Source: Lineus longissimus (taxonomy: Eukaryota; Nemertea; Pilidiophora; Heteronemertea; Lineidae). From it: a stretch of 64,000 nucleotides of DNA. Below are positions 1 to 64,000 of this stretch, in pieces. The DNA is taken from positions 14,646,437-14,710,436 of the forward strand of contig NC_088313.1 in the NCBI RefSeq assembly GCF_910592395.1. Reading direction: 5' to 3'. A program made the translations under genes and the position numbers. The number at the start of each line of letters is the position of its first letter. Within the stretch, counting starts at the first letter, position 1. The notes below the pieces were generated by a model. It saw only the letters and a list, made by a program, of their open reading frames with translations. It was not told where the DNA came from and ran no database searches.

Positions 1-621
1 CCAAATCAAAGATCATATCAAAATAGAATAGTCAAAGACATCTTTATCAATACGTACACGTTTTGTCCCAATAAACTTAGCGACCCACGAGTTTTTGGGT
101 TTGACTATCAAAATCCACTCGGCTGAAACTGATATCAGTGGTTTTGAACTGAGTGACTTTTAATGCGGCGAGACCACCAGTTGTTGAATGTCATGAAGCC
201 CGTCGTCTGCTTTTGTTAGTTTTATTTTGTAAACGTTTCCTGACGTCACGTGTTGACAAATTGAACCTAACAATTATAGGGCCGAGTACATGTGGACTCT
301 AGCATGAGATTTGTTTCGAGTTCATCGTTCTGAAGGGAAGATGTTAAAGACAAAGTCCGTCCGTTAATAGCAGTTTCAGATAGATCTGCCTCGTGGTTCG
401 TGGCTGTCCTCTGGTCGCTAAACTGTAATAGAGTGTGATCACAAATAGTAATGTCACACAGCCATGGGAAGCCGCTGTTCCTCAATGGAACCCAGAAGCA
501 CTTTCATTACTACCCCCCTCTCGTCCCCTCTTGCTACGACGACCATGCAAACATGCAATCACGTCAAATATATGCTGCCGGACACTCATCAACATTTTTT
601 CCCGATTGTTTCTTTATACAG

Positions 622-3600
622 CTATTCCCGATGCAGCCCGACCCCGATGACGTCATGTGTTCCATGTTCTTCGCCACCGGAAACAGATGGAAGCGGCTGC
701 GCGCGATCATCAGCCCCACATTTAGTGCTGTTAAAATGAAGCAGGTGCGTAACCCCACAAATAAAAAAGCTGAAGTCAATCAAAGCGAGAGGGTGATGAT
801 TTCATGATGCTTTGATGTGTGTTCAAGACGAGTGAGGGACAATAGAGCAAGTCGCGTGTGGGGCAGACGTTTCGCCGCTACATCTGGTGTCCAACTGAAT
901 AACTAGTAGTTTATTCCGTTGACGGGTGACGGCGACATCTGAAGTCTTCGTAAATCGAATATTGATTGCGCGAAAATTATCTTTCATCAATATAAAACTC
1001 TCAGATAAATAAGCTGACATTACATCAAATGAACAGACATTACATGAAATGAACTGATATTGCATAGTTCTTTTTTCCACCCGTAGATGTCGCCACTGAT
1101 GAACCAGTCAATCGATGACATGATGGAGCTCTTAGAGAAAAAGGAAGAAGACGGGAAGCCATTCAATGTTTACGCGTAAGTTTATGGCGTCATCAGTTTT
1201 GTTTGAGTGTGAAAAGTTTGTCATCACTTTCTGTTGATTGGGCAATGTCATGAGATTCATCGCAAAACACGACGCGCCGTGTCCGATATTTGGGACTAAC
1301 CATACCATGGCACATGTCCTCCACATTTCAGAGCAATGATTTGATAACACATGTAAACTTAAATTTCCCTCTTTCTCGTGTACGACGACAGATGACAAAC
1401 TGTGCTAAGTGCTACTGATGAACATTCACTGTATAAAGTATTCAATATGATTAATTTAGTATTCCAACACAAGCGAAATTTGTCAAGAATTTGATCAGAA
1501 TTTCCATATGCCGTTTCAAGAATAACCACTGGCTCAAAAACATTTCTACAGAAGGCATACATACTTCCAATGGCAACTTAATTCTTATACTTCCTATAAA
1601 ATCCTTAAAGATTAACCATAGGGATCACCACGTCCTTCAAAACAAAGTGAATGCCAATTTCAAAGCAGTGAGTCAGTTCTTTGCTTTCCAGACAACAGAC
1701 TTCCACCCTTGAAGTTGGCATTAATTTCCCTTTGTAGTCGTTATAATTGCTTTAGGATTTCGAGTTCTAGCAAAAAACGGTGATGCCTATGTTCAATCCT
1801 GATTAGAACGAAGTTCCCAATGCCGAAACATAGTATGACTTTTTGATTGTTTTCTTAATTCTGTCGATTTCAGGATGTTCCAAGGGCTGACGCTCGACAT
1901 TATCGGCGAATGTGCCTTTGGCATGCGAGTGGAGTCCCAGAAGAATCCAAAGGACCCCTTCCTTCTGCGATGTCGCCAAATATTCCTCTACGGCGCCCAG
2001 AGGCCCATTCTGATCTTATCCGCCATGTTGCTGCCGGAGTTTCGGAAGTTCTGGAACTCCCTGTTCAAATTGCTCGGTCATTTCCGTGAGGACCCGACCA
2101 AGTGGTTGATGGATGCGCTCTACGGGATCATGCAGCTCAGAAAGAAAGAGCAGGTAGGTGGCAGCACTGTGATTTATGGCCTCGCCATTGCTAACGGTTG
2201 TAGAACAAAATGGAGAAAAACATTCTTTTTCACTTTTGCCCTTTTTCTTCCTTGTCTTGAAAGCGCCTGTTTTTGCCAGGGCAGGTCACATGTATATCAG
2301 AATAATGATGTGAAAAATTGTAGCTATAGTGTTCAGTCTCAATCTGTTTTGAACTGAAACAACCAATTGATAAACTATTGCTGTTCTTCCAGTACCGGCG
2401 TGTTGATCTCCTCCAGTTGATGCTGGACGCCGAGGAGCCACCAACCTCACGGTTCGAGTGGATCCAGTCTTTATCTCAAACCGACGACGTTAAGCTAAAC
2501 AGCAACAACAACGGCTACAAAAATGGCTACGCCAACGGGCACGTGAACGGACATGCGAACGGCATGAGTGGACTGAACCATGAGTGTAGGAATGGATTCA
2601 CAGCGCCACATACGGAGGATAATGGGACCTCAAATGGCATTGGGAATGGACACGTGGGTAATGGAGTGGCCAATGGACACCACAAACCAGGTCACGTGAA
2701 TGGGTACAAAAATGGCGTCAAAAATGGCGTAGAGAAGAACCATACAAAGCGAGCTCTCACAAAGGAGGTAAAGACTGATGATATCAAATACTTTTAAAGG
2801 CAACAAACTGGATGTTTATTTTTTTGTGCCACAAATAAATAGAAATAAATATTGTCACTGGAAGGTGTCCTAAAACACCTTAATTAAGAACGGCAAAGTC
2901 CTTGAAAGGAGTCTAAATGAAACTACCGTCTTTAAATTCCGTGTTGTCCTTTTGTGCTGCGTTGTTGAATTGAGCGGGTCCCTACGTTTCATTTTTTTAG
3001 GAGATCACTGCCCAGTGCACCCTGTTTCTCCTGGCTGGCTATGAGACGACCAGTAACACTATGGGCTTCGCCGCCCACGAGTTAGCAATCAATCCAGATA
3101 TCCAGACCAAGTTACAAGATGAAATCGATGAGCATTGTTTAGACGGGGTAAGTTAGATCAGAGGAGTTGAAGGGATGATGAATATACTGTTTAGCCGGCC
3201 ATTCGGATCCCGAGTAAACAATTTCGTCACCTGCTACCCAGCCAAAGTGACCCAAATGCTTTATCTCCAGTACTAGTCTCCTTGAATAGCGAGTTGTTTG
3301 GCGTTGCCCGGGACAGGTACGTTAGTATATATCTTCGGATATAGGTGCTCTTTGCTAATTCATTAGGAAGGTGTAGAAGAGCATCTTATCTTTATACGTC
3401 TATGAATAAAACTCCGTAGAAAAAAGGACGAATGTTGTGTACATTTGTATCCGGAGGCGTATAAGGATCCGTCACTAGTGTCAACTTTACCTGACAATCC
3501 TAAATCATCTTCCATACTTAGTTAGACGAAGAACTTGGGACATTTTCATATAAAGTCGTCGACAAAGTACATTATTTACATCTTTCGTACTTCGTTGTTC

Positions 3601-4821
3601 GTAGATACCTGTCTAATTATACATGTTTTAATTGGCTCTCTCTTTCAGAATCCGACTTACGATACGGTACACAACATGCCTTACCTCGACATGGTCATTT
3701 GTGAAGTTCTGAGGAAATATCCACTCGCATCCCCGTAAGTAGCGATATCATTTTTCATCAACGAGACGTAGGGAAAGTATCTGGTACTAATCCAACACTC
3801 TGAATAATGAGGTGTTTTAAGCTTTTGAAGAACCTGTGACGTGTCGGCCAACAGAAATCTAAACCACATGGAGATTTTCTTTCGGAGAAATGATAAGCCC
3901 TGAATGGTTTTTGAGCTGATGAAAACCCTCAAAGAGTTTTTCATTCCCTGAAAAACCTCCGTCGGCTGCATATTTGTGTTGGTCGAAGAACCCCAACAGC
4001 ATTTTCAAAAGCAAAAAATGTCGTTTTTAAGAACCTTTGTTAAAAATATTCCAATTCCGATTTCTTTCTCTTACAGTGTGATATCGCGGATGTGTACAGA
4101 GTCGTGCTCAGTCGACGGCATCCATGTTCCAAAAGATATGGTGGTCAGTGCAGATGTGTGGTCAATACACTACGACCCAGAAATATGGGGACCGGTTGAC
4201 CCGGAAAAGTTTCACCCAGAAAGGTGTGTACATGCACATTTTTGGTTCCAAAAAGCTAAACTAAAAAGATGTCGCATAAGTAATATGAATAACTATATTA
4301 AAAGGCTGTAGTGTGTAGAGATTCCCTTTTTTATTAGGTTCGTTCACTCTTAAAAATAAAGGTTTTTGAGCGCCTGAAAAACCTTTGAATATTTTTCGCC
4401 CAACACATACATTCACCCCGTAGAGGTTTTTTCGTAAAGTGAAAAGCACCAAATGGTTTTTGAGATGGTGAAAATTTCCTTGGTTAATGGTTTTTACTTC
4501 GCGGAAAAGTTCCTCTATTTGTTTGACTCTTGTTAGTGTCATATGAAGGCTTACATTAAATGTTGTCCGTTTTCTTTCAGATTTACGCCAGAAAAGAAAG
4601 CAACGCGTCATCCACTGGCCTGGATGCCATTCGGAGCAGGACCACGCAACTGTGTGGGGTGGCGGTTCGCCATGATGGAGATCAAGATTGCCTTGTGCCG
4701 AATTCTACGGAAATATTCCATTCGACAGTGCTCAGAGACTCAGTTCCCGCTCCAGTTTCAGGAAGGCGGCACCGTCAGCCCACGTGATGGCATCGTCATC
4801 AAACTCGAGGCACGTGACTGA
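622..4821 (+). CDS. Cytochrome P450, CYP3-clan (CYP3A / thromboxane-synthase-like), 5' end outside or unresolved
   Basis: Haem-thiolate monooxygenase, expected in the ER membrane. Exons by splice sites and phase: 622-744, 1087-1175, 1874-2153, 2393-2767, 3001-3147, 3649-3734, 4077-4223, 4581-4821 (TGA 4819-4821). Together they give 495 codons without the N-terminal anchor. Visible motifs in order: helix-C WKRLRAIISPTFSA; helix-I oxygen-binding AGYETT; ExxR as EVLRKYP; PERF-type FHPERFTPE; haem loop FGAGPRNCVGWRF with the Cys ligand; a C-terminal GGTVSPRDGIVIKLEARD like the CYP3A end. The helix C and haem regions read like CYP3A/CYP5. The most upstream exon begins at an acceptor at 620-621. 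I could not place the membrane-anchor exons in 1-621, so they probably lie further upstream. Odd point: exon 4 carries a long Asn/Gly-rich insert between the H and I helices (see separate entry). Intron 6 and intron 7 carry related MITE-like repeats. Substrate cannot be inferred. Confidence 0.9.
2497..2740 (+). repeat. Asn-Gly-rich low-complexity insert inside the P450 exon
   Basis: Within the open exon 2393-2767 the reading frame runs through about 80 residues with 14 NG dipeptides, often in a four-residue rhythm such as NGYKNGYANGHVNGHANG. The DNA shows imperfect 12-base periodicity around AA(C/T)GG. The frame stays open and both flanking introns are phase 0. The insert lies after the conserved YRRVDLLQLMLDAEE and just before the helix-I exon, where ordinary CYP3 proteins have a short loop. 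Confidence 0.85.
3815..4015. repeat. MITE-like repeat in P450 intron 6
   Basis: A stretch rich in variants of GGTTTTTGAG and CCTGAAAAACC, with TTTTGAAGAACC near the left and TTTTCAAAAGC near the right. It is related to 4340-4510 in the next intron and to 31380-31620. Length about 200 bp. No clear target duplication. Confidence 0.45.
4340..4510. repeat. MITE-like repeat in P450 intron 7
   Basis: Same family as 3815-4015. It starts with AATAAAGGTTTTTGAGCGCC, has the internal CCTGAAAAACCTTTG and ATGGTTTTTGAGATGGTG motifs, and includes the shared 'CAACACATACA...GTAGAGGTTTT' core also seen at 31380-31620. Confidence 0.45.
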
Positions 4822-7800
4822 ATCTCGTCTGGACGATATCTTGTTTTGATAAGATGTTCGATGACCTTTATACCTCATCGTAGTTCCGCCTCATTAGGAA
4901 AGCATTTAGGAATGAAGTCGTCTGTCGGAGCCCGCGAATGCCTTGTTTGCGAGTGGGCCGACGGGGCAGGAGCCGGTAGTGATTGCGTTGAGTGTGGAAC
5001 TGTGACGTCAGAGACTAACGTAAACATGTGGCAATAGTTACTTGTATTGATGAATGACATTACTGCTTATGCGCAGGAGGTACATTTTGGGAAACGTGCA
5101 ATTGGTGACTCTTCTGTCAGCTCTTCTTGATGTGAACATGTGAGACACGCAATGGGTGGAACTGCCACTGACTTTTCTTGATGAAAATCTGTGAGGCACA
5201 AAGAGGGTGGTTCGTCAGTCAGCTGATTTGAATCTACCAGAAACTGTTAGTATATTTTTAGGATGTAGCAGCCATTTTTCGAGGGATATGCACGGGTTTT
5301 AGACAAGGACATTGCAGGTGTGACTGTGTATGGTAACCATTGTATCATAATCTTACCATCGAACTCATGGACGCATAAATAGTTTCATCCCCCATAGCTC
5401 CTAGCTACTGGATAAATATAAAGTCTCGACTCCCGATCGTACAGTGATAGATAATTATTCTTACCTTATGTGAACAAATAAGCCAACATAAGCATCAACC
5501 CATACTGTAACCAGCTAAATTTCGCGTTTTTTTTCACCGCGAAAAAATATATTTTCGTGAAAATAAAAGTCACGAACATACAGTTTTTGAATGGAATATC
5601 GAAAGAAATTTCGATATCTGTCGTCAAAATGAAAATCGTCGCGTGATATTTTAAAGGAAATGTGGTGAATTGCAAAAATGATGCGGCGCAGAATACACTG
5701 GTTCACAGTCATTGGTGTTCAGTATCTCTCAGTGTTCTTTGTTCGTAGTGTGACAAGTATGGGTATCATTTGTGGTCGACGGCGTCCAACGTGATCTTCA
5801 CTTTCGTAGTCAAATACAATACTGAAAGGTTGCTGCTTTTCGCCATTTTTCCCAACTTAAAGACTTCTACAGTGGTTTTTCCAACAATATGTAGAATAAC
5901 TTCTCATTCTTTGACAAATGGTGAATGAAGTCACCAAGAGGGAACTGGGTCACATGACAACTGCCAAATTTTCTGATTTCAGAATAACTAATTTTCATGT
6001 ACCGTAAATGTGTGTTCTTTTGGGATGCGTATCTCGATGATCTGAAATTTCATATGTGGTTTAGGTGCTGCGGAGGAGCCGATGTTAAAGGGGTACGCTG
6101 TTCGTAAAAGCATTCCGCGACGTTACTATTTATAGCTCACAAGGACATTTGAATAAGATATTGATGACGTTTCAGTCACGTGACAGTCGGACATCGACAC
6201 TTATTTCTACGCATTTGAGCTTATTTCAAAGTCAATTATCTTTGACCCTGCATTGTTTTAGCATAAATGATACCATAGAATCAGAGAGAGAAATATTCAG
6301 AACAATTATGTAGTATTTCCAACACTCGGACATGTGCTAGATTGAATCCAACTGCCCTAGTTAGAAAGCCTGAATCCATTACGAAACCGCATGTTTGTCC
6401 GACATTGCCTGTAATTCAGCGATGGGGAAATAGAGGGCAGCAGCTGCAGTGACGTCATCTTCGCGGAATGCTATTACTGATGGTCCAGGAGAATAAAAAT
6501 GCAGTTATACACAACGCCGTGGTGCAGTTATTATGCGTACGAATTTGCTGAAACTCTGTATTTCTAATATTTTTTTATCTGTCGATACAACAGCATTGTT
6601 GAAATTTATATTCAGTGAATATTTACACAATTTGAAATTTCCAAACTCAAATATGTACATGTATTTCAAATTTTTAACGTATGGGGTGGGCCCTTAGAAT
6701 GTGGGCATTATCGGTGGGTATGGCACGTACTGTGGTGTGCAATTATCGGCCATATTTTAGGATGGGCCAGTCTTTCATCCTAGGGGATCACACTAAAAAT
6801 ATCAAAGGAAAGATATCAATACACACTTTTTGAGAGTGTTAATAAACTTATTAAAGTTTTTAGGCCGGTAGGTTTCATTGAAAAGGTTTATATACATACG
6901 AGTACCTTGAATCTCATGTGAGCAGGCAGTTTATAGAGCAGATTGCATAACATTATATTCTCCAGCCAGTGAAGCTAAAGGTATCCACTACTATCATGCA
7001 GTCAAAATAAGGAATTCGTACCCGAAGATGTTTTAAGCAACATTATCTCTCTAAAGGGACATCTTTGGCGTGTTGAAGAGAAGGCTTCCAGAAGGACCGT
7101 GACAAACATAATCATTGAGAATCATTAAAACAGTGCGGACTTGAACGAAATATGACCGCAGGTCTATATCTGAAATTACCAAACTATTTGAAAACCATCT
7201 CTCAACACCGGTGTAATGTTTTTGAGTGTTTCTGTTTTTGAGTGTTTCCCCTCATTGTTTGGGAACGCTCAAAAATAGATTGATGAGTTTTTCTGTGTAT
7301 CCCCCTATTGAAAAGTCATGGTCTCTCTAGCTGCCTATTGTTTGAAAACACTGAAACATGGGGAACAACCACAGATGTTACACCGGCAAAAACATATTTT
7401 AATTTGTCCCTTTAATCGTCTCCTCTTCGGGAACCCGTCTGATGGTCTGATAATTTTTTTGTATACATATCAAGTTTAAACCTTGATACACACTGTACAA
7501 ACTGTGCTTTGTAAATAATCGAAAACAAATCGAAATCGGGTAACTGTGTAAATTTATTGTATGTTTTTGTCTTGTAAATGATGGTAGTACGTACATGTAC
7601 GTGTATATTATTGAAATATTGAAAATAAATGAAAGAATATATGGTTTAGCTTTTAGAACTTTTTACCTTCTTCTTTCTACCGACCTCTGTCAAAATGACC
7701 CTCCACTTATCTCGGGGACTGTGAAAGTGACCGTTGTGCTTGGAAACAACAACAGGTCACGCGGGGGTTTAGACTTCCGGAATGACAAGGACTTTTACAG

Positions 7801-8850
7801 TCGCGTACGTCAGCCATAGAACATCTCGATTCGAGTTTGATGCAAGTTGATCGAGCATCGTGACGCTTGCGCCTTGTATTACATACACGTAGTCTTTCGC
7901 AACTTTGACTGGCGGAAAAGTATAGCCGACACATTTCAGAATATGCGGGAACAGGAGAAATCCGAAGATTTCATTCCAAAACTGAGGAGCACAATCGATC
8001 TGATACCCTGACCATGCATGGTTCCACGTGTCCTAGCATAGCCTCGCCACAGTGTGGAAGCTGTATGTTAGATGTACGTTACATCAAGGGCTATTGGTCC
8101 GACTAGCACTCAGCCTGAGATAAGATTCACTCGGAGAGGTGGCTGTCCTTCACTCGGAGAGGTGGGAAATCCTTCGATAAGTACTGCGTATTCCCAAGGG
8201 TAAATAGGTTGCCTGGAAGAAATCAGCGAGAAACTCGAGAGTGGTTGATAATGGTATGCGTCATTCTACCTGCTTTGCGCCAAACTCACTCACTTGTTTA
8301 TCTTATCCGAGATGTTTGTGATATATAACGCGTTTTATATGCTTCCTACGAAAGCAAGGCGATATGCGGTGTAATCGGACCTTTTGGCAGGTTGCTGGCA
8401 CGGGGAAGTAAGAAAGTTGGTTGATCTACAGAAAGTGCAGGTGAAGGAGCATTAATAGTATCCTGGACTCTGATATCTTCGAGGTGCAATAGGTGCCGTA
8501 TTTTACTCCAAAGTCTCTGAGGCCTTGGTCAATTCTAGTGCAATATCATCTGATATGACGCGATTCAACGCTTTGTCGGGATACCATGCGGAAACAAACT
8601 TATCTGAAATCGCTTGAGATGAACTACGAGTTAGAGCGCTGTTGAGCGGATCGACGGGTGTTGAATTTGATGCTTCTTCGTTTTACCATTAACTGAATAT
8701 TGAACGAATTTCAAAGTTGATTATAGGAGGAGATAACACTTTTACAGAGCCGCACATCATATTTAGTAATTCGTTTCGTTGATTGCTGCGATTTGCATCG
8801 TCGACATTATCGCTCAGTTTTTTACCAAGAAATTTGTGAATACGAAAAGA
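4822..8850. other. Intergenic: P450 3' flank to lectin gene start
   Basis: No convincing coding sequence. The first few hundred bases are presumably P450 3' UTR. One MITE (6110-6471) is supported. A short 7208-7386 segment is bounded by CCGGTGTAA and TTACACCGG and may be another small terminal-inverted-repeat element. The rest shows only short incidental ORFs. Confidence 0.6.
6110..6471. mobile_element. Short TIR element (MITE), copy 1
   Basis: Bounded by GCATTCCGCGA at the left and TCGCGGAATGC at the right. A second copy with the same internal sequence in the same orientation is at 30362-30724. Shared core motifs include TATTTATAGCTCACAAGG, GATATTGATGACGTTT and CACGTGACAGTCGGACATCG. No coding capacity. 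Confidence 0.7.
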
Positions 8851-11800
8851 ATGATGGACGGTTTCAAGTGCTTTGCAACCTTTTGCATTTTGATAACAGT
8901 CGCATTGGAGAATTTCGTTGGTGGAAACTTCCAAGGTAAGTTTCTCAACGGGTTTTTGAAGTTTTGATATGGACATGTGTAGGCGACAAATAATCCTACA
9001 GACTACACTCAAAGACATTTGTAGTGCTGTTCATGAATATAGAAAATTCTTGAAACCAAAATTTAATTGCTACCGCTGCGATTGGCTACCAATACCATCG
9101 TGACTACCCAGTTCGAAAGCCAGTGAGATTTTTACAACTTGGTTAACATCTTGTCAGTTCCGTGTAAATGTACAAACGTGTACATGTACAATCGATTCAG
9201 GTTTAAGATTAAGGAAGAATTTTACAAGAGTTGTGGAGATTATACATAGATGATGCATACGAAATGAAATAGAATATTTAACTTAGAAACTTGTAAAGAT
9301 GGTACGCTGATATGCATAAGATTTTAAACAGAAATCTTATGACTTGAGGGTAAAACGCGACCTCGTCAATCCTATGTATCCGCCTCTTTGGAAATGAACT
9401 TACTGACGCGTCACTTAAGGGTTCACCCTGGGTACCACCATTTTGCTGGAACTTTGAATCCTAAAGTAATTGGAACTTCTTCAAGTAAATACCAATTGCA
9501 AGCTGAGGGTAGACGGCTGTTCTCAGGAAACCCAAGAACTGACTCCAACAAAAATATTCTATCACCAATATTGTTGTACGTATAAAGCCTGGTTTACATA
9601 CGATCCACGTTGTCACCTTTCATGGTTCACATGTGTTTTTTTTAATTGACTTAGGCTCGAAAATGTGACATGACTTGAATCAGTTCGTGAAGATGCATCA
9701 CGAATCCTATGTAGCCCTCTCTTATGGAAAAACTGAGTAACAAGTCACAAGCTTCAAAATGAACTATATGTGAATTCATGTTGATACGCAAGCAATACAC
9801 TTTTATGCAGCTTTTCTGAAAGTAAAATATGCTTCGACATGTCTTCGCTTGGTCTTGAATTAGATGTACCACCACCTCTCGCAGTAGACATTCTTGCCTG
9901 ACAGGTATTTAATAAGTATTTGATGGACTACCCTTGGCTGCCAAGAAGATCTCCTGATGATCAAACCTGGTTCTAATTGAGGATGGAAAGAGTGATGAAT
10001 TGCACTCAATAATGCATTGCCAGGTTCCAAAGGTATGGGATAATCATGCCTGGGAGGGTATGCAAAATGAGGTGTCACCCACTCTCGGGCATTGGTATCA
10101 AAATGCATTATGCGCTGCATTACCTATGGGAGCTTCGCAATTCAGTCGCTGTATCTCAGTCATTGGTCTGAGAACCGGCCACAGACACGTACATATAAGT
10201 GCTCAATATCCCCCACAGCCCCCCCCCCTCCCTACTTGACTGATGAACACTATCCCACTGGCAACACGCGTTCTTTTACGTGTTGTCAGTGCGGGTGCGT
10301 GTGTGTGTTTGGGGGGGGGGGCTGTTTTTCAGTCGAGGGGGCAGTCGGCGGCTATTGCGCTCTTTCTTTCACGTGCCTGTGAAAGGACTTCACGAAACTC
10401 AAAAAGAAATTGAAAAATATGCTGAGGTCACTAATGGTCAATTCGATATACTTGCATCTGCATTTTTCTCTCCATGTGTATCGTTTATAAGTAATTATTG
10501 TTGATCTGATAAGATGGTTTGTTTATGATTTCAACGTTTAAAATGATCTTCTCGAATAAACTCTTTATAGAATCGAGAGGTTGGCGCCATGATTGTATCA
10601 ATGGCGCTTTTAAACTAAAGTTCGTGTCAATTTTCTTGGACTTGATCCAAAGATGCGGTTGGTTAGGGACGCTCGGGCTAGAACGCCTGCCTATTGATGA
10701 TAATAAAAGTGACATGCTTTCCCCAACTGGAAGACGTATCCCCTGACTCATCATAGAAGCAGCCAGCATCAAGCACCACTTCAAAAACCTGATATAGAAA
10801 TTATATGAAGAGAGACCTGAACGAATTTGCTCAAGTGTCGACACGGTATTAAGAAATTCCGATACCTCAAATCAGATTTGGGAATATCATTTGCAAAAGT
10901 GTATAGATCATGAATGTTGGTTCTGGTATCTCACAACTCATGTTGTATTGCATCAAAACGTGTAACTTTAAACTGCTCTAAGAAATCGAAATAGTGTTGC
11001 CAGATAAGCTCAACTTTTTCATTAACGAGACATACATTCATGATCTATACACTTTTGCAAATGAGATTTCCATATCTGATTCGGATTTTTTAGTACGGTG
11101 TCGACACTTCAGCAAAATCGTTCAGGACTCTTATCCTTGCCTGGTTTCTATATCATGTTTTTGAAGTCGTGGTTCTTGATGCTGTCTGCTTCTTTGATTA
11201 ATGAAGGGTGACTACGGCCTGCATCAGTCACAGCCACGTGCCATAGTTCGGCTAGTCTAATCGTCATAGCGCCAAGTCGCCAAATTCAAATACAGAACGA
11301 CTGTGACAGCAGCGACAATAAATATTTACTGCTAAAGAGAAAGGAAGACAAGTGTATTAGCGCTGTTGAAGGGCATATATCTCACAGTGAGTAGTAAAAT
11401 TTTGGAAAAAACAACCTTTCTTTGACAAGAGCAAATTGACAGTGCTACCATGTACATCGTATCATCAAAACTATGCATTGGTAGTGCATTTCATTGGGCC
11501 AGGCTTAGAGCACGAAGGACACAAAAACACTCATGATGCATAATTCTAATGATAGGTGGTGACCCGGTCTATCTGCTTTTGTCAGCAGTTAAGACCTCTG
11601 TGTCCTCTGTCTTTTGTGGTCTTAATCTTTCGTTTGAACACGTTTATGGAGTAGATTTTTCCCTTTTCAGGTTGTGCGGGCAGCGGATTCATCGCGTTCA
11701 AAGACCGCTGCTACTTCTTCAGTATTTCCCAATGGCTGAAGATCCGGAACGCTGACAACACGTGTAAGGCCCAAGGAGCGGACCTGGTAGGCATACAGAC

Positions 11801-14349
11801 AAAGGAAGAGTTCGATTTCCTCGTGGACGAGATTGAGAGACGGATTGGACTGACTGATGATGATCCGTTCAAGTAAGTTTGCAACACTTGCAAGGCGGGG
11901 TTACATAGGATTCACGTTGTCACGTGTCACGGTTCACGTGTTGATCATATGTCACTAGCATGTTCGCTCATTGACTCAAGCATGAAAATATGACGGAAGG
12001 GTGAAAAGGGAATCATATGTTGCCTACTCTTTAGAGAGACTTCTTCGTTACTAAAGTTACTCATTGCATGTGATCATGACAAGGCGAACTTTATGTAAAC
12101 ATTTCGACACCGACCTGGTCGACATACAGACCAAAAACAGTTTGATTTCCTTGCAGACGAGCTTGAAATCAGTGATATAGGCTTTTCAAGCTAATAAGAT
12201 AGTGGTATTATAATGAGGTCCAAAATTAAACCCCTCTTTGAAATGCGAGTATCCACGATTTCGCGCTATGGCGCAATGATTAGTTCACTTAAGGAACAGT
12301 TGGGCTGGCCTTTTGATAAGGAAATTGTTTTTACCTCTTCTGAAGTTCTAAAAAGTTCTTAGTCTTTATTCATTCTTGCAGATACTCAACGTGGTGGCGG
12401 AAACAGTTCTGGACGAGCGGACGCCGTGAGCCTGGCAAGCTGGGGTGGAGGTGGGACCAGTCTCGTATTCCGATGACACAGGCAGAAGTCAACCCGGTTA
12501 GGTAGGATGTGGACCATTTCTTCCCTAATATGTTCATAAAAAAACATGTGTTGTTACTTCCTGGGTAGCACAGCCAAAACAGGATCTATGATTGGTTCCA
12601 AAATTCGATTCCAGAAACAAGGAAACATTTTGGAAATAACCAGGCAATAGCCCATAGAAACGTTGGGCATGATTTATTTTTTCTGCCAATTATATCATCT
12701 AATATGACTCTAAATCTAATCCAGGTCCACTGAGGCACTGACGTTCACCGCGTGGCTTCAAGATGAACCAAGCAGGGTCTACGAGAAGGGAATCACCCTG
12801 GTCTTCTCAGGGGGAGTCTGGGGATGGAATGATTACGTCATCACGGATGATCTCAGTTTTATTTGCGAGAAGAAATTGGCTTCGATCAGATCAAGTGAGT
12901 TAACTATACCATTAAGAAATTTAAAATACTTTCACTTTACCAAATTTTACCTGGCTAGCGTGCTCCAATTACCTTGGCAATAACTACGTGTATCTAAAAA
13001 ACAATTCATGTCTTGGTATCTTTCCACTGAATGCTTCTTTTTTTCTCTATGCAGATTGTCCCCCCGACTTCCGCCGCTTCAGGGACAGTTGCTATTTGTT
13101 CGTAGATTCGTCCGACAAGGGGCAGAAAAGGGCCAAGCTCCACTGCAATGAGTTCGGCGCCTACCTGGTAGCAATTAACGATGAGCCGGAGTTCGAGTGA
13201 GTGTCATCCTGATTATTATTACTATGCTTTCCGCCGTGAAATCATCTTTTTGTGAAGTGGAACCACATCTTTCATAAATGATTAACCATTTCAAGACCCC
13301 AAGAAACCAAATGAAATGGCCAGGGCCATTGTGCTCACCTCATGTGGAGGAAAGATGGATAAAGAGCATGGTATTGTGTCATGTAGTGTTAGGTTTGATG
13401 TAGGTCCAAGCAATTACAATTTCCCCAAAATGGCCAATTTACAGTACATTCGACCTCTGTGACCTTGAAAAGTAGGTCAAATCAAAGAAGACCCGGGTGA
13501 CACATTGAATGGTTGTTAGAATTAGATGTACCTATGATATAAAATTGGTGCCAATCGGGCAAGTCATTACTAGGAATAATGGCATTTTGAAGAATTTAGG
13601 ATTTGGCCCCCTCCCTGGAGGCCAAACGGCAAATCAGATCGCACCAAACTTCGGTACCTAAGATCACCTGACCAAGGGGTACATGTGTACTTAATTTGTG
13701 ATCAATAGTCATTGCAGTTAAGAAACGTGCCATAGTTACGGCCTGACGGCGAATTTACGCCATTTGACCTCTGTGACCTTGACAAGAATGTCAAATTAAA
13801 AACCTGTGTGACATATACTGTATGGTGGTTAGATGTACCCATGATATCAAATTGGTGGCAATCGGGCAAGAAGTTAAGGAATAATCACATTTTTAAGGTT
13901 TTTGGATTTTGCCCCCTGGTGGTCAAGTGGTGAATCATATTGGACCAAACTTCGGTCCCTGAGATCACCTGACTAAGGGGTAAATGTGTACCAAATTTGG
14001 TATCAATAATCATTGCAGTTTAGAAACGTGCCATCGTTACATCCTAACGGCCAATTTACACCATTTGACCTCTGTGACCTTGAAAAGGAGGTCAAATCAA
14101 AAACCCGGAGGATATATGATGCACCTTTGCTAGAAGTACCTACCATATTTTTTTCAAAATTTCCCGACTACTATTAAGGGAGATATTGCATATTTTCACT
14201 TTTAACGTTTAGCCCCCTGGTGGCCAAACCATGAAACGAATCGGACCGAAACTTGGTCTCCAAGGTGTCATTACATAAGGGTACATGTGTACCAAGTTTC
14301 AACTCAATAGCTTTAACAGTTACGAAACGTGCCCTGCTAACGGACGACG

Positions 14350-14408
<59 letters not shown>

Positions 14409-17400
14409 ACGACGGACGCCACGGTATGGGATAAGCTCACCTCTGCTAAGAGGTGAGCTAAAAAGTCTGTACCTTTAATCATTGCTTTCTGGCGTGGAAA
14501 TATATTTTAGAATGTACCAACGACTTTCATTATATATCATGTCATAATTTATGATTACGATGCCGAACAATGTGATGGGCATTTGCGCTCGCGTTTCGGG
14601 GGCTTGGCGAATACTCCCTAATAGTCTCAGTAAAAGATCTTGCAAAGATTCTGCATTCACGTGTTTAAAAAACTGAATGTCTAGAAGAATCTTGTCGGGA
14701 CTTTCGACCTTTACTGTTGCATGAATTGAGTTTTCTATGTTTCCTGTTTTGCAGTTTTCTGTGCAAGTCCCTCGAAAGTATCAAGCGATCGCAGGGGTTG
14801 AGGGTGGAATACGAAGAGTGGTGGACGGGAGGGACGCAGACTAACTTCAGCGCCAGTATCCTGAGTGCGCCTTGGATGGAATGGGTCTGGGACACCACTG
14901 TACCGCAGCGTAAGCTAATTATCTTGCAGTGATTCTGACCCCGTGTCGGCAATGACAATAAGATGTAAAAAGAAGAGGGCCAATAGCTCAGAAACCGGCC
15001 GCGAGGAACAGTAAATGATACCTAATTTACCATGCCCTTTTAATGATAATTTTCTTGCAGTGACCCTAAGCCCGTGGTTCAGGAATCGGCCGCGGGGGAT
15101 GCTAGATGACACCTACCTTGCCCTTTATTTCAAAGATAGCCGCTGGTGGTGGTACGATGAGGATCGGACATCGAGCCTCGATTTCGTCTGCGAGAAGGCC
15201 ATGCAGAGAGCATTACTTGGGGGCGAGGATGAAAAAGGTACCGTGTTCATGATTATAAGGTGTTTCTGCCAAACATTCTGATGGACTCAGAGCCTGATAT
15301 GTTTTGGGGATCAAATTAACCCGCTAAGCCTTGAAACGTGGTGGACGGGTGAAGTTAAGACAAAACTGACCCCCCAACTTCAGCCCCCTAAACTCTGAAA
15401 TTATCATAGTCATGACCAATGAAAAATTATATGGATATATCATGCCCTTGGGTCTCCCTGTCCTGCAAATAGTAGGTTCGAGTGAGATGTTGGAAAAAGC
15501 TATGGCAGTTGATATCTGAAGGAAAATGGCTTAAAAATCTATAAGTGGTGTAAAGCGGAAGATTGATCTTAGTTGCAGCGGGCATGAGTGGCGGTGGCAA
15601 ACCGGTAGGCGTAAGGGAGAACTCGTCAATTTGAGAGCCTTGCCTAACTGGTTACGAATGGTAAAACGATTTGCACTTGTCTTTCAGAGTGCCCACAGCG
15701 CTGGCGAACGTTTCAGGGACATTGCTACTACTTCTCGATTCATAATAACAAAGCCCGCCAGGGCGCGGAGGAAACGTGCATGCACATGGGCGCGCGTCTC
15801 GTTGCCTTGGAAACGGAGGCGGAACTAGAATTCTTGAGAACGACGATGCGCGAGGTTAAACATTTTGACGATGTTAAGTGGTGGACTGGAGGTATTCCGA
15901 TAGCAAGACAGTGGGTCTGGAGCAAGGACTACATGTTGTTCAAAGGTACGTTATTTGGATGAAGGTATCGGCCACAGCAGTAAAGTAGGCTCTGTTCTTA
16001 GGCTTTTTCACCCCTTCTTTGAAAATCTCATGTCGCAAATAAAGATTGCCAAAAGATGGTCGGTTTGGGCGAAATTTATTTCGTGGTAGGGGGTTTGAGA
16101 CGGTTACTCCAACTCGTGACTAATTTAAAAGGAAGCTACCAGAAACGGTACGCAATACATATATTACGAAATTACTTAGTATCATATGAGTGGCATGGGT
16201 AGATTTTGCTGCTGTTACAATTTTCATGGATGACGAACTGGTAACTTAATTACATGTAGAAATAAGGCATATGCAAATTGTATAGAGGGACTTTGCGGCC
16301 GTGACATAGTCCCGTAACAACGACACCCGGCAGCACCTCAGTCTGAGTTAAAGTTTTAAAGGCCTACGCCGTTCGTTAAAAAAATTAGATTTGCAATTGA
16401 ATTTGAAAATTTTTCCATTGCGTAAAAATGCGTACCAATTTCAGTATTGCTGTTGTGTAGACAAATATGTGTACATCAGCTGCATTATTTTCCTGGACCA
16501 CCAGTAATTACGAGCGGAGTGTCCCTTTAAGGGCATCTCTTCTTTGTTGTGTAGATTATCCTGACCAGTTCCTCGGCTGGGCACCAGGGGAGCCAAACAA
16601 CTGGGATGACCAAGAGAACTTCATCACTTTGCTCTACAATAATACCTGGGGTCTGAATGACGTACCTAACAGGGATCACATCTCCCTGCCTTTCATCTGT
16701 GAGAAGCAACGACAAGGTTTGTACGTTTAAAGCGTTTCGGTTCCGCGTTCCGCTCCCTAGCTGTAAGTGGCAAATGACTATGAATCCACCTGTTCTACCC
16801 TTAAGAGATAGAGTACTAGTACGTAGCTGCACGTAGGTTGAGGGTTGACCATCAGGCACCATCATTTTGGCTAAAGCTTAAAATCCTTAAGCAATTCAAA
16901 ATCCTTCAAAATGCAGTACATGTAAATGCCCATTCAAAACGTGGACCATCACTTCATTTTGAAGGCGTTCTTATTGCTTGAAGATTTCAAGTTCCAGCTA
17001 TAATGGTGGAGCCTATATTATAGCCAACCCTTAAAAACGATATTTCTTTGACAACGTTTTCTTTTCAGATAATGATGGCGTCTACTGCCCAAGCAAAATC
17101 GGCCGGACCAAGCTCACTAAGCTGCCGGTGACAGGTGACAACTGGGCGACACTGATGCTAGATAACACATTCCAGTGCAGTGGGCACATAAAGATCTGGC
17201 GTTATTACCGAGGGCATTCGAATGGGACTGCATACGCCGGTGTCTGGCGTAAGATCAGCGACCAGAAGTACCGGCTGATCAAAAAAACAACATTTCAGCC
17301 AGCGGGCATAGGAAGAAAAACGGTCATTCTGCGCCATCCAATTGGAGTGGCCGCTGGTGACATCATCGGCGTTCATTACGATAACGCGCATGCGCACGGT

Positions 17401-17592
17401 GGCATTATCACGTCAGCAAAAATGGAAGACGACGCTGTCGCAGAGAATGAACTGTACACGACGCTTAGCGCTCCTATCTACAATGACCAAGTACATGACG
17501 GAATGATAGTTGACTTTAATCTGCATGACCCTAAGGTTGCCAAGAAAACCTATGCACTCTTCGCTAAGCTGATGAAAATCGACAGAGTATGA
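8851..17592 (+). CDS. Secreted protein with three C-type lectin domains and an unnamed C-terminal domain
   Basis: Ten exons: 8851-8935, 11671-11872, 12382-12501, 12725-12894, 13055-13196, 14755-14909, 15061-15237, 15688-15945, 16555-16716, 17069-17592. They sum to 1995 nt = 664 aa plus TGA with consistent phases. Exon 1 encodes a signal peptide, MMDGFKCFATFCILITVALE, ending phase 1. CTLD1 is exons 2-4 (CYFF, ADLVGIQT, WGWNDY, FICEKK). CTLD2 is exons 5-7 (CYLFV, YLVAIND, EEWWTGG, FVCEK). CTLD3 is exons 8-9 (CYYFS, RLVALETE, KWWTGG, FICEK). Only CTLD3 has an EPN plus LND calcium/mannose-type site; CTLD1 keeps WND without EPN. All three lack the Cys pair that forms the second conserved CTLD disulfide. 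The last exon (173 aa) has CSGHIKIWRYYRG...AYAGVWRKI, which I do not assign to a named family. Likely an extracellular carbohydrate-binding recognition protein. Which upstream exon supplies the signal peptide is inferred from phase and hydrophobicity. Confidence 0.85.
9240..9880. repeat. Degenerate dispersed repeat in lectin intron 1 (two partial copies)
   Basis: Two stretches share CCTATGTA(T/G)CC, TCTTATGGAAA-like and ACTGA(C/G)TAAC-like segments, near 9370-9410 and 9705-9745. The second begins with TTTACATACGATCCACGTTGTCAC. A related start recurs at 11893-12060 (GTTACATAGGATTCACGTTGTCAC). Probably old MITE copies. Borders uncertain. Confidence 0.35.
10745..11205. repeat. Imperfect inverted repeat, arms about 170 bp
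   Basis: The left arm (about 10745-10915) reads AGAAGCAGCCAGCATCAAG, then TTCAAAAACCTGATATAGAA, GTGTCGACACGGTA and GCAAAAGTGTATAGATCATG. The right arm (about 11020-11205) carries the reverse complement of all of these in reverse order. The spacer is about 105 bp. It looks like a foldback MITE in lectin intron 1. No ORF. Confidence 0.65.
11893..12060. repeat. Degenerate dispersed repeat in lectin intron 2
   Basis: Related to the repeat near 9590. It shares the ACGTTGTCAC(G)TGTCA(T/C)GGTTCAC segment and a downstream GAAAAT(G/A)TGAC motif. Non-coding. Confidence 0.35.
13322..14460. repeat. Complex repeat in lectin intron 5: about three degenerate ~320-bp direct units plus GAC microsatellite
   Basis: The segment repeats a block containing CATTTGACCTCTGTGACCTTG, then 'CCAATCGGGCAAG', 'CCCCCT(G)GTGG(T/C)CAA', 'GGACCAAACTTCGG' and 'GGGGTA(C/A)ATGTGTAC', about three times (near 13440, 13760 and 14060). 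It starts near TGCTCACCTC and ends with AGCTCACCTCTGCTAAGAGGTGAGCT, a small hairpin. Repeats ending this way are familiar from molluscan and other marine invertebrate genomes, from memory. No transposase ORF. Confidence 0.65.
14342..14419. repeat. (GAC)n / (CGA)n microsatellite
   Basis: An essentially perfect trinucleotide tract near the 3' end of the intronic repeat. It produces spurious poly-Arg and poly-Asp/Val ORFs on both strands that should not be annotated. Confidence 0.95.
14923..15045 (+). pseudogene. Decayed duplicate of the lectin exon at 15061
   Basis: It starts with an acceptor-like CTTGCAGTGATTCTGACCCCGTG that parallels the real exon junction CTTGCAGTGACCCTAAGCCCGTG at 15054. 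Further on, AAACCGGCCGCGAGGAACAG and TGATACCTAATTTACC match AATCGGCCGCGGGGGATGC and TGACACCTACCTTGCC in the real exon. The copy has an extra ~39 bases and broken frame. It lies 14 bp after the donor of the preceding exon. Probably a tandem exon duplication that lost function. Confidence 0.5.
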
Positions 17593-19725
17593 GACCTTTG
17601 CGTCAACATCCCTCTTGGTAAGGTGATCACCGCTTGGGTTGGTGCAAAATATGGAGGCGGTCAAAAAGCATTTAAATTTTTGGTGATTTCTTGTCAACAT
17701 CATATTCAACAAAACATGGAATTTGAGGACAAAATCGACACACTTACTAATGAAGTCTACTTGAAGTCGATTACGACTCACACTGTCAACGCAATTTTGA
17801 ATGACTTTGATAATTATTTGATTTAAAGCATGACATTTCTCAAGTTGTCTGTGGAAATATTTGGGTAATTTCAGAATAATTATCGTTTGTTTGAAACCAT
17901 GCGTTTTAGCATGTAACCTATACAGTCTGAATAGGTTATAATTGGCATTATACCATTACGACAGTGTCGTTCCGCCATATTTGCGCTCTTCGCCACCAAA
18001 TTTATAACGGCATATTACAGTGTAAACAACTTCAGCCTTCAAATGAAATGTAGCAGTTTTGATGATTTTCGAGTTTCCATTTCCCCAGCGGGTGGCTAAT
18101 GAAGGTGAGATGACGGGCAGTTATTGATGAAGTTCAGCAAGGGTTCAATTTAACCATAACTCATGGCGAATGGCGTACGGATTTAGTGGTCCTTTGGGGA
18201 TATTTGATAAGGTCACGGAGACTTATACGTGAAATTTGATGGCAGAATTTCGCAAATAAAACTGACATCTCAAGTTTAACCGCTGCTTTACCTTGTTTAT
18301 TAATATACGAAGAAGAGTTGGCAATGTTTATCAGATTGCACTGGGTGATATCAGGAATCAACAAACACCGAGAATTTGAAACTTCAATATTACCAAAATA
18401 TTTTCCTTTTTAAAAAGCTCGGTTACTAAACTCGGGCTGTTATTTCTATTACTTATTGAAGGATATGAATAAATCATAACCATAGAAATCATAATCATAT
18501 AAATAATCATCATTTAATTTTTTCCTGCGTCAAAACAAAACGAAACATCATTTAGCTCCTGCCCAAAATAAAGAAGATATAGGGCAATACGTCAGTGGTA
18601 CTTGTACTTGTTGTTCTTCTTCTTCTGCGTTAAACCTGCCTAAGCTATATGTGCAGGCACCCGGTTAGGCCCTACGACAACGTCTATCTATTGTTCGGGT
18701 GATATCACACAATAGATAAACGTCGTCGTAGGGCCTAACCTGGTGGTTGCAAAACCTCACTATGTTTGCGTGCGCACGCGGTTTAGACACCAGTGTGGCC
18801 GGTGCGTTTCGTCTTCGGTCAGTTTTTGTTTTGGAGTTTCAGTCGTCTCCGAGACTGGTTGCCATTTCCCGGCTGACTAGTCCAGACTTTTCCCGGTTCC
18901 ATTTCGGAGTTTTCTCTGCAAGGCTGGTTGCCTACCAGGGCCAAGGAGGCCAGTCTCCTCCAGCGTCAATGGTACGAAATCGTACGATGTGATAAATTGT
19001 GGTAGTGGGCAATCGCAGGACCTCATTAACATAACTTTACCAAGCACTACCATGAACAATGTCGTTGAAGATGCTTTCGTTGGTGAAGGTGCTTGTGGGA
19101 CTAATAAGAGGCATTTTCATCGCCACCTATCTGCTGAGCTGTTCACGAATTGCACAGTCACGCATAATCTATCGATCCTGAACCTCATGTTATGTCCGAC
19201 TTACGTTTCACGTATCACGTTTCCGTATGCGCCATAGGTATGATCCATACGGATACGTGATACGTTTGACGGTGCTGAAAGTCACTATCACCAGAATCTT
19301 TCAAATAAATTTGAAAGACTCTGCTATAATCCAATGTCAAACGTACTCTACAAACATCAAAATCAATTGATTTCTGATTGGCATGCTTGATCAATAGCAA
19401 TAGCAATCTCCGAAACAGTAATTCTTCTACGCATGAGCGATCCGCTAGATCACGTGGCGAGATGCTTGGAGTTTGACGGTAGGACTGAAGGAATGCAACA
19501 ATCAGGTCACAGAAATCCTGATACTCAATCGCGTCGGTAATCAAAATTCCAAAATTTTGAATTAGGATAGAGAGATAGACTGCTGCGACTCTTAGAGATC
19601 CTTGTTTATCACATCTTAGTGGGATAATAAAGGAACAAAACTTTTCTTTTGGGAGGTGGAATATCTTTAAAAGTCATCGTAAAACGCTTTTCTCGTTAGG
19701 CAACGGAGTTCGCCCGAATATCAGA
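17593..19725. other. Intergenic: lectin 3' flank to secreted-peptide gene
   Basis: Probable 3' UTR of the lectin gene; AATAAA-type signals occur at about 18256 and 18467. A strong hairpin lies at 18657-18746. No ORF here has recognisable similarity or splice context. Confidence 0.55.
18657..18746. repeat. Near-perfect 36-bp stem hairpin
   Basis: The left arm 18658-18693 reads CACCCGGTTAGGCCCTACGA, then CAACGTCTATCTATTG. The right arm 18710-18746 is its reverse complement with about four mismatches. The loop is about 16 nt. It could be a tiny MITE or a structured RNA. Nothing shows which. Confidence 0.7.
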
Positions 19726-22700
19726 ATGAAAACCGGAACAGTTGCGTGCTTTCTTTTCGTCTGCATGGTAAGTAAACCGTCGATGTTGTCAGGCCATATT
19801 CTGTTGGAAGATGAGCAGTGTTGCTGTTAAAATCGTTACTAAGTTTTATGGCGAGAGAATTTCAAAGGCAAATGTTTGCGATGAGACACATTCCAACCAG
19901 TGTACAAGCAGTGTACAAGTCTGAATTGTCGTTATCTGATGTACAACCAAATTTTTTGCGATTGCATGGCAATATCAGAGCATATGATGATACATTGTGA
20001 AGTACATTGAGTAGCATATATTCATTGCTCCCATTCTACGCATTCTTCTACAAGTTCAAGAAAATTTGAATAATTTATTCCTGACGTCACAATGGCCACC
20101 TCCACTGACTCAATTGTCAATGAAAATGGATTGAAACGATAATGCAAAATTTGGTAAATGGCAGCGTTAGTGACTAACGCTAATTGAGCAACTTTGCCCA
20201 TGGTACGATTACTTATACGCTTTCCCTTTTTGGCGAAGATAAAGATAACGCCAAAATTTGGTGAGAGAATTGGGTAACTTTGCCCATGATGATGCGATCA
20301 TTATAAAATATGGGGACTGCGCTGTCTTTGATACGTTCCTATCTGTCTAACAGGTCACAGCGTGTACGCATTGGTACTGATGCATCAAGTCCGGTGGGTT
20401 TTAGTTGTGACGTTCCACAGGGCTCCGTTCTGGGACCGGTTCTCTTTTCCCTCTACACAAATCCCCTGGCTGACATTCTTTAACGTGGCGCAGATGACAA
20501 CCATGATGGAGGGTACCTCTCGTATGCCGACGATACTCAAGAGTACTTGCTGTATTCCTGTCAAATGCATGTGCCGCTGTTGAGACAATTGGTGAAAGTG
20601 CCACTGACGTTAGTCGATGGCTCGGCGAGAATGATCTTGCATACAATAATGACAAGACTGTGTTCCTGTTCATACGACCTATGTGCACTCGCTCTATGCC
20701 AGATATCTGTGGACTGTAATGTTGAGTCATCTGACTGTGCAAAGAATCTTGGAGAGATTTCCGACAGCCTGTTTACTATTAAGCAGCATGTCTCCTCCAC
20801 TGTCAAACGTGCGAACATGACAATACGCAATATAGGCAAGGTCAGGAGGTATTTTTCAGCGGATACAACTCGCTTGTTTACACAGCTTCTGGTAACTTCA
20901 AGACTGGATTTCTGTAATTCCCTACTTGTGTCGGCCTCCCTGCGATCACAGTGGGGTCATTGCAGAAAATGCAGAATGCAGAATTTGCTTAGAAACGGTA
21001 GAAAAGACAGCGATATGCAACATTTCTCGACATCTTGCAGTGGAGCAATCTTTATCAGGCGACACTGATGACACATAAGAGTATTCATCGACACAGATTT
21101 TACCCTATTGACTCAAATTTCAACGCTCACTGACCTGTGAATTTCTATTATATGCAATTGCCAACTTTCATCAAATAAAAAAGTTATAAGATTGCCACGA
21201 AAATCTATCAGAAACATATTGCAATGTTGACAACGGAATATTGTGTCCTTTTTCTTCAAGCATGACGAGACTATATTTCCACATTTTATTTCAATTACAT
21301 GCATTACGCCATGTGTGCCAAATCGTCGACGACAAAGAATCCGTTGGTAAGTTACGTCCCACAAACAAAACGTTATCCCCTTGGGCTTACTGTACCATCC
21401 TCCCGACTCAAATATCTCCTCCTTGTAATTATTATTGCCTCTGAAAACAGTAAAATCAACGTCTTCTTCAACGGCGATGACGTCATCAGTATTGGTCATC
21501 ACTATATCACTTTGACTGACAAGTTCTAATATTTTAATGACGTTCAATTTGAGCGTCAAGTCAGAAAGGCCATCAGACTTGTTGTAAGTTTTCATTACTT
21601 GATACAATAATGTATATTGACCAAAGCATTGTCCGACTGCAGTTTCACCTCCGAAGAAAATGTAAAAATGGACTTTACCGCAGATTCTGGCGTCGTTAAA
21701 CTGAACACTTCCTCTTTGTTTTCGCCTAGCAGGGTCAAAAAGTATATGGTGAATGTTCCCTTTCCGTCCACAATTCGTAATAACTAAAAGGTCATTGAAT
21801 TCCATCTGTACCTGCTTGCATTGTCCGACATAACGCGGGAACCGCCAACGATACTCCGATTTTGTTTTCAGGTCGAATACCAAAATTGCTCCGAGAATGT
21901 TGTCAAGAAAAATAATCAGCAGGTTTGAAATGACCGTCGTGAGCACGCGGACATCAACGCCTCTTGCCGCAAATGGTTTCTTCAAACGGTGTGTTTTCTC
22001 GGGTTTTTTCTTGAATGTATGCTATCACGGGCAAACAGCATTTAAGTGGTATTTTCTTCGGCGGGTAAAAACATGCAACGCCCGAAGGCTTTAAGGGAAG
22101 TCAAAAACCAAACAAATGGTTTCTTTCAAATTCGTCATGTTTTTTTTTAAAGATTGAGACGAATAATGTTTAGTGTTGTGTTCTCGAGCAGCCTTATTAA
22201 TAGGTAGGGTGGTTGCTTCGTTGCAACCTAAAACGCTATTAAATGCCAACTGTCCATTTGATATTCATTAAATTAGCTAAACATGCCACGCTTTAATTAA
22301 ACTTTTTCTGCATGCCCTACACACACCAACTTGTTATCATATTATTATGCCATGTATTGTTTGAATAATAAAGGTTGGCAATTGTGAAGCAGTTCGCCCC
22401 CACTTGTTGAATAGATGAGCCCCTTCCCTCTGATTCAGACCCAGCCAGGGTAAACTCTTCAAAACCCGAGGCCCCATGATAAACTTTTTTTCGCGACTGT
22501 TTATTCTGCATGGTTGAAGTAGAATGCATTTACAGACAGTACCCAGCTGAAATGTTTCGACAATGCAGTCACCCTCGACAAAAATCGCCTTTTAATCGAT
22601 ATTTTCTTGATATTTCTTGAGACGTGTGGTATAGGATAAAGAGAAAACCGCACTCTTGTCTAAGATGAATTTCTCTGGCCTGAATACTCTCGAAAACTGC

Positions 22701-25700
22701 GGTATCGAGCTAGATAAAATCATCTTATGCAATCTGGTGATACGGATCAGCCATTCGACGTGCAGTTTTTCTTTGTTCTCGATGATGCTCAGCTCTCAGC
22801 TCTCAGCTCTCAGCTCTCAACTCCTATTTTCTATTCTAATAAAGATTTAGAAATAGGTACATCTTGCGACAAGCTCATTAGCCATCCAAAACGTCACTTG
22901 CTTGCATGCAACGCAGCTCCTGGCAGCACAGCTCACAGACCGGGATCTAAAACAGATATAACTGGCCTGGCCTGTGAACATGATGGCCGGGCTGATGCTA
23001 CGCGCTCTGAATCGGTGTTTTCTAGAATATTTTTGTTTCGCATGTATAATGATGTATTTGCAGCTGACTTTCGTATCGAATGTCAATCGTGATTACATAC
23101 ATATACTGTGGGGAAGCTATTTGCCGATTTTGGTGTATTTGTTTCACATAGACCTATCACGTGCAATATTGGCATTTTGTCCTGACGCCCTTCGACCGGC
23201 TTAATTGCGTCTACACTGTTTGATCAGGCCGCCTGTTTTTGTAAGATTTTGTTTATTTCATACGTATGCTTGATTAGGGATGACATAATAGGGCCGTTTA
23301 GACGCTTTCCAAAAGGACCGCATTCCGATCCGATCCGATCGAACCCCATTCCAGACCGGATGTGGTCTCATTTTAATGTACCCGTTTAGACGCTAACAGC
23401 AATGAGGACTGATGTGGACTAATTTCTTTTGGTTCCACCAATAATCCGCAGGATGTCGCGGTGGCGTCACCGATTTAGCGCCACAATGCGGGTTATAATG
23501 GTACTAGGCAAGCTCGTTCTTATGGTAGCTGCTGTCTAGCTTCCGCTGAATGGATTGATCGCTCCAAATATGTATGAGATCGAAAACAACCGTGTCTGTG
23601 AACTTATCCTTCACCATATTGGAATAATGAAAATAAGCCAAGAGAAAATACTATAAAACTGACAATCAAAATGACATTAATTCCCGCAAAAATACACGCG
23701 TTCATAATGAAAGGAAGTATTGCCGAAGTACCATATCCAATACGCATGCGTGTAGGTAAACAAATTAGTCCAGATGAGACCGCATTAGGCCCGATCGCGT
23801 TTAGACGACCAAATTTGATCCGGATGCATCAATCGAGTGTCTCCACAACATCAGATCACACAGTAGGATGTCGCAAAGACCCTGTAAGCAACTGCCGACA
23901 CGATCAAAGTGTCTCAATCGGGAACCTTGCTTGATATGATGTCACAACCTGAGCATAGATCAGTCCCTGGGGACACACAATCGAGTGTCTCAACAACATC
24001 TGATCACACGGTAGGATGTCGCAAAGACCCTGTAGGCAACTGCCGTCACGATCAAAGTGTCTCAATCGGGAACCTTGCTTGATATGATGTCACAACCTGA
24101 GCAAAGATACCTGAGCATAGATCAGTCCCTGGGGACACACAATCGAGTGTCTCCACAACATCAGATCACACGGTAGGATGTCGCAAAGACCCTGTAAGCA
24201 ACTGCCGACACGATCAAAGTGGGATATCCATATGAAACGCTTTCCTCCTTTCTTCCTCAAAGAAAAATGAGAAGTGATCCCAATCCCCTACACGTGACTA
24301 TAGATACAGAATCTTCAAACAATGGCGTGGATTGACGAGCAGCAGCCAATCAATTTGTAAGGAGGATTTCAATTGGCCAGAGTAATTGGTGGGCGGGACT
24401 AGCCAATATAATTGTGATCGCTTTCGAGCGCTTGTAATATCGTCATGTCGAAAATAACGCTCAAAATACCCGACATGACAATATTAATAACGACATTAAT
24501 ATTGTCATGTCGGAAATAATAATAACGACATGACGAAATTAATAACGACATGTCGTAATTGATAATATCGACATGTCGTAAATAATATCGTCATGTCGTT
24601 ATTATAGAGATATGATCGCTTTGGAGCGCCATAGATGGGACTACATGCGACCCGATCGGTTTGCGTTTACACCAGGGAAATTTAGACCGCATTCGGATTC
24701 GATCGGATCTCATCGGGCCTTTTTTCTGTCGTCTAAACGGCCCTATAATAATACAGGATAAAGCATGTTTTTGTAACAATCATTTTACATACATGTATAA
24801 CTCCGGACGATTCTGAACAATAGCTGAAAACCATCGATTGCACACTCGGGCGGCCATTTTCGGACAATGACATGTTAAAGCAAATAAAGGGTTCCCGATG
24901 CGAAATGTATATACGCACACTGACAAAACTGACCTTAAATTTACAGCCCCTTCAATGTGTACTTTTTCTAAATGAACGCCCCATGACCCAATCAATGAAT
25001 AATACTTGCACAAATTGACCTGGTGAACCCCGTTCCCTCGCTCACGTCATTCACACACGGCCGGTTAAAGATGCTTCTCTCACACGACGAGTTCCATTGT
25101 CGGTAGCCGAAGGTAGCACATTTACTCACGCTTTAGGCATACAAGACGCACATCATTGAGCAACCCAGCCAAGAACGAGCATTCACTTTTGCTAAACTGG
25201 GCTGACGTAATGCTTTATTTTTCAGCTGAAATTGCAAGAATTTGGTACCACAGATGAGTTGGATCCGTACAGCATATAATATGATAATCACCAAATGCTC
25301 GTAACATGGTGAGCGATTGGGGTTGAAATGTTGATGGTTTCGTTGGCGAAATTTGTAGAATGATGATGAAATTCTGAAGGCAAACGATTAACAATGTGTC
25401 CCTTTTATACGCATGGACCGGACCGGAATATCGAAGACTGATACAAAAAAATGAGTTATAGATTTATGACAACTTCATGCTAGGCAAACTCTCTGCCTCT
25501 GTTCGGCTGGGACACAAGGGTAAAGTAGGAGTGACACGTGGTATTACGTCATATCTAAAATAATCCTCTATCGTCTCGGATTTATTGTCCCCTGATTTTC
25601 GAGTAAATGTCTCAAAGGTTGCTAAGTTTGTTTGAAAATAATTCAGCTCTCAATTCAATATTTTATTTCATCACGACATCTCAAAAAGGAACTAAAATTA

Positions 25701-28700
25701 AACTGAAGATTTGTCTGCCTAACTTTTCCAGTATTCATAAGTAAGAATAACAACCGTTGTCTCTCCGGTCGGCGTTACTAACACCGCGATTGCTATCCCA
25801 TTTCGTCGATTAACATTGATTAAATATAAAGAAATTGCAACGAATGTCGGCGAACAGGTTCGCCCCCAATTGACCAATAGGTCCATTTCTGGCAGTATAT
25901 ACCATTCCAATTCTTCGACGGAACTATCATTAAACCTAAGTGTGGATTTGACCTTTTGTTCCCAATACGATCATTGCAATATCACGGACTGCGGACGAGG
26001 TTTACTGTCGTGGTTGTTTGTTTCACAAGCCTGCGATAGTTTGCCAAAACAACTCATGTACATGTACATCGACGGGTACCGTTGAGCCCGACCATACATG
26101 CAATGACGTATAGCGTTAAAGCAATTACATGTAGATGCATCAAAGAGCGTAACAAAATGCCTTGTTCGATGGAAATTGTGGTATCTCAACCACTTTATTC
26201 CGATTCTTTGACATCTTGTTGAATGAATTATGTTTTGTTTCCCCAAAGAATTCGTGTTCTGGGGTTTTTGTACATCGATACTTACAACAATGGTTCGAAT
26301 CCGTTCATGTCTCTTTCGATTTATTGATAATATCTTACGCATTGATTTTGACAAGTATACAAATGAATATACCGTCTTTTCATGGTTCATGCCCAATTCG
26401 CCTTGTCTTTTTTCGCCTTTTCCCATTTTGCCTTTAAAAAATATACATTTCGCCTTCTCCTATTTCGCCTTTTCCAATTTTGCCTCTTCCCAATCCGCCT
26501 TATTCTATCTCGGCTTTGTCTTTTTTCGCCTTTTCATTTTTCGCCTTATGCTATTTTGCCTCTGTTTTATCTTGCCTTATCACAAGTTGCCTTATCCATT
26601 CTTGCCTTCGTCTCAGTTTGCCATTGTCTTAATCTGCCTTCTCCTATTTCACCTAATTTACCTTTGTCCTAATTTGCCTTCATCCTATCTCGCCTTTACC
26701 CGCCCCGCCTTTGTATTATTTCGCCTTCTTCCCATTTCGCCTTCTTCCTACTTTGCAACAAACTTTGTGTCTTTACCCATGTTTGTTGAGTCAATCTTTC
26801 ATATGAAAGTGTCTTCAACAGTGTTGAAGGGCTTCTAGGGTCAATTCGGGGGTACCCCCAACCAAAACCCGGTGGACATTGCCAAAATTACAAGTGTAGA
26901 TAACTTCTCAGCCATTATAGTCATATTACATTACATACCATATTACAAAAGACTTTTGTCTCTTTTACCCATATTTGTGGGGCAAGTCTTTCATATAAGA
27001 GTGTTTCCACGAATTATGTTTTGGTATCCTACCCAAGGCTGTTGCTTAATTACCAATATTTTCAAATCTTCATAACTTCTGAACCATCTACATGTAAGCT
27101 TACATGTATCTCCAAAACCAACTTAGTATCTTTACCCATGTTTGTCAAATCTTAGAGTTTTCCAAGTCTTTCATGGAAATATTTTGGCATAGTGTTTTGG
27201 CATTCTTTGATGAGTAAGACTTGTGACCTGGTACTATATAGGAGGGATGGGGGTGCTAAGTATTTTATTGATCATTCAAAGTGTGAGTGCTTCTGAAGTT
27301 CTTTATTATGGACTATGGTCAATAGGCCTACTCAAATCCAGCAATCTGGAAGATGTATTCCTTTGATCATTGGGGAATTATGAGGCCTTCTCACAGAACG
27401 AGTTAGCTCTCAAGAACGTCCCACGCAGTGTTCCCTTTAGATGGTTTTGGTACGTTTGATGTTCTTCATTCACAGCAATGCTATAACTTAGCATGAGATA
27501 ATACAAGTACCAAAGTTTTTTTGAACAGAATCATTAAACTACTCAAAACACTGCCCCCCCCCCCCCCCCTGCGAATAATAGACTCCTTGCTTAACGAAGG
27601 GGGATTGATAAAAGGCGAGGTGAGATATGGCGAAACGAGAGAAGGCAAAATGGGAAGAAGGCGAATTGACACTACAAAGGTCAATCAAGAAAAGGCAAGA
27701 TGAGATAAGGCAGGATGGAACCAAGGCAGAATAGGACAAAGGCGAAATAAGAAAAGGCAAACTAGGATGAGGCAAGATGAGAGGAAGGCGAGTTAGGAAG
27801 AAGGCCAATTGGAACAAAGGCGAGATAAGACGATGGCGAAATCGTAGAAGGCGAATTGAGAAAAGGCAAGTTAGGAGAAGGCTAAATGGGAGAAGGCAAA
27901 ATTGGATAAGGCGAATAAGGTTAAGGCGAAATGGGCAGATATCCTTTTCATCGATGTAAGACCGGTTCATTAGGCTTAATGCATACGCCTACCGCTCGCG
28001 TTTATTGTGGTTCGCGGTCTGAGTTTGCGGTTTCAGTGCGGTTTTGCGGTTTGGGTCTGTTTGATAGATCAACGTTAACCCTTTCTCCAATAAAACGCGT
28101 TGGAGTGGGCATCACAGGCCTTTTGGGGGCTCTACCAGCATCGCTTCAAGACAGCGACGCTTCATGCATTCAGGTTTATTCAGATTGGCTTTCATCCAAT
28201 CTTTATTCATCTTTTTTTGCCTTTATTCAATGTTTTTATTTTTTATTTTTTATTTCTCATTTCTGTTTTTTAAATTTTTTTATCAATTTTTTGGATTTTT
28301 ACTGGTCCGGTTGCCGATTGTCTCTGTTGACCCGATTGCTTACTGCCCTGCTATCTCAGGCTCAAACTCATCAGGCAGATTGAGGAATTCTACCCCCTGT
28401 TCGTCGTCATCGTCGTCATCTGGAACTGGGTGTGGACCTGCGTCTATGTTCTGTGGGCGTAACGCTTTCTCAAATCCATGCTCGACGACCTCTGGGCTGA
28501 TCGCTTCCAAGGCACGGCTGACGATGTTGACAACATCTCTGAGTCCAATTGGATCACACTGGCCTGCTTCGTTGGTGTTTTCGGTCTTCCATGACTTCCA
28601 TGCTTGTCTGGCGTGACATTTGAAGGATCTCATTGACAGCCACATCCAGGGGTTGTGCCAAAGATGTGCATCCGGCCGGTACAAAGTTGAGTCTGCCCCC

Positions 28701-31210
28701 TTCTGCAGTGAGACGATTCCTGAAGTTCTCCGTTCGATGTACTCTGAACTGATCGTCCAAAAGTATGAACTGTTCAGCATGGGCCTCATGGACGTATGGT
28801 ATGAAGATTTCGTCAAGCCAATGGTGAATCGTCTCCTGTCTGACCCATCCCGTGGCGGACGATGTGACCACAACGTTTTCGGGCAACTCGGCCTCTTCCA
28901 GAGCTCGAAGCGCGCGAACAAATCCTCTTCTCGGAAAGGTGATGTGGGCTCGCATCTTATCGCCATTCGCCGCCACGCAAAGTGTAACAGAACATCCCAG
29001 CTTTGGATTCTTCCTGGAGGTTCGTACATCAACAGCCGTGCCGCCTTTCTCATTGAGGGTGTACATTAGGCGGAGGTCAAAAAGGAGGAAAGTCTGGTCC
29101 ATGTTAAAAAACAGGCGCATTGGTACACCAAAATTTTCGATGGTGTTGGTTATTTCATCGCGAAAGTTTCGAACCAGGACAACGGCGTTTTCTGGAATGG
29201 TGGTAGTGTTCTACGTGACTTTTCGCAGGCTGATGTCCTTCCTCTTCATAAAAAGTTCCACCCAGCCGTTGGATGCATGGAAATCATGCATTAGTGGTTT
29301 TGCTTCTGTGGCGAGTTGTCGGCGCTCTTCTGGGAGGGCATCCCACCAGGTGTGGAATAGTTGCACGGCCTTCTCCTGGACATCCTGGATCACAACAGGT
29401 AGACGTCTTTGCCGAACATCCCGGAACCAAATTTCTAGTTGGTCTTCGACCTCAGGCCAGTAACCAATCAACCTCTGCTTCACCTTTCGGTCTTTGCCCC
29501 GGTTCTGCTCCTCCTTCAATTCCAGGTCATGACGGTTCCACCTGCGAAACGTCTCAAAAGGTATGTTGTGGTGGTTGGCAAATTCTGTCATCGTTCGCAC
29601 AGTGCCATTTCCAATGGCAATCTCAAAGTCTTGCAGGTATCGCAGCTTCTCCGACACGGAATAACTACGCTTTCTTTTAGGCAGTGGCTCATCCATATTT
29701 CTACAAGTTGTAGGCAAGGCAAGAAGAGGTTTCCGACAGTACCCAAACTTTATATACGCCTGAAACCTCACTGATTACTCAATAGTTTTTGCCCTTTTAG
29801 CCTACGTGGTGTCCCAACTAAAATGCTAAGGTAATTCTCCCGGATTCCAAACTATGGACCAGACATTGTTGTTCGAAGTTCCTTTCTTTCGATCATCCAT
29901 TACACTTAGCAAACAAGCCTTGATATGCCTTTTTTACGCTTTTTAAGGTACTCAAATTTTGAAATTAAACACCCCGTAAAAACCGGTGGAGTATTTTGTG
30001 GGACACCCCGTATTATACCGCCGCGGCACTCGTCCGTACAAATGACGCAACCCTATTAGGTCACCTGTGAAACATACAGCAGCCCCTCTAAAACCTAGGC
30101 CTGCCTTCCAAGTTGACAGTCCACTGCTATTGGTCGTTACCATGCGTGTATTGTGATCCTCTACTACGTACCATCATAAGGTGGGTTTGGCCTGAATATT
30201 AGGAACCTGTGTTTATCGATGAAAAGACAGTAGACTTACAGCTTTTTGAATTGTACATGCAAATGTACCCGAAGTTAAATAAGATCTTACGAAGAAGCAG
30301 TAAGTATTTCATCTGGATGACCAGCATTTGACCAATGGGTGATCATGAACATTTCTTAATAGTATTCCGCGAAGTAACTATTTATAGCTCACAAGGTCAT
30401 TTTCATAAGATATTGATGACGTTTTAGTCACGTGACAGTCGGACATCGACACTTATTTCTCCGCATTTGAGCTTATTTCAAAGTCAATTATCTTTGACCC
30501 TGCATTGTTTTTTAGCATGAATGATACCACAGAGTCAGAAAGAGAAATATTCAGAACAATTATGTAGTATTTCCAACACTCGGACATGTGCCAGATTGAA
30601 TCTAACTGTATAGTTAGAAAGCCTGAATCCATTACGAAACCGCATGTTTGTCCGACATTGCCTGTAATTCAGCGATGGGGAAATAGAGGGCAGCAGCTGC
30701 AGTGACCTCATCATCGTGGAATGCTGTACTGATGCAATTTTTTCCTCTTCTTTTTTAGTTTTTCCTTGGGCTGTTGCAGATGGCACACCAGAGCGGAGCG
30801 GTCAATTCGCGGCACCCACTAACCAAGTTTCAGATGTTAGACAATGGTAGGTATCGTTGAGATAAGAAGTTTTGTCGAGTGCCACAAGAATATGCATTGC
30901 ACCGTGCATCTGAAGAAAAAAATATTGTACCAACTTTGCAATTGTAATGCTCATTTAAAGTCATCAAATGAGCATACTAACATGCCGAAGGGTGTTCCAA
31001 TAAAACAAGTTGATGTAGAGCTAGCCCGTGGTCAATACACCAAACAATAAAAGTGTACGTTTCTGTGTTTCAGGTCTTGAGTGGGTTGTCTACAAATATG
31101 GCGGCACCATGACCTTTTGTTTCTGTACGGAGGGTGACATGATGTTTCCCCTAACCGATTGTAAGGATCCCGTACCATCTTACTGCCGGAACTACAGGCG
31201 TAGACCATAG
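19726..31210 (+). CDS. Small secreted peptide, 88 aa, four Cys in the mature part
   Basis: Three exons: 19726-19767 (MKTGTVACFLFVCM, donor GTAAGT), 30759-30846 and 31074-31210 (TAG 31208-31210). Exons 1 and 2 join in phase 0 into one hydrophobic leader (CFLFVCMFFLGLLQMAH). Exon 2 to exon 3 is phase 1. The predicted mature part carries Cys spaced C-x-C-x11-C-x7-C (FCFCTEGD ... TDCKDP ... SYCRNYRRRP). Acceptors TTCTTTTTTAG and GTGTTTCAG are good. I do not recognise the family; role is unknown beyond secretion. The 11-kb first intron has accumulated transposons and a minus-strand ORF. Main doubt: exon 1 is short and distant, and exon 2 with exon 3 could use another first exon. Confidence 0.6.
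20345..21010 (+). mobile_element. LINE reverse-transcriptase fragment, CR1-like, broken
   Basis: One frame reads CDVPQGSVLGPVLFSLYTN and, after lesions, LSYADDTQEYL: the RT fingers and catalytic YADD motifs. Then come RWLGENDLAYNNDKT and, in a third frame, TIKQHVSSTVKRANMTIRNI followed by LLVTSRLDFCNSLL, the thumb and connection region of CR1/jockey-type elements. At least two frameshifts and stops separate these blocks, so it is dead. It lies in intron 1 of the secreted-peptide gene. Confidence 0.8.
21113..21985 (-). CDS. Uncharacterised protein exon, possibly beta-propeller-like, 5' end unresolved
   Basis: A single open frame of about 290 codons on the minus strand ends at 21113. The frame opens about 11 codons further upstream, after a TAG. 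Composition is alternating hydrophobic strands with Trp/Asp ends of repeats (AILVFDLKTKSEYRWRF, ITFCLWDVTYQRILCRRRF, FLIDFRGNLITFLFDESW), reminiscent of WD/F-box-type propellers. There is no ATG at a natural place, so the upstream border is probably a splice acceptor and the first exon lies at higher coordinates. It shows loose resemblance in style to the propeller-like ORFs at 36323 and 45567. Gene-within-intron arrangement. Function unknown. Confidence 0.5.
   Translation of the reverse strand: MKKPFAARGVDVRVLTTVISNLLIIFLDNILGAILVFDLKTKSEYRWRFPRYVGQCKQVQMEFNDLLVITNCGRKGNIHHILFDPARRKQRGSVQFNDARICGKVHFYIFFGGETAVGQCFGQYTLLYQVMKTYNKSDGLSDLTLKLNVIKILELVSQSDIVMTNTDDVIAVEEDVDFTVFRGNNNYKEEIFESGGWYSKPKGITFCLWDVTYQRILCRRRFGTHGVMHVIEIKCGNIVSSCLKKKDTIFRCQHCNMFLIDFRGNLITFLFDESWQLHIIEIHRSVSVEI
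22789..22819. repeat. (AGCTCTC)n microsatellite
   Basis: Four to five tandem copies of a 7-bp unit. Confidence 0.85.
23831..24220. repeat. Tandem repeat, ~150-bp unit, 2.6 copies
   Basis: Units start at AATCGAGTGTCT (23831, 23979, 24141). Each contains GGTAGGATGTCGCAAAGACC and CGATCAAAGTG. Spacing is 148 and 162 bp, the second longer because GAGCA(A/T)AGAT is doubled. It lies inside the TIR element. Confidence 0.85.
24440..24606. repeat. Array of CGACATGTCG-type palindromes
   Basis: Seven or more occurrences of (A)CGACATG(T/A)CG or half-sites separated by AT-rich spacers such as AATAATA. It lies near the right end of the TIR element. Confidence 0.75.
26389..27941. mobile_element. Foldback-like element: two inverted minisatellite arms around a ~0.85-kb core
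   Basis: The left arm 26389-26760 is about 22 degenerate copies of a 15-18-bp unit TTCGCCTTNTCCNAT. The right arm 27600-27941 is an array of the reverse complement (AAGGCGAAATNGGANA). Outer ends match: GCCCAATTCGCCTT against AAGGCGAAATGGGC. The core has three imperfect direct repeats built on TCTTTACCCATGTTTGT (near 26770, 26955 and 27130) and a C17 tract at about 27554. No transposase and no clear target duplication. Confidence 0.6.
28340..29696 (-). pseudogene. Transposase pseudogene, CENP-B/pogo (DDE_1) type
   Basis: The start codon is at 29696 (MDEPLPKRKRSYSVSEKLRY). The N-terminal half resembles HTH_psq/CENP-B DNA-binding domains (TEFANHHNIPFETFRRWNR ... WFRDVRQRRLPV). The C-terminal half has the DDE block NMDQTFLLFDLR, SVTLCVAANGDKMRA, GWVRQETIHHWLDEIF, FILLDDQFRVHRTENF and FVPAGCTSLAQPLDV. 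The frame is broken once by an in-frame TAG at 29211-29213 and once by a frameshift near 28640. After that shift the tail continues (LRDVVNIVSRALEAI ... PDDDDDDEQG) to a stop at 28340. About 450 aa overall, near full length. Flanking TIRs were not identified with confidence; TACGGGGTGTCCCAC-type sequence at about 30000 is a candidate terminus. Confidence 0.8.
30362..30724. mobile_element. Short TIR element (MITE), copy 2
   Basis: Same family and orientation as 6110-6471, over about 360 bp with scattered substitutions (TATTCCGCGAAGTAACT ... GTGGAATGC). It ends about 35 bp before the acceptor of exon 2 of the secreted-peptide gene. Confidence 0.7.
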
Positions 31211-31379
31211 GCAAGCATTCATCCAGTGTCAGGTCACGGTGCATTTATACTGCCATAACTATATCGGTGCCCTAGATAGTCTAGCTTCAGCATGGAAGGT
31301 TGCACGGTGTCCGAATGATCTGCAGACTGGAGGAGGACCTTCAGCAAACTTTTTACCAGAATTGTAGAAGCACCTAACA

Positions 31380-31620
31380 TTATTTGACATAAAAGTTTTT
31401 GAGCTTTTGAAAGTACATTAAAGTTGTTTTTGTGCTAACACATGCAACTCGTAAAGGTTTACGGTATATGAAAACCCCAATGGTTGTTGAGATCCTGAAA
31501 AACCATGGAATATGAGTCTTTCGTTTCGCTGAAAAAAATCTCTGGGGTACACATTTGTGTTAGCGAAAAACCACTAAAGATTTTTCAAAAGCTCATAAAC
31601 CTTTATTTGTATCTCTTCGA
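31380..31620. repeat. MITE-like repeat, same family as in the P450 introns
   Basis: Starts AAAGTTTTTGAGCTTTTGAAA and ends TTTTCAAAAGCTCATAAACC, a clear terminal inverted repeat. Internal CTAACACATGCAACTCGTAAAG and AACCCCAATGG motifs match 4340-4510. This is the best-preserved copy in the window. Confidence 0.6.
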
Positions 31621-34600
31621 ACGATGCCTTTGATTCCTACGGAAGTGTATACCGCTGAGCCAGCCGTTGCCTACGTAGCAATCATATTACGCACAGGCTG
31701 GTTACCGTGAGCACCCGCTGAACAGTTGTTACCATTGTAAACCCAAAGTTGCGCACCATTGAGGAGCCAGTGTGCATTACAAACGACGAGGTACTGTAGG
31801 TCATTTCAATCTGCCCAGGAGCGGAGTTCATATTATGAATCGACTGTTTAGGCGAATCAATATCTCAATAAACATAAATTCGGGAAAAGTATCAAACTAG
31901 CGTGTAGTTGGTACTAGAAATGTTGGGGGTCTTCTTGCCTATTGAGGGTTTTTTAAACAGTAGTAGAACCTACTGGATTCCTGATATTCTTTGACAGGGG
32001 AGAGCATGGTGATTGAGTTCTTTTATGATAACTTCGGCTGCAAAAGATATGCAAAAAAACAACATTATGCACGTGCCAATGTTAAAAAACAAGATGAACT
32101 TCTTTATTGTTAAGATGTTATTTAGTTTCTAAAACATACACCCAACTTGTTTGCTTCTCATGTATTGCTTAGTGGTTGTATGAAATTAAGAATCGGGGTG
32201 AAACGTAACCTCTCAAATACCCACCATTCGAATTTCTGGCCCAGTCATAATTTGAATAACATCAGGAGATTGGTTAGTTATACCTTGCTTTGATTAAAGT
32301 TTTTTTTCACCATAACCAGCTCGTGTTATCCATCGATCATCTCAAATGCATACGAACCCAACTTTTACGAATTCATCGATTAATACCTCTTGCCAATCGA
32401 GTAATTGCACAGTGAGACGCAAATGCCAGAGACGGAATTAAAAGGATATGTTTGAATATCCCCCACAGGCCAAAACCGATCACTTACTCCATTAAAGCTG
32501 AATTAGGTCCATTAAAAAATTCCAAATAGCGACAGAGCTAAAGCGAGAGCGCCCTGAAGACCGTCTGAAACATGATATATCGGTGATTGAACTAACCCGC
32601 TTGATCCACACACCAAGAACCCCCCGAACGAGGAGGTTTCAGGAATTGGTCAAGTGGAGTTTCAATTTCCGACGGATTTCCGACGGCCCTTCTCAGGCGA
32701 CCATATCAATGTTACGGTCCTTATACGAGTGTAATGGAAAAAATATCTCGTGTAGCAGTTCGCCTTTGATATTTAGTATGAGGTTTGTAACGAAGATTAC
32801 CAAACTTATATGGACATTGCTTATAAATTCCTGATATTTTACTATAGCACGTTGCGATATGAAGTCAATATTTCGAGCATCGGGGCGATGCTTAAAGGCA
32901 CGCAGCGTACTACAAGACCACCAATGCCATTTGTGATGAAGACATATACTTTAAGCCAATCGTATAGTTTATGTATCATTTATTCAGATGTGAAAATTTC
33001 ATGACTACGGCTTCAGAAGAAGGAGTTTGAATCCACTGAGAAAGACATTCTTTATGTAAAAATCTACTGAGGAATTTTGCGCTGTGACGGACGGAGTGTC
33101 GCAGCGTCGAAAGCTGGTGTAACGTAGCAAAGGCAACTCCCTTTCTGAAGGCTGTTGTTGCATATACAAGGAGTGTTGCATGGCGTGATGTTGCTCATTA
33201 AAAACATAAGAATCAATAGTCGAGTCTCAGGTCATGTAGTTTTACTCGCTTTTTGGAAGGCGTTACCCCGGTCGTCGGAGCATACCTATAATTTGACTCC
33301 AAGCTTTGCTTCTCGAAGGCAGTTCAACTTTAACTTGGCGTTGACGTGACTATTGACTGATTGGCCACAGTAATTATGGGAACATTAGCTTATAGAGTGG
33401 TGGCAGATCAATCGAATCGTTAAACGTGATCTAGTGGTGGATGAAATCAATAATTCCTCCAGCGCTATGAGTTAGGACTAGATTTGTCACGCTGGTAGGA
33501 TAATTAGCTGATTTTCTCATCGGGTTTTGAGAAAGAGGGGGAAGCGATTTAAGAGTGTAAAATATGCTTACTCTGCTTTTGAGTTCAGCAATAATACATT
33601 CATTTAGACAAAAGTGTCAGCCTTTACCAAAAACACCAGACAGAGAGGTCATTTCAGCAGCATGGTGGAGGTTTTTGAATTGAAATTAGATATAAGATTT
33701 ATATACGGTGAAATAACGCTTGATTATTGCACAATGAAGTACTACTGTACAGGCTATTTTTTTAAACTTTCAAACCAGAACAATGCATTGGGATGAAAGC
33801 ATGGACAATCGATTAGGATCATTTTTGTTGTCAGAGGATCGATATAAGAAATTGCTTGGCATTGTTTCGAAATACAATTCACAGCTACATTGAGCCGATG
33901 ATGAATAAAAAAGCGAATCTAATCGATCGAATTGTAAATGTAAAGTAGTCTGATGGTTTGGGGGAAATGTTATTTACGAAATTATTCATTGAGAGTAACG
34001 CACGCTTCTGATATGTTTACTTCAATTTTATTATGCTGCGTTTTGACAATTTTTCATTTCCACCGCCCCAGCTGGCTGATAGTTGTCATGATGAAGAACC
34101 GTAATCCCTTGTCTGTACGTCTAACATATCTGTGAGTACTGGGTGACTCAAAAAATATTTACCACTTTTGATTATGAGATTTCATTACGTGCATTATACA
34201 TGTAGTTATAACGTAGTCTGAATTTTTTCATTTTTCAGCCATTTTGTTTCCGAACCAGTTCAATTTAGTGATAAGTGGTCAAAAAGCAAACACTCGTACA
34301 GTAAAAACCGATGAGTGATTATTTTGGTGCTTGGATGGGGGGGGGGGGGGGGGTGGATAAGATAGCCTTATACCATTATATGCCTAACTGATGGCGCCAA
34401 ATCGACTACTGTCGAAGGTCTTATTATACCCGTTCTATTTCTGTTATGTGACAGGATTTTTGTCAAGGCATCATCTTCGCCAAAGAATAAACTGATCACT
34501 TCTAAATGTTCTACCCGACGCAAAAAAAGTTGATTGTAGCTACTGAATCTTCGCGTCAGGTGTCTTTTCATTAAAAACTATACAAAAAATATTGTGATTT

Positions 34601-34768
34601 TGATTATGATTTTATTCTATGAAATGTGTCATGTGTTAAAATCAACAACCTGAAGAAAAGAAAAACTAGCCATAAATGTTTGCCTATGGCTTGTTAGCAT
34701 TTGGAGTAAAGTTGTGCTCTTTTGCTATATAGACATGGTAAAACGTATGTCAGTCAATATCTCATTAG

Positions 34769-34917
34769 AAAGTTTTGCGTAAGATAACCAGACTTGTGAT
34801 ATTTTGCGTGAGAAAACCAAACTTGGGTATTTTGCGTGAGAAAGCCAGAATTGTATAATCTGTGTGAGGAAGCCAGAATTGAATATAATAATCTGTTTGA
34901 GAAAATCAGAATTTTTA
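34769..34917. repeat. Minisatellite, ~33-bp unit, ~5 copies
   Basis: Units follow TTTTGCGTGAGAAA(A/G)CCA, then (A/G)A(C/A)TTG, with period 27-37 bp and increasing divergence to the right. Confidence 0.8.
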
Positions 34918-35160
34918 AGCATGTACGGGATATTGCGGTATAGAGGAATACACATAAACTCCAAAAGACCTTATGGGACGCCTGTTGAGACATCCTCTCC
35001 ATCAAGGATACTAGTTTTTGTCCCGAATTGGCGATTTACATCCGATTTGACCTCTCTAGGACATCACTTGACGACCTTAATAGTGCGGTTTTACAGTATA
35101 TGTTATGTATGGTGCGTTATCGTTTGATCGCAGTTTGTTCTTTAGTTTTCTATACGACCA

Positions 35161-35751
35161 ATGAAAATACAAGATCTAATTCGTATTGGAGAATCATTCG
35201 TTTCACGCAAATGTGTACAACAGGTGACATACAATACAAGTGCAATGGACACTGATACTGGCAGAGTCAATATTGCTATGTCTGCTTTCGGAGAATCGTT
35301 CTTAATCACAATGAATTATGTATCAAGTTTTCTTGCTTTTACAGCTTTATCAATTAACGGTCCTCATCTGTGTAATAGCACTTGGAGAGAATTCGTGCCT
35401 GAATTAGCAATGGGCATCTCGATCGGGTTTTCAGTTGATTACATGTACTATGTGTTTTCTCTTTATATGTTATTCGCTATATGTCAACATCTTGCCTCCA
35501 GTAACACGACTTTAACTTTTAACATGATTGTCGTAAATGGCTCAATACTTCAACCAGACCTGGGGAGTCACGGACCCCTATCTCTTATTCAGTGTTCAGC
35601 AAAGTGCTTCAGGAGCCAACTCTGCCACACATTTGACTTCTGGACCTCAGAAAAGGTGTGTAGACTCAGCAGCACCACGAACGCGGGACATCTAAAGCTT
35701 TATGACAGGAAAGATGGCAGCCTCGTGTTTTCAAGGAGTCGACATGATAAG
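35161..35751 (+). other. Candidate coding exon(s) with a PAN/apple-like segment upstream of propeller gene 1
   Basis: Open frame to a stop at 35784. Its second half has a Cys pattern like PAN/apple modules (SLIQCSAKCFRSQLCHTFDF ... KVCRLSS). A possible donor AAG|GTAGTG at 35751/35752 is phase 0 and would join exactly to the phase-0 exon at 36323, giving a PAN-plus-propeller protein. In the second copy of the unit most of this region (equivalent of about 35290-35735) is deleted. The first half may be non-coding. Function not inferable. Confidence 0.35.
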
Positions 35752-36322
35752 GTAGTGATGGATTCGCCTGAAGAGACTGTGTAAACGAAAATTGCACGAT
35801 TTTGAACACTTCTGAAATTCGCCCCCTCTGTGCCCCTGCTCTCTTTGCAAAGGATTGACCATAGCAGGGATGCAGATTTGCCCATGTTGGTAATCTCAGG
35901 AGTGCTGCGAGTGATGCCAGGGTTGCTAGAAACCTTCCAAAGAACTTTTACCCCAGTGATCAATTTCGACCAGCCAAAACAGATTCCTGCAATTTCAATG
36001 TCTATTTGCCCTTATTAGTTTATTTACCCAAGTCATTCGACCCCTATGAAAGCCGTTTTGTTGGTGGTCGATTCTATCAAGATTTGCCCGGATAACCGTT
36101 CGATAAGACAGTAGAACAATGCGCATTTTGAGGCCTATGGTGTGAGCGAGCTTCGTATAAAGACAACATACCGTGTATCGGGTCGGTCTGACTTCCTTTA
36201 ACTGAGAGCAAACAAAATGAGATTTTGCTAAGTGGAAATGTCAAAATAATATAAGTTTTTAATTATATCATTATCAACCATCAGTTTCGCGATTAATTTT
36301 CTTGTTGTGGTCGTTTCCGTAG

Positions 36323-37267
36323 GTAAAACTCCTCAGATACAGTTATATTCGCAATCGTTTATATCCCGTCAAGGAGAGGTTCACTTTTGATGACATCTTC
36401 TATCACAGTGAAATGGATGTACTAGTTCTTCTCAAAAACTCGCAAGGCCGAAAAAGTTACACCATTGCTCAAATCATCCGATTTCACGACAGTGGTTATT
36501 TAACAATCAAGATCCACACACTCAATCACCGCATCAGTTACTTTGGAAGATATGGACGCGTTGTCGTCTCATCAATGTACTCGAGATTTTCTCTCTATGA
36601 CATGGAGTTTGTGCAGGTGGGTCGAATACATTACGTTTTAAGTGCCCGATTGCGCCACTTGAAACTACTAGTGACACACACCAGCGTAAAATTCGTTTTT
36701 CACGAACAAAGGGCGACAACGAGAGCAATTACATTTTTGAACCCGAAGCCCAGACGTGCTCTTCCGGCGTTGGTACTGCATTGTAAGGTTATGGAAGGCG
36801 AAGATTGGAAGAACCATCAAAAGCGAATGCTCGTGACGGTACACTGCAACACGATTCTGCATGAAATAAGGAGAAGTTTCGTATATTTTGACAATGGCCT
36901 GTTTGCCGAGAGAACAGGTGCAACTGACACATATGTAATATACTTTTATGACCCAAAATCTGCAAAGATATATCATCATTCTCAGACTTTTAAGACGGGT
37001 TCAAAGGAAATTGAAATCACGGATCTTTTTATTGACAATCGGACACTTATTGTACTAACCAATGGTGTGCATATGTCATTTATTGATTTGGATAAATCAA
37101 ATCAAAACTTGAGTGAAAATACTATACCGTTTAGTGGATATCATCAATTCTATTTTCGTAAGAATGGGGATATCATCACGCATGATTCAGTTAAGTTGCA
37201 TCTTGATGCAAAGATTCGATTGACCACAATTACTATTTATGAGGCAGTTCAGATGCAGAAGATTTAA
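36323..37267 (+). CDS. Uncharacterised propeller-like protein, last exon, copy 1
   Basis: The exon follows the acceptor CGTTTCCGTAG and opens in frame as VKLLRYSYIRNRLYPVKERF. It runs 314 codons to TAA. Internal sequence shows recurrent beta-strand-like segments with Phe/Tyr-Asp ends (YVIYFYDPKSAKIYHH, LFIDNRTLIVLTNGVHMSFI, DLDKS), reminiscent of beta-propellers. No family recognised with confidence. The upstream exon may be the PAN-like one ending at 35751. It is copied at 45567-46511 with only two residue differences among the last 284 (Arg/Gln in NSQGRKSY, His/Arg in ARLRHLKL), so both frames are recent or under constraint. Confidence 0.6.
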   Translation, partial: VKLLRYSYIRNRLYPVKERFTFDDIFYHSEMDVLVLLKNSQGRKSYTIAQIIRFHDSGYLTIKIHTLNHRISYFGRYGRVVVSSMYSRFSLYDMEFVQVGRIHYVLSARLRHLKLLVTHTSVKFVFHEQRATTRAITFLNPKPRRALPALVLHCKVMEGEDWKNHQKRMLVTVHCNTILHEIRRSFVYFDNGLFAERTGATDTYVIYFYDPKSAKIYHHSQTFKTGSKEIEITDLFIDNRTLIVLTNGVHMSFIDLDKSNQNLSENTIPFSGYHQFYFRKNGDIITHDSVKLHLDAKIRLTTITIYEAVQMQKI

Positions 37268-38811
37268 ATGTCCTGGGATAATTGTCCGATGATGTTTTTA
37301 ATATTCGCTTTGAAGCCGAAATGACCAAAAATAGCGGCTTAGAAATTAAAAAATCTGTAGAGTTAAAGTGAACAATGTCGCGTCTTCATCATGACGGTGA
37401 TGTCTTACGGAAAGGTTGTTCAACCAGAAGTTTCAGTCTGTCGGATGAGACTTAAAGCCATGGTCCCGCGTGTGTACCTGTGGGTGTCTTACACCACGTC
37501 AGGGAGTAACTGTTGAAAATGCAGTGCGGACTCAAAATTTTTCCCAACTCAAGGCCTAACATTGAATCAAAAGAGCTGTTGACAATGTTATGATGATGAT
37601 GTCTCATTAGTAGATTTCAAGATCTAATTTTGTCAGTTGCTTTCGAAATAAATCACAAACATCAGGGTGCCATCTGATCAAGAATTGTTTTCAATTTCAA
37701 TACGACATCTGTGACACTGTCAAACAGTATCTAATATAAGATGATCTGAGCTTGAATTGCCTTTCACACACCACTGTCAGACTGTTAGAGTTAAAAGAGG
37801 CAAAAGGAATCATCTATTGCCGCACCATCTATTAGTGAGATGTTGCCTTCACAAGCCCCTCGTCATCTGCTTGGATGCAATCTGAGATTCAGGGTTTTTC
37901 ACTCCTTCGTCATTACAAAACCCTGCACTGAGAAAAACCAATGAGATGCACTCTGGAGTAGCTGTTCTAATTACTTGACACAGACCCGTATATGTGTTTT
38001 TTTATTATTAAAAAATACAGATTTTAAACAAGTTCAATAAAGACTTTCTAACGCTTTCGTTTATTAATTTGTATCTATTTTACGCGGTTAAACACACTGC
38101 TTTAAAGTGTATATGGTGAAATGTATTAAACCTGCAGGGGGGGAAACATGACTGGTATAACGGCGATGACCGATAGCAGTTGATAACAACCAATGAAGAC
38201 GCGTGTTTGAATAACGTTGCTGCAACGATGATGATTCGGATGCAAGCCACGCTCTCATTGGCCGTTTTTTATTCTTCTACCACAATTCGTCTGAAGGGTA
38301 TGATTTCACCAGGGGTTTGAAGTGTCGAGAGGCGGAGTATATTGAAAACCACTGGTGCGCGGATGGCTGGGATGTTGGATTCGTCTTGCATGCCATGGTG
38401 TGTTCATCGGGATCAGAATCAATCCATACGGAACCTGGCAACGAAAAAGATGAGTGCTAAATTAGATAGTTTGAGCACGCAACGCTAAGGACGTATGCTC
38501 CATAAGATGGTTTCAGCACGCACACTCTTTAACAGAGATCGGGCCAGAAAGCCCTTTTCTCCTCGCACCAGTGGTTAAAGTATGTTTGCCGGTCAGGATG
38601 TTGATCAGTCTTGAAAGTTCGGCAATATCCTTGATAGGCGTATTAAGCTCGGGCACATGATAATGAGGAAAGCCATATTTGAAATGAACAGATGTTACTC
38701 GCTTTACTACTCATGCAATGATCAGCATCTTGTGGAGACTGATCCCTGTGAGGGTATTGCGCATTGCAATCACCTGGTATCTAGCTGTCCTGCGCTGTCC
38801 ATGTCGTTACG
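37268..38811. other. Intergenic between propeller gene 1 and MFS A
   Basis: No ORF of note. It contains half of a hairpin (37318-37355) whose complete form survives at 46564-46624. It presumably holds the MFS A promoter. The same sequence flanks the left end of the foldback element. Confidence 0.6.
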
Positions 38812-39055
38812 ATGGCGGGCTCTGAGTTGATGTGGAAAATAGTGACAACGTTCTGGCTCTCCTGTTCTTACATGGAATTGGTAAGCATAGCCTCATTACC
38901 CTGGCGAGCTCTGAGTTGATGTGGAAAATAGTGACAACGTTCTGGCTCTCTTGTTCTTACATGGAATTGGTAAGCAAAGCCTCATTACGCTGGAGGGCTC
39001 TGAGTTGATGTGGAAAAGAGTGACAACGTTCTGGCTCTCCTGTTCTTCTCCTCGT
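38812..39055 (+). repeat. Tandemly repeated first coding exon of MFS A, 3 copies
   Basis: Period about 88-89 bp: 38812-38880, 38901-38969 and 38990 to about 39050. Each unit contains GCTCTGAGTTGATGTGG and ACGTTCTGGCTCTC. Copies 1 and 2 end in TACATGGAATTG|GTAAGC. Copy 2 has CTGGCGAGC in place of ATGGCGGGC but keeps an internal in-frame ATG. Copy 3 is truncated after CTGTTC and lacks the donor. Confidence 0.9.
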
Positions 39056-40908
39056 CAGAGCCTAGGCCAGCTCGTTTGTAGAAAGTAGAAAGTAGAAAAG
39101 GTCACCCTCGGAAAAGTGCCCAGCCGTATTCAGACGACTGTCTACCTCAGAGATTAAAGGAGCATGATAGAATCATTTGTTCCCCGGACATTCATTCCTA
39201 CATGTAGGACATTTAAAACTTCTACACTGGACAAAGGCCATGCCGAGGCCATCAAGTTGTTCGCCATGTGTACTTCAGGACATGTGTGAGAGAGGGGACA
39301 CTGATAACTATACGCCTGATAATCCTTAGCTTCAAGCATAATCTTCTTCTCGTTTCAGGGTATCTGCCTCTTTTTACTCGGACCCACCCAACTGGACATC
39401 CGCGACCAAAATGGTGTCGATTACAAAACGACAGCGTGGATATACATTTCTCAGGGTATTGGTATCATATGCGGTTTGCTTCTGAACTGTCTTCATGTTT
39501 TTACTCGCCTTGATGGTCAGTTCACGATTGGACTGAGTTGCCTGTTGGCATCCGTGGGAACTTTCGTTGCAGGCTGGAGCAGGAATTTCTTCCTCACAAA
39601 CGCCGGTTTCTTTGTCCAAGGGATTGCTATTGGTGTGGTTGAAACAGGTATGAAAGTATTTCTTCTTGTTTAGATTGACGTGTGCAAATCAAACAGGTAT
39701 GAATGTATGTTCTGTTTACGTTTTGCAAATCGAGCATATTAGAGTATTTTCCTCTTTAGATCAATTCTGACATTTTCGTCAACTTACTTTACTGCAAGGA
39801 CTTATGTCAGGTCTGATTCCACTTAAGCAGTTTCCCGTCGCGGTTTAGCAGCGTTCACAGGCCTTGCAGTCAAAACTAATTCATTCGTTGTTTCTTCTCG
39901 GTTTCAGTTGGATTCTTCGTGTGTGAAGAGACCTGGGCCAGCAAGGCCCCCGCAATGTACCAGGCGATAGTGGCGGGTATGGGGCTCGGGTCGCTACTTG
40001 CCACCTACCTCGCTGCCACATTCTCGCCATATTCCTCGGCCACCACACCTGAAACACCAGAAGTTTTCTCAAACCTATCCAGTGTAGTCAGTACCAATGC
40101 TTCAGTAGATACAGTGATGGTCAGTGCTCCAAGGAACTTCTCAAGCGGGTTTGTTTCGACACGTGACGCCTCATCCAATCAAATACGATTCGCGTACGTC
40201 ATCACCAGCGCCATGCTCCTCTCAACCTCGTTGTGGTTTTTAGGCCAACATGCCGTTAGATGGCGCTCCTGCTTAAAGATGATGACCTATGAAACTCTGA
40301 ACGTGGATAATTTGGATTCTTCACCTGAAAAAAAACGACGCCCGTGTTGGTATTTTGTCTATGCTCTGAACGCACTAATGGTTTGTCTGGCCACTGGTGA
40401 ACAAAATGTATTGGGAAACCTCCTCCCGATGTATATCTTCCGAACGTACACGGCGCAAAACCCCTATCTTAATACTGCCCTCTGGTGTGAGTTTCTAGGA
40501 TCACGATTTGCTTGCGTATACATCACGTTAAAAACAGGAACTCGCAACGTCATGCTTTTGAGTTTGACATTTGCAACAGTAGGGGCTTTGATGTTCATGG
40601 TCTCTTTCGGAAACATTGCCCTTCTCTGGGTGAGTGTGATCATCATTGCCTGGGGCATTGGCCCCACTTTCCCCGCCAGCGTCACCTGGGCTAAAGAGAA
40701 CCTCGGGATCGGTCAGGGGGGCCTGAGTCTGATCTTCATCCTGGCTACCATCAGTCATGCAGGCCTTGGCGCAATCGCGACGTATATTCTCTCAGTTGCT
40801 TCACCGTGGTATTATGGTTGTAATGTCTTTGTGTTAACAGGAGCAATGTTAGTTAATGCCGTGGGTATCGCTTGTTTTAACAACTTTACAAACTCCATAA
40901 AACATTAG
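38812..40908 (+). CDS. MFS transporter A, MFSD4/NaGLT1-like
   Basis: Exons 38812-38880 (MAGSELMWKIVTTFWLSCSY...), 39359-39647, 39908-40908 give 452 aa; introns phase 0 and phase 1. Hydrophobic segments fit a 12-TM major facilitator. TM1 ends in GICLFLLGPTQLDIRD, matching the 'LGPT-x-LDL' start of MFSD4A/MFSD4B (sodium-dependent glucose transporter 1). A central loop has N-glycosylation sequons (NLSS, NASV, NFSS). TM7 carries GEQNVLGNLLPMY, where NaGLT1 relatives have an acidic 'E-x-G-x-G' motif. Probably a plasma-membrane sugar or organic-solute transporter; substrate unknown. First exon chosen because its ATG has the same frame and donor in all four paralogues. Two further exon-1 copies follow it. 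Very close to MFS C. Confidence 0.85.
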
Positions 40909-42316
40909 CTCCAGGTGAAAGTCAATTGATTTGGTGAAACTCCTCTCTTGGGAAAACGACATCTCCTTTGATCAGAAATTTTAGCATACCTATGACATTT
41001 GTCAAGACTCCGTCACAATGGGTGAATATTCACAAACAATGACAAAGGTCGTTCGAGGAGTTTCGAAGAGTTACGTGTTGAGTAGCTGTGGCAGACAAAA
41101 CGGGCGCAGTCTGATCGACGGGGGGATAGAGAGAAGTTTAATCAGCCTGATCTGGCTACCCCACGTGGATCTAGAATCTTTGCCTTTCAGTTTATGTTCA
41201 GAATTTATAACCAGTGTCAAAGGCCGGCATTCTCCTGCGCAGTAACAGTAGTATGATGAGGCTATTGAATCTAAACGTGCCCCCGGTTTGAGCACGCACA
41301 CTTTTTAACAGAGATCTTGCCAGAGAGCCCCCTTCTCCATACACCAGTGTGGTTACAGTATGTATGCCGCTATAAGTCTTAACAGTTCGGCAATATCCTC
41401 GACGATAAAGAGCAAATGTTGTGATACTCCTGATCGTCGAGCAAGGCTTATACTGATGGATGCTGGACGAACTCCTGAATCTGCAGAACTAGCGAGAGAG
41501 CACCGTTGAATGGATCAAGTTAATATGGGCCAAGGAATACTCAAAGTCTGTTGTGTCTTCAAAAATTTGTTGCACTTATTATAATTATAATATAGATGTT
41601 CTAGTACAGATGTTACTTTGTTCGGATCGCCTCTTGGTGTCGGCAGGAGGGCAGGCTGTTAAAAGGGCAGATTAATTGGATGACATGTGATCAGTCACCA
41701 CGATTGTCATTGGTCAAACGACAATTTGTTGGTCCAGCAGACTCCAAGGAGGTGGCGACCCCACTTCCAAAGAGTCACCTGCTTCACAAAATGTTCCTCA
41801 TCGTACACGTTACATTGCACCCTCATGATATCGACCACCATGCTACAATTTACACTCAATTTAGGATATTCCTTTTGGAAAACAAGTTTTCAACACTAAC
41901 CCAAAAATGTACGTAAAATAACTTCATGTATGCTATGAATGCTGTATGATGGTTTAATTTTACTCTCTCGAACAATGGTAGTCATTTGAAAAGGCTTGAA
42001 ATGTACTTTATAGAAAAGTAGAAAGGGCATTTGAAAGTGTTTGAAACATTCTTGATAACACATATAGAATTGAACAGATGTTGGCTCACTTTATCTCTCT
42101 CACTGTCATTGCTACAACGCACGTCTAATATCATCGGGGGAATTGAATTGAACAAATGGTCTCTTTACTCCTCTTAATTGTAATTATGGCAGGAGGCAAC
42201 GGAGACAATGCCAGCTTGAAGTTCAGTATGACTGGCAATAAATAACAGCTCTTGGGGGTAGACGCCTGTTTGGGTATAGGCGCATCGCAATTACCAGCGC
42301 TGCCCGTGTCGTTGTG
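40909..42316. other. Intergenic between MFS A and MFS B
   Basis: The first about 1 kb (to about 41940) is duplicated at 59616-60640 downstream of MFS C and presumably includes the 3' UTR. Short ORFs there differ between copies by indels and are not credible genes. Confidence 0.6.
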
Positions 42317-42506
42317 ATGGCGGGCTCTGAATTAATTTGGAAATTAGTGACAACGTTTTGGCTCTGCTGTTCTTACATGGAATTGGTAAGCATAGCCTCA
42401 ATACGATGGCGGGCTCTGAGTTGATTTGGAAAATAGTGACAACGTTTTGGCTCTCCTGTTCTTACACGGAATTGGTAAGCATAGCCTCATTCCGATGGCG
42501 GGCTAC
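42317..42506 (+). repeat. Tandemly repeated first coding exon of MFS B, 2 full plus 1 truncated
   Basis: Full copies at 42317-42385 and 42406-42474, both with ATG and GTAAGC donors. A third starts at 42496 (ATGGCGGGCTA) and breaks off at once. Period 89 bp. Confidence 0.9.
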
Positions 42507-44332
42507 CTTTTTATGATGGACGACCGGATCTTTCACATGGTCTGGTCGGAGCCTGGGCCAGCTCGTTTGTATATATTGTATATCACGATCGAAGAGCGTA
42601 ATAGATTCCGTTGTTTCCCTGACATTTTATCCTCGGATATTTAAAACTTCTACACTGGACAAAGGCCCTGACGAGTCGATCAAGTTGTCCACCAAGTGTA
42701 CTTCAGGACCAGTGTGAGATAGGGGACACTGATAAATATTCGACTGATAATCTTGAGCTCTCTCTCGCCGATTCCAGCATAATCTTCTTCTCGTTTCAGG
42801 GTATCTGCTTCTTTTTAATCGGACCCACCCAACTGGACATCCGCGACCAAAATGGCGTCGATTACAAAACGACAGCGTGGATATACATTTCTCAGGGTAT
42901 TGGTATCATATGCGGTATGCTCCTGAACTTTCTTCATGTTTTTACACGCCTTGATGGTCAGTTCACGATTGGACTGAGTTGCCTGTTGGCATCGCTGGGA
43001 TTTTTCGTAATAGGCTGGAGCAGGAATTTCTTCCTCACAAACGCCGGTTTCTTTGTCCAAGGGATTGCTATTGGTGTGGTTCAAACAGGTATGAAAGTAT
43101 TTCTTCTTGTTTAGATTGACGTGTGCAAATCAAACAGGTATGAATGTATGTTCTGTTTACGTTTTGCAAATCGAGCATATTAGAGTATTTTCCTCTAGAT
43201 CAATTCTGACATTTTCGTCAACTTACTTTACTGCAAGGACTTATGTCAGGTCTGATTCCACTAAAGCAGTTTCCCGTCGCAGTTTGTCTGTGCTCACATG
43301 CCTTGCGATCAAAACTAATTCATTTGTTGTTTCTTCTCGGTTTCAGTTGGATTCTTTTTGTGCGAAGAGACCTGGGCAAGCAAAGCCCCCGCAATGTACC
43401 AGGCGATAGTGGCGGAAGTGGGGCTCGGGTCGCTACTTGCCACCTACCTCGCTGCCAAATTCTCGTCATATCACTCGGCTACAACACTTGAAAAACCCGA
43501 AGTTCACTCGAACCTATCCAGTGCTTCAGAAGATACAGTAATGTCCAGTGTTGCACAGAACTTCTCAAGCGGGTTTGCTTCGACACGTGACGCCTCATCC
43601 AATCAAGTACGATTCGCGTACGTCATTACCAGCGCCATGCTTCTCACAACCTCGTTGTGGTTTTTGGGACAGCATGTCGTTAGATGGCGCCCCTGTTTCA
43701 AGATGGTGTCCTTTGAAAACCTAAAAGTGGAGGATTTGAATGCTTCACAAAAAGAAAAAAGGCGCTCGAGTTGGTATTTTATCTGTGCTCTGAACGCACT
43801 ACTGGTTTGTCTGATAACTGGTGAGCAGAATGTGTTGGGAAACCTCCTCCCAATGTATGTCTTCCAAACGTACAGGGCGCAAAACCCGCACTTTAGTACT
43901 GTCCTCTGGTGTGGGTTTCTAGCATCACGATTTGCTTGCGCATACATCACGTTAAAGATAGGAACTCGCAACGTCATGTTTTTAAGTTTGATATTTGCAA
44001 CAGTAGGAGCTTTGATGTTGATGGTTTCTTTCGGAAACATTGCCCTTCTTTGGGTGAGTGTGATCATCATTGCCTGGGGCATGGGCCCCATTTTCCCCGC
44101 CAGCATCACCTGGGCTAAAGAGAACCTCGGGATCGGTCAGGGGGGCCTGAGTCTGATCTTCATCCTGGCTACCATCAGTCGTGCAGGCCTTGGCGCAATC
44201 GCGACGTATATTCTCTCAGTTGCTTCACCGTGGTATTATGGTTGTAGTGTCTTTGTGTTAACAGGAACAATGTTAGTCAATGCCGTGGGTATAGCTTGTT
44301 TTAACAAATTTATAAACTCCACAAAATATTAG
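42317..44332 (+). CDS. MFS transporter B, MFSD4/NaGLT1-like
   Basis: Same three-exon plan as MFS A. Exon 1 is 42317-42385 (MAGSELIWKLVTTFWLCCSY) or, alternatively, 42406-42474 (MAGSELIWKIVTTFWLSCSY). Then 42800-43088 and 43347-44332, giving 447 aa. It is the most divergent of the four, with LIGPTQLDI, a shorter glycosylated loop (NLSSASEDTV, NFSSGF) and GFFVIGWSRNF. Intron 2 is still almost identical to that of A, suggesting recent duplication or conversion. Probable solute transporter in the same membrane system as its paralogues. Confidence 0.85.
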
Positions 44333-45566
44333 CTCCAGGTGAAAGTCAATTAATTTGGTGAAACTCCTACGACATCCCCATTGATCAGAAATCTTAGCGC
44401 ATATGAAATTTGTCAAGACTCAGTCACAATGGGCGAATAATCACAATTCTAAAATATATGATCTGGCTACACGTCGATCGAGAATCCATGTTCGAAATTT
44501 TTACCAGTGTCAAAGTCCCGCATTTTTCTGCGCCAGTAACCGAATCACTGCTTGAACTGGCCGCCATTGAATCTAAATGTGCTGAAATACCTCATCCACG
44601 AAACGATTGGAATTCTTGTGCCAAATTCATCTAAAAAATTAGGGTTGTCAATTAAATTACATATCATGTTTTTGTCTGAATTATTTTTCCCTAAAATGAA
44701 GTGATTTTTGGTGGTTTTGTGTGCACTCTTTTCATAGCGTACGTGGAAAATAGATGCTTGATAAGGTTTTTTTCGTGCAGACGATTATTTGAAGCATATG
44801 AATGAATATTCATAGACTCTAAGATTTTTAGTAAATTGAAGCATTCTTGCATCTGTTCTATCATTCCTACTGCGTACATTTGTGTAGATCATGCATGCAA
44901 TACACGTGCAATGGACACCAACACTGGGAGAGATGATATGCCTGAATGGAGAATGTGTCAAATGGTAACTTTGCTTGGTGAGTCGACATGATAAGGTCGT
45001 GATGGATTCGCCTGAAGAGACCGTGTAAACGAAAATTGCACGATTTTGAACACTTCTGAAATTCGCCCCCTCTGTGCCCCTGCTCTCTTTGCAAAGGATT
45101 GACCATAGCAGGGATGCAGATTTGCCCATGTTGGTAATCTCAGGAGTGCTGCGAGTGATGCCAGGGTTGCTAGAAACCTTCCAAAGAACTTTTACCCCAG
45201 TGATCAATTTCGACCAGCCAAAACAGATTCCTGCAATTTCAATGTCTATTTGCCCTTATTAGTTTATTTACCCAAGTCATTCGACCCCTATGAAAGCCGT
45301 TTTGTTGGTGGTCGATTCTATCAAGATTTGCCCGGATAACCGTTCGATAAGACAGTAGAACAATGAGAATTTTGAGGCCTATGGTGTGAGCGAGCTTCGT
45401 ATAAAGACAACATACCGTGTATCGGGTCGGTCTGACTTCCTTTAACTGAGAGCAAACCAAATGAGATTTTGCTAAGTGGAAATGTCAAAATAATATGAGT
45501 TTTTAATTATATCATTATCAACCATCAGTTTCGCGATTAATTTTCTTGTTGTGGTCGTTTCCGTAG
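44333..45566. other. Intergenic between MFS B and propeller gene 2
   Basis: Left part is the MFS B 3' flank. From about 44890 it is homologous to 35215 onwards, with most of the PAN-like region deleted so that 44981 abuts the equivalent of 35735. No intact upstream exon for propeller gene 2 was found here. Confidence 0.55.
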
Positions 45567-46511
45567 GTAAAACTCCTCAGATACAGTTATATTCGCAATC
45601 GTTTATATCCCGTCAAGGAGAGGTTCACTTTTGATGACATCTTCTATCACAGTGAAATGGATGTACTAGTTCTTCTCAAAAACTCGCAAGGCCAAAAGAG
45701 TTACACCATTGCTCAAATCATCCGATTTCACGACAGTGGTTATTTAACAATCAAGATCCACACACTCAATCACCGCATCAGTTACTTTGGAAGATATGGA
45801 CGCGTTGTCGTCTCATCAATGTACTCGAGATTTTCTCTCTATGACATGGAGTTTGTGCAGGTGGGTCGAATACATTACGTTTTAAGTGCCCGATTGCGCC
45901 GCTTGAAACTACTAGTGACACACACCAGCGTAAAATTCGTTTTTCACGAACAAAGGGCGACAACGAGAGCAATTACATTTTTGAACCCGAAGCCTAGACG
46001 TGCTCTTCCGGCGTTGGTACTGCATTGTAAGGTTATGGAAGGCGAAGATTGGAAGAACCATCAAAAGCGAATGCTCGTGACGGTACACTGCAACACGATT
46101 CTGCACGAAATAAGGAGAAGTTTCGTATATTTTGACAATGGCCTGTTTGCCGAGAGAACAGGTGCAACTGACACATATGTAATATACTTTTATGACCCAA
46201 AATCTGCAAAGATATATCATCATTCTCAGACTTTTAAGACGGGTTCAAAGGAAATTGAAATCACGGATCTTTTTATTGACAATCGGACACTTATTGTACT
46301 AACCAATGGTGTGCATATGTCATTTATTGATTTGGATAAATCAAATCAAAACTTGAGTGAAAATACTATACCGTTTAGTGGATATCATCAATTCTATTTT
46401 CGTAAGAATGGGGATATCATCACGCATGATTCAGTTAAGTTGCATCTTGATGCAAAGATTCGATTGACCACAATTACTATTTATGAGGCAGTTCAGATGC
46501 AGAAGATTTAA
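45567..46511 (+). CDS. Uncharacterised propeller-like protein, last exon, copy 2
   Basis: Same acceptor and phase as 36323-37267; 314 codons to TAA. It has lost the PAN-like upstream exon seen in copy 1, so unless another first exon exists it may be a 5'-truncated, non-functional duplicate despite its intact frame. Confidence 0.5.
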   Translation, partial: VKLLRYSYIRNRLYPVKERFTFDDIFYHSEMDVLVLLKNSQGQKSYTIAQIIRFHDSGYLTIKIHTLNHRISYFGRYGRVVVSSMYSRFSLYDMEFVQVGRIHYVLSARLRRLKLLVTHTSVKFVFHEQRATTRAITFLNPKPRRALPALVLHCKVMEGEDWKNHQKRMLVTVHCNTILHEIRRSFVYFDNGLFAERTGATDTYVIYFYDPKSAKIYHHSQTFKTGSKEIEITDLFIDNRTLIVLTNGVHMSFIDLDKSNQNLSENTIPFSGYHQFYFRKNGDIITHDSVKLHLDAKIRLTTITIYEAVQMQKI

Positions 46512-48129
46512 ATGTCCTGGGATAATTGTCCGATGATGTTTTTAATATTCGCTTTGAAGCCGAAATGACCGAAAAAAGCGGCTTAGAAATTAAAAAATCT
46601 CTAAGCCGCTATTTTTCGGTCATTGCCTCTATAGAATCATAAAGCGTAATCCGTCAAAGTAGAATGGGACATCTTTTCTAACGGGACATGTTGTACTTCT
46701 ACACCGGCAGTTTGCGAGTTCGGGGTAAAACAAATCGAAGCGGAGTTAAAGTGAACAATGTCGCGTCTTCATCATGACGGTGATGTCTTACGGAAAGGCT
46801 GTTCAACCAGAAGTTGCAGTCTGACGGATAAGACTTAAAGCCATGGTCCCGCGTGTGTACCTGTGGGTGTCTTACACCACGTCAGGGAGTAACTGTTGAA
46901 AATGCAGTGCGGACTCAAAAATTTTTCCCAACTCAAGACCTAACATAGAATCAAAAGAGCTGTTGACAATGTTATGATGATGATGTCTCATTAGTAGATT
47001 TCAAGATCTAATTTTGTCAGTTGCTTTCGAAATAAATCACAAACATCAGGGTGCCATCTGATCAAGAATTGTTTTCAATTTCAATACGACATCTGTGACA
47101 CTGTCAAACAATATCTAATATACCTATAAGATGATCTAAGCTTGAATTGCCTTTCACACACCACTGTCAGACTGTTAGAGTTAAAAGAGGCAAAAGGAAT
47201 CATCTATTGCCGCACCATCTATTAGTGAGATGTTGCCTTCACAAGCCCCTCGTCATCTGCTTGGATGCAATCTGAGATTCAGGGTTTTTCACTCCTTCGT
47301 CATTACAAAACCCTGCACTGAGAAAAACCAATGAGATGCACTCTGGAGTAGCTGTTCTAATTACTTGACACAGACCCGTATATGTGGGTTTTTTATTATT
47401 AAAAAATACAGATTTTAAACAAGTTCAATAAAGACTTTCTAACGCTTTCGTTTATTAATTTGTATCTATTTTACGCGGTTAAACACACTGCTTTAAAGTG
47501 TATATGGTGAAATGTATTAAACCTGCAGGGGGGAAACATGACTGGTATAACGGCGATGACCGATAGCAGTTGATAACAACCAATGAAGACGCGTGTTTGA
47601 ATAACGTTGCTGCAACGATGATGATTCGGATGCAAGCCACGCTCTCATTGGCCGTTTTTTATTCTTCTACCACAATTCGTCTGAAGGGTATGATTTCACC
47701 AGGGGTTTGAAGTGTCGAGAGGCGGAGTATATTGAAAACCACTGGTGCACGGATGGCTGGGATGTTGGATTCGTCTTGCATGTCATGGTGCGTTCATCGG
47801 GATCAGAATCAATCCATACGGAACCTGGTTTCAGCACGCACACTGTTTAACAGAGATCGGGCCAGAAAGCCCTTTTCTCCTCGCACCAGTGGTTAAAGTA
47901 TGTTTGCCGGTCAGTATGTAGATCTGTCTTGAAAGTTCGGCAATATCCTTGATAGGCGTATTAAGCTCGGGCACAAGATAATGAGGAAAGCCATATTTGA
48001 AATGAACAGATGTTGGCTCGCTTTACTACTCATGCAATGATCAGCATATTGTGGAGACTGATCCCTGTCAGGGTATTGCGCATTGCAATCACCTGGTATC
48101 TAGCTGTCCTGCGCTGTCCATGTCGTTAC
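46512..48129. other. Intergenic, duplicated MFS 5' flank now separated from its gene
   Basis: Equivalent of 37268-38810. It ends where the foldback element begins, so the ancestral promoter region of MFS C now lies 9.3 kb from its coding exon. Confidence 0.7.
46564..46624. repeat. Short hairpin, ~27-bp arms
   Basis: AATGACCGAAAAAAGCGGCT pairs with AGCCGCTATTTTTCGGTCATT around an AT-rich loop. In copy 1 (37318-37355) only the left arm remains, and about 150 bp including the right arm is gone. Confidence 0.8.
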
Positions 48130-48133
48130 GATG
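48130..48133. repeat. Target-site duplication GATG, left
   Basis: Matches GATG at 57429-57432. The unoccupied site TTACGATGGCGGGC is at 38807-38820. Confidence 0.9.
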
Positions 48134-48410
48134 AACAGTCTATTAAATGGATTGGGATTTATTATTTCTGGGATTGGGCATTTGTCTACCAACACCAATA
48201 CCGGTACTGCCCCTATCAAATGATCTGCGACCCACGGTCAAAGTGGAACAAAAGTTCATCACCACGGCTCTTACAGTCCATAAGGTCGACTCCCGGTACA
48301 AAATAAGATAAAACTCCATGACAATGGTCGTAATCACTAAGAATTTCTAGGCCCGGTACACATTGATAGATAGCGCTAATTACCCCAGCAGTAAAATAGG
48401 CCTAGATAGT

Positions 48411-48740
48411 GACCCGGGTCGCTACGTAGCGCCCCGGGACAGATTGTTTGGAGATAGGTTTGTCCCGGGGCGCTACGTAGCGGCCCGGGACAGATTGTTT
48501 GGAGATAGCATTGTCCCGGGGCGCTACGTAGCGGCCCGGGAAGGGTTGGATGGAGTTGGCGTTATACCGGGCCGCTCCGTGATAGGTTGTCGGGAGATTG
48601 CGTTGTACCGGGGCGCTACGTAGCGGCCCGGGTAGGGTTGGATGAAGTTTGCATTATACCGGGCTGGTCCGTGATATGTTGTTAGGAGGTTGCGTTATAC
48701 CGGGTCACCCGGGTAGGGTTGAGTGGAGATGTGGTATACC
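48411..48740. repeat. Subterminal array of CGCTACGTAGCG palindromes (left arm)
   Basis: Four exact or near-exact 12-bp palindromes, each framed by CCCGGG/GCCCGGG, with centres near 48426, 48477, 48528 and 48619. Degenerate units (GCCGCTCCGTGAT, GGCTGGTCCGTGAT) lie between and after. Spacing 41-51 bp. Linkers alternate ACAGATTGTTTGGAGATAG and AGGGTTGGATG(G/A)AGTT. Confidence 0.9.
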
Positions 48741-50689
48741 CGGGACGGTTTGTTCGACAACGATGCTACCTGTGGTTGGAATAATTTTATTAATGATCAC
48801 CTTGGTTTCTTTTGATGATTAGTTAGCCTAAGACCGCAGTGGGGTCTCTAAAATGCGCTACCGGTTTCACGACAAATCATCCGATTTCCGTAAATATGAT
48901 ATCAAATCGCATGCAGACACAAGCTAGACTTCAGACATACATAATTCTGAAGCCTGGATAAAAGATACAATGTACATGTGCATGTAGTACATAATTCTGA
49001 AGCCTGGATGAAAGATACAATGTACATGTGCTTGTAGTACATATATATTGGCCTGGCAAAGTCATGAAGTATAGGCCTTGCTTCAGAGATGTTATGGACA
49101 TATTAGGTCATTGTCATATGTTCTTTCCTCCGTCTGGATTCTCTCTTGGGATGAGGCACTGCTCTTGATAGGTCTACTACATGCCATCTCAACCAGGATA
49201 GGTTTTACCAGGCCTACCCCCTCAGAGGAGACTTACTATGCAACTGCAATGACGAACAGGGACATCTTCTAGAAGGATTCTCCTTTGGGTTGGGGCACTC
49301 CGCCATTGATAGGCCTACTGCATGCCATGTCATCCACGGTGTGGGTTCTACCAGGCCTGCCCCCATAGAGGAGACTATCTATGCAACTGCAATGACGAAC
49401 ATGGACATCTTCTAGAAGAATTCTCCTTTGGCCTGCCCCCTCAGAGGAGACTATCCCTGTAACTGTAATATCGACCAGGGACATCTTCTACAAGAATTCT
49501 CCTTTGGGTTGGGGCACTCCGCCCTTGATAGGCCTACGTCTGTTACGGATCAACTCTGAAACAGTTTCAACTCTGAAGGACACCAACTCAACTTTGAAAC
49601 TGCATCTCTGAAAGTATGAAAGCCTATGACCGCAGTGGGTTCTCTAAAATGCGCTACCGGTTTCACGACAAATCAACCGAATTTCGTAAATATGATATCA
49701 AATCGCATGCAGACACAAGCTAGACTTCAGATAAACATAATTCTGAAGCCTGGATAAGATAAAAGATACAATGTACATGTGCATGTAGTACAAATATATT
49801 GGCCTGGCAAAGTCATGAAGTAATAGGCCTCGTTTCAGAGATGTTATGGACATATTTATTAGGTCCTTGTCATCTGTTCTTTCTTCCGTCCGTTTCATAT
49901 TTTCTTATTGATTTTGAAACCTTTTGTCCTTATATGTTAATGTTTTTGGAACAAAGAGATTGATACCCTGTTCACGGATGTGTAACAGCGCACTACTCCA
50001 TGACTTGTGTAGGCCTACTACTGTACGTGCATGCGTGTGTGCACATACAGTCTGTTGATGTACACACACGCTGTGTATGCCCTATTCCTAATTGACTCCT
50101 TCCCGCGCTCGTCACCAAGGCAACTCCAATTAGACATAAGGAAGTCCAGGCTTCATTCGTAGATGTTCGTATCAAAATTGCCGAGCACTACCGAAGTTGG
50201 ATGGGATATAGCAATGCAGCAGGCGGGTGGGAGAGGGGGGGACTCTTATAAATAGGCTAGGCCTAGAGATAGGTTGTGTCGTGACATGTCCTCGGCGACT
50301 GTTGTCTCATCTTTAGGCCTACTCTCGGAATAAGACACCAGCTGGGTGAAACACTAGGCCTACACCCCCTGCCTTATGAAGTATATAGGCCTAAAGGTTG
50401 TGACAATCCTCACTGTTAATTGTCTCATCTCTCCGAACTATGGGTTGTGACTTGTCTCCAGCGACTATCCTGATAGGCTAGGCTACTAGAGGACACCAAA
50501 TTTGGTCCTGCCTAATATTATTAACATCATTATCCGCATCATCATCATCATCATCTTCCGGTAGGCCTAAATGGTAGGGCGCAGTTTGCGCGTTATTAAC
50601 CATGAAGTAGTTGCTCATTACGCAGACGGTGCACAGACGTTTATAAAATCTTGGTCGGTGCGATTAAAACGATAAAATCTGGTGGTTAA

Positions 50690-51082
50690 AAAAGTTGTGG
50701 TCTACGCGGAGCTGGAGGCTAGGGGTCTTGGCAGATGTTGTCGCTTCTGGGAGGGTGTTCCAGCTTCTGATCGTTCTGTGGAAGAAGGATGATGCCTCTT
50801 GCTGGGTGGTATCTGTCCAGGCCTCGGGTCCTCGGGTCGCCCATGGTGATAGAGTCTGGGGCGACGAAGTCCACGAGACTGTGCCGGATATTGTAAAGCA
50901 CTGTAGTGATGCCTTCCTTCTCCTCTCTTTGAGTGTATCCCGCGGTAGGGTTTGGAGTTGGCGGGTGACAGATCCTGATCTTCGGTCTCTGTATTCATTG
51001 GAGACAAAAAAAATCGCGCTCCTCTTCGTTGAATATGCTCTAGTAGGTCGGTTGTGACTGCCCTTTTTACGACTATCTGCAT
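50690..51082 (-). mobile_element. LINE ORF2 C-terminal fragment (CR1/L2-like) in left arm
   Basis: Mirror copy of 53602-53995 on the opposite strand. It carries the same pieces (LLEHIQRRGARF; KERRRKA-type; LVDFVAPDSIT; SFFHRTIRSWNTLPE in different frames). Its frameshifts match the right-arm copy, so it was dead before the palindrome formed. Confidence 0.75.
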
Positions 51083-51639
51083 CTTAGTAAGGACACCTTG
51101 GTCTTGCCTATGTAGGACACTGTCAGCAGCACAGCAGCAGTATGTTGTTCTTTGCGATCTGTCTCATCTTGGTAGGTCTAGCCCCCCCCCCCCCCCACAG
51201 GACACATTGGTTCTGTCTATGATATCATAGGTTGTGACATGCCTTTTGCGACTATCTGTCTCATCTTGGTAGGCCTAGCCCCCCCCCCCCCCCTCCCCAC
51301 AGGACTTGTCCTTGTAAGGCCATCTCGATCTACCAGGGACAAATTTATGCCCGGGAGATATGCGTGTTTCGACTCTCTCTGAAACATACACCCCATCCTG
51401 TTTCTGTGGGGACTATTGAGACGCTGCTTTAGTCGAGCAGTCTAGACAGCCTAATGCGTACGCTTTATACCTGAAAACAAGGGGCCTTTGATAATGGCCC
51501 CCTTTCCTCAAAATGAATGTTATTTCAGTATTAAGTACAGGCGACTTGCAACCGGCTTAAACCCGCAGACAGAGTATACATCTAGGCCTAAGCCTAGGCC
51601 TTTTTAGCCAGCAATTGATCGAGGATGAGAAGATGAATA

Positions 51640-51870
51640 ATGTCTTCTGTGTCCGAGGGTTATAGCCGGTGCTAGGCATGTCACTGCACATAGGCATATT
51701 ACAGGTAAAACCAGGTATTATACCAGTAGGCTTACTAGTCTAGGCTACTGTGTCCGCGGGTTTTAGCCGTTTGCGGGTCGCCTGTAAAAATACCTTTTTT
51801 TATACCTGTAATAGGCCTATGTGTGGTGCTATTCTAGCACCGGCTAAAACCTGCGGACACAGTAGGCGTA
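51640..51870. repeat. Nested inverted repeat at the centre of the foldback element
   Basis: GTGTCCGAGGGTTATAGCCG, GGTGCTAG and CATATTACAGGTA on the left pair with TACCTGTAATAGG, CTAGCACC and CGGCTAAAACCTGCGGACAC on the right. Spacer about 90 bp. A second small hairpin (TCATTCTAAACA / TGTTTAGAATGG) lies near 52211-52240. Confidence 0.65.
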
Positions 51871-53039
51871 TACAATTATTTATTTTGTACAGGCGACCTG
51901 CAACCGGTAACCCGCGGTCATAGTAGTTGGCCTATCTCGATGTAGCCCCACTTTGCTTTGCTCGAATAATTATATAATTCGGGGACAAGCACTTCAGTTT
52001 AAAAATAAACTTTTTCATGCCGGTGAGAAGTTTAAAATGTCCTAGGTTGAAATGTCCGGGAACAAAGGATTCTATTATGCGCTTCAATCTCTGAGCTATT
52101 GACGGTCAGGGTCTCTATAGAACCATATTGCAGAATACAATAGGGCCGGACACTTTTTCCAGGGGGACACTTTTTACTTTTACACCGGATCCACAGGGCT
52201 AAATCAGAGTCATTCTAAACAACTGTTTAGAATGGCTCTGGCTAAATGAATCAGATACAGTACCGGATTATTATCAATTTGGTTTATTATTTGGTTTATT
52301 ATTTTGTATCTCACAGAGATATTAAACACCAAGTGTTTTCTTATAGTAAAGCATGGTACAATTCAATTTATTTCATCTTGTTAATGCCCATGGGGCTGTT
52401 ACAGATATATCATGAAGCATAGGCCTATGAGGAGAGACGAAATAATGTTCAGTAGGGGCCCATGTAGGCCTATACCCTATAGCTAGGTAGGCCTATAGTA
52501 CAGGACGCCAACACACGACCCCCAATAAGCAACCCAGTTCCTCACCCCGACCGCTTAATAAACGCGTGGGGATTACATAAAAGGCCTGCATTCACCCATG
52601 TGTATGCCACGCGATTGTGTAATTAAGATTGGATATAGGCCTAATTATTGTGTTTGTTGGAACCAGCTTCCCTTGAACCAAGCAGCGTGTATTATTATAG
52701 GCTCTTTTGGGCTACCATCTTGGACAGGTTTAGGCATGCACTGTAGTGTATAAAAGATGACTTTAATGGAGTTTTTCTGTAGAAATACTGATGATTGTTT
52801 GCACCTCTTTTATGCTTCAGCCCAGATACAAAATCTTCTGAAAATAGCATTTTAGTGTTCTGCTTATAACATAACTTTGTATGACTGTGATTAGATTAAG
52901 TTTTCACCAAATGAAAGACAAATAAATGACATTTAAGGCCCTACTTGTTATTCGTTGTGAAGATGATTCGTCATTCAAAAATGTCATGCTCATACATAAT
53001 GTGGTATGAAAGATTGGTGTCCTATTGTACCAAAATGAA

Positions 53040-53560
53040 ACAGATAGTCGCAAAGGACATGTAAACCCTTGATAAAAGGCAGGGCAAGGTGTCGTGTTCT
53101 ATATACTAAGATGAGACCACAGACTCGCAAAGGACATATAATATCATAGACAGAACCAAGGTGTCCTGTTGCACCACGATGACACAGTAGACGCAAAGCT
53201 AGGGCATGTCAGAACCTTTAATATCATAGCCAGAACCAATGTGTCCTGTGGGAGGGGGTAGGCCTACCAAGATGAGACAGATAGTCGCAAAGGGCAGCCA
53301 CAACCTATAATATCCATAGACAGGACCAATGTGTCATGCTGTACCAAGATGAGACAGATAGTCGCAAAGGGCAGCCACAACCTATAATATCATAGACAGA
53401 ACCAATGTGTCCTGTGGGGGGGGGGGGGCTAGGCCTACCAAGATGAGACAGATAGTCGCAAAGGGCATGTCACAACCTATGCTATCATACCCCCCACAGG
53501 GGTTAGGCCTACCAAGATGAGACAGATCGCAAAGAACAACATACTGCTGCTGTGCTGCTG
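53040..53560. repeat. Tandem repeats at inner edge of right arm
   Basis: Five or six units of about 75-110 bp, each containing CCAAGATGAGACAGATAGTC, GCAAAGG(G)CA, CACAACCTATAATATCATAG and ACAGAACCAATGTGTCCTGT. The left arm has only two such units, so the array expanded on one side. It includes a G13 tract at about 53416. Confidence 0.8.
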
Positions 53561-53601
53561 ACAGTGTCCTTCATAGGCAATACCAAGGTGTCCTTACTAA
53601 G

Positions 53602-53995
53602 ATGCAGATAGTCGTAAAAAGGGCAGTCACAACCGACCTACTGGAGCGAATTCAACGAAGAGCAGCGCGATTTTTTTTGTCACCAATGAATACAGAGACC
53701 GAAGACCAGGATCTGTCACCCGCCAACTCCAAACCCTACAGTGGGATACACTCAAAGAGAGGAGAAGGAAGGCATCACTACAGTGCTTTACAATATCCGG
53801 CACAGCCTCGTGGACTTCGTCGCCCCAGACTCCATCACCATGGGCGACCCGAGGACCCGAGGCCTGGACAGATACCACCCAGCAAGAGGCATCATCCTTC
53901 TTCCACAGAACGATCAGAAGCTGGAACACCCTCCCAGAAGCGACAACATCTGCCAAGACCCCTAGCCTCCAGCTCCGCGTAGACCACAACTATTT
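53602..53995 (+). mobile_element. LINE ORF2 C-terminal fragment (CR1/L2-like) in right arm
   Basis: Frame pieces: LLERIQRRAARF, then (shifted at a T-tract) FVTNEYRDRRPGSVTRQL and LQWDTLKERRRKASL, then (shifted) LYNIRHSLVDFVAPDSITMG and GDPRTRGLDRYHPA, then SFFHRTIRSWNTLPE. This is the typical C-terminal end of CR1/L2-type ORF2. At least two frameshifts; dead. Confidence 0.8.
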
Positions 53996-54914
53996 TAACC
54001 ACCAGATTTTATCGTTTTAATCGCACCGACCAAGATTTTATAAACGTCTGTGCACCGTCTGCGTAATGAGCAACTACTTCATGGTTAATAACGCGCAAAC
54101 TGCGCCCTACCATTTAGGCCTACCGGAAGATGATGATGATGATGATGCGGATAATGATGTTAATAATATTAGGCAGGACCAAATTTGGTGTCCTCTAGTA
54201 GCCTAGCCTATCAGGATAGTCGCTGGAGACACGTCACAACCCATATAGTTCGGAGAGATGAGACAATTAACAGTGAGGATTGTCACAACATTTAGGCCTA
54301 TATACTTCATAAGGCAGGGGGTGTAGGCCTCGTGTTTCACCCAGTTGGGGTCTTATTCCAAGAGTAGGCCTAAAGATGAGACAACAGTCGCCGAGGACAT
54401 GTCACGACACAACCTATCTCTAGGCCTAGCCTATTTATAAGAGTCCCCCACCCTCTCCCACCCGCCTGCTGCATTGCTATATCCCATCCAACTTCGGTGG
54501 TGCTCGGCAATTTTGATAAGAACATCTACGAATGAAGCCTGGACTTCCTTATGTCTAATTGGGGTTGCCTTGGTGACGAGCGCGGGAAGGAGTCAATTAG
54601 GAATAGGGCATACACAGCGTGTGTGTACATCAACAGACTGTATGTGCACACACGCATGCACGTACAGTAGTAGGCCTACACAAGTCATGGAGTAGTGCGC
54701 TGTTAAACATCCGTGAACAGGGTATCAATCTCTTTGTTCCAAATACATTAACATATAAGGACGAAAGGTTTCAAAATCAATAAGAAAATATGAAACGAAC
54801 GGAAGAATGAACAGATGACAAGGACCTAATAAATATGTCCATAACATCTCTGAAACGAGGCCTATTACTTCATGACTTTGCCAGGCCAATATATTTGTAC
54901 TACATGCACATGTG

Positions 54915-55840
54915 CACTCATGGTCAAAAGTTTATGGACACCAGATTTTGCACATTTTCTCAAAAACGGCTAATCCTTTTTTACCCAAATTTTCACCAAT
55001 GTTGAACAATCTTCTTGGCTATCGAATGATATCATAGTTGATATCAGGACCAATTGCATAACAAAGTTATTACATACTTTTGAGGGGCATCTATTTTTCA
55101 CTTTTTGGTTGATGGATTTTTTAACTCGAAGTATAAATCTTGCATCATACAGATAACAATGCTAAGACTTTCTGTGAAGAAAGTATTTGAAAATATCATT
55201 TACTTTTCATGATATATCAAAATATCAAAATTTTTATTTATCCATATTCTGAAAATTTTTAAATTTTTCTGATTTTTCGATATATCCTAGTAGTACCCAT
55301 GTCCCCTGAATGAATGGTGATTTTTTTCTGATTTTCAACTAAAGGAACATCTTGAAATTATAATATGAACATTTTCATACTACCAAGTATCCACCTTTTC
55401 TCAGCAATATTAGTTGCTAGCTGTGCTAAATTGGTGCCATTCATTATTTGGGTATGACTTCTCAATGATACAGTTGCAAAAAACCCAAAAATATCAAATT
55501 ATCAAAATATCAAAATATCAAAATTTTGATATTTCGATAGGCTATATCTCAAAACCGAAATGAGATTTATCCAATTTTTTTCACAGAAAGTCTTAGCAAT
55601 GTGCAAGATATAATGTAGGGTAAATTTGGTTTTGAAAAATTGATTAACAAAAAGGTAAAAAAAGATGCCTCTCAAAATGATGTAATAACTTTGTTATGCA
55701 ATTGGTCCTGATATCATCTATCACGTCATTCGATAGCCAAGAAGATTCTCCACCATTGGTGAAAATTTCGGTTCAATAGGATTAGCCGTTTTTGAGAAAA
55801 TGTGCAAAAACTGGTGTCCATAAACTTTTGAACATGATTG
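54915..55840. mobile_element. 926-bp palindromic MITE, Tc1/mariner-like ends, inserted in the right arm only
   Basis: Ends CA(C/A)TCATG(G/T)TCAAAAG followed by TTTATGGACACCAG in inverted orientation. Inverted similarity extends about 280 bp inwards (CTCAAAAACGGCTAATCC, ATTGCATAACAAAGTTATTA, TAAGACTTTCTGTGA). The right flank is TA (55841-55842); the left flank is TG where the uninterrupted left arm has TA, consistent with a mutated TA duplication. No transposase. Confidence 0.85.
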
Positions 55841-56819
55841 TACATTGTATCTTTTATCCAGGCTTCAGAATTATGTTTGTCTGAAGTCTAGCTTGTGTCT
55901 GCATGCGATTTGATATCATATTTACGAAATTCGGTTGATTTGTCGTGAAACCGGTAGCGCATTTTAGAGAACCCACTGCGGTCATAGGCTTTCATACTTT
56001 CAGAGATGCAGTTTCAAAGTTGAGTTGGTGTCTTTCAGAGTTGAAACTGTTTCAGAGTTGATCCGTAACAGACGTAGGCCTATCAAGGGCGGAGTGCCCC
56101 AACCCAAAGGAGAATCCTTGTAGAAGATGTCCCTGGTCGATATTACAGTTACAGGGATAGTCTCCTGTGAGGGGGCAGGCCAAAGGAGAATTCTTCTAGA
56201 AGATGTCCATGTTCGTCATTGCAGTTGCATAGATAGTCTCCTCTATGGGGGCAGGCCTGGTAGAACCCACACCGTGGATGACATGGCATGCAGTAGGCCT
56301 ATCAATGGCGGAGTGCCCCAACCCAAAGGAGAATCCTTCTAGAAGATGTCCCTGTTCGTCATTGCAGTTGCATAGATAGTCTCCTCTGAGGGGGTAGGCC
56401 TGGTAAAACCTATCCTGGTTGAGATGGCATGTAGTAGATCTATCAAGAGCAGTGCCTCATCCCAAGAGAGAATCCAGACGGAGGAAAGAACATATGACAA
56501 TGACCTAATATGTCCATAACATCTCTGAAGCAAGGCATATACTTCATGACTTTGCCAGGCCAATATATATGTACATCATGCACATGTACATTGTATCTTT
56601 TATCCAGGCTACAGAATTATGTATGTCTGAAGTCTAGCTTGTGTCTGCATGCGATTTGATATCATATTTACGGAATTCGGATGATTTGTCGTGAAACCGG
56701 TAGCGCATTTTAGAGACCCCACTGCGGTCTTAGGCTAACTAATCATCAAAAGAAACCAAGGTGATCATTAATAAAATTATTCCAACCACAGGTAGCATCG
56801 TTGTCGAACAAACCGTCCC

Positions 56820-57150
56820 GGGTATACCACAATCTCCACTCAACCCTACCCGGGTGACCCGGTATAACGCAACCTCCTAACAACATATCACGGACCAGCC
56901 CGGTATAATGCAAACTTCATCCAACCCTACCCGGGCCGCTACGTAGCGCCCCGGTACAACGCAATCTCCCGACAACCTATCACGGAGCGGGCCGGTATAA
57001 CGCCAACTCCATCCAACCCTTCCCGGGCCGCTACGTAGCGCCCCGGGACAATGCTATCTCCAAACAATCTGTCCCGGGCCGCTACGTAGCGCCCCGGGAC
57101 AAACCTATCTCCTAACAATCTGTCCCGGGGCGCTACGTAGCGACCCGGGT
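56820..57150. repeat. Subterminal array of CGCTACGTAGCG palindromes (right arm)
   Basis: Mirror of 48411-48740, with four CGCTACGTAGCG cores (near 56943, 57034, 57085, 57136) and the same CCCGGG frames. Confidence 0.9.
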
Positions 57151-57428
57151 CACTATCTAGGCCTATTTTACTGCTGGGGTAATTAGCGCTATCTATCAAT
57201 GTGCACCGGGCCTAGAAATTCTTAGTGATTACGACCATTGTCATGGAGTTTTATCTTATTTTGTACCGGGAGTCGACCTTATGGACTGTAAGAGCCGTGG
57301 TGATGAACTTTTGTTCCACTTTGACCGTGGGTCGCAGATCATTTGATAGGGGCAGTACCGGTATTGGTGTTGGTAGACATATGCCCAATCCCAGAAATAA
57401 TAAATCCCAATCCATTTAATAGACTGTT

Positions 57429-57432
57429 GATG
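57429..57432. repeat. Target-site duplication GATG, right
   Basis: Its ATG is the start codon of MFS C (57430-57432). Confidence 0.9.
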
Positions 57433-57765
57433 GCGGACTCTGCGTTCGTGTGGAAAATAGTGACAACGTTCTGGCTCTCCTGTTCTTACATGGAATTGGT
57501 AAGCATAGCCTCATTACCCTGGCGAGCTCTGAGTTGATGTAGAAAATATTGATAACGTTCTGGCTCTCCTGTTCTTACATGGAATTGGTAAGCATAACCT
57601 CATTTTGCTGGAGAGCTCTGAGTTGATGTGGAAAATAGTGACAACGTTCTGGCTCTCTTGTTCTTACATGGAATTGGTAAGCATAGCCTCATTACGCTGG
57701 AGGGCTCTGAGTTGATGTGGAAAAGAGTGACAACGTTCTGGCTCTCCTGTTCTTCTCCTCGTCAG
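57430..57765 (+). repeat. Tandemly repeated first coding exon of MFS C, 4 copies
   Basis: Starts at 57430, about 57519, about 57608 and about 57697. Copy 2 has the internal ATG followed by TAG (GATGTAGAAAATA) and cannot start there. Copy 3 keeps ATGTGGAAAATAGTG and a GTAAGC donor. Copy 4 is truncated as in MFS A. One more copy than MFS A. Confidence 0.9.
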
Positions 57766-59615
57766 AGCCTAGGCCAGCACGTTTGTAGAAAGTAGAAAGT
57801 AGAAAAGGTCACCCTCGGAAAAGTGCCCAGCCGTATTCAGACGACTGTCTACCTCAGAGATTAAAGGAGCATGATAGAATCATTTGTTCCCCGGACATTC
57901 ATTCCTACATGTAGGACATCTAAAACTTCTACACTGGACAAAGGCCATGCCGAGGCCATCAAGTTGTTCGCCATGTGTACTTCAGGACATGTGTGAGAGA
58001 GGGGACACTGATAACTATACGCCTGATAATCCTTAGCTTCCAGCATAATCTTCTTCTCGTTTCAGGGTATCTGCCTCTTTTTACTCGGACCCACCCAACT
58101 GGACATCCGCGACCAGAATGGTGTCGATTACAAAACGACAGCGTGGATATACATTTCTCAGGGTATTGGTATCATATGCGGTTTGCTTTTGAACTGTCTT
58201 CATGTTTTTACTCGCCTTGATGGTCAGTTCACGATTGGACTGAGTTGCCTGTTGGCATCCGTGGGAACTTTCGTTGCAGGCTGGAGCAGGAATTTCTTCC
58301 TCACAAACGCCGGTTTCTTTGTCCAAGGGATTGCTATTGGTGTGGTTGAAACAGGTATGAAAGTATTTCTTCTTGTTTAGATTGACGTGTGCAAATCAAA
58401 CAGGTATGAATGTATGTTCTGTTTACGTTTTGCAAATCGAGCATATTAGAGTATTTTCCTCTTTAGATCAATTCTGACATTTTCGTCAACTTACTTTACT
58501 GCAAGGACTTATGTCAGGTCTGATTCCACTTAAGCAGTTTCCCGTCGCGGTTTAGCAGCGTTCACAGGCCTTGCAGTCAAAACTAATTCATTCGTTGTTT
58601 CTTCTCGGTTTCAGTTGGATTCTTCGTGTGCGAAGAGACCTGGGCCAGCAAGGCCCCCGCAATGTACCAGGCCATAGTGGCGGGTATGGGGCTCGGGTCA
58701 CTACTTGCCACCTACCTCGCTGCCACATTCTCGCCATATTCCTCGGCCACCACACCTGAAACACCAGAAGTTTTCTCAAACCTATCCAGTGTAGTCAGTA
58801 CCAATGCTTCAGTAGATACAGTGATGGTCAGTGATCCAAGGAACTTCTCAAGCGGGTTTGTTTCGACACGTGACGCCTCATCCAATCAAATACGATTCGC
58901 GTACGTCATCACCAGCGCCATGCTCCTCTCAACCTCGTTGTGGTTTTTAGGCCAACATGCCGTTAGATGGCGCTCCTGCTTCAAGATAGTGATCTATGAA
59001 ACTCTGAACGTGGATAATTTGGATTCTTCACATGAAAAAAAACGACGCCCGTGTTGGTATTTTGTCTTTGCTCTGAACGCACTAATGGTTTGTCTGGCCA
59101 CTGGTGAACAAAATGTATTGGGAAACCTCCTCCCGATGTATATCTTCCGAACGTACACGGCGCAAAACCCCTACCTTAATACTGCCCTCTGGTGTGAGTT
59201 TCTAGCATCACGATTTGCATGCGTATATATCACGTTAAAAATAGGAACTCGTAACGTCATGCTTTTGAGTTTGACATTTGCAACAGTAGGGGCTTTGATG
59301 TTCATGGTTTCTTTCGGAAACATTGCCCTTCTTTGGGTGAGTGTGATCATCATTGCCTGGGGCATTGGCCCCACTTTCCCCGCCAGCGTCACCTGGGCTA
59401 AAGAGAACCTCGGGATCGGTCAGGGGGGCCTGAGTCTGATCTTCATCCTGGCTACCATCAGTCATGCAGGCCTTGGCGCAATCGCGACGTATATTCTCTC
59501 AGTTGCTTCACCGTGGTATTATGGTTGTAGTGTCTTTGTGTTAACAGGAACAATGTTAGTCAATGCTGTGGGTATAGCTTGTTTTCACAAATTTATAAAC
59601 TCCACAAAACATTAG
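57430..59615 (+). CDS. MFS transporter C, MFSD4/NaGLT1-like
   Basis: Exons 57430-57498, 58066-58354, 58615-59615 give 452 aa, the same plan and length as MFS A and over 95% identical by eye. Exon 1 reads MADSAFVWKIVTTFWLSCSY; residues 3-7 differ from the MAGSELMW of MFS A, immediately beside the foldback insertion. Intact TM segments, GEQNVLGNLLPMY and C-terminal PWYYGCSVFVLTG. The start codon belongs to the element's target duplication, and everything upstream is now element DNA. Transcription would need a promoter in the arm or in the downstream exon-1 copies. Possibly silenced; frame intact. Confidence 0.82.
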
Positions 59616-61041
59616 CTCCAGGTGAAAGTCAATTGATTTGGTGAAACTCCTCTCTTACGGCAAACACGACATCTCCTTTGATCAGAAATCTTAGCATACC
59701 TATGACATTTGTCAAGACTCCGTCACAATGGGTGAATATTCACAAACAATGACAAAGGTCGTTCGAGGAGTTTCGAAGAGTTACGTGTTGAGTGGCTGTG
59801 GCGGACATAACGGGCGCAGTCTGATCGACGGGGGGATAGAGAGAAGTTTAATCAGCCTGATCTGGCTACCCCACGTGGATCTAGAATCTTTGCCTCAGTT
59901 TATGTTCAGAATTTATAACCAGTGTCAAATGCCGGCATTCTCCTGCGCAGTAACAGTAGTATGATGAGGCTATTGAATCTAAACGTGCCCCCGGTTTGAG
60001 CACGCACACTTTTTAACAGAGATCTTGTCAGAGAGCCCCCTTCTCCATGCACCAGTGTGGTTACAGTATGTATGCCGCTATCAGTCTTAACAGTTCGGTA
60101 CTATCCTCGACGATAAAGAGCAAATGTTGTGATGCCCCTGATCGTCGAGCAAGGCTTACACTGATGGATGCTGGACGAACTCCTGAATCTGCAGAACTAG
60201 CGAGAGAGCACCGTTGAATGGATGAAGTAAATATGGGCCAAGGAATACTCAAAGTCTGTTGTGTCTTCAAAAATTTGTTGCACTTATTATAATTATAATA
60301 AAGATGTTCCAGTACAGATGTTACTTTGTTCGGATCGCCTCTTGGTGTCGGCATGAGGGCAGCCTGTTAAAAGGGCAGATTAATTGGATGACATGTGATC
60401 AGTCACCTCGATTGTCATTGGTCAAACGACAATTTGTTGGTCCAGCAGACTCCAAGGAGGTGGCGACCCCACTTCCAAAGAGTCACCTGCTTCACAAAAT
60501 GTCCCTCATCGTACACGTTACATTGCACCCTCATGATATCGACCATCATGCTACAATTTAAACTCAATTTAGGTTATTCCTTTTGGAAAACAAGTTTTCA
60601 ATACTAACTCAAAAGTGTACGTAACATAACTACATGTATGCTATGAATGCTGTATGATGGTTTAATGTTACTCTCTTGAACAATGGGAGTTATAAAAACG
60701 TAGAAAAGGCATTTGAAAGTCCTTGATAACACAAATATATAATTGAATTAAACAGATGTTTGCTCAGTTTACTTCTTTTAACAGACATTGCAACAACGTG
60801 CGTCTAATATCATGGGCGAAATTGAATTGAACAGATGGTCTCTTTACTCCTCATAATTGACCTTGTGTGCGGAGGCAACGGAGGCAATGCCAGATTGAAG
60901 TTCAGTATGACTGGCAATAATAAACACCTTGTGGGGGTAATGGCTGTTTGGGTATAGACGCATCGCAATCACCAGCGCTGCCAGTGTCGTCGTTCTGGCT
61001 CTCCTGTTCTTACATGGAACGGTAAGCATAGCCTCATTACG
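59616..61041. other. Intergenic between MFS C and MFS D
   Basis: 59616-60640 duplicates the MFS A 3' flank. Near 60991 there is a partial exon-1 unit (GTTCTGGCTCTCCTG ... ATGGAACGGTAAGC) before the complete exon 1 of MFS D. No other gene seen. Confidence 0.6.
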
Positions 61042-64000
61042 ATGGCGGGCTCGGAGTTGACATGGAAAATATTGACAACGTTTTGGCTTTCCTGTTCTTA
61101 CATGGAACTGGTAAGCATGAACATTTCGGACATTTTGATAACACATGGATGTTATTGTAATGTTTGTGAATAGCGTTGAGTTTGAATGTGTACACGGCCA
61201 AAAGTGTCCATGCATGGATCTTTGATGGGTCCAGGGATGGTTCTCTGATGATTATCACAAACCACATTTTACGCATGGATCCCATCATAGATTCCATGAT
61301 AGATCCGCTGAAGGCCCAATGTCGATCCATTGATGAGAGTTCAATCATAGAGCCAATGACGGTTGGTCCCATGAAAATGAACCTGTGCAGCAAAGTACAA
61401 ACCAATTTTGATATAACAGTCTTCAGTATTTGTGAAAATAAGAAAAGTTCACCAATTGTAATATGAATTACATGTATTTGAAGGCCCGTACAAATTTTAT
61501 AACGGATTCCATCCATGGATCAGTGATTGGCCTATGGTAGATGATGGGCCCATGGTACATGTAAATACGACCATGAGTTCAATCATGAATTCTCCATCAT
61601 CTGTCATGGATGAACACTTTTGCCTGTGTATGATAATGCTGCTTGAAACCTCCTAGCATTCGGCTTCATGGCACCACACTGGTCCTTTGTACCTTTTTAT
61701 GATGGACGACCGGATCTTCACATTGGCTGGTCGGAGCCTGGGCTCGTTTGTATATATTAGACAGGATTAGCAGACGCCCGACTCCGACTCCGAGTACGAG
61801 GTGATTCCCTTTTTGCGCTTTACGTCATCAACAGTGCGGGGATTTCCCAAGTGGTCACTCGTACTCGCTCGTAAACTCCGAGTTGGACGTCCTCTATTCG
61901 TAAGTGCGCTCCCAGTGCAAATTTCTCTGTTATCATCGTAGATTCGGAGTATTTCCTGATCATTTTTAAATGTAAATGCTTTCAAGGATATGTCAATGCC
62001 CAGCAATGTAGTTCTGGTGGAAAAAGGGTGCTCTGTATGGGCATCTTTGTTGGGTGGCATTCTCGCGATTTTTTTGCACATCGATGCGCATGCGATGCGT
62101 GTACATCATGTGTACATGACATGCATCATGTGCACGGTAGTAGTTATCAATGGTTATTACAAGTGAGGAAGCATGCAATTGCCCTTGGGTTATTTTGTGC
62201 TCCCAAGTCCAAGATGTAGGCCTAGTAAAATCTGCCATTTCTCTATAACTGGTTTAATTCACGATCAAAGGAAAATCACTGCCGATCAGCTGATTGTTTC
62301 CGTCGTCTGCTATGTTTACGTTTCGCAGCGCCATCTAACGTAAAACACCTGGAACTGAGATCAACTCTGACCGGGAGTCGTGACGTTGCTAATCGATCAA
62401 ACTGAACATTCGCGCGCGGATCCGACTCTGACTCGTACTCGTACTCGGAGTCGGAGTGGGGCGGCTGCTAATCCTGGCTATTGTATATCACGATCGAAGA
62501 GCGTAATAGATTCCGTTGTTTCCAAGACATTTTATCCTCGGATGTTTAAAACATCTACACTGGACAAAGGCCCTGACGAGTCAATCAAGTTGTCCACCAA
62601 GTGTACTTCAGGACCAGTGTGAGATAGGGGACACTGATAACAATACGCCTGATAATCCTGAGCTCTGTCACGCTGATTCCAGCATAATCTTCTTCTCGTT
62701 TCAGGGTATCTGCCTCTTTTTACTCGGACCAACCCAACTGGACATCCGCGACCAAAATGGCGTCGATTACAAAACGACAGCGTGGATATACATTTCTCAG
62801 GGTATTGGTATCATATGCGGTTTGCTTCTGAACTGTCTTCATGTTTTTACACGCCTTGATGGTCAGTTCACGATTGGACTGAGTTGCCTGTTGGCATCCG
62901 TGGGAACTTTCGTTGCAGGCTGGAGCAGGAATTTCTTCCTCACAAACGCCGGTTTCTTTGTCCAAGGGATTGCTATTGGTGTGGTTGAAACAGGTATGAA
63001 AGTATTTCTTCTTGTTTAGATTGACGTGCGCAAATCAAACAGGTATGAATGTATGTTTTGTTTACGTTTTGCAAATCGAGCATATTAGAGTATTTTCCTC
63101 TTTAGATCAATTCTGACATTTTCGTTAACTTACTTTACTGCAAGGACTTATGTCAGGTCTGATTCCACTTAAGCAGTTTCCCGTCGCGGTTTAGCAACGT
63201 TCACAGGCCTTGCAGTCAAAACTAATTAATTCGTTGTTTCTTCTCGGTTTCAGTTGGATTCTTCGTGTGCGAAGAGACCTGGGCCAGCAAGGCCCCCGCA
63301 ATGTTCCAGGCCATAGTGGCGGGTATGGGGCTCGGGTCACTACTTGCCACCTACCTCGCTACCACATTCTCGTCATATTCCTCGGCCACCACACCTGAAA
63401 CACCAGAAGTTTTCTCAAACCTATCCAGTGTAGTCAGAACCAATGCTTCAGTAGATACAGTGATGGTCAGTGATCCAAGGAACTTCTCAAGCGGGTTTGT
63501 TTCGACACGTGACGCCTCATCCAATCAAATACGATTCGCGTACGTCATCACCAGCGCCATGCTCCTCTCAACCTCGTTGTGGTTTTTAGGACAACATGCC
63601 GTTAGATGGCGCTCCTGCTTCAAGATGGTGACCTATGAAACTCTGAACGTGGATAATTTGGATTCTTCACCTGAAAAAAAACGACGCCCGTGTTGGTATT
63701 TTGTCTTTGCTCTGAACGCACTAATGGTTTGTCTGGCCACTGGTGAACAAAATGTATTGGGAAACCTCCTCCCGATGTATATCTTCCGAACGTACACGGC
63801 GCAAAACCCCTATCTTAATACTGCCCTCTGGTGTGAGTTTCTAGCATCACGATTTGCATGCGTATATATCACGTTAAAAATAGGAACTCGCAACGTCATG
63901 CTTTTGAGTTTGACATTTGCAACAGTAGGGGCTTTGATGTTCATGGTCTCTTTCGGAAACATTGCCCTTCTCAGGGTGAGTGTGATCATCATTGCCTGGG
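61042..64000 (+). CDS. MFS transporter D, MFSD4/NaGLT1-like, cut by window end
   Basis: Exon 1 61042-61110 (MAGSELTWKILTTFWLSCSY), exon 2 62705-62993, exon 3 from 63254 and open to the window end. The frame is intact through the TM7 block (GEQNVLGNLLPMY). The 5' side (intron 1 and start of exon 2) resembles MFS B, while most of exon 2 and exon 3 resembles MFS A/C. It has a Trp-to-Arg change at 63973-63975 within a hydrophobic segment (ALLRVSVIIIAW), unlike all paralogues; this could harm folding. Intron 1 carries two MITEs. C-terminus not in the window. Confidence 0.8.
61193..61628. mobile_element. 436-bp MITE with TA target duplication
   Basis: Left CACGGCCAAAAGTGTCCATG and right CATGGATGAACACTTTTGCCTGTG are imperfect inverted copies, flanked by TA on both sides (61191-61192, 61629-61630). 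The interior is rich in CATGGATC and GATCCATG motifs. Non-coding. In MFS D intron 1. Confidence 0.65.
61759..62479. mobile_element. 721-bp TIR element with 3-bp duplication ATT
   Basis: The left end AGACAGGATTAGCAGACGCC and right end (reverse complement) AGCCAGGATTAGCAGCCGCC are followed by (G/C)ACTCCGACTCCGAGTACGAG. It is flanked by ATT (61756-61758, 62480-62482). MFS B intron 1 at about 42570-42590 (GTATATATTGTATATCACG) shows the empty site. No ORF of transposase type. Confidence 0.8.

Follow-up and report, generated by a model that had tools for sequence, protein, structure and literature searches.

The window analysed here, a stretch of 64,000 nucleotides from a Lineus longissimus chromosome of 21.66 Mb, holds a 9.3-kb palindromic element at 48134-57428 (Table 1). 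Its arms, predicted to be mirror images of 3.2 and 4.0 kb, are 98.3% identical in that orientation (3,080 aligned bases, excluding a nested hairpin of ~0.93 kb in the right arm), and the exact match of the outermost 17 bp given in the original prediction was correct and understated, as it extends over 48 bp. The left arm is without the hairpin (near 49772-49777), which other copies of the family also contain. Family ends begin AACAGTCTATTAAATGG..., giving the termini AACAG...CTGTT. The CCGG-rich subterminal repeats of the left arm include four CGCTACGTAGCG palindromes adjoining CCCGGG-type sequence and are a proposed transposase-binding region. Deeper in both arms lies a putatively captured fragment whose sequence, by eye, resembles the C terminus of a reverse transcriptase from a non-LTR retrotransposon; it had no Pfam match. 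The spacer contains a lone Ginger1-type terminus (CTTTTACA, then CCGG) that is common to 7/8 paired copies and was used as a marker for orienting them, the side being arbitrary for E_C8, from which it is missing.

Table 1 Features of the palindromic element and its empty site in the window.
Feature	Positions	Strand	Remark
Single GATG of paralogous empty site	38811..38814		Flank alignments overlap here
Left target duplication GATG	48130..48133		4 bp
Left arm	48134..51291	+	3,158 bp
Outermost 48 bp, left arm	48134..48181	+	Identical in both arms
Subterminal tandem repeats, left arm	48413..48704	+	51- and 92-bp units
Captured fragment (putative), left arm	50702..51082	-	Broken frames; by-eye reading
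Spacer	51292..53415
Ginger1-type terminus CTTTTACA, then CCGG	52177..52188	+	In spacer
171-bp tandem repeats	53137..53489	+	Straddle border of spacer and inner right arm
Right arm	53416..57428	-	4,013 bp including nested ~0.93-kb hairpin
Mirror copy of captured fragment, right arm	53602..53982	+
Nested imperfect hairpin in right arm	54911..55838 (about)		73.9% match to own reverse complement
Subterminal repeats, mirror copy in right arm	56858..57149	-
Outermost 48 bp, right arm	57381..57428	-	Exact match to left-arm end
Right target duplication GATG	57429..57432		4 bp

We compared the flanks with a paralogous locus in the same window. The left flank (47826-48133) aligns to 38508-38814 with 97.1% identity and the right flank (57429-57665), which is made up of 89-bp tandem repeats (57438-57754), aligns to 38811-39047 with 93.7% identity. 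The two alignments share exactly 4 bp, the single GATG, and the paralogous locus is the empty site, with the caveats that the right flank is repetitive and that TTACGATGGCGGGC is present twice, at 38807 and 61037.

Genome-wide, two end searches combined gave 42 family ends. The 17-bp end (up to 1 mismatch) had 38 matches in 391 Mb, as against 3 for the reversed control, and the 32-bp end (up to 3 mismatches) had 41 matches, as against 0 for its control, with zero mismatches in 32 cases, one in 5 and two in 4. An exact search of IMG/VR with the 17-mer returned 5 matches, taken as chance. Eight inverted pairs, 6.3-13.5 kb long and all with AACAG ends, are each flanked by an exact 4-bp duplication, with no match at other lengths (2-7 computed). 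The duplications all differ (GATG, TTTA, GCCT, TCAA, TATC, TAAT, TCCA, ATTG), and none of 56 partner-swapped combinations matched. As the outer 700 bp are 98.2-99.9% identical in 14/16 arms, the family appears young. The other 26 ends lie outside any clean pair, and many are truncated or interrupted; at one (L027) the match spans only about 30 bp. One further pair (C11; TACAG ends, 31.2 kb apart) has differing flanks, TGAG and CATG.

Near-identical long inverted arms are classic places of misassembly, and the palindrome could in principle be an assembly inversion artefact or a plain inverted segmental duplication. We consider this highly improbable, given that the same ends with exact 4-bp duplications recur at eight separate loci, that the paralogous locus is empty, and that the published assembly is described as built from HiFi libraries of DNA sheared to 12-20 kb with 79-fold long-read coverage (PMC8593623). 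The claim that this is a mobile insertion rather than a mere inverted duplication, along with the GATG at both ends and the uninterrupted paralogue on which it was based, was thus upheld, and further copies sharing these ends and 4-bp duplications, whose absence would have counted against it, do exist.

The paired copies also bear on how the palindrome spread. In a midpoint-rooted tree of inner arms, seven A arms and the B arm of E_C1 cluster apart from the remaining seven B arms (split support 93/96, below the tool's starred level, which 1/12 inner branches reached). Setting E_C1 aside, four alignment columns fully split A from B arms, and the observed count of near-diagnostic columns was reached by 3/128 relabelings, the true labelling among them. 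Because same-side inner arms tend to group across copies, a single origin of the palindrome followed by its spread as a whole is probable, a suggestion with modest support; the position of the E_C1 B arm on the "wrong" side of the tree points to some arm-to-arm conversion.

As predicted, no transposase frame was seen in the window copy, where stop-to-stop frames reach at most 153 aa (frames of at least 110 aa were listed) and the two compared with Pfam gave nothing above the cut-off. The expected autonomous partner, on the other hand, was not established: behind 39/42 ends, examined in some of the frames, partly by ORF listing or DNA comparison alone, and for 15 of the 39 over only about 0.9-3 kb inward, we found no family-assignable transposase. 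Harbinger-type genes (DDE_Tnp_4, Myb) inside the C1 pair and a DDE_1 gene inside the C8 pair were taken as nested guests, since the other six pairs have no such ORF of at least 110 aa. A 452-aa ORF at L040 had no Pfam match.

Two candidate movers were tempting. Ginger1, like this family, makes 4-bp duplications and occurs in the L. longissimus genome, and locus L022 has, at a distance of about 1-6.5 kb from a family end (AACAG), one exon matching Integrase_H2C2 (E 1.4e-17) and others with weak matches to the integrase core; the last exon has a second copy in C1, 1.6 kb from an end. However, at both loci Ginger1 finishes in CTTTTACA followed by CCGG and the foldback arm continues immediately, which indicates nesting. 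In C1 both junctions are visible (CCGG before TGTAAAAG, and CTTTTACA before CCGG; arm position 526-529), and the C13 and C19 copies have the same Ginger1 end within DNA without a match to the foldback element. Ginger1 is described as having TGTNR ends, CCGG/CCGT targets and 4-bp duplications (PMC2836005), whereas the foldback family has AACAG ends and varied targets; among the eight pairs TGTNR ends are absent and CCGG/CCGT duplications number 0/8. We rejected Ginger1 as the partner on the grounds that it sits nested between ends of its own and has a CCGG duplication (2/28 Ginger1 loci lie inside foldback arms), and an origin of the element as a Ginger1 derivative is very unlikely.

A Polinton partner was at first attractive. 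Next after an AACAG end at L028 comes an ORF that has a chromodomain and matches integrase weakly; relatives of this integrase ORF contain PF00665, and there is an A32-type ATPase ORF too. At L024, a capsid-like ORF lies inward of the AACAG end (Capsid_N, E 0.0059, below the cut-off). Polinton/Maverick elements start with AG and make 6-bp duplications. The candidate was rejected once Polinton's own terminus, 5'-AGTAATAGGGAAACG, was located: it is common to the copies at L028, L033, L050 and L052, and at L028:2014 it lies 1,013 bp inward of the AACAG end at 1001, so the ends do not coincide. The preceding 548 bp (L028:1466-2013), considered and dismissed as a partner exon, occur at four places including this one; none of the other three is near an end from the 32-bp search, and the two that were read, by eye, run on into an apparent DIRS-type reverse transcriptase. 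L024 and L029 share 77.7% identity in their capsid-region DNA, as against 97.8% between L024 and L028 in the AACAG ends, and integrase matches within 15 kb of an end occur only at L028 and L024 among 150 scored (785 further candidates were left out). Polinton at family ends is a nested guest or a neighbour with its own ends and is excluded as the partner, leaving next to no likelihood that the element is a non-autonomous Polinton/Maverick derivative mobilised by Polinton integrase.

Reading from assembled sequence, we conclude that the element is non-autonomous and belongs to a small, young L. longissimus family of foldback-type DNA transposons (probability about 0.9). A DDE-type transposase from another element would bind the family ends, possibly along with the palindromic subterminal repeats; it would mobilise the element and integrate it at targets cut with a 4-bp stagger and chosen with little regard to sequence. 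The arms probably originated when one end, plus captured sequence, was duplicated in inverted orientation, as suggested by the retrotransposon-like fragment mirrored in both arms. The mover likely comes from a known superfamily whose members duplicate 4 bp (Sola, Academ or another), and either survives with diverged ends or has been lost. Academ elements make 3-4-bp duplications. Sola2 is described as producing AT-rich 4-bp duplications (PMC3627910), but those of the family are not AT-restricted (GCCT, TCCA, GATG), and general inspection behind 39/42 ends, not aimed at these superfamilies, noticed no Sola/Academ-type gene. More speculatively, and in our estimate improbably, the AACAG...CTGTT ends and unselective 4-bp duplications could mark an as yet undescribed DNA transposon superfamily, whose transposase would bind the CCCGGG-framed CGCTACGTAGCG repeats; the palindromic derivative would have taken the family over, and its CCGG-rich arms would have become preferred landing sites for CCGG-specific Ginger1.

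In our judgement, transposons have been little studied in this animal phylum, in which the family is a clearly delimited example of multiplying long palindromic transposons. Long inverted arms can drive inversions, as Galileo's are described to have done (PMC3573991), and the foldback arms in L. longissimus gather other transposons. With eight clean-duplication copies and an empty site, foldback formation, spread and palindrome upkeep are directly testable.

The family has the foldback-type features: long, internally repeated inverted arms form most of the element, and several copies have duplications. Drosophila FB elements share the shape and the internally repeated arms but make a 9-bp duplication instead of 4 bp. 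Kolobok and piggyBac duplicate TTAA, found in 0/8 pairs. Galileo of Drosophila resembles the family, according to its description (PMC3573991), in long, internally repetitive inverted repeats, in earliest copies that were arms only, in near-end tandem repeats proposed as secondary transposase-binding sites, and in chimeric copies without matching duplications (compare C11); it differs in its 7-bp duplications and known encoded transposase. None of the eight pairs has a 7-bp or 9-bp duplication (lengths 2-7 computed; 12-bp flanks inspected for 9). Galileo, first named foldback-like, proved a member of the P superfamily (PMC3573991), and "foldback" is a shape common to unrelated superfamilies, which weakens the original prediction's reasoning from duplication length; a foldback family it is, but limited text searches do not establish that it is undescribed. 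Chapaev has a similar duplication length (3-4 bp) but invariant CAC...GTG ends as described (PMC4079192), and Sola2, also with 4-bp duplications, has 12-21-bp inverted repeats and AT-rich duplications in described cases (PMC3627910). Neither Ginger (TGT) nor Chapaev (CAC) is compatible with the AACAG ends. Overall, we regard the family as new, within a kind of element that is known and mixed.

The alignment of the element's left flank to the paralogous, empty copy of the locus continues through window position 38814, and that of its right flank begins at 38811; because these alignments overlap at 38811–38814, GATG was duplicated upon insertion. Since 89-bp tandem repeat units make up the right flank, the alignment could slip by one unit, yet the 4-bp overlap is exact. 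The original reading of a mobile insertion is supported by this empty paralogue, which has a single GATG where the element is flanked by the duplicated 4 bp. Both loci belong to a tandem MFS-gene duplication. More broadly, MFS genes (sodium-dependent glucose transporter 1-like) and the sequence around them are tandemly duplicated in window 35736–64000, with blocks 86–99% identical, and an MFS-type ORF of the window matches a Lineus longissimus protein at 83% identity.

The expectation that inverted pairs of these ends would recur with target duplications also held across the genome (391,118,348 bases searched). The 17-bp end was found at 38 places and the 32-bp end at 41 (32 without mismatch), giving a union of 42 ends. 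Eight clean inverted pairs were identified, on contigs C1, C3, C4, C5, C6 (the window), C8, C10 and C12, spanning 6,259 to 13,469 bp. The window itself corresponds to C6:14646437-14710436. Flanks were identical at a length of 4 bp in 8/8 pairs and at no other length from 2 to 7, while swapping partners gave a match in 0/56; by our own arithmetic, assuming equal base frequencies, 8/8 would arise by chance at about (1/256)^8. Single ends mostly continue as family arm for 70 to more than 1,000 bp and then break; at one (L027) the match to the element stops after ~30 bp, and two others (L041/L042) share flanks, reflecting a local duplication. Two TACAG-variant ends lie 31.2 kb apart at C11:9884334-9915521 (read as L021 and L022) with differing flanks and, in the parts read, nested elements inside; this is a chimeric or rearranged copy. 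Adjoining the C10 copy is an ORF (L018:427-936) with a GCGEQN thioester motif of the type found, judging by eye, in alpha-2-macroglobulin-like proteins.

Arm blocks of the window element, paired by inverted alignment
Feature	Left arm	Right arm	Orientation	Source
Arm block 1	48131-49777	57431-55839	inverted	window self-comparison
Arm block 2	49772-51291	54916-53416	inverted	window self-comparison

Omitting a nested imperfect hairpin (window 54911–55838), the arms measure 3,158 and 3,085 bp and are 98.3% identical (3,080 aligned positions). This hairpin is shared with other copies and has thus travelled with the family. Identity between arms is 98–100% along most of their length, falling to 96% and 93% in two spacer-adjacent windows, and the outermost 48 bp are the same in both. 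CCGG-rich repeats start at about arm position 281 and extend inward, with CGCTACGTAGCG at positions 287, 338, 389 and 481; this pattern is present in both arms of 6/8 paired copies and lost from one arm each of the C4 and C8 copies, the other C8 arm having three. CCGG occurs 17 times per window arm (outer 800 bp), 50 times in the element and 126 times in the window. The longest stop-to-stop frame in the element, 153 aa at mirror positions of both arms, by eye resembles the C-terminus of a non-LTR reverse transcriptase; Pfam gave nothing above cut-off for the two frames of the element tested.

In the outer 700 bp, 14/16 arms are 98.2–99.9% identical; the right arm of the C4 copy and the left arm of the C8 copy were left out of this count, as they align at only 49–62% because of insertion or loss. 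A lone Ginger1 end in the spacer orients 7/8 copies independently of the arms. In an inner-arm tree of 15 rows (E_C8_A, the A arm of the C8 copy, is missing), same-side arms cluster with support of 93/96, although only 1/12 inner branches reached the starred support level of the tree tool. The exception is the B arm of the C1 copy, which falls among A arms at a distance of 0.33% from its own partner, compared with 1.31–2.38% between arms within an element in 6/7. Between different elements, mean distance is 1.35% for the same side and 1.82% for opposite sides (49 pairs each). With the C1 copy set aside, 4 columns split A from B fully, and 3/128 relabelings, including the true labeling, reach the observed 5 near-diagnostic columns. 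This modest signal suggests that the palindrome predates the spread and that whole palindromes moved, with one case of arm conversion.

For a transposase, 39/42 ends were read inward (16 paired; L003–L005, L008, L021–L028, L039–L046 and L063–L065), that is, all but C9:10996100, C9:19522608 and C13:5188372, with ~0.9 to 9 kb read at single ends. ORFs were listed at ≥110 aa for the pairs and L021–L028 and at ≥70 aa for L003, L008, L039, L040 and L043; the remaining ends were compared as DNA only, and Pfam was run on selected ORFs.

One candidate mover was a Ginger1 element in L022. One of its exons matches Integrase_H2C2 (E 1.4e-17) and others give weak integrase-core matches (rve, E 0.098; rve_3, E 0.066); the last, without a Pfam match, looks GPY-like by eye. 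This last exon matches 28 loci at ≥80% identity (our own count, fragments of one locus merged), of which 2 (C11 and C1) have an AACAG end no more than 2 kb away. At both, the Ginger1 terminus CTTTTACA|CCGG runs straight into foldback arm, and on C1 both junctions fall on one CCGG (arm position 526–529); two other copies have the same terminus in DNA that does not match the element. Ginger1 was therefore ruled out, being nested in the arms with its own terminus at CCGG. Its signature here matches the TGTNR ends and CCGG targets described in PMC2836005. Ginger1 copies sit at CCGG sites within foldback arms at 2/28 loci (L003, L022, L055). About 0.04 such hits were expected (42 intact arms, ~17 CCGG each, window CCGG density outside the element) versus 2/28 observed, a rough estimate with only 4/28 junctions read; this excess suggests that the arms serve as landing pads, which the CCGG-rich subterminal repeats may provide.

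A Polinton partner was considered at L028, where an AACAG end is accompanied by two ORFs. The first contains a chromodomain (E 3.7e-8) and matches rve_3 weakly (E 0.0046, below cut-off); the second matches a Pox_A32-type ATPase (E 1.6e-14). PF00665 is present in relatives of this first ORF. At least 150 relatives occur in the genome (150 scored of 935 candidates); many of these closely related integrase matches have open frames. Polinton left-end pieces start 5'-AGTAATAGGGAAACG at L028:2014, L033:1300, L050:2027 and L052, with AG first in all four compared, and in L049 with two mismatches. L028:1466-2013, which separates the arm from the Polinton, is a stretch also present at three further places, none with a listed AACAG end; the two that were read have flanks resembling DIRS RT. 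Given the Polinton's own terminus and this stretch elsewhere without an AACAG end, the L028 Polinton was rejected as nested debris. Separately, two Polinton pieces form inverted arms (99.93% identical, spacer 433 bp) at L038:61-3401 (C6:6334800-6338200), with integrase matches on either side at C6:6331243 and 6341125.

Among the papers listed by text searches on foldback elements with target duplications and on non-autonomous Polintons, none gave a description of the family, nor did the matches listed for Academ/Sola/Chapaev, for foldback with Polinton/Maverick or for L. longissimus with transposable elements. Searches for foldback elements in nemerteans and for giant palindromes gave no paper. 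Provisionally, it is undescribed, as judged from literature text searches rather than repeat libraries: a new family within a known but mixed kind of element.

Among known systems, Ginger1 differs in both ends and target, and Chapaev has CAC ends (PMC4079192) unlike the element's AACAG, so membership fails for both. Sola2 shares 4-bp duplications (PMC3627910); no Sola gene was noticed behind the 39/42 ends read inward, in a search that was not Sola-specific. A PF20700 transposase ORF and, on the opposite strand, a zf-His_Me_endon ORF lie within L021:5050-10000 between direct repeats that are at least 757 bp long and 99.7% identical, an arrangement resembling KolobokP of L. longissimus, for which PMC9587614 gives repeats of ~450 or 660 bp. 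Membership in FB or Galileo fails because their duplication length differs from 4 bp. The likeness to Galileo lies in the palindromic arms, the subterminal repeats and copies lacking a gene: according to PMC3573991, its first copies found were long inverted repeats only, and tandem repeats near its ends are proposed secondary transposase-binding sites.
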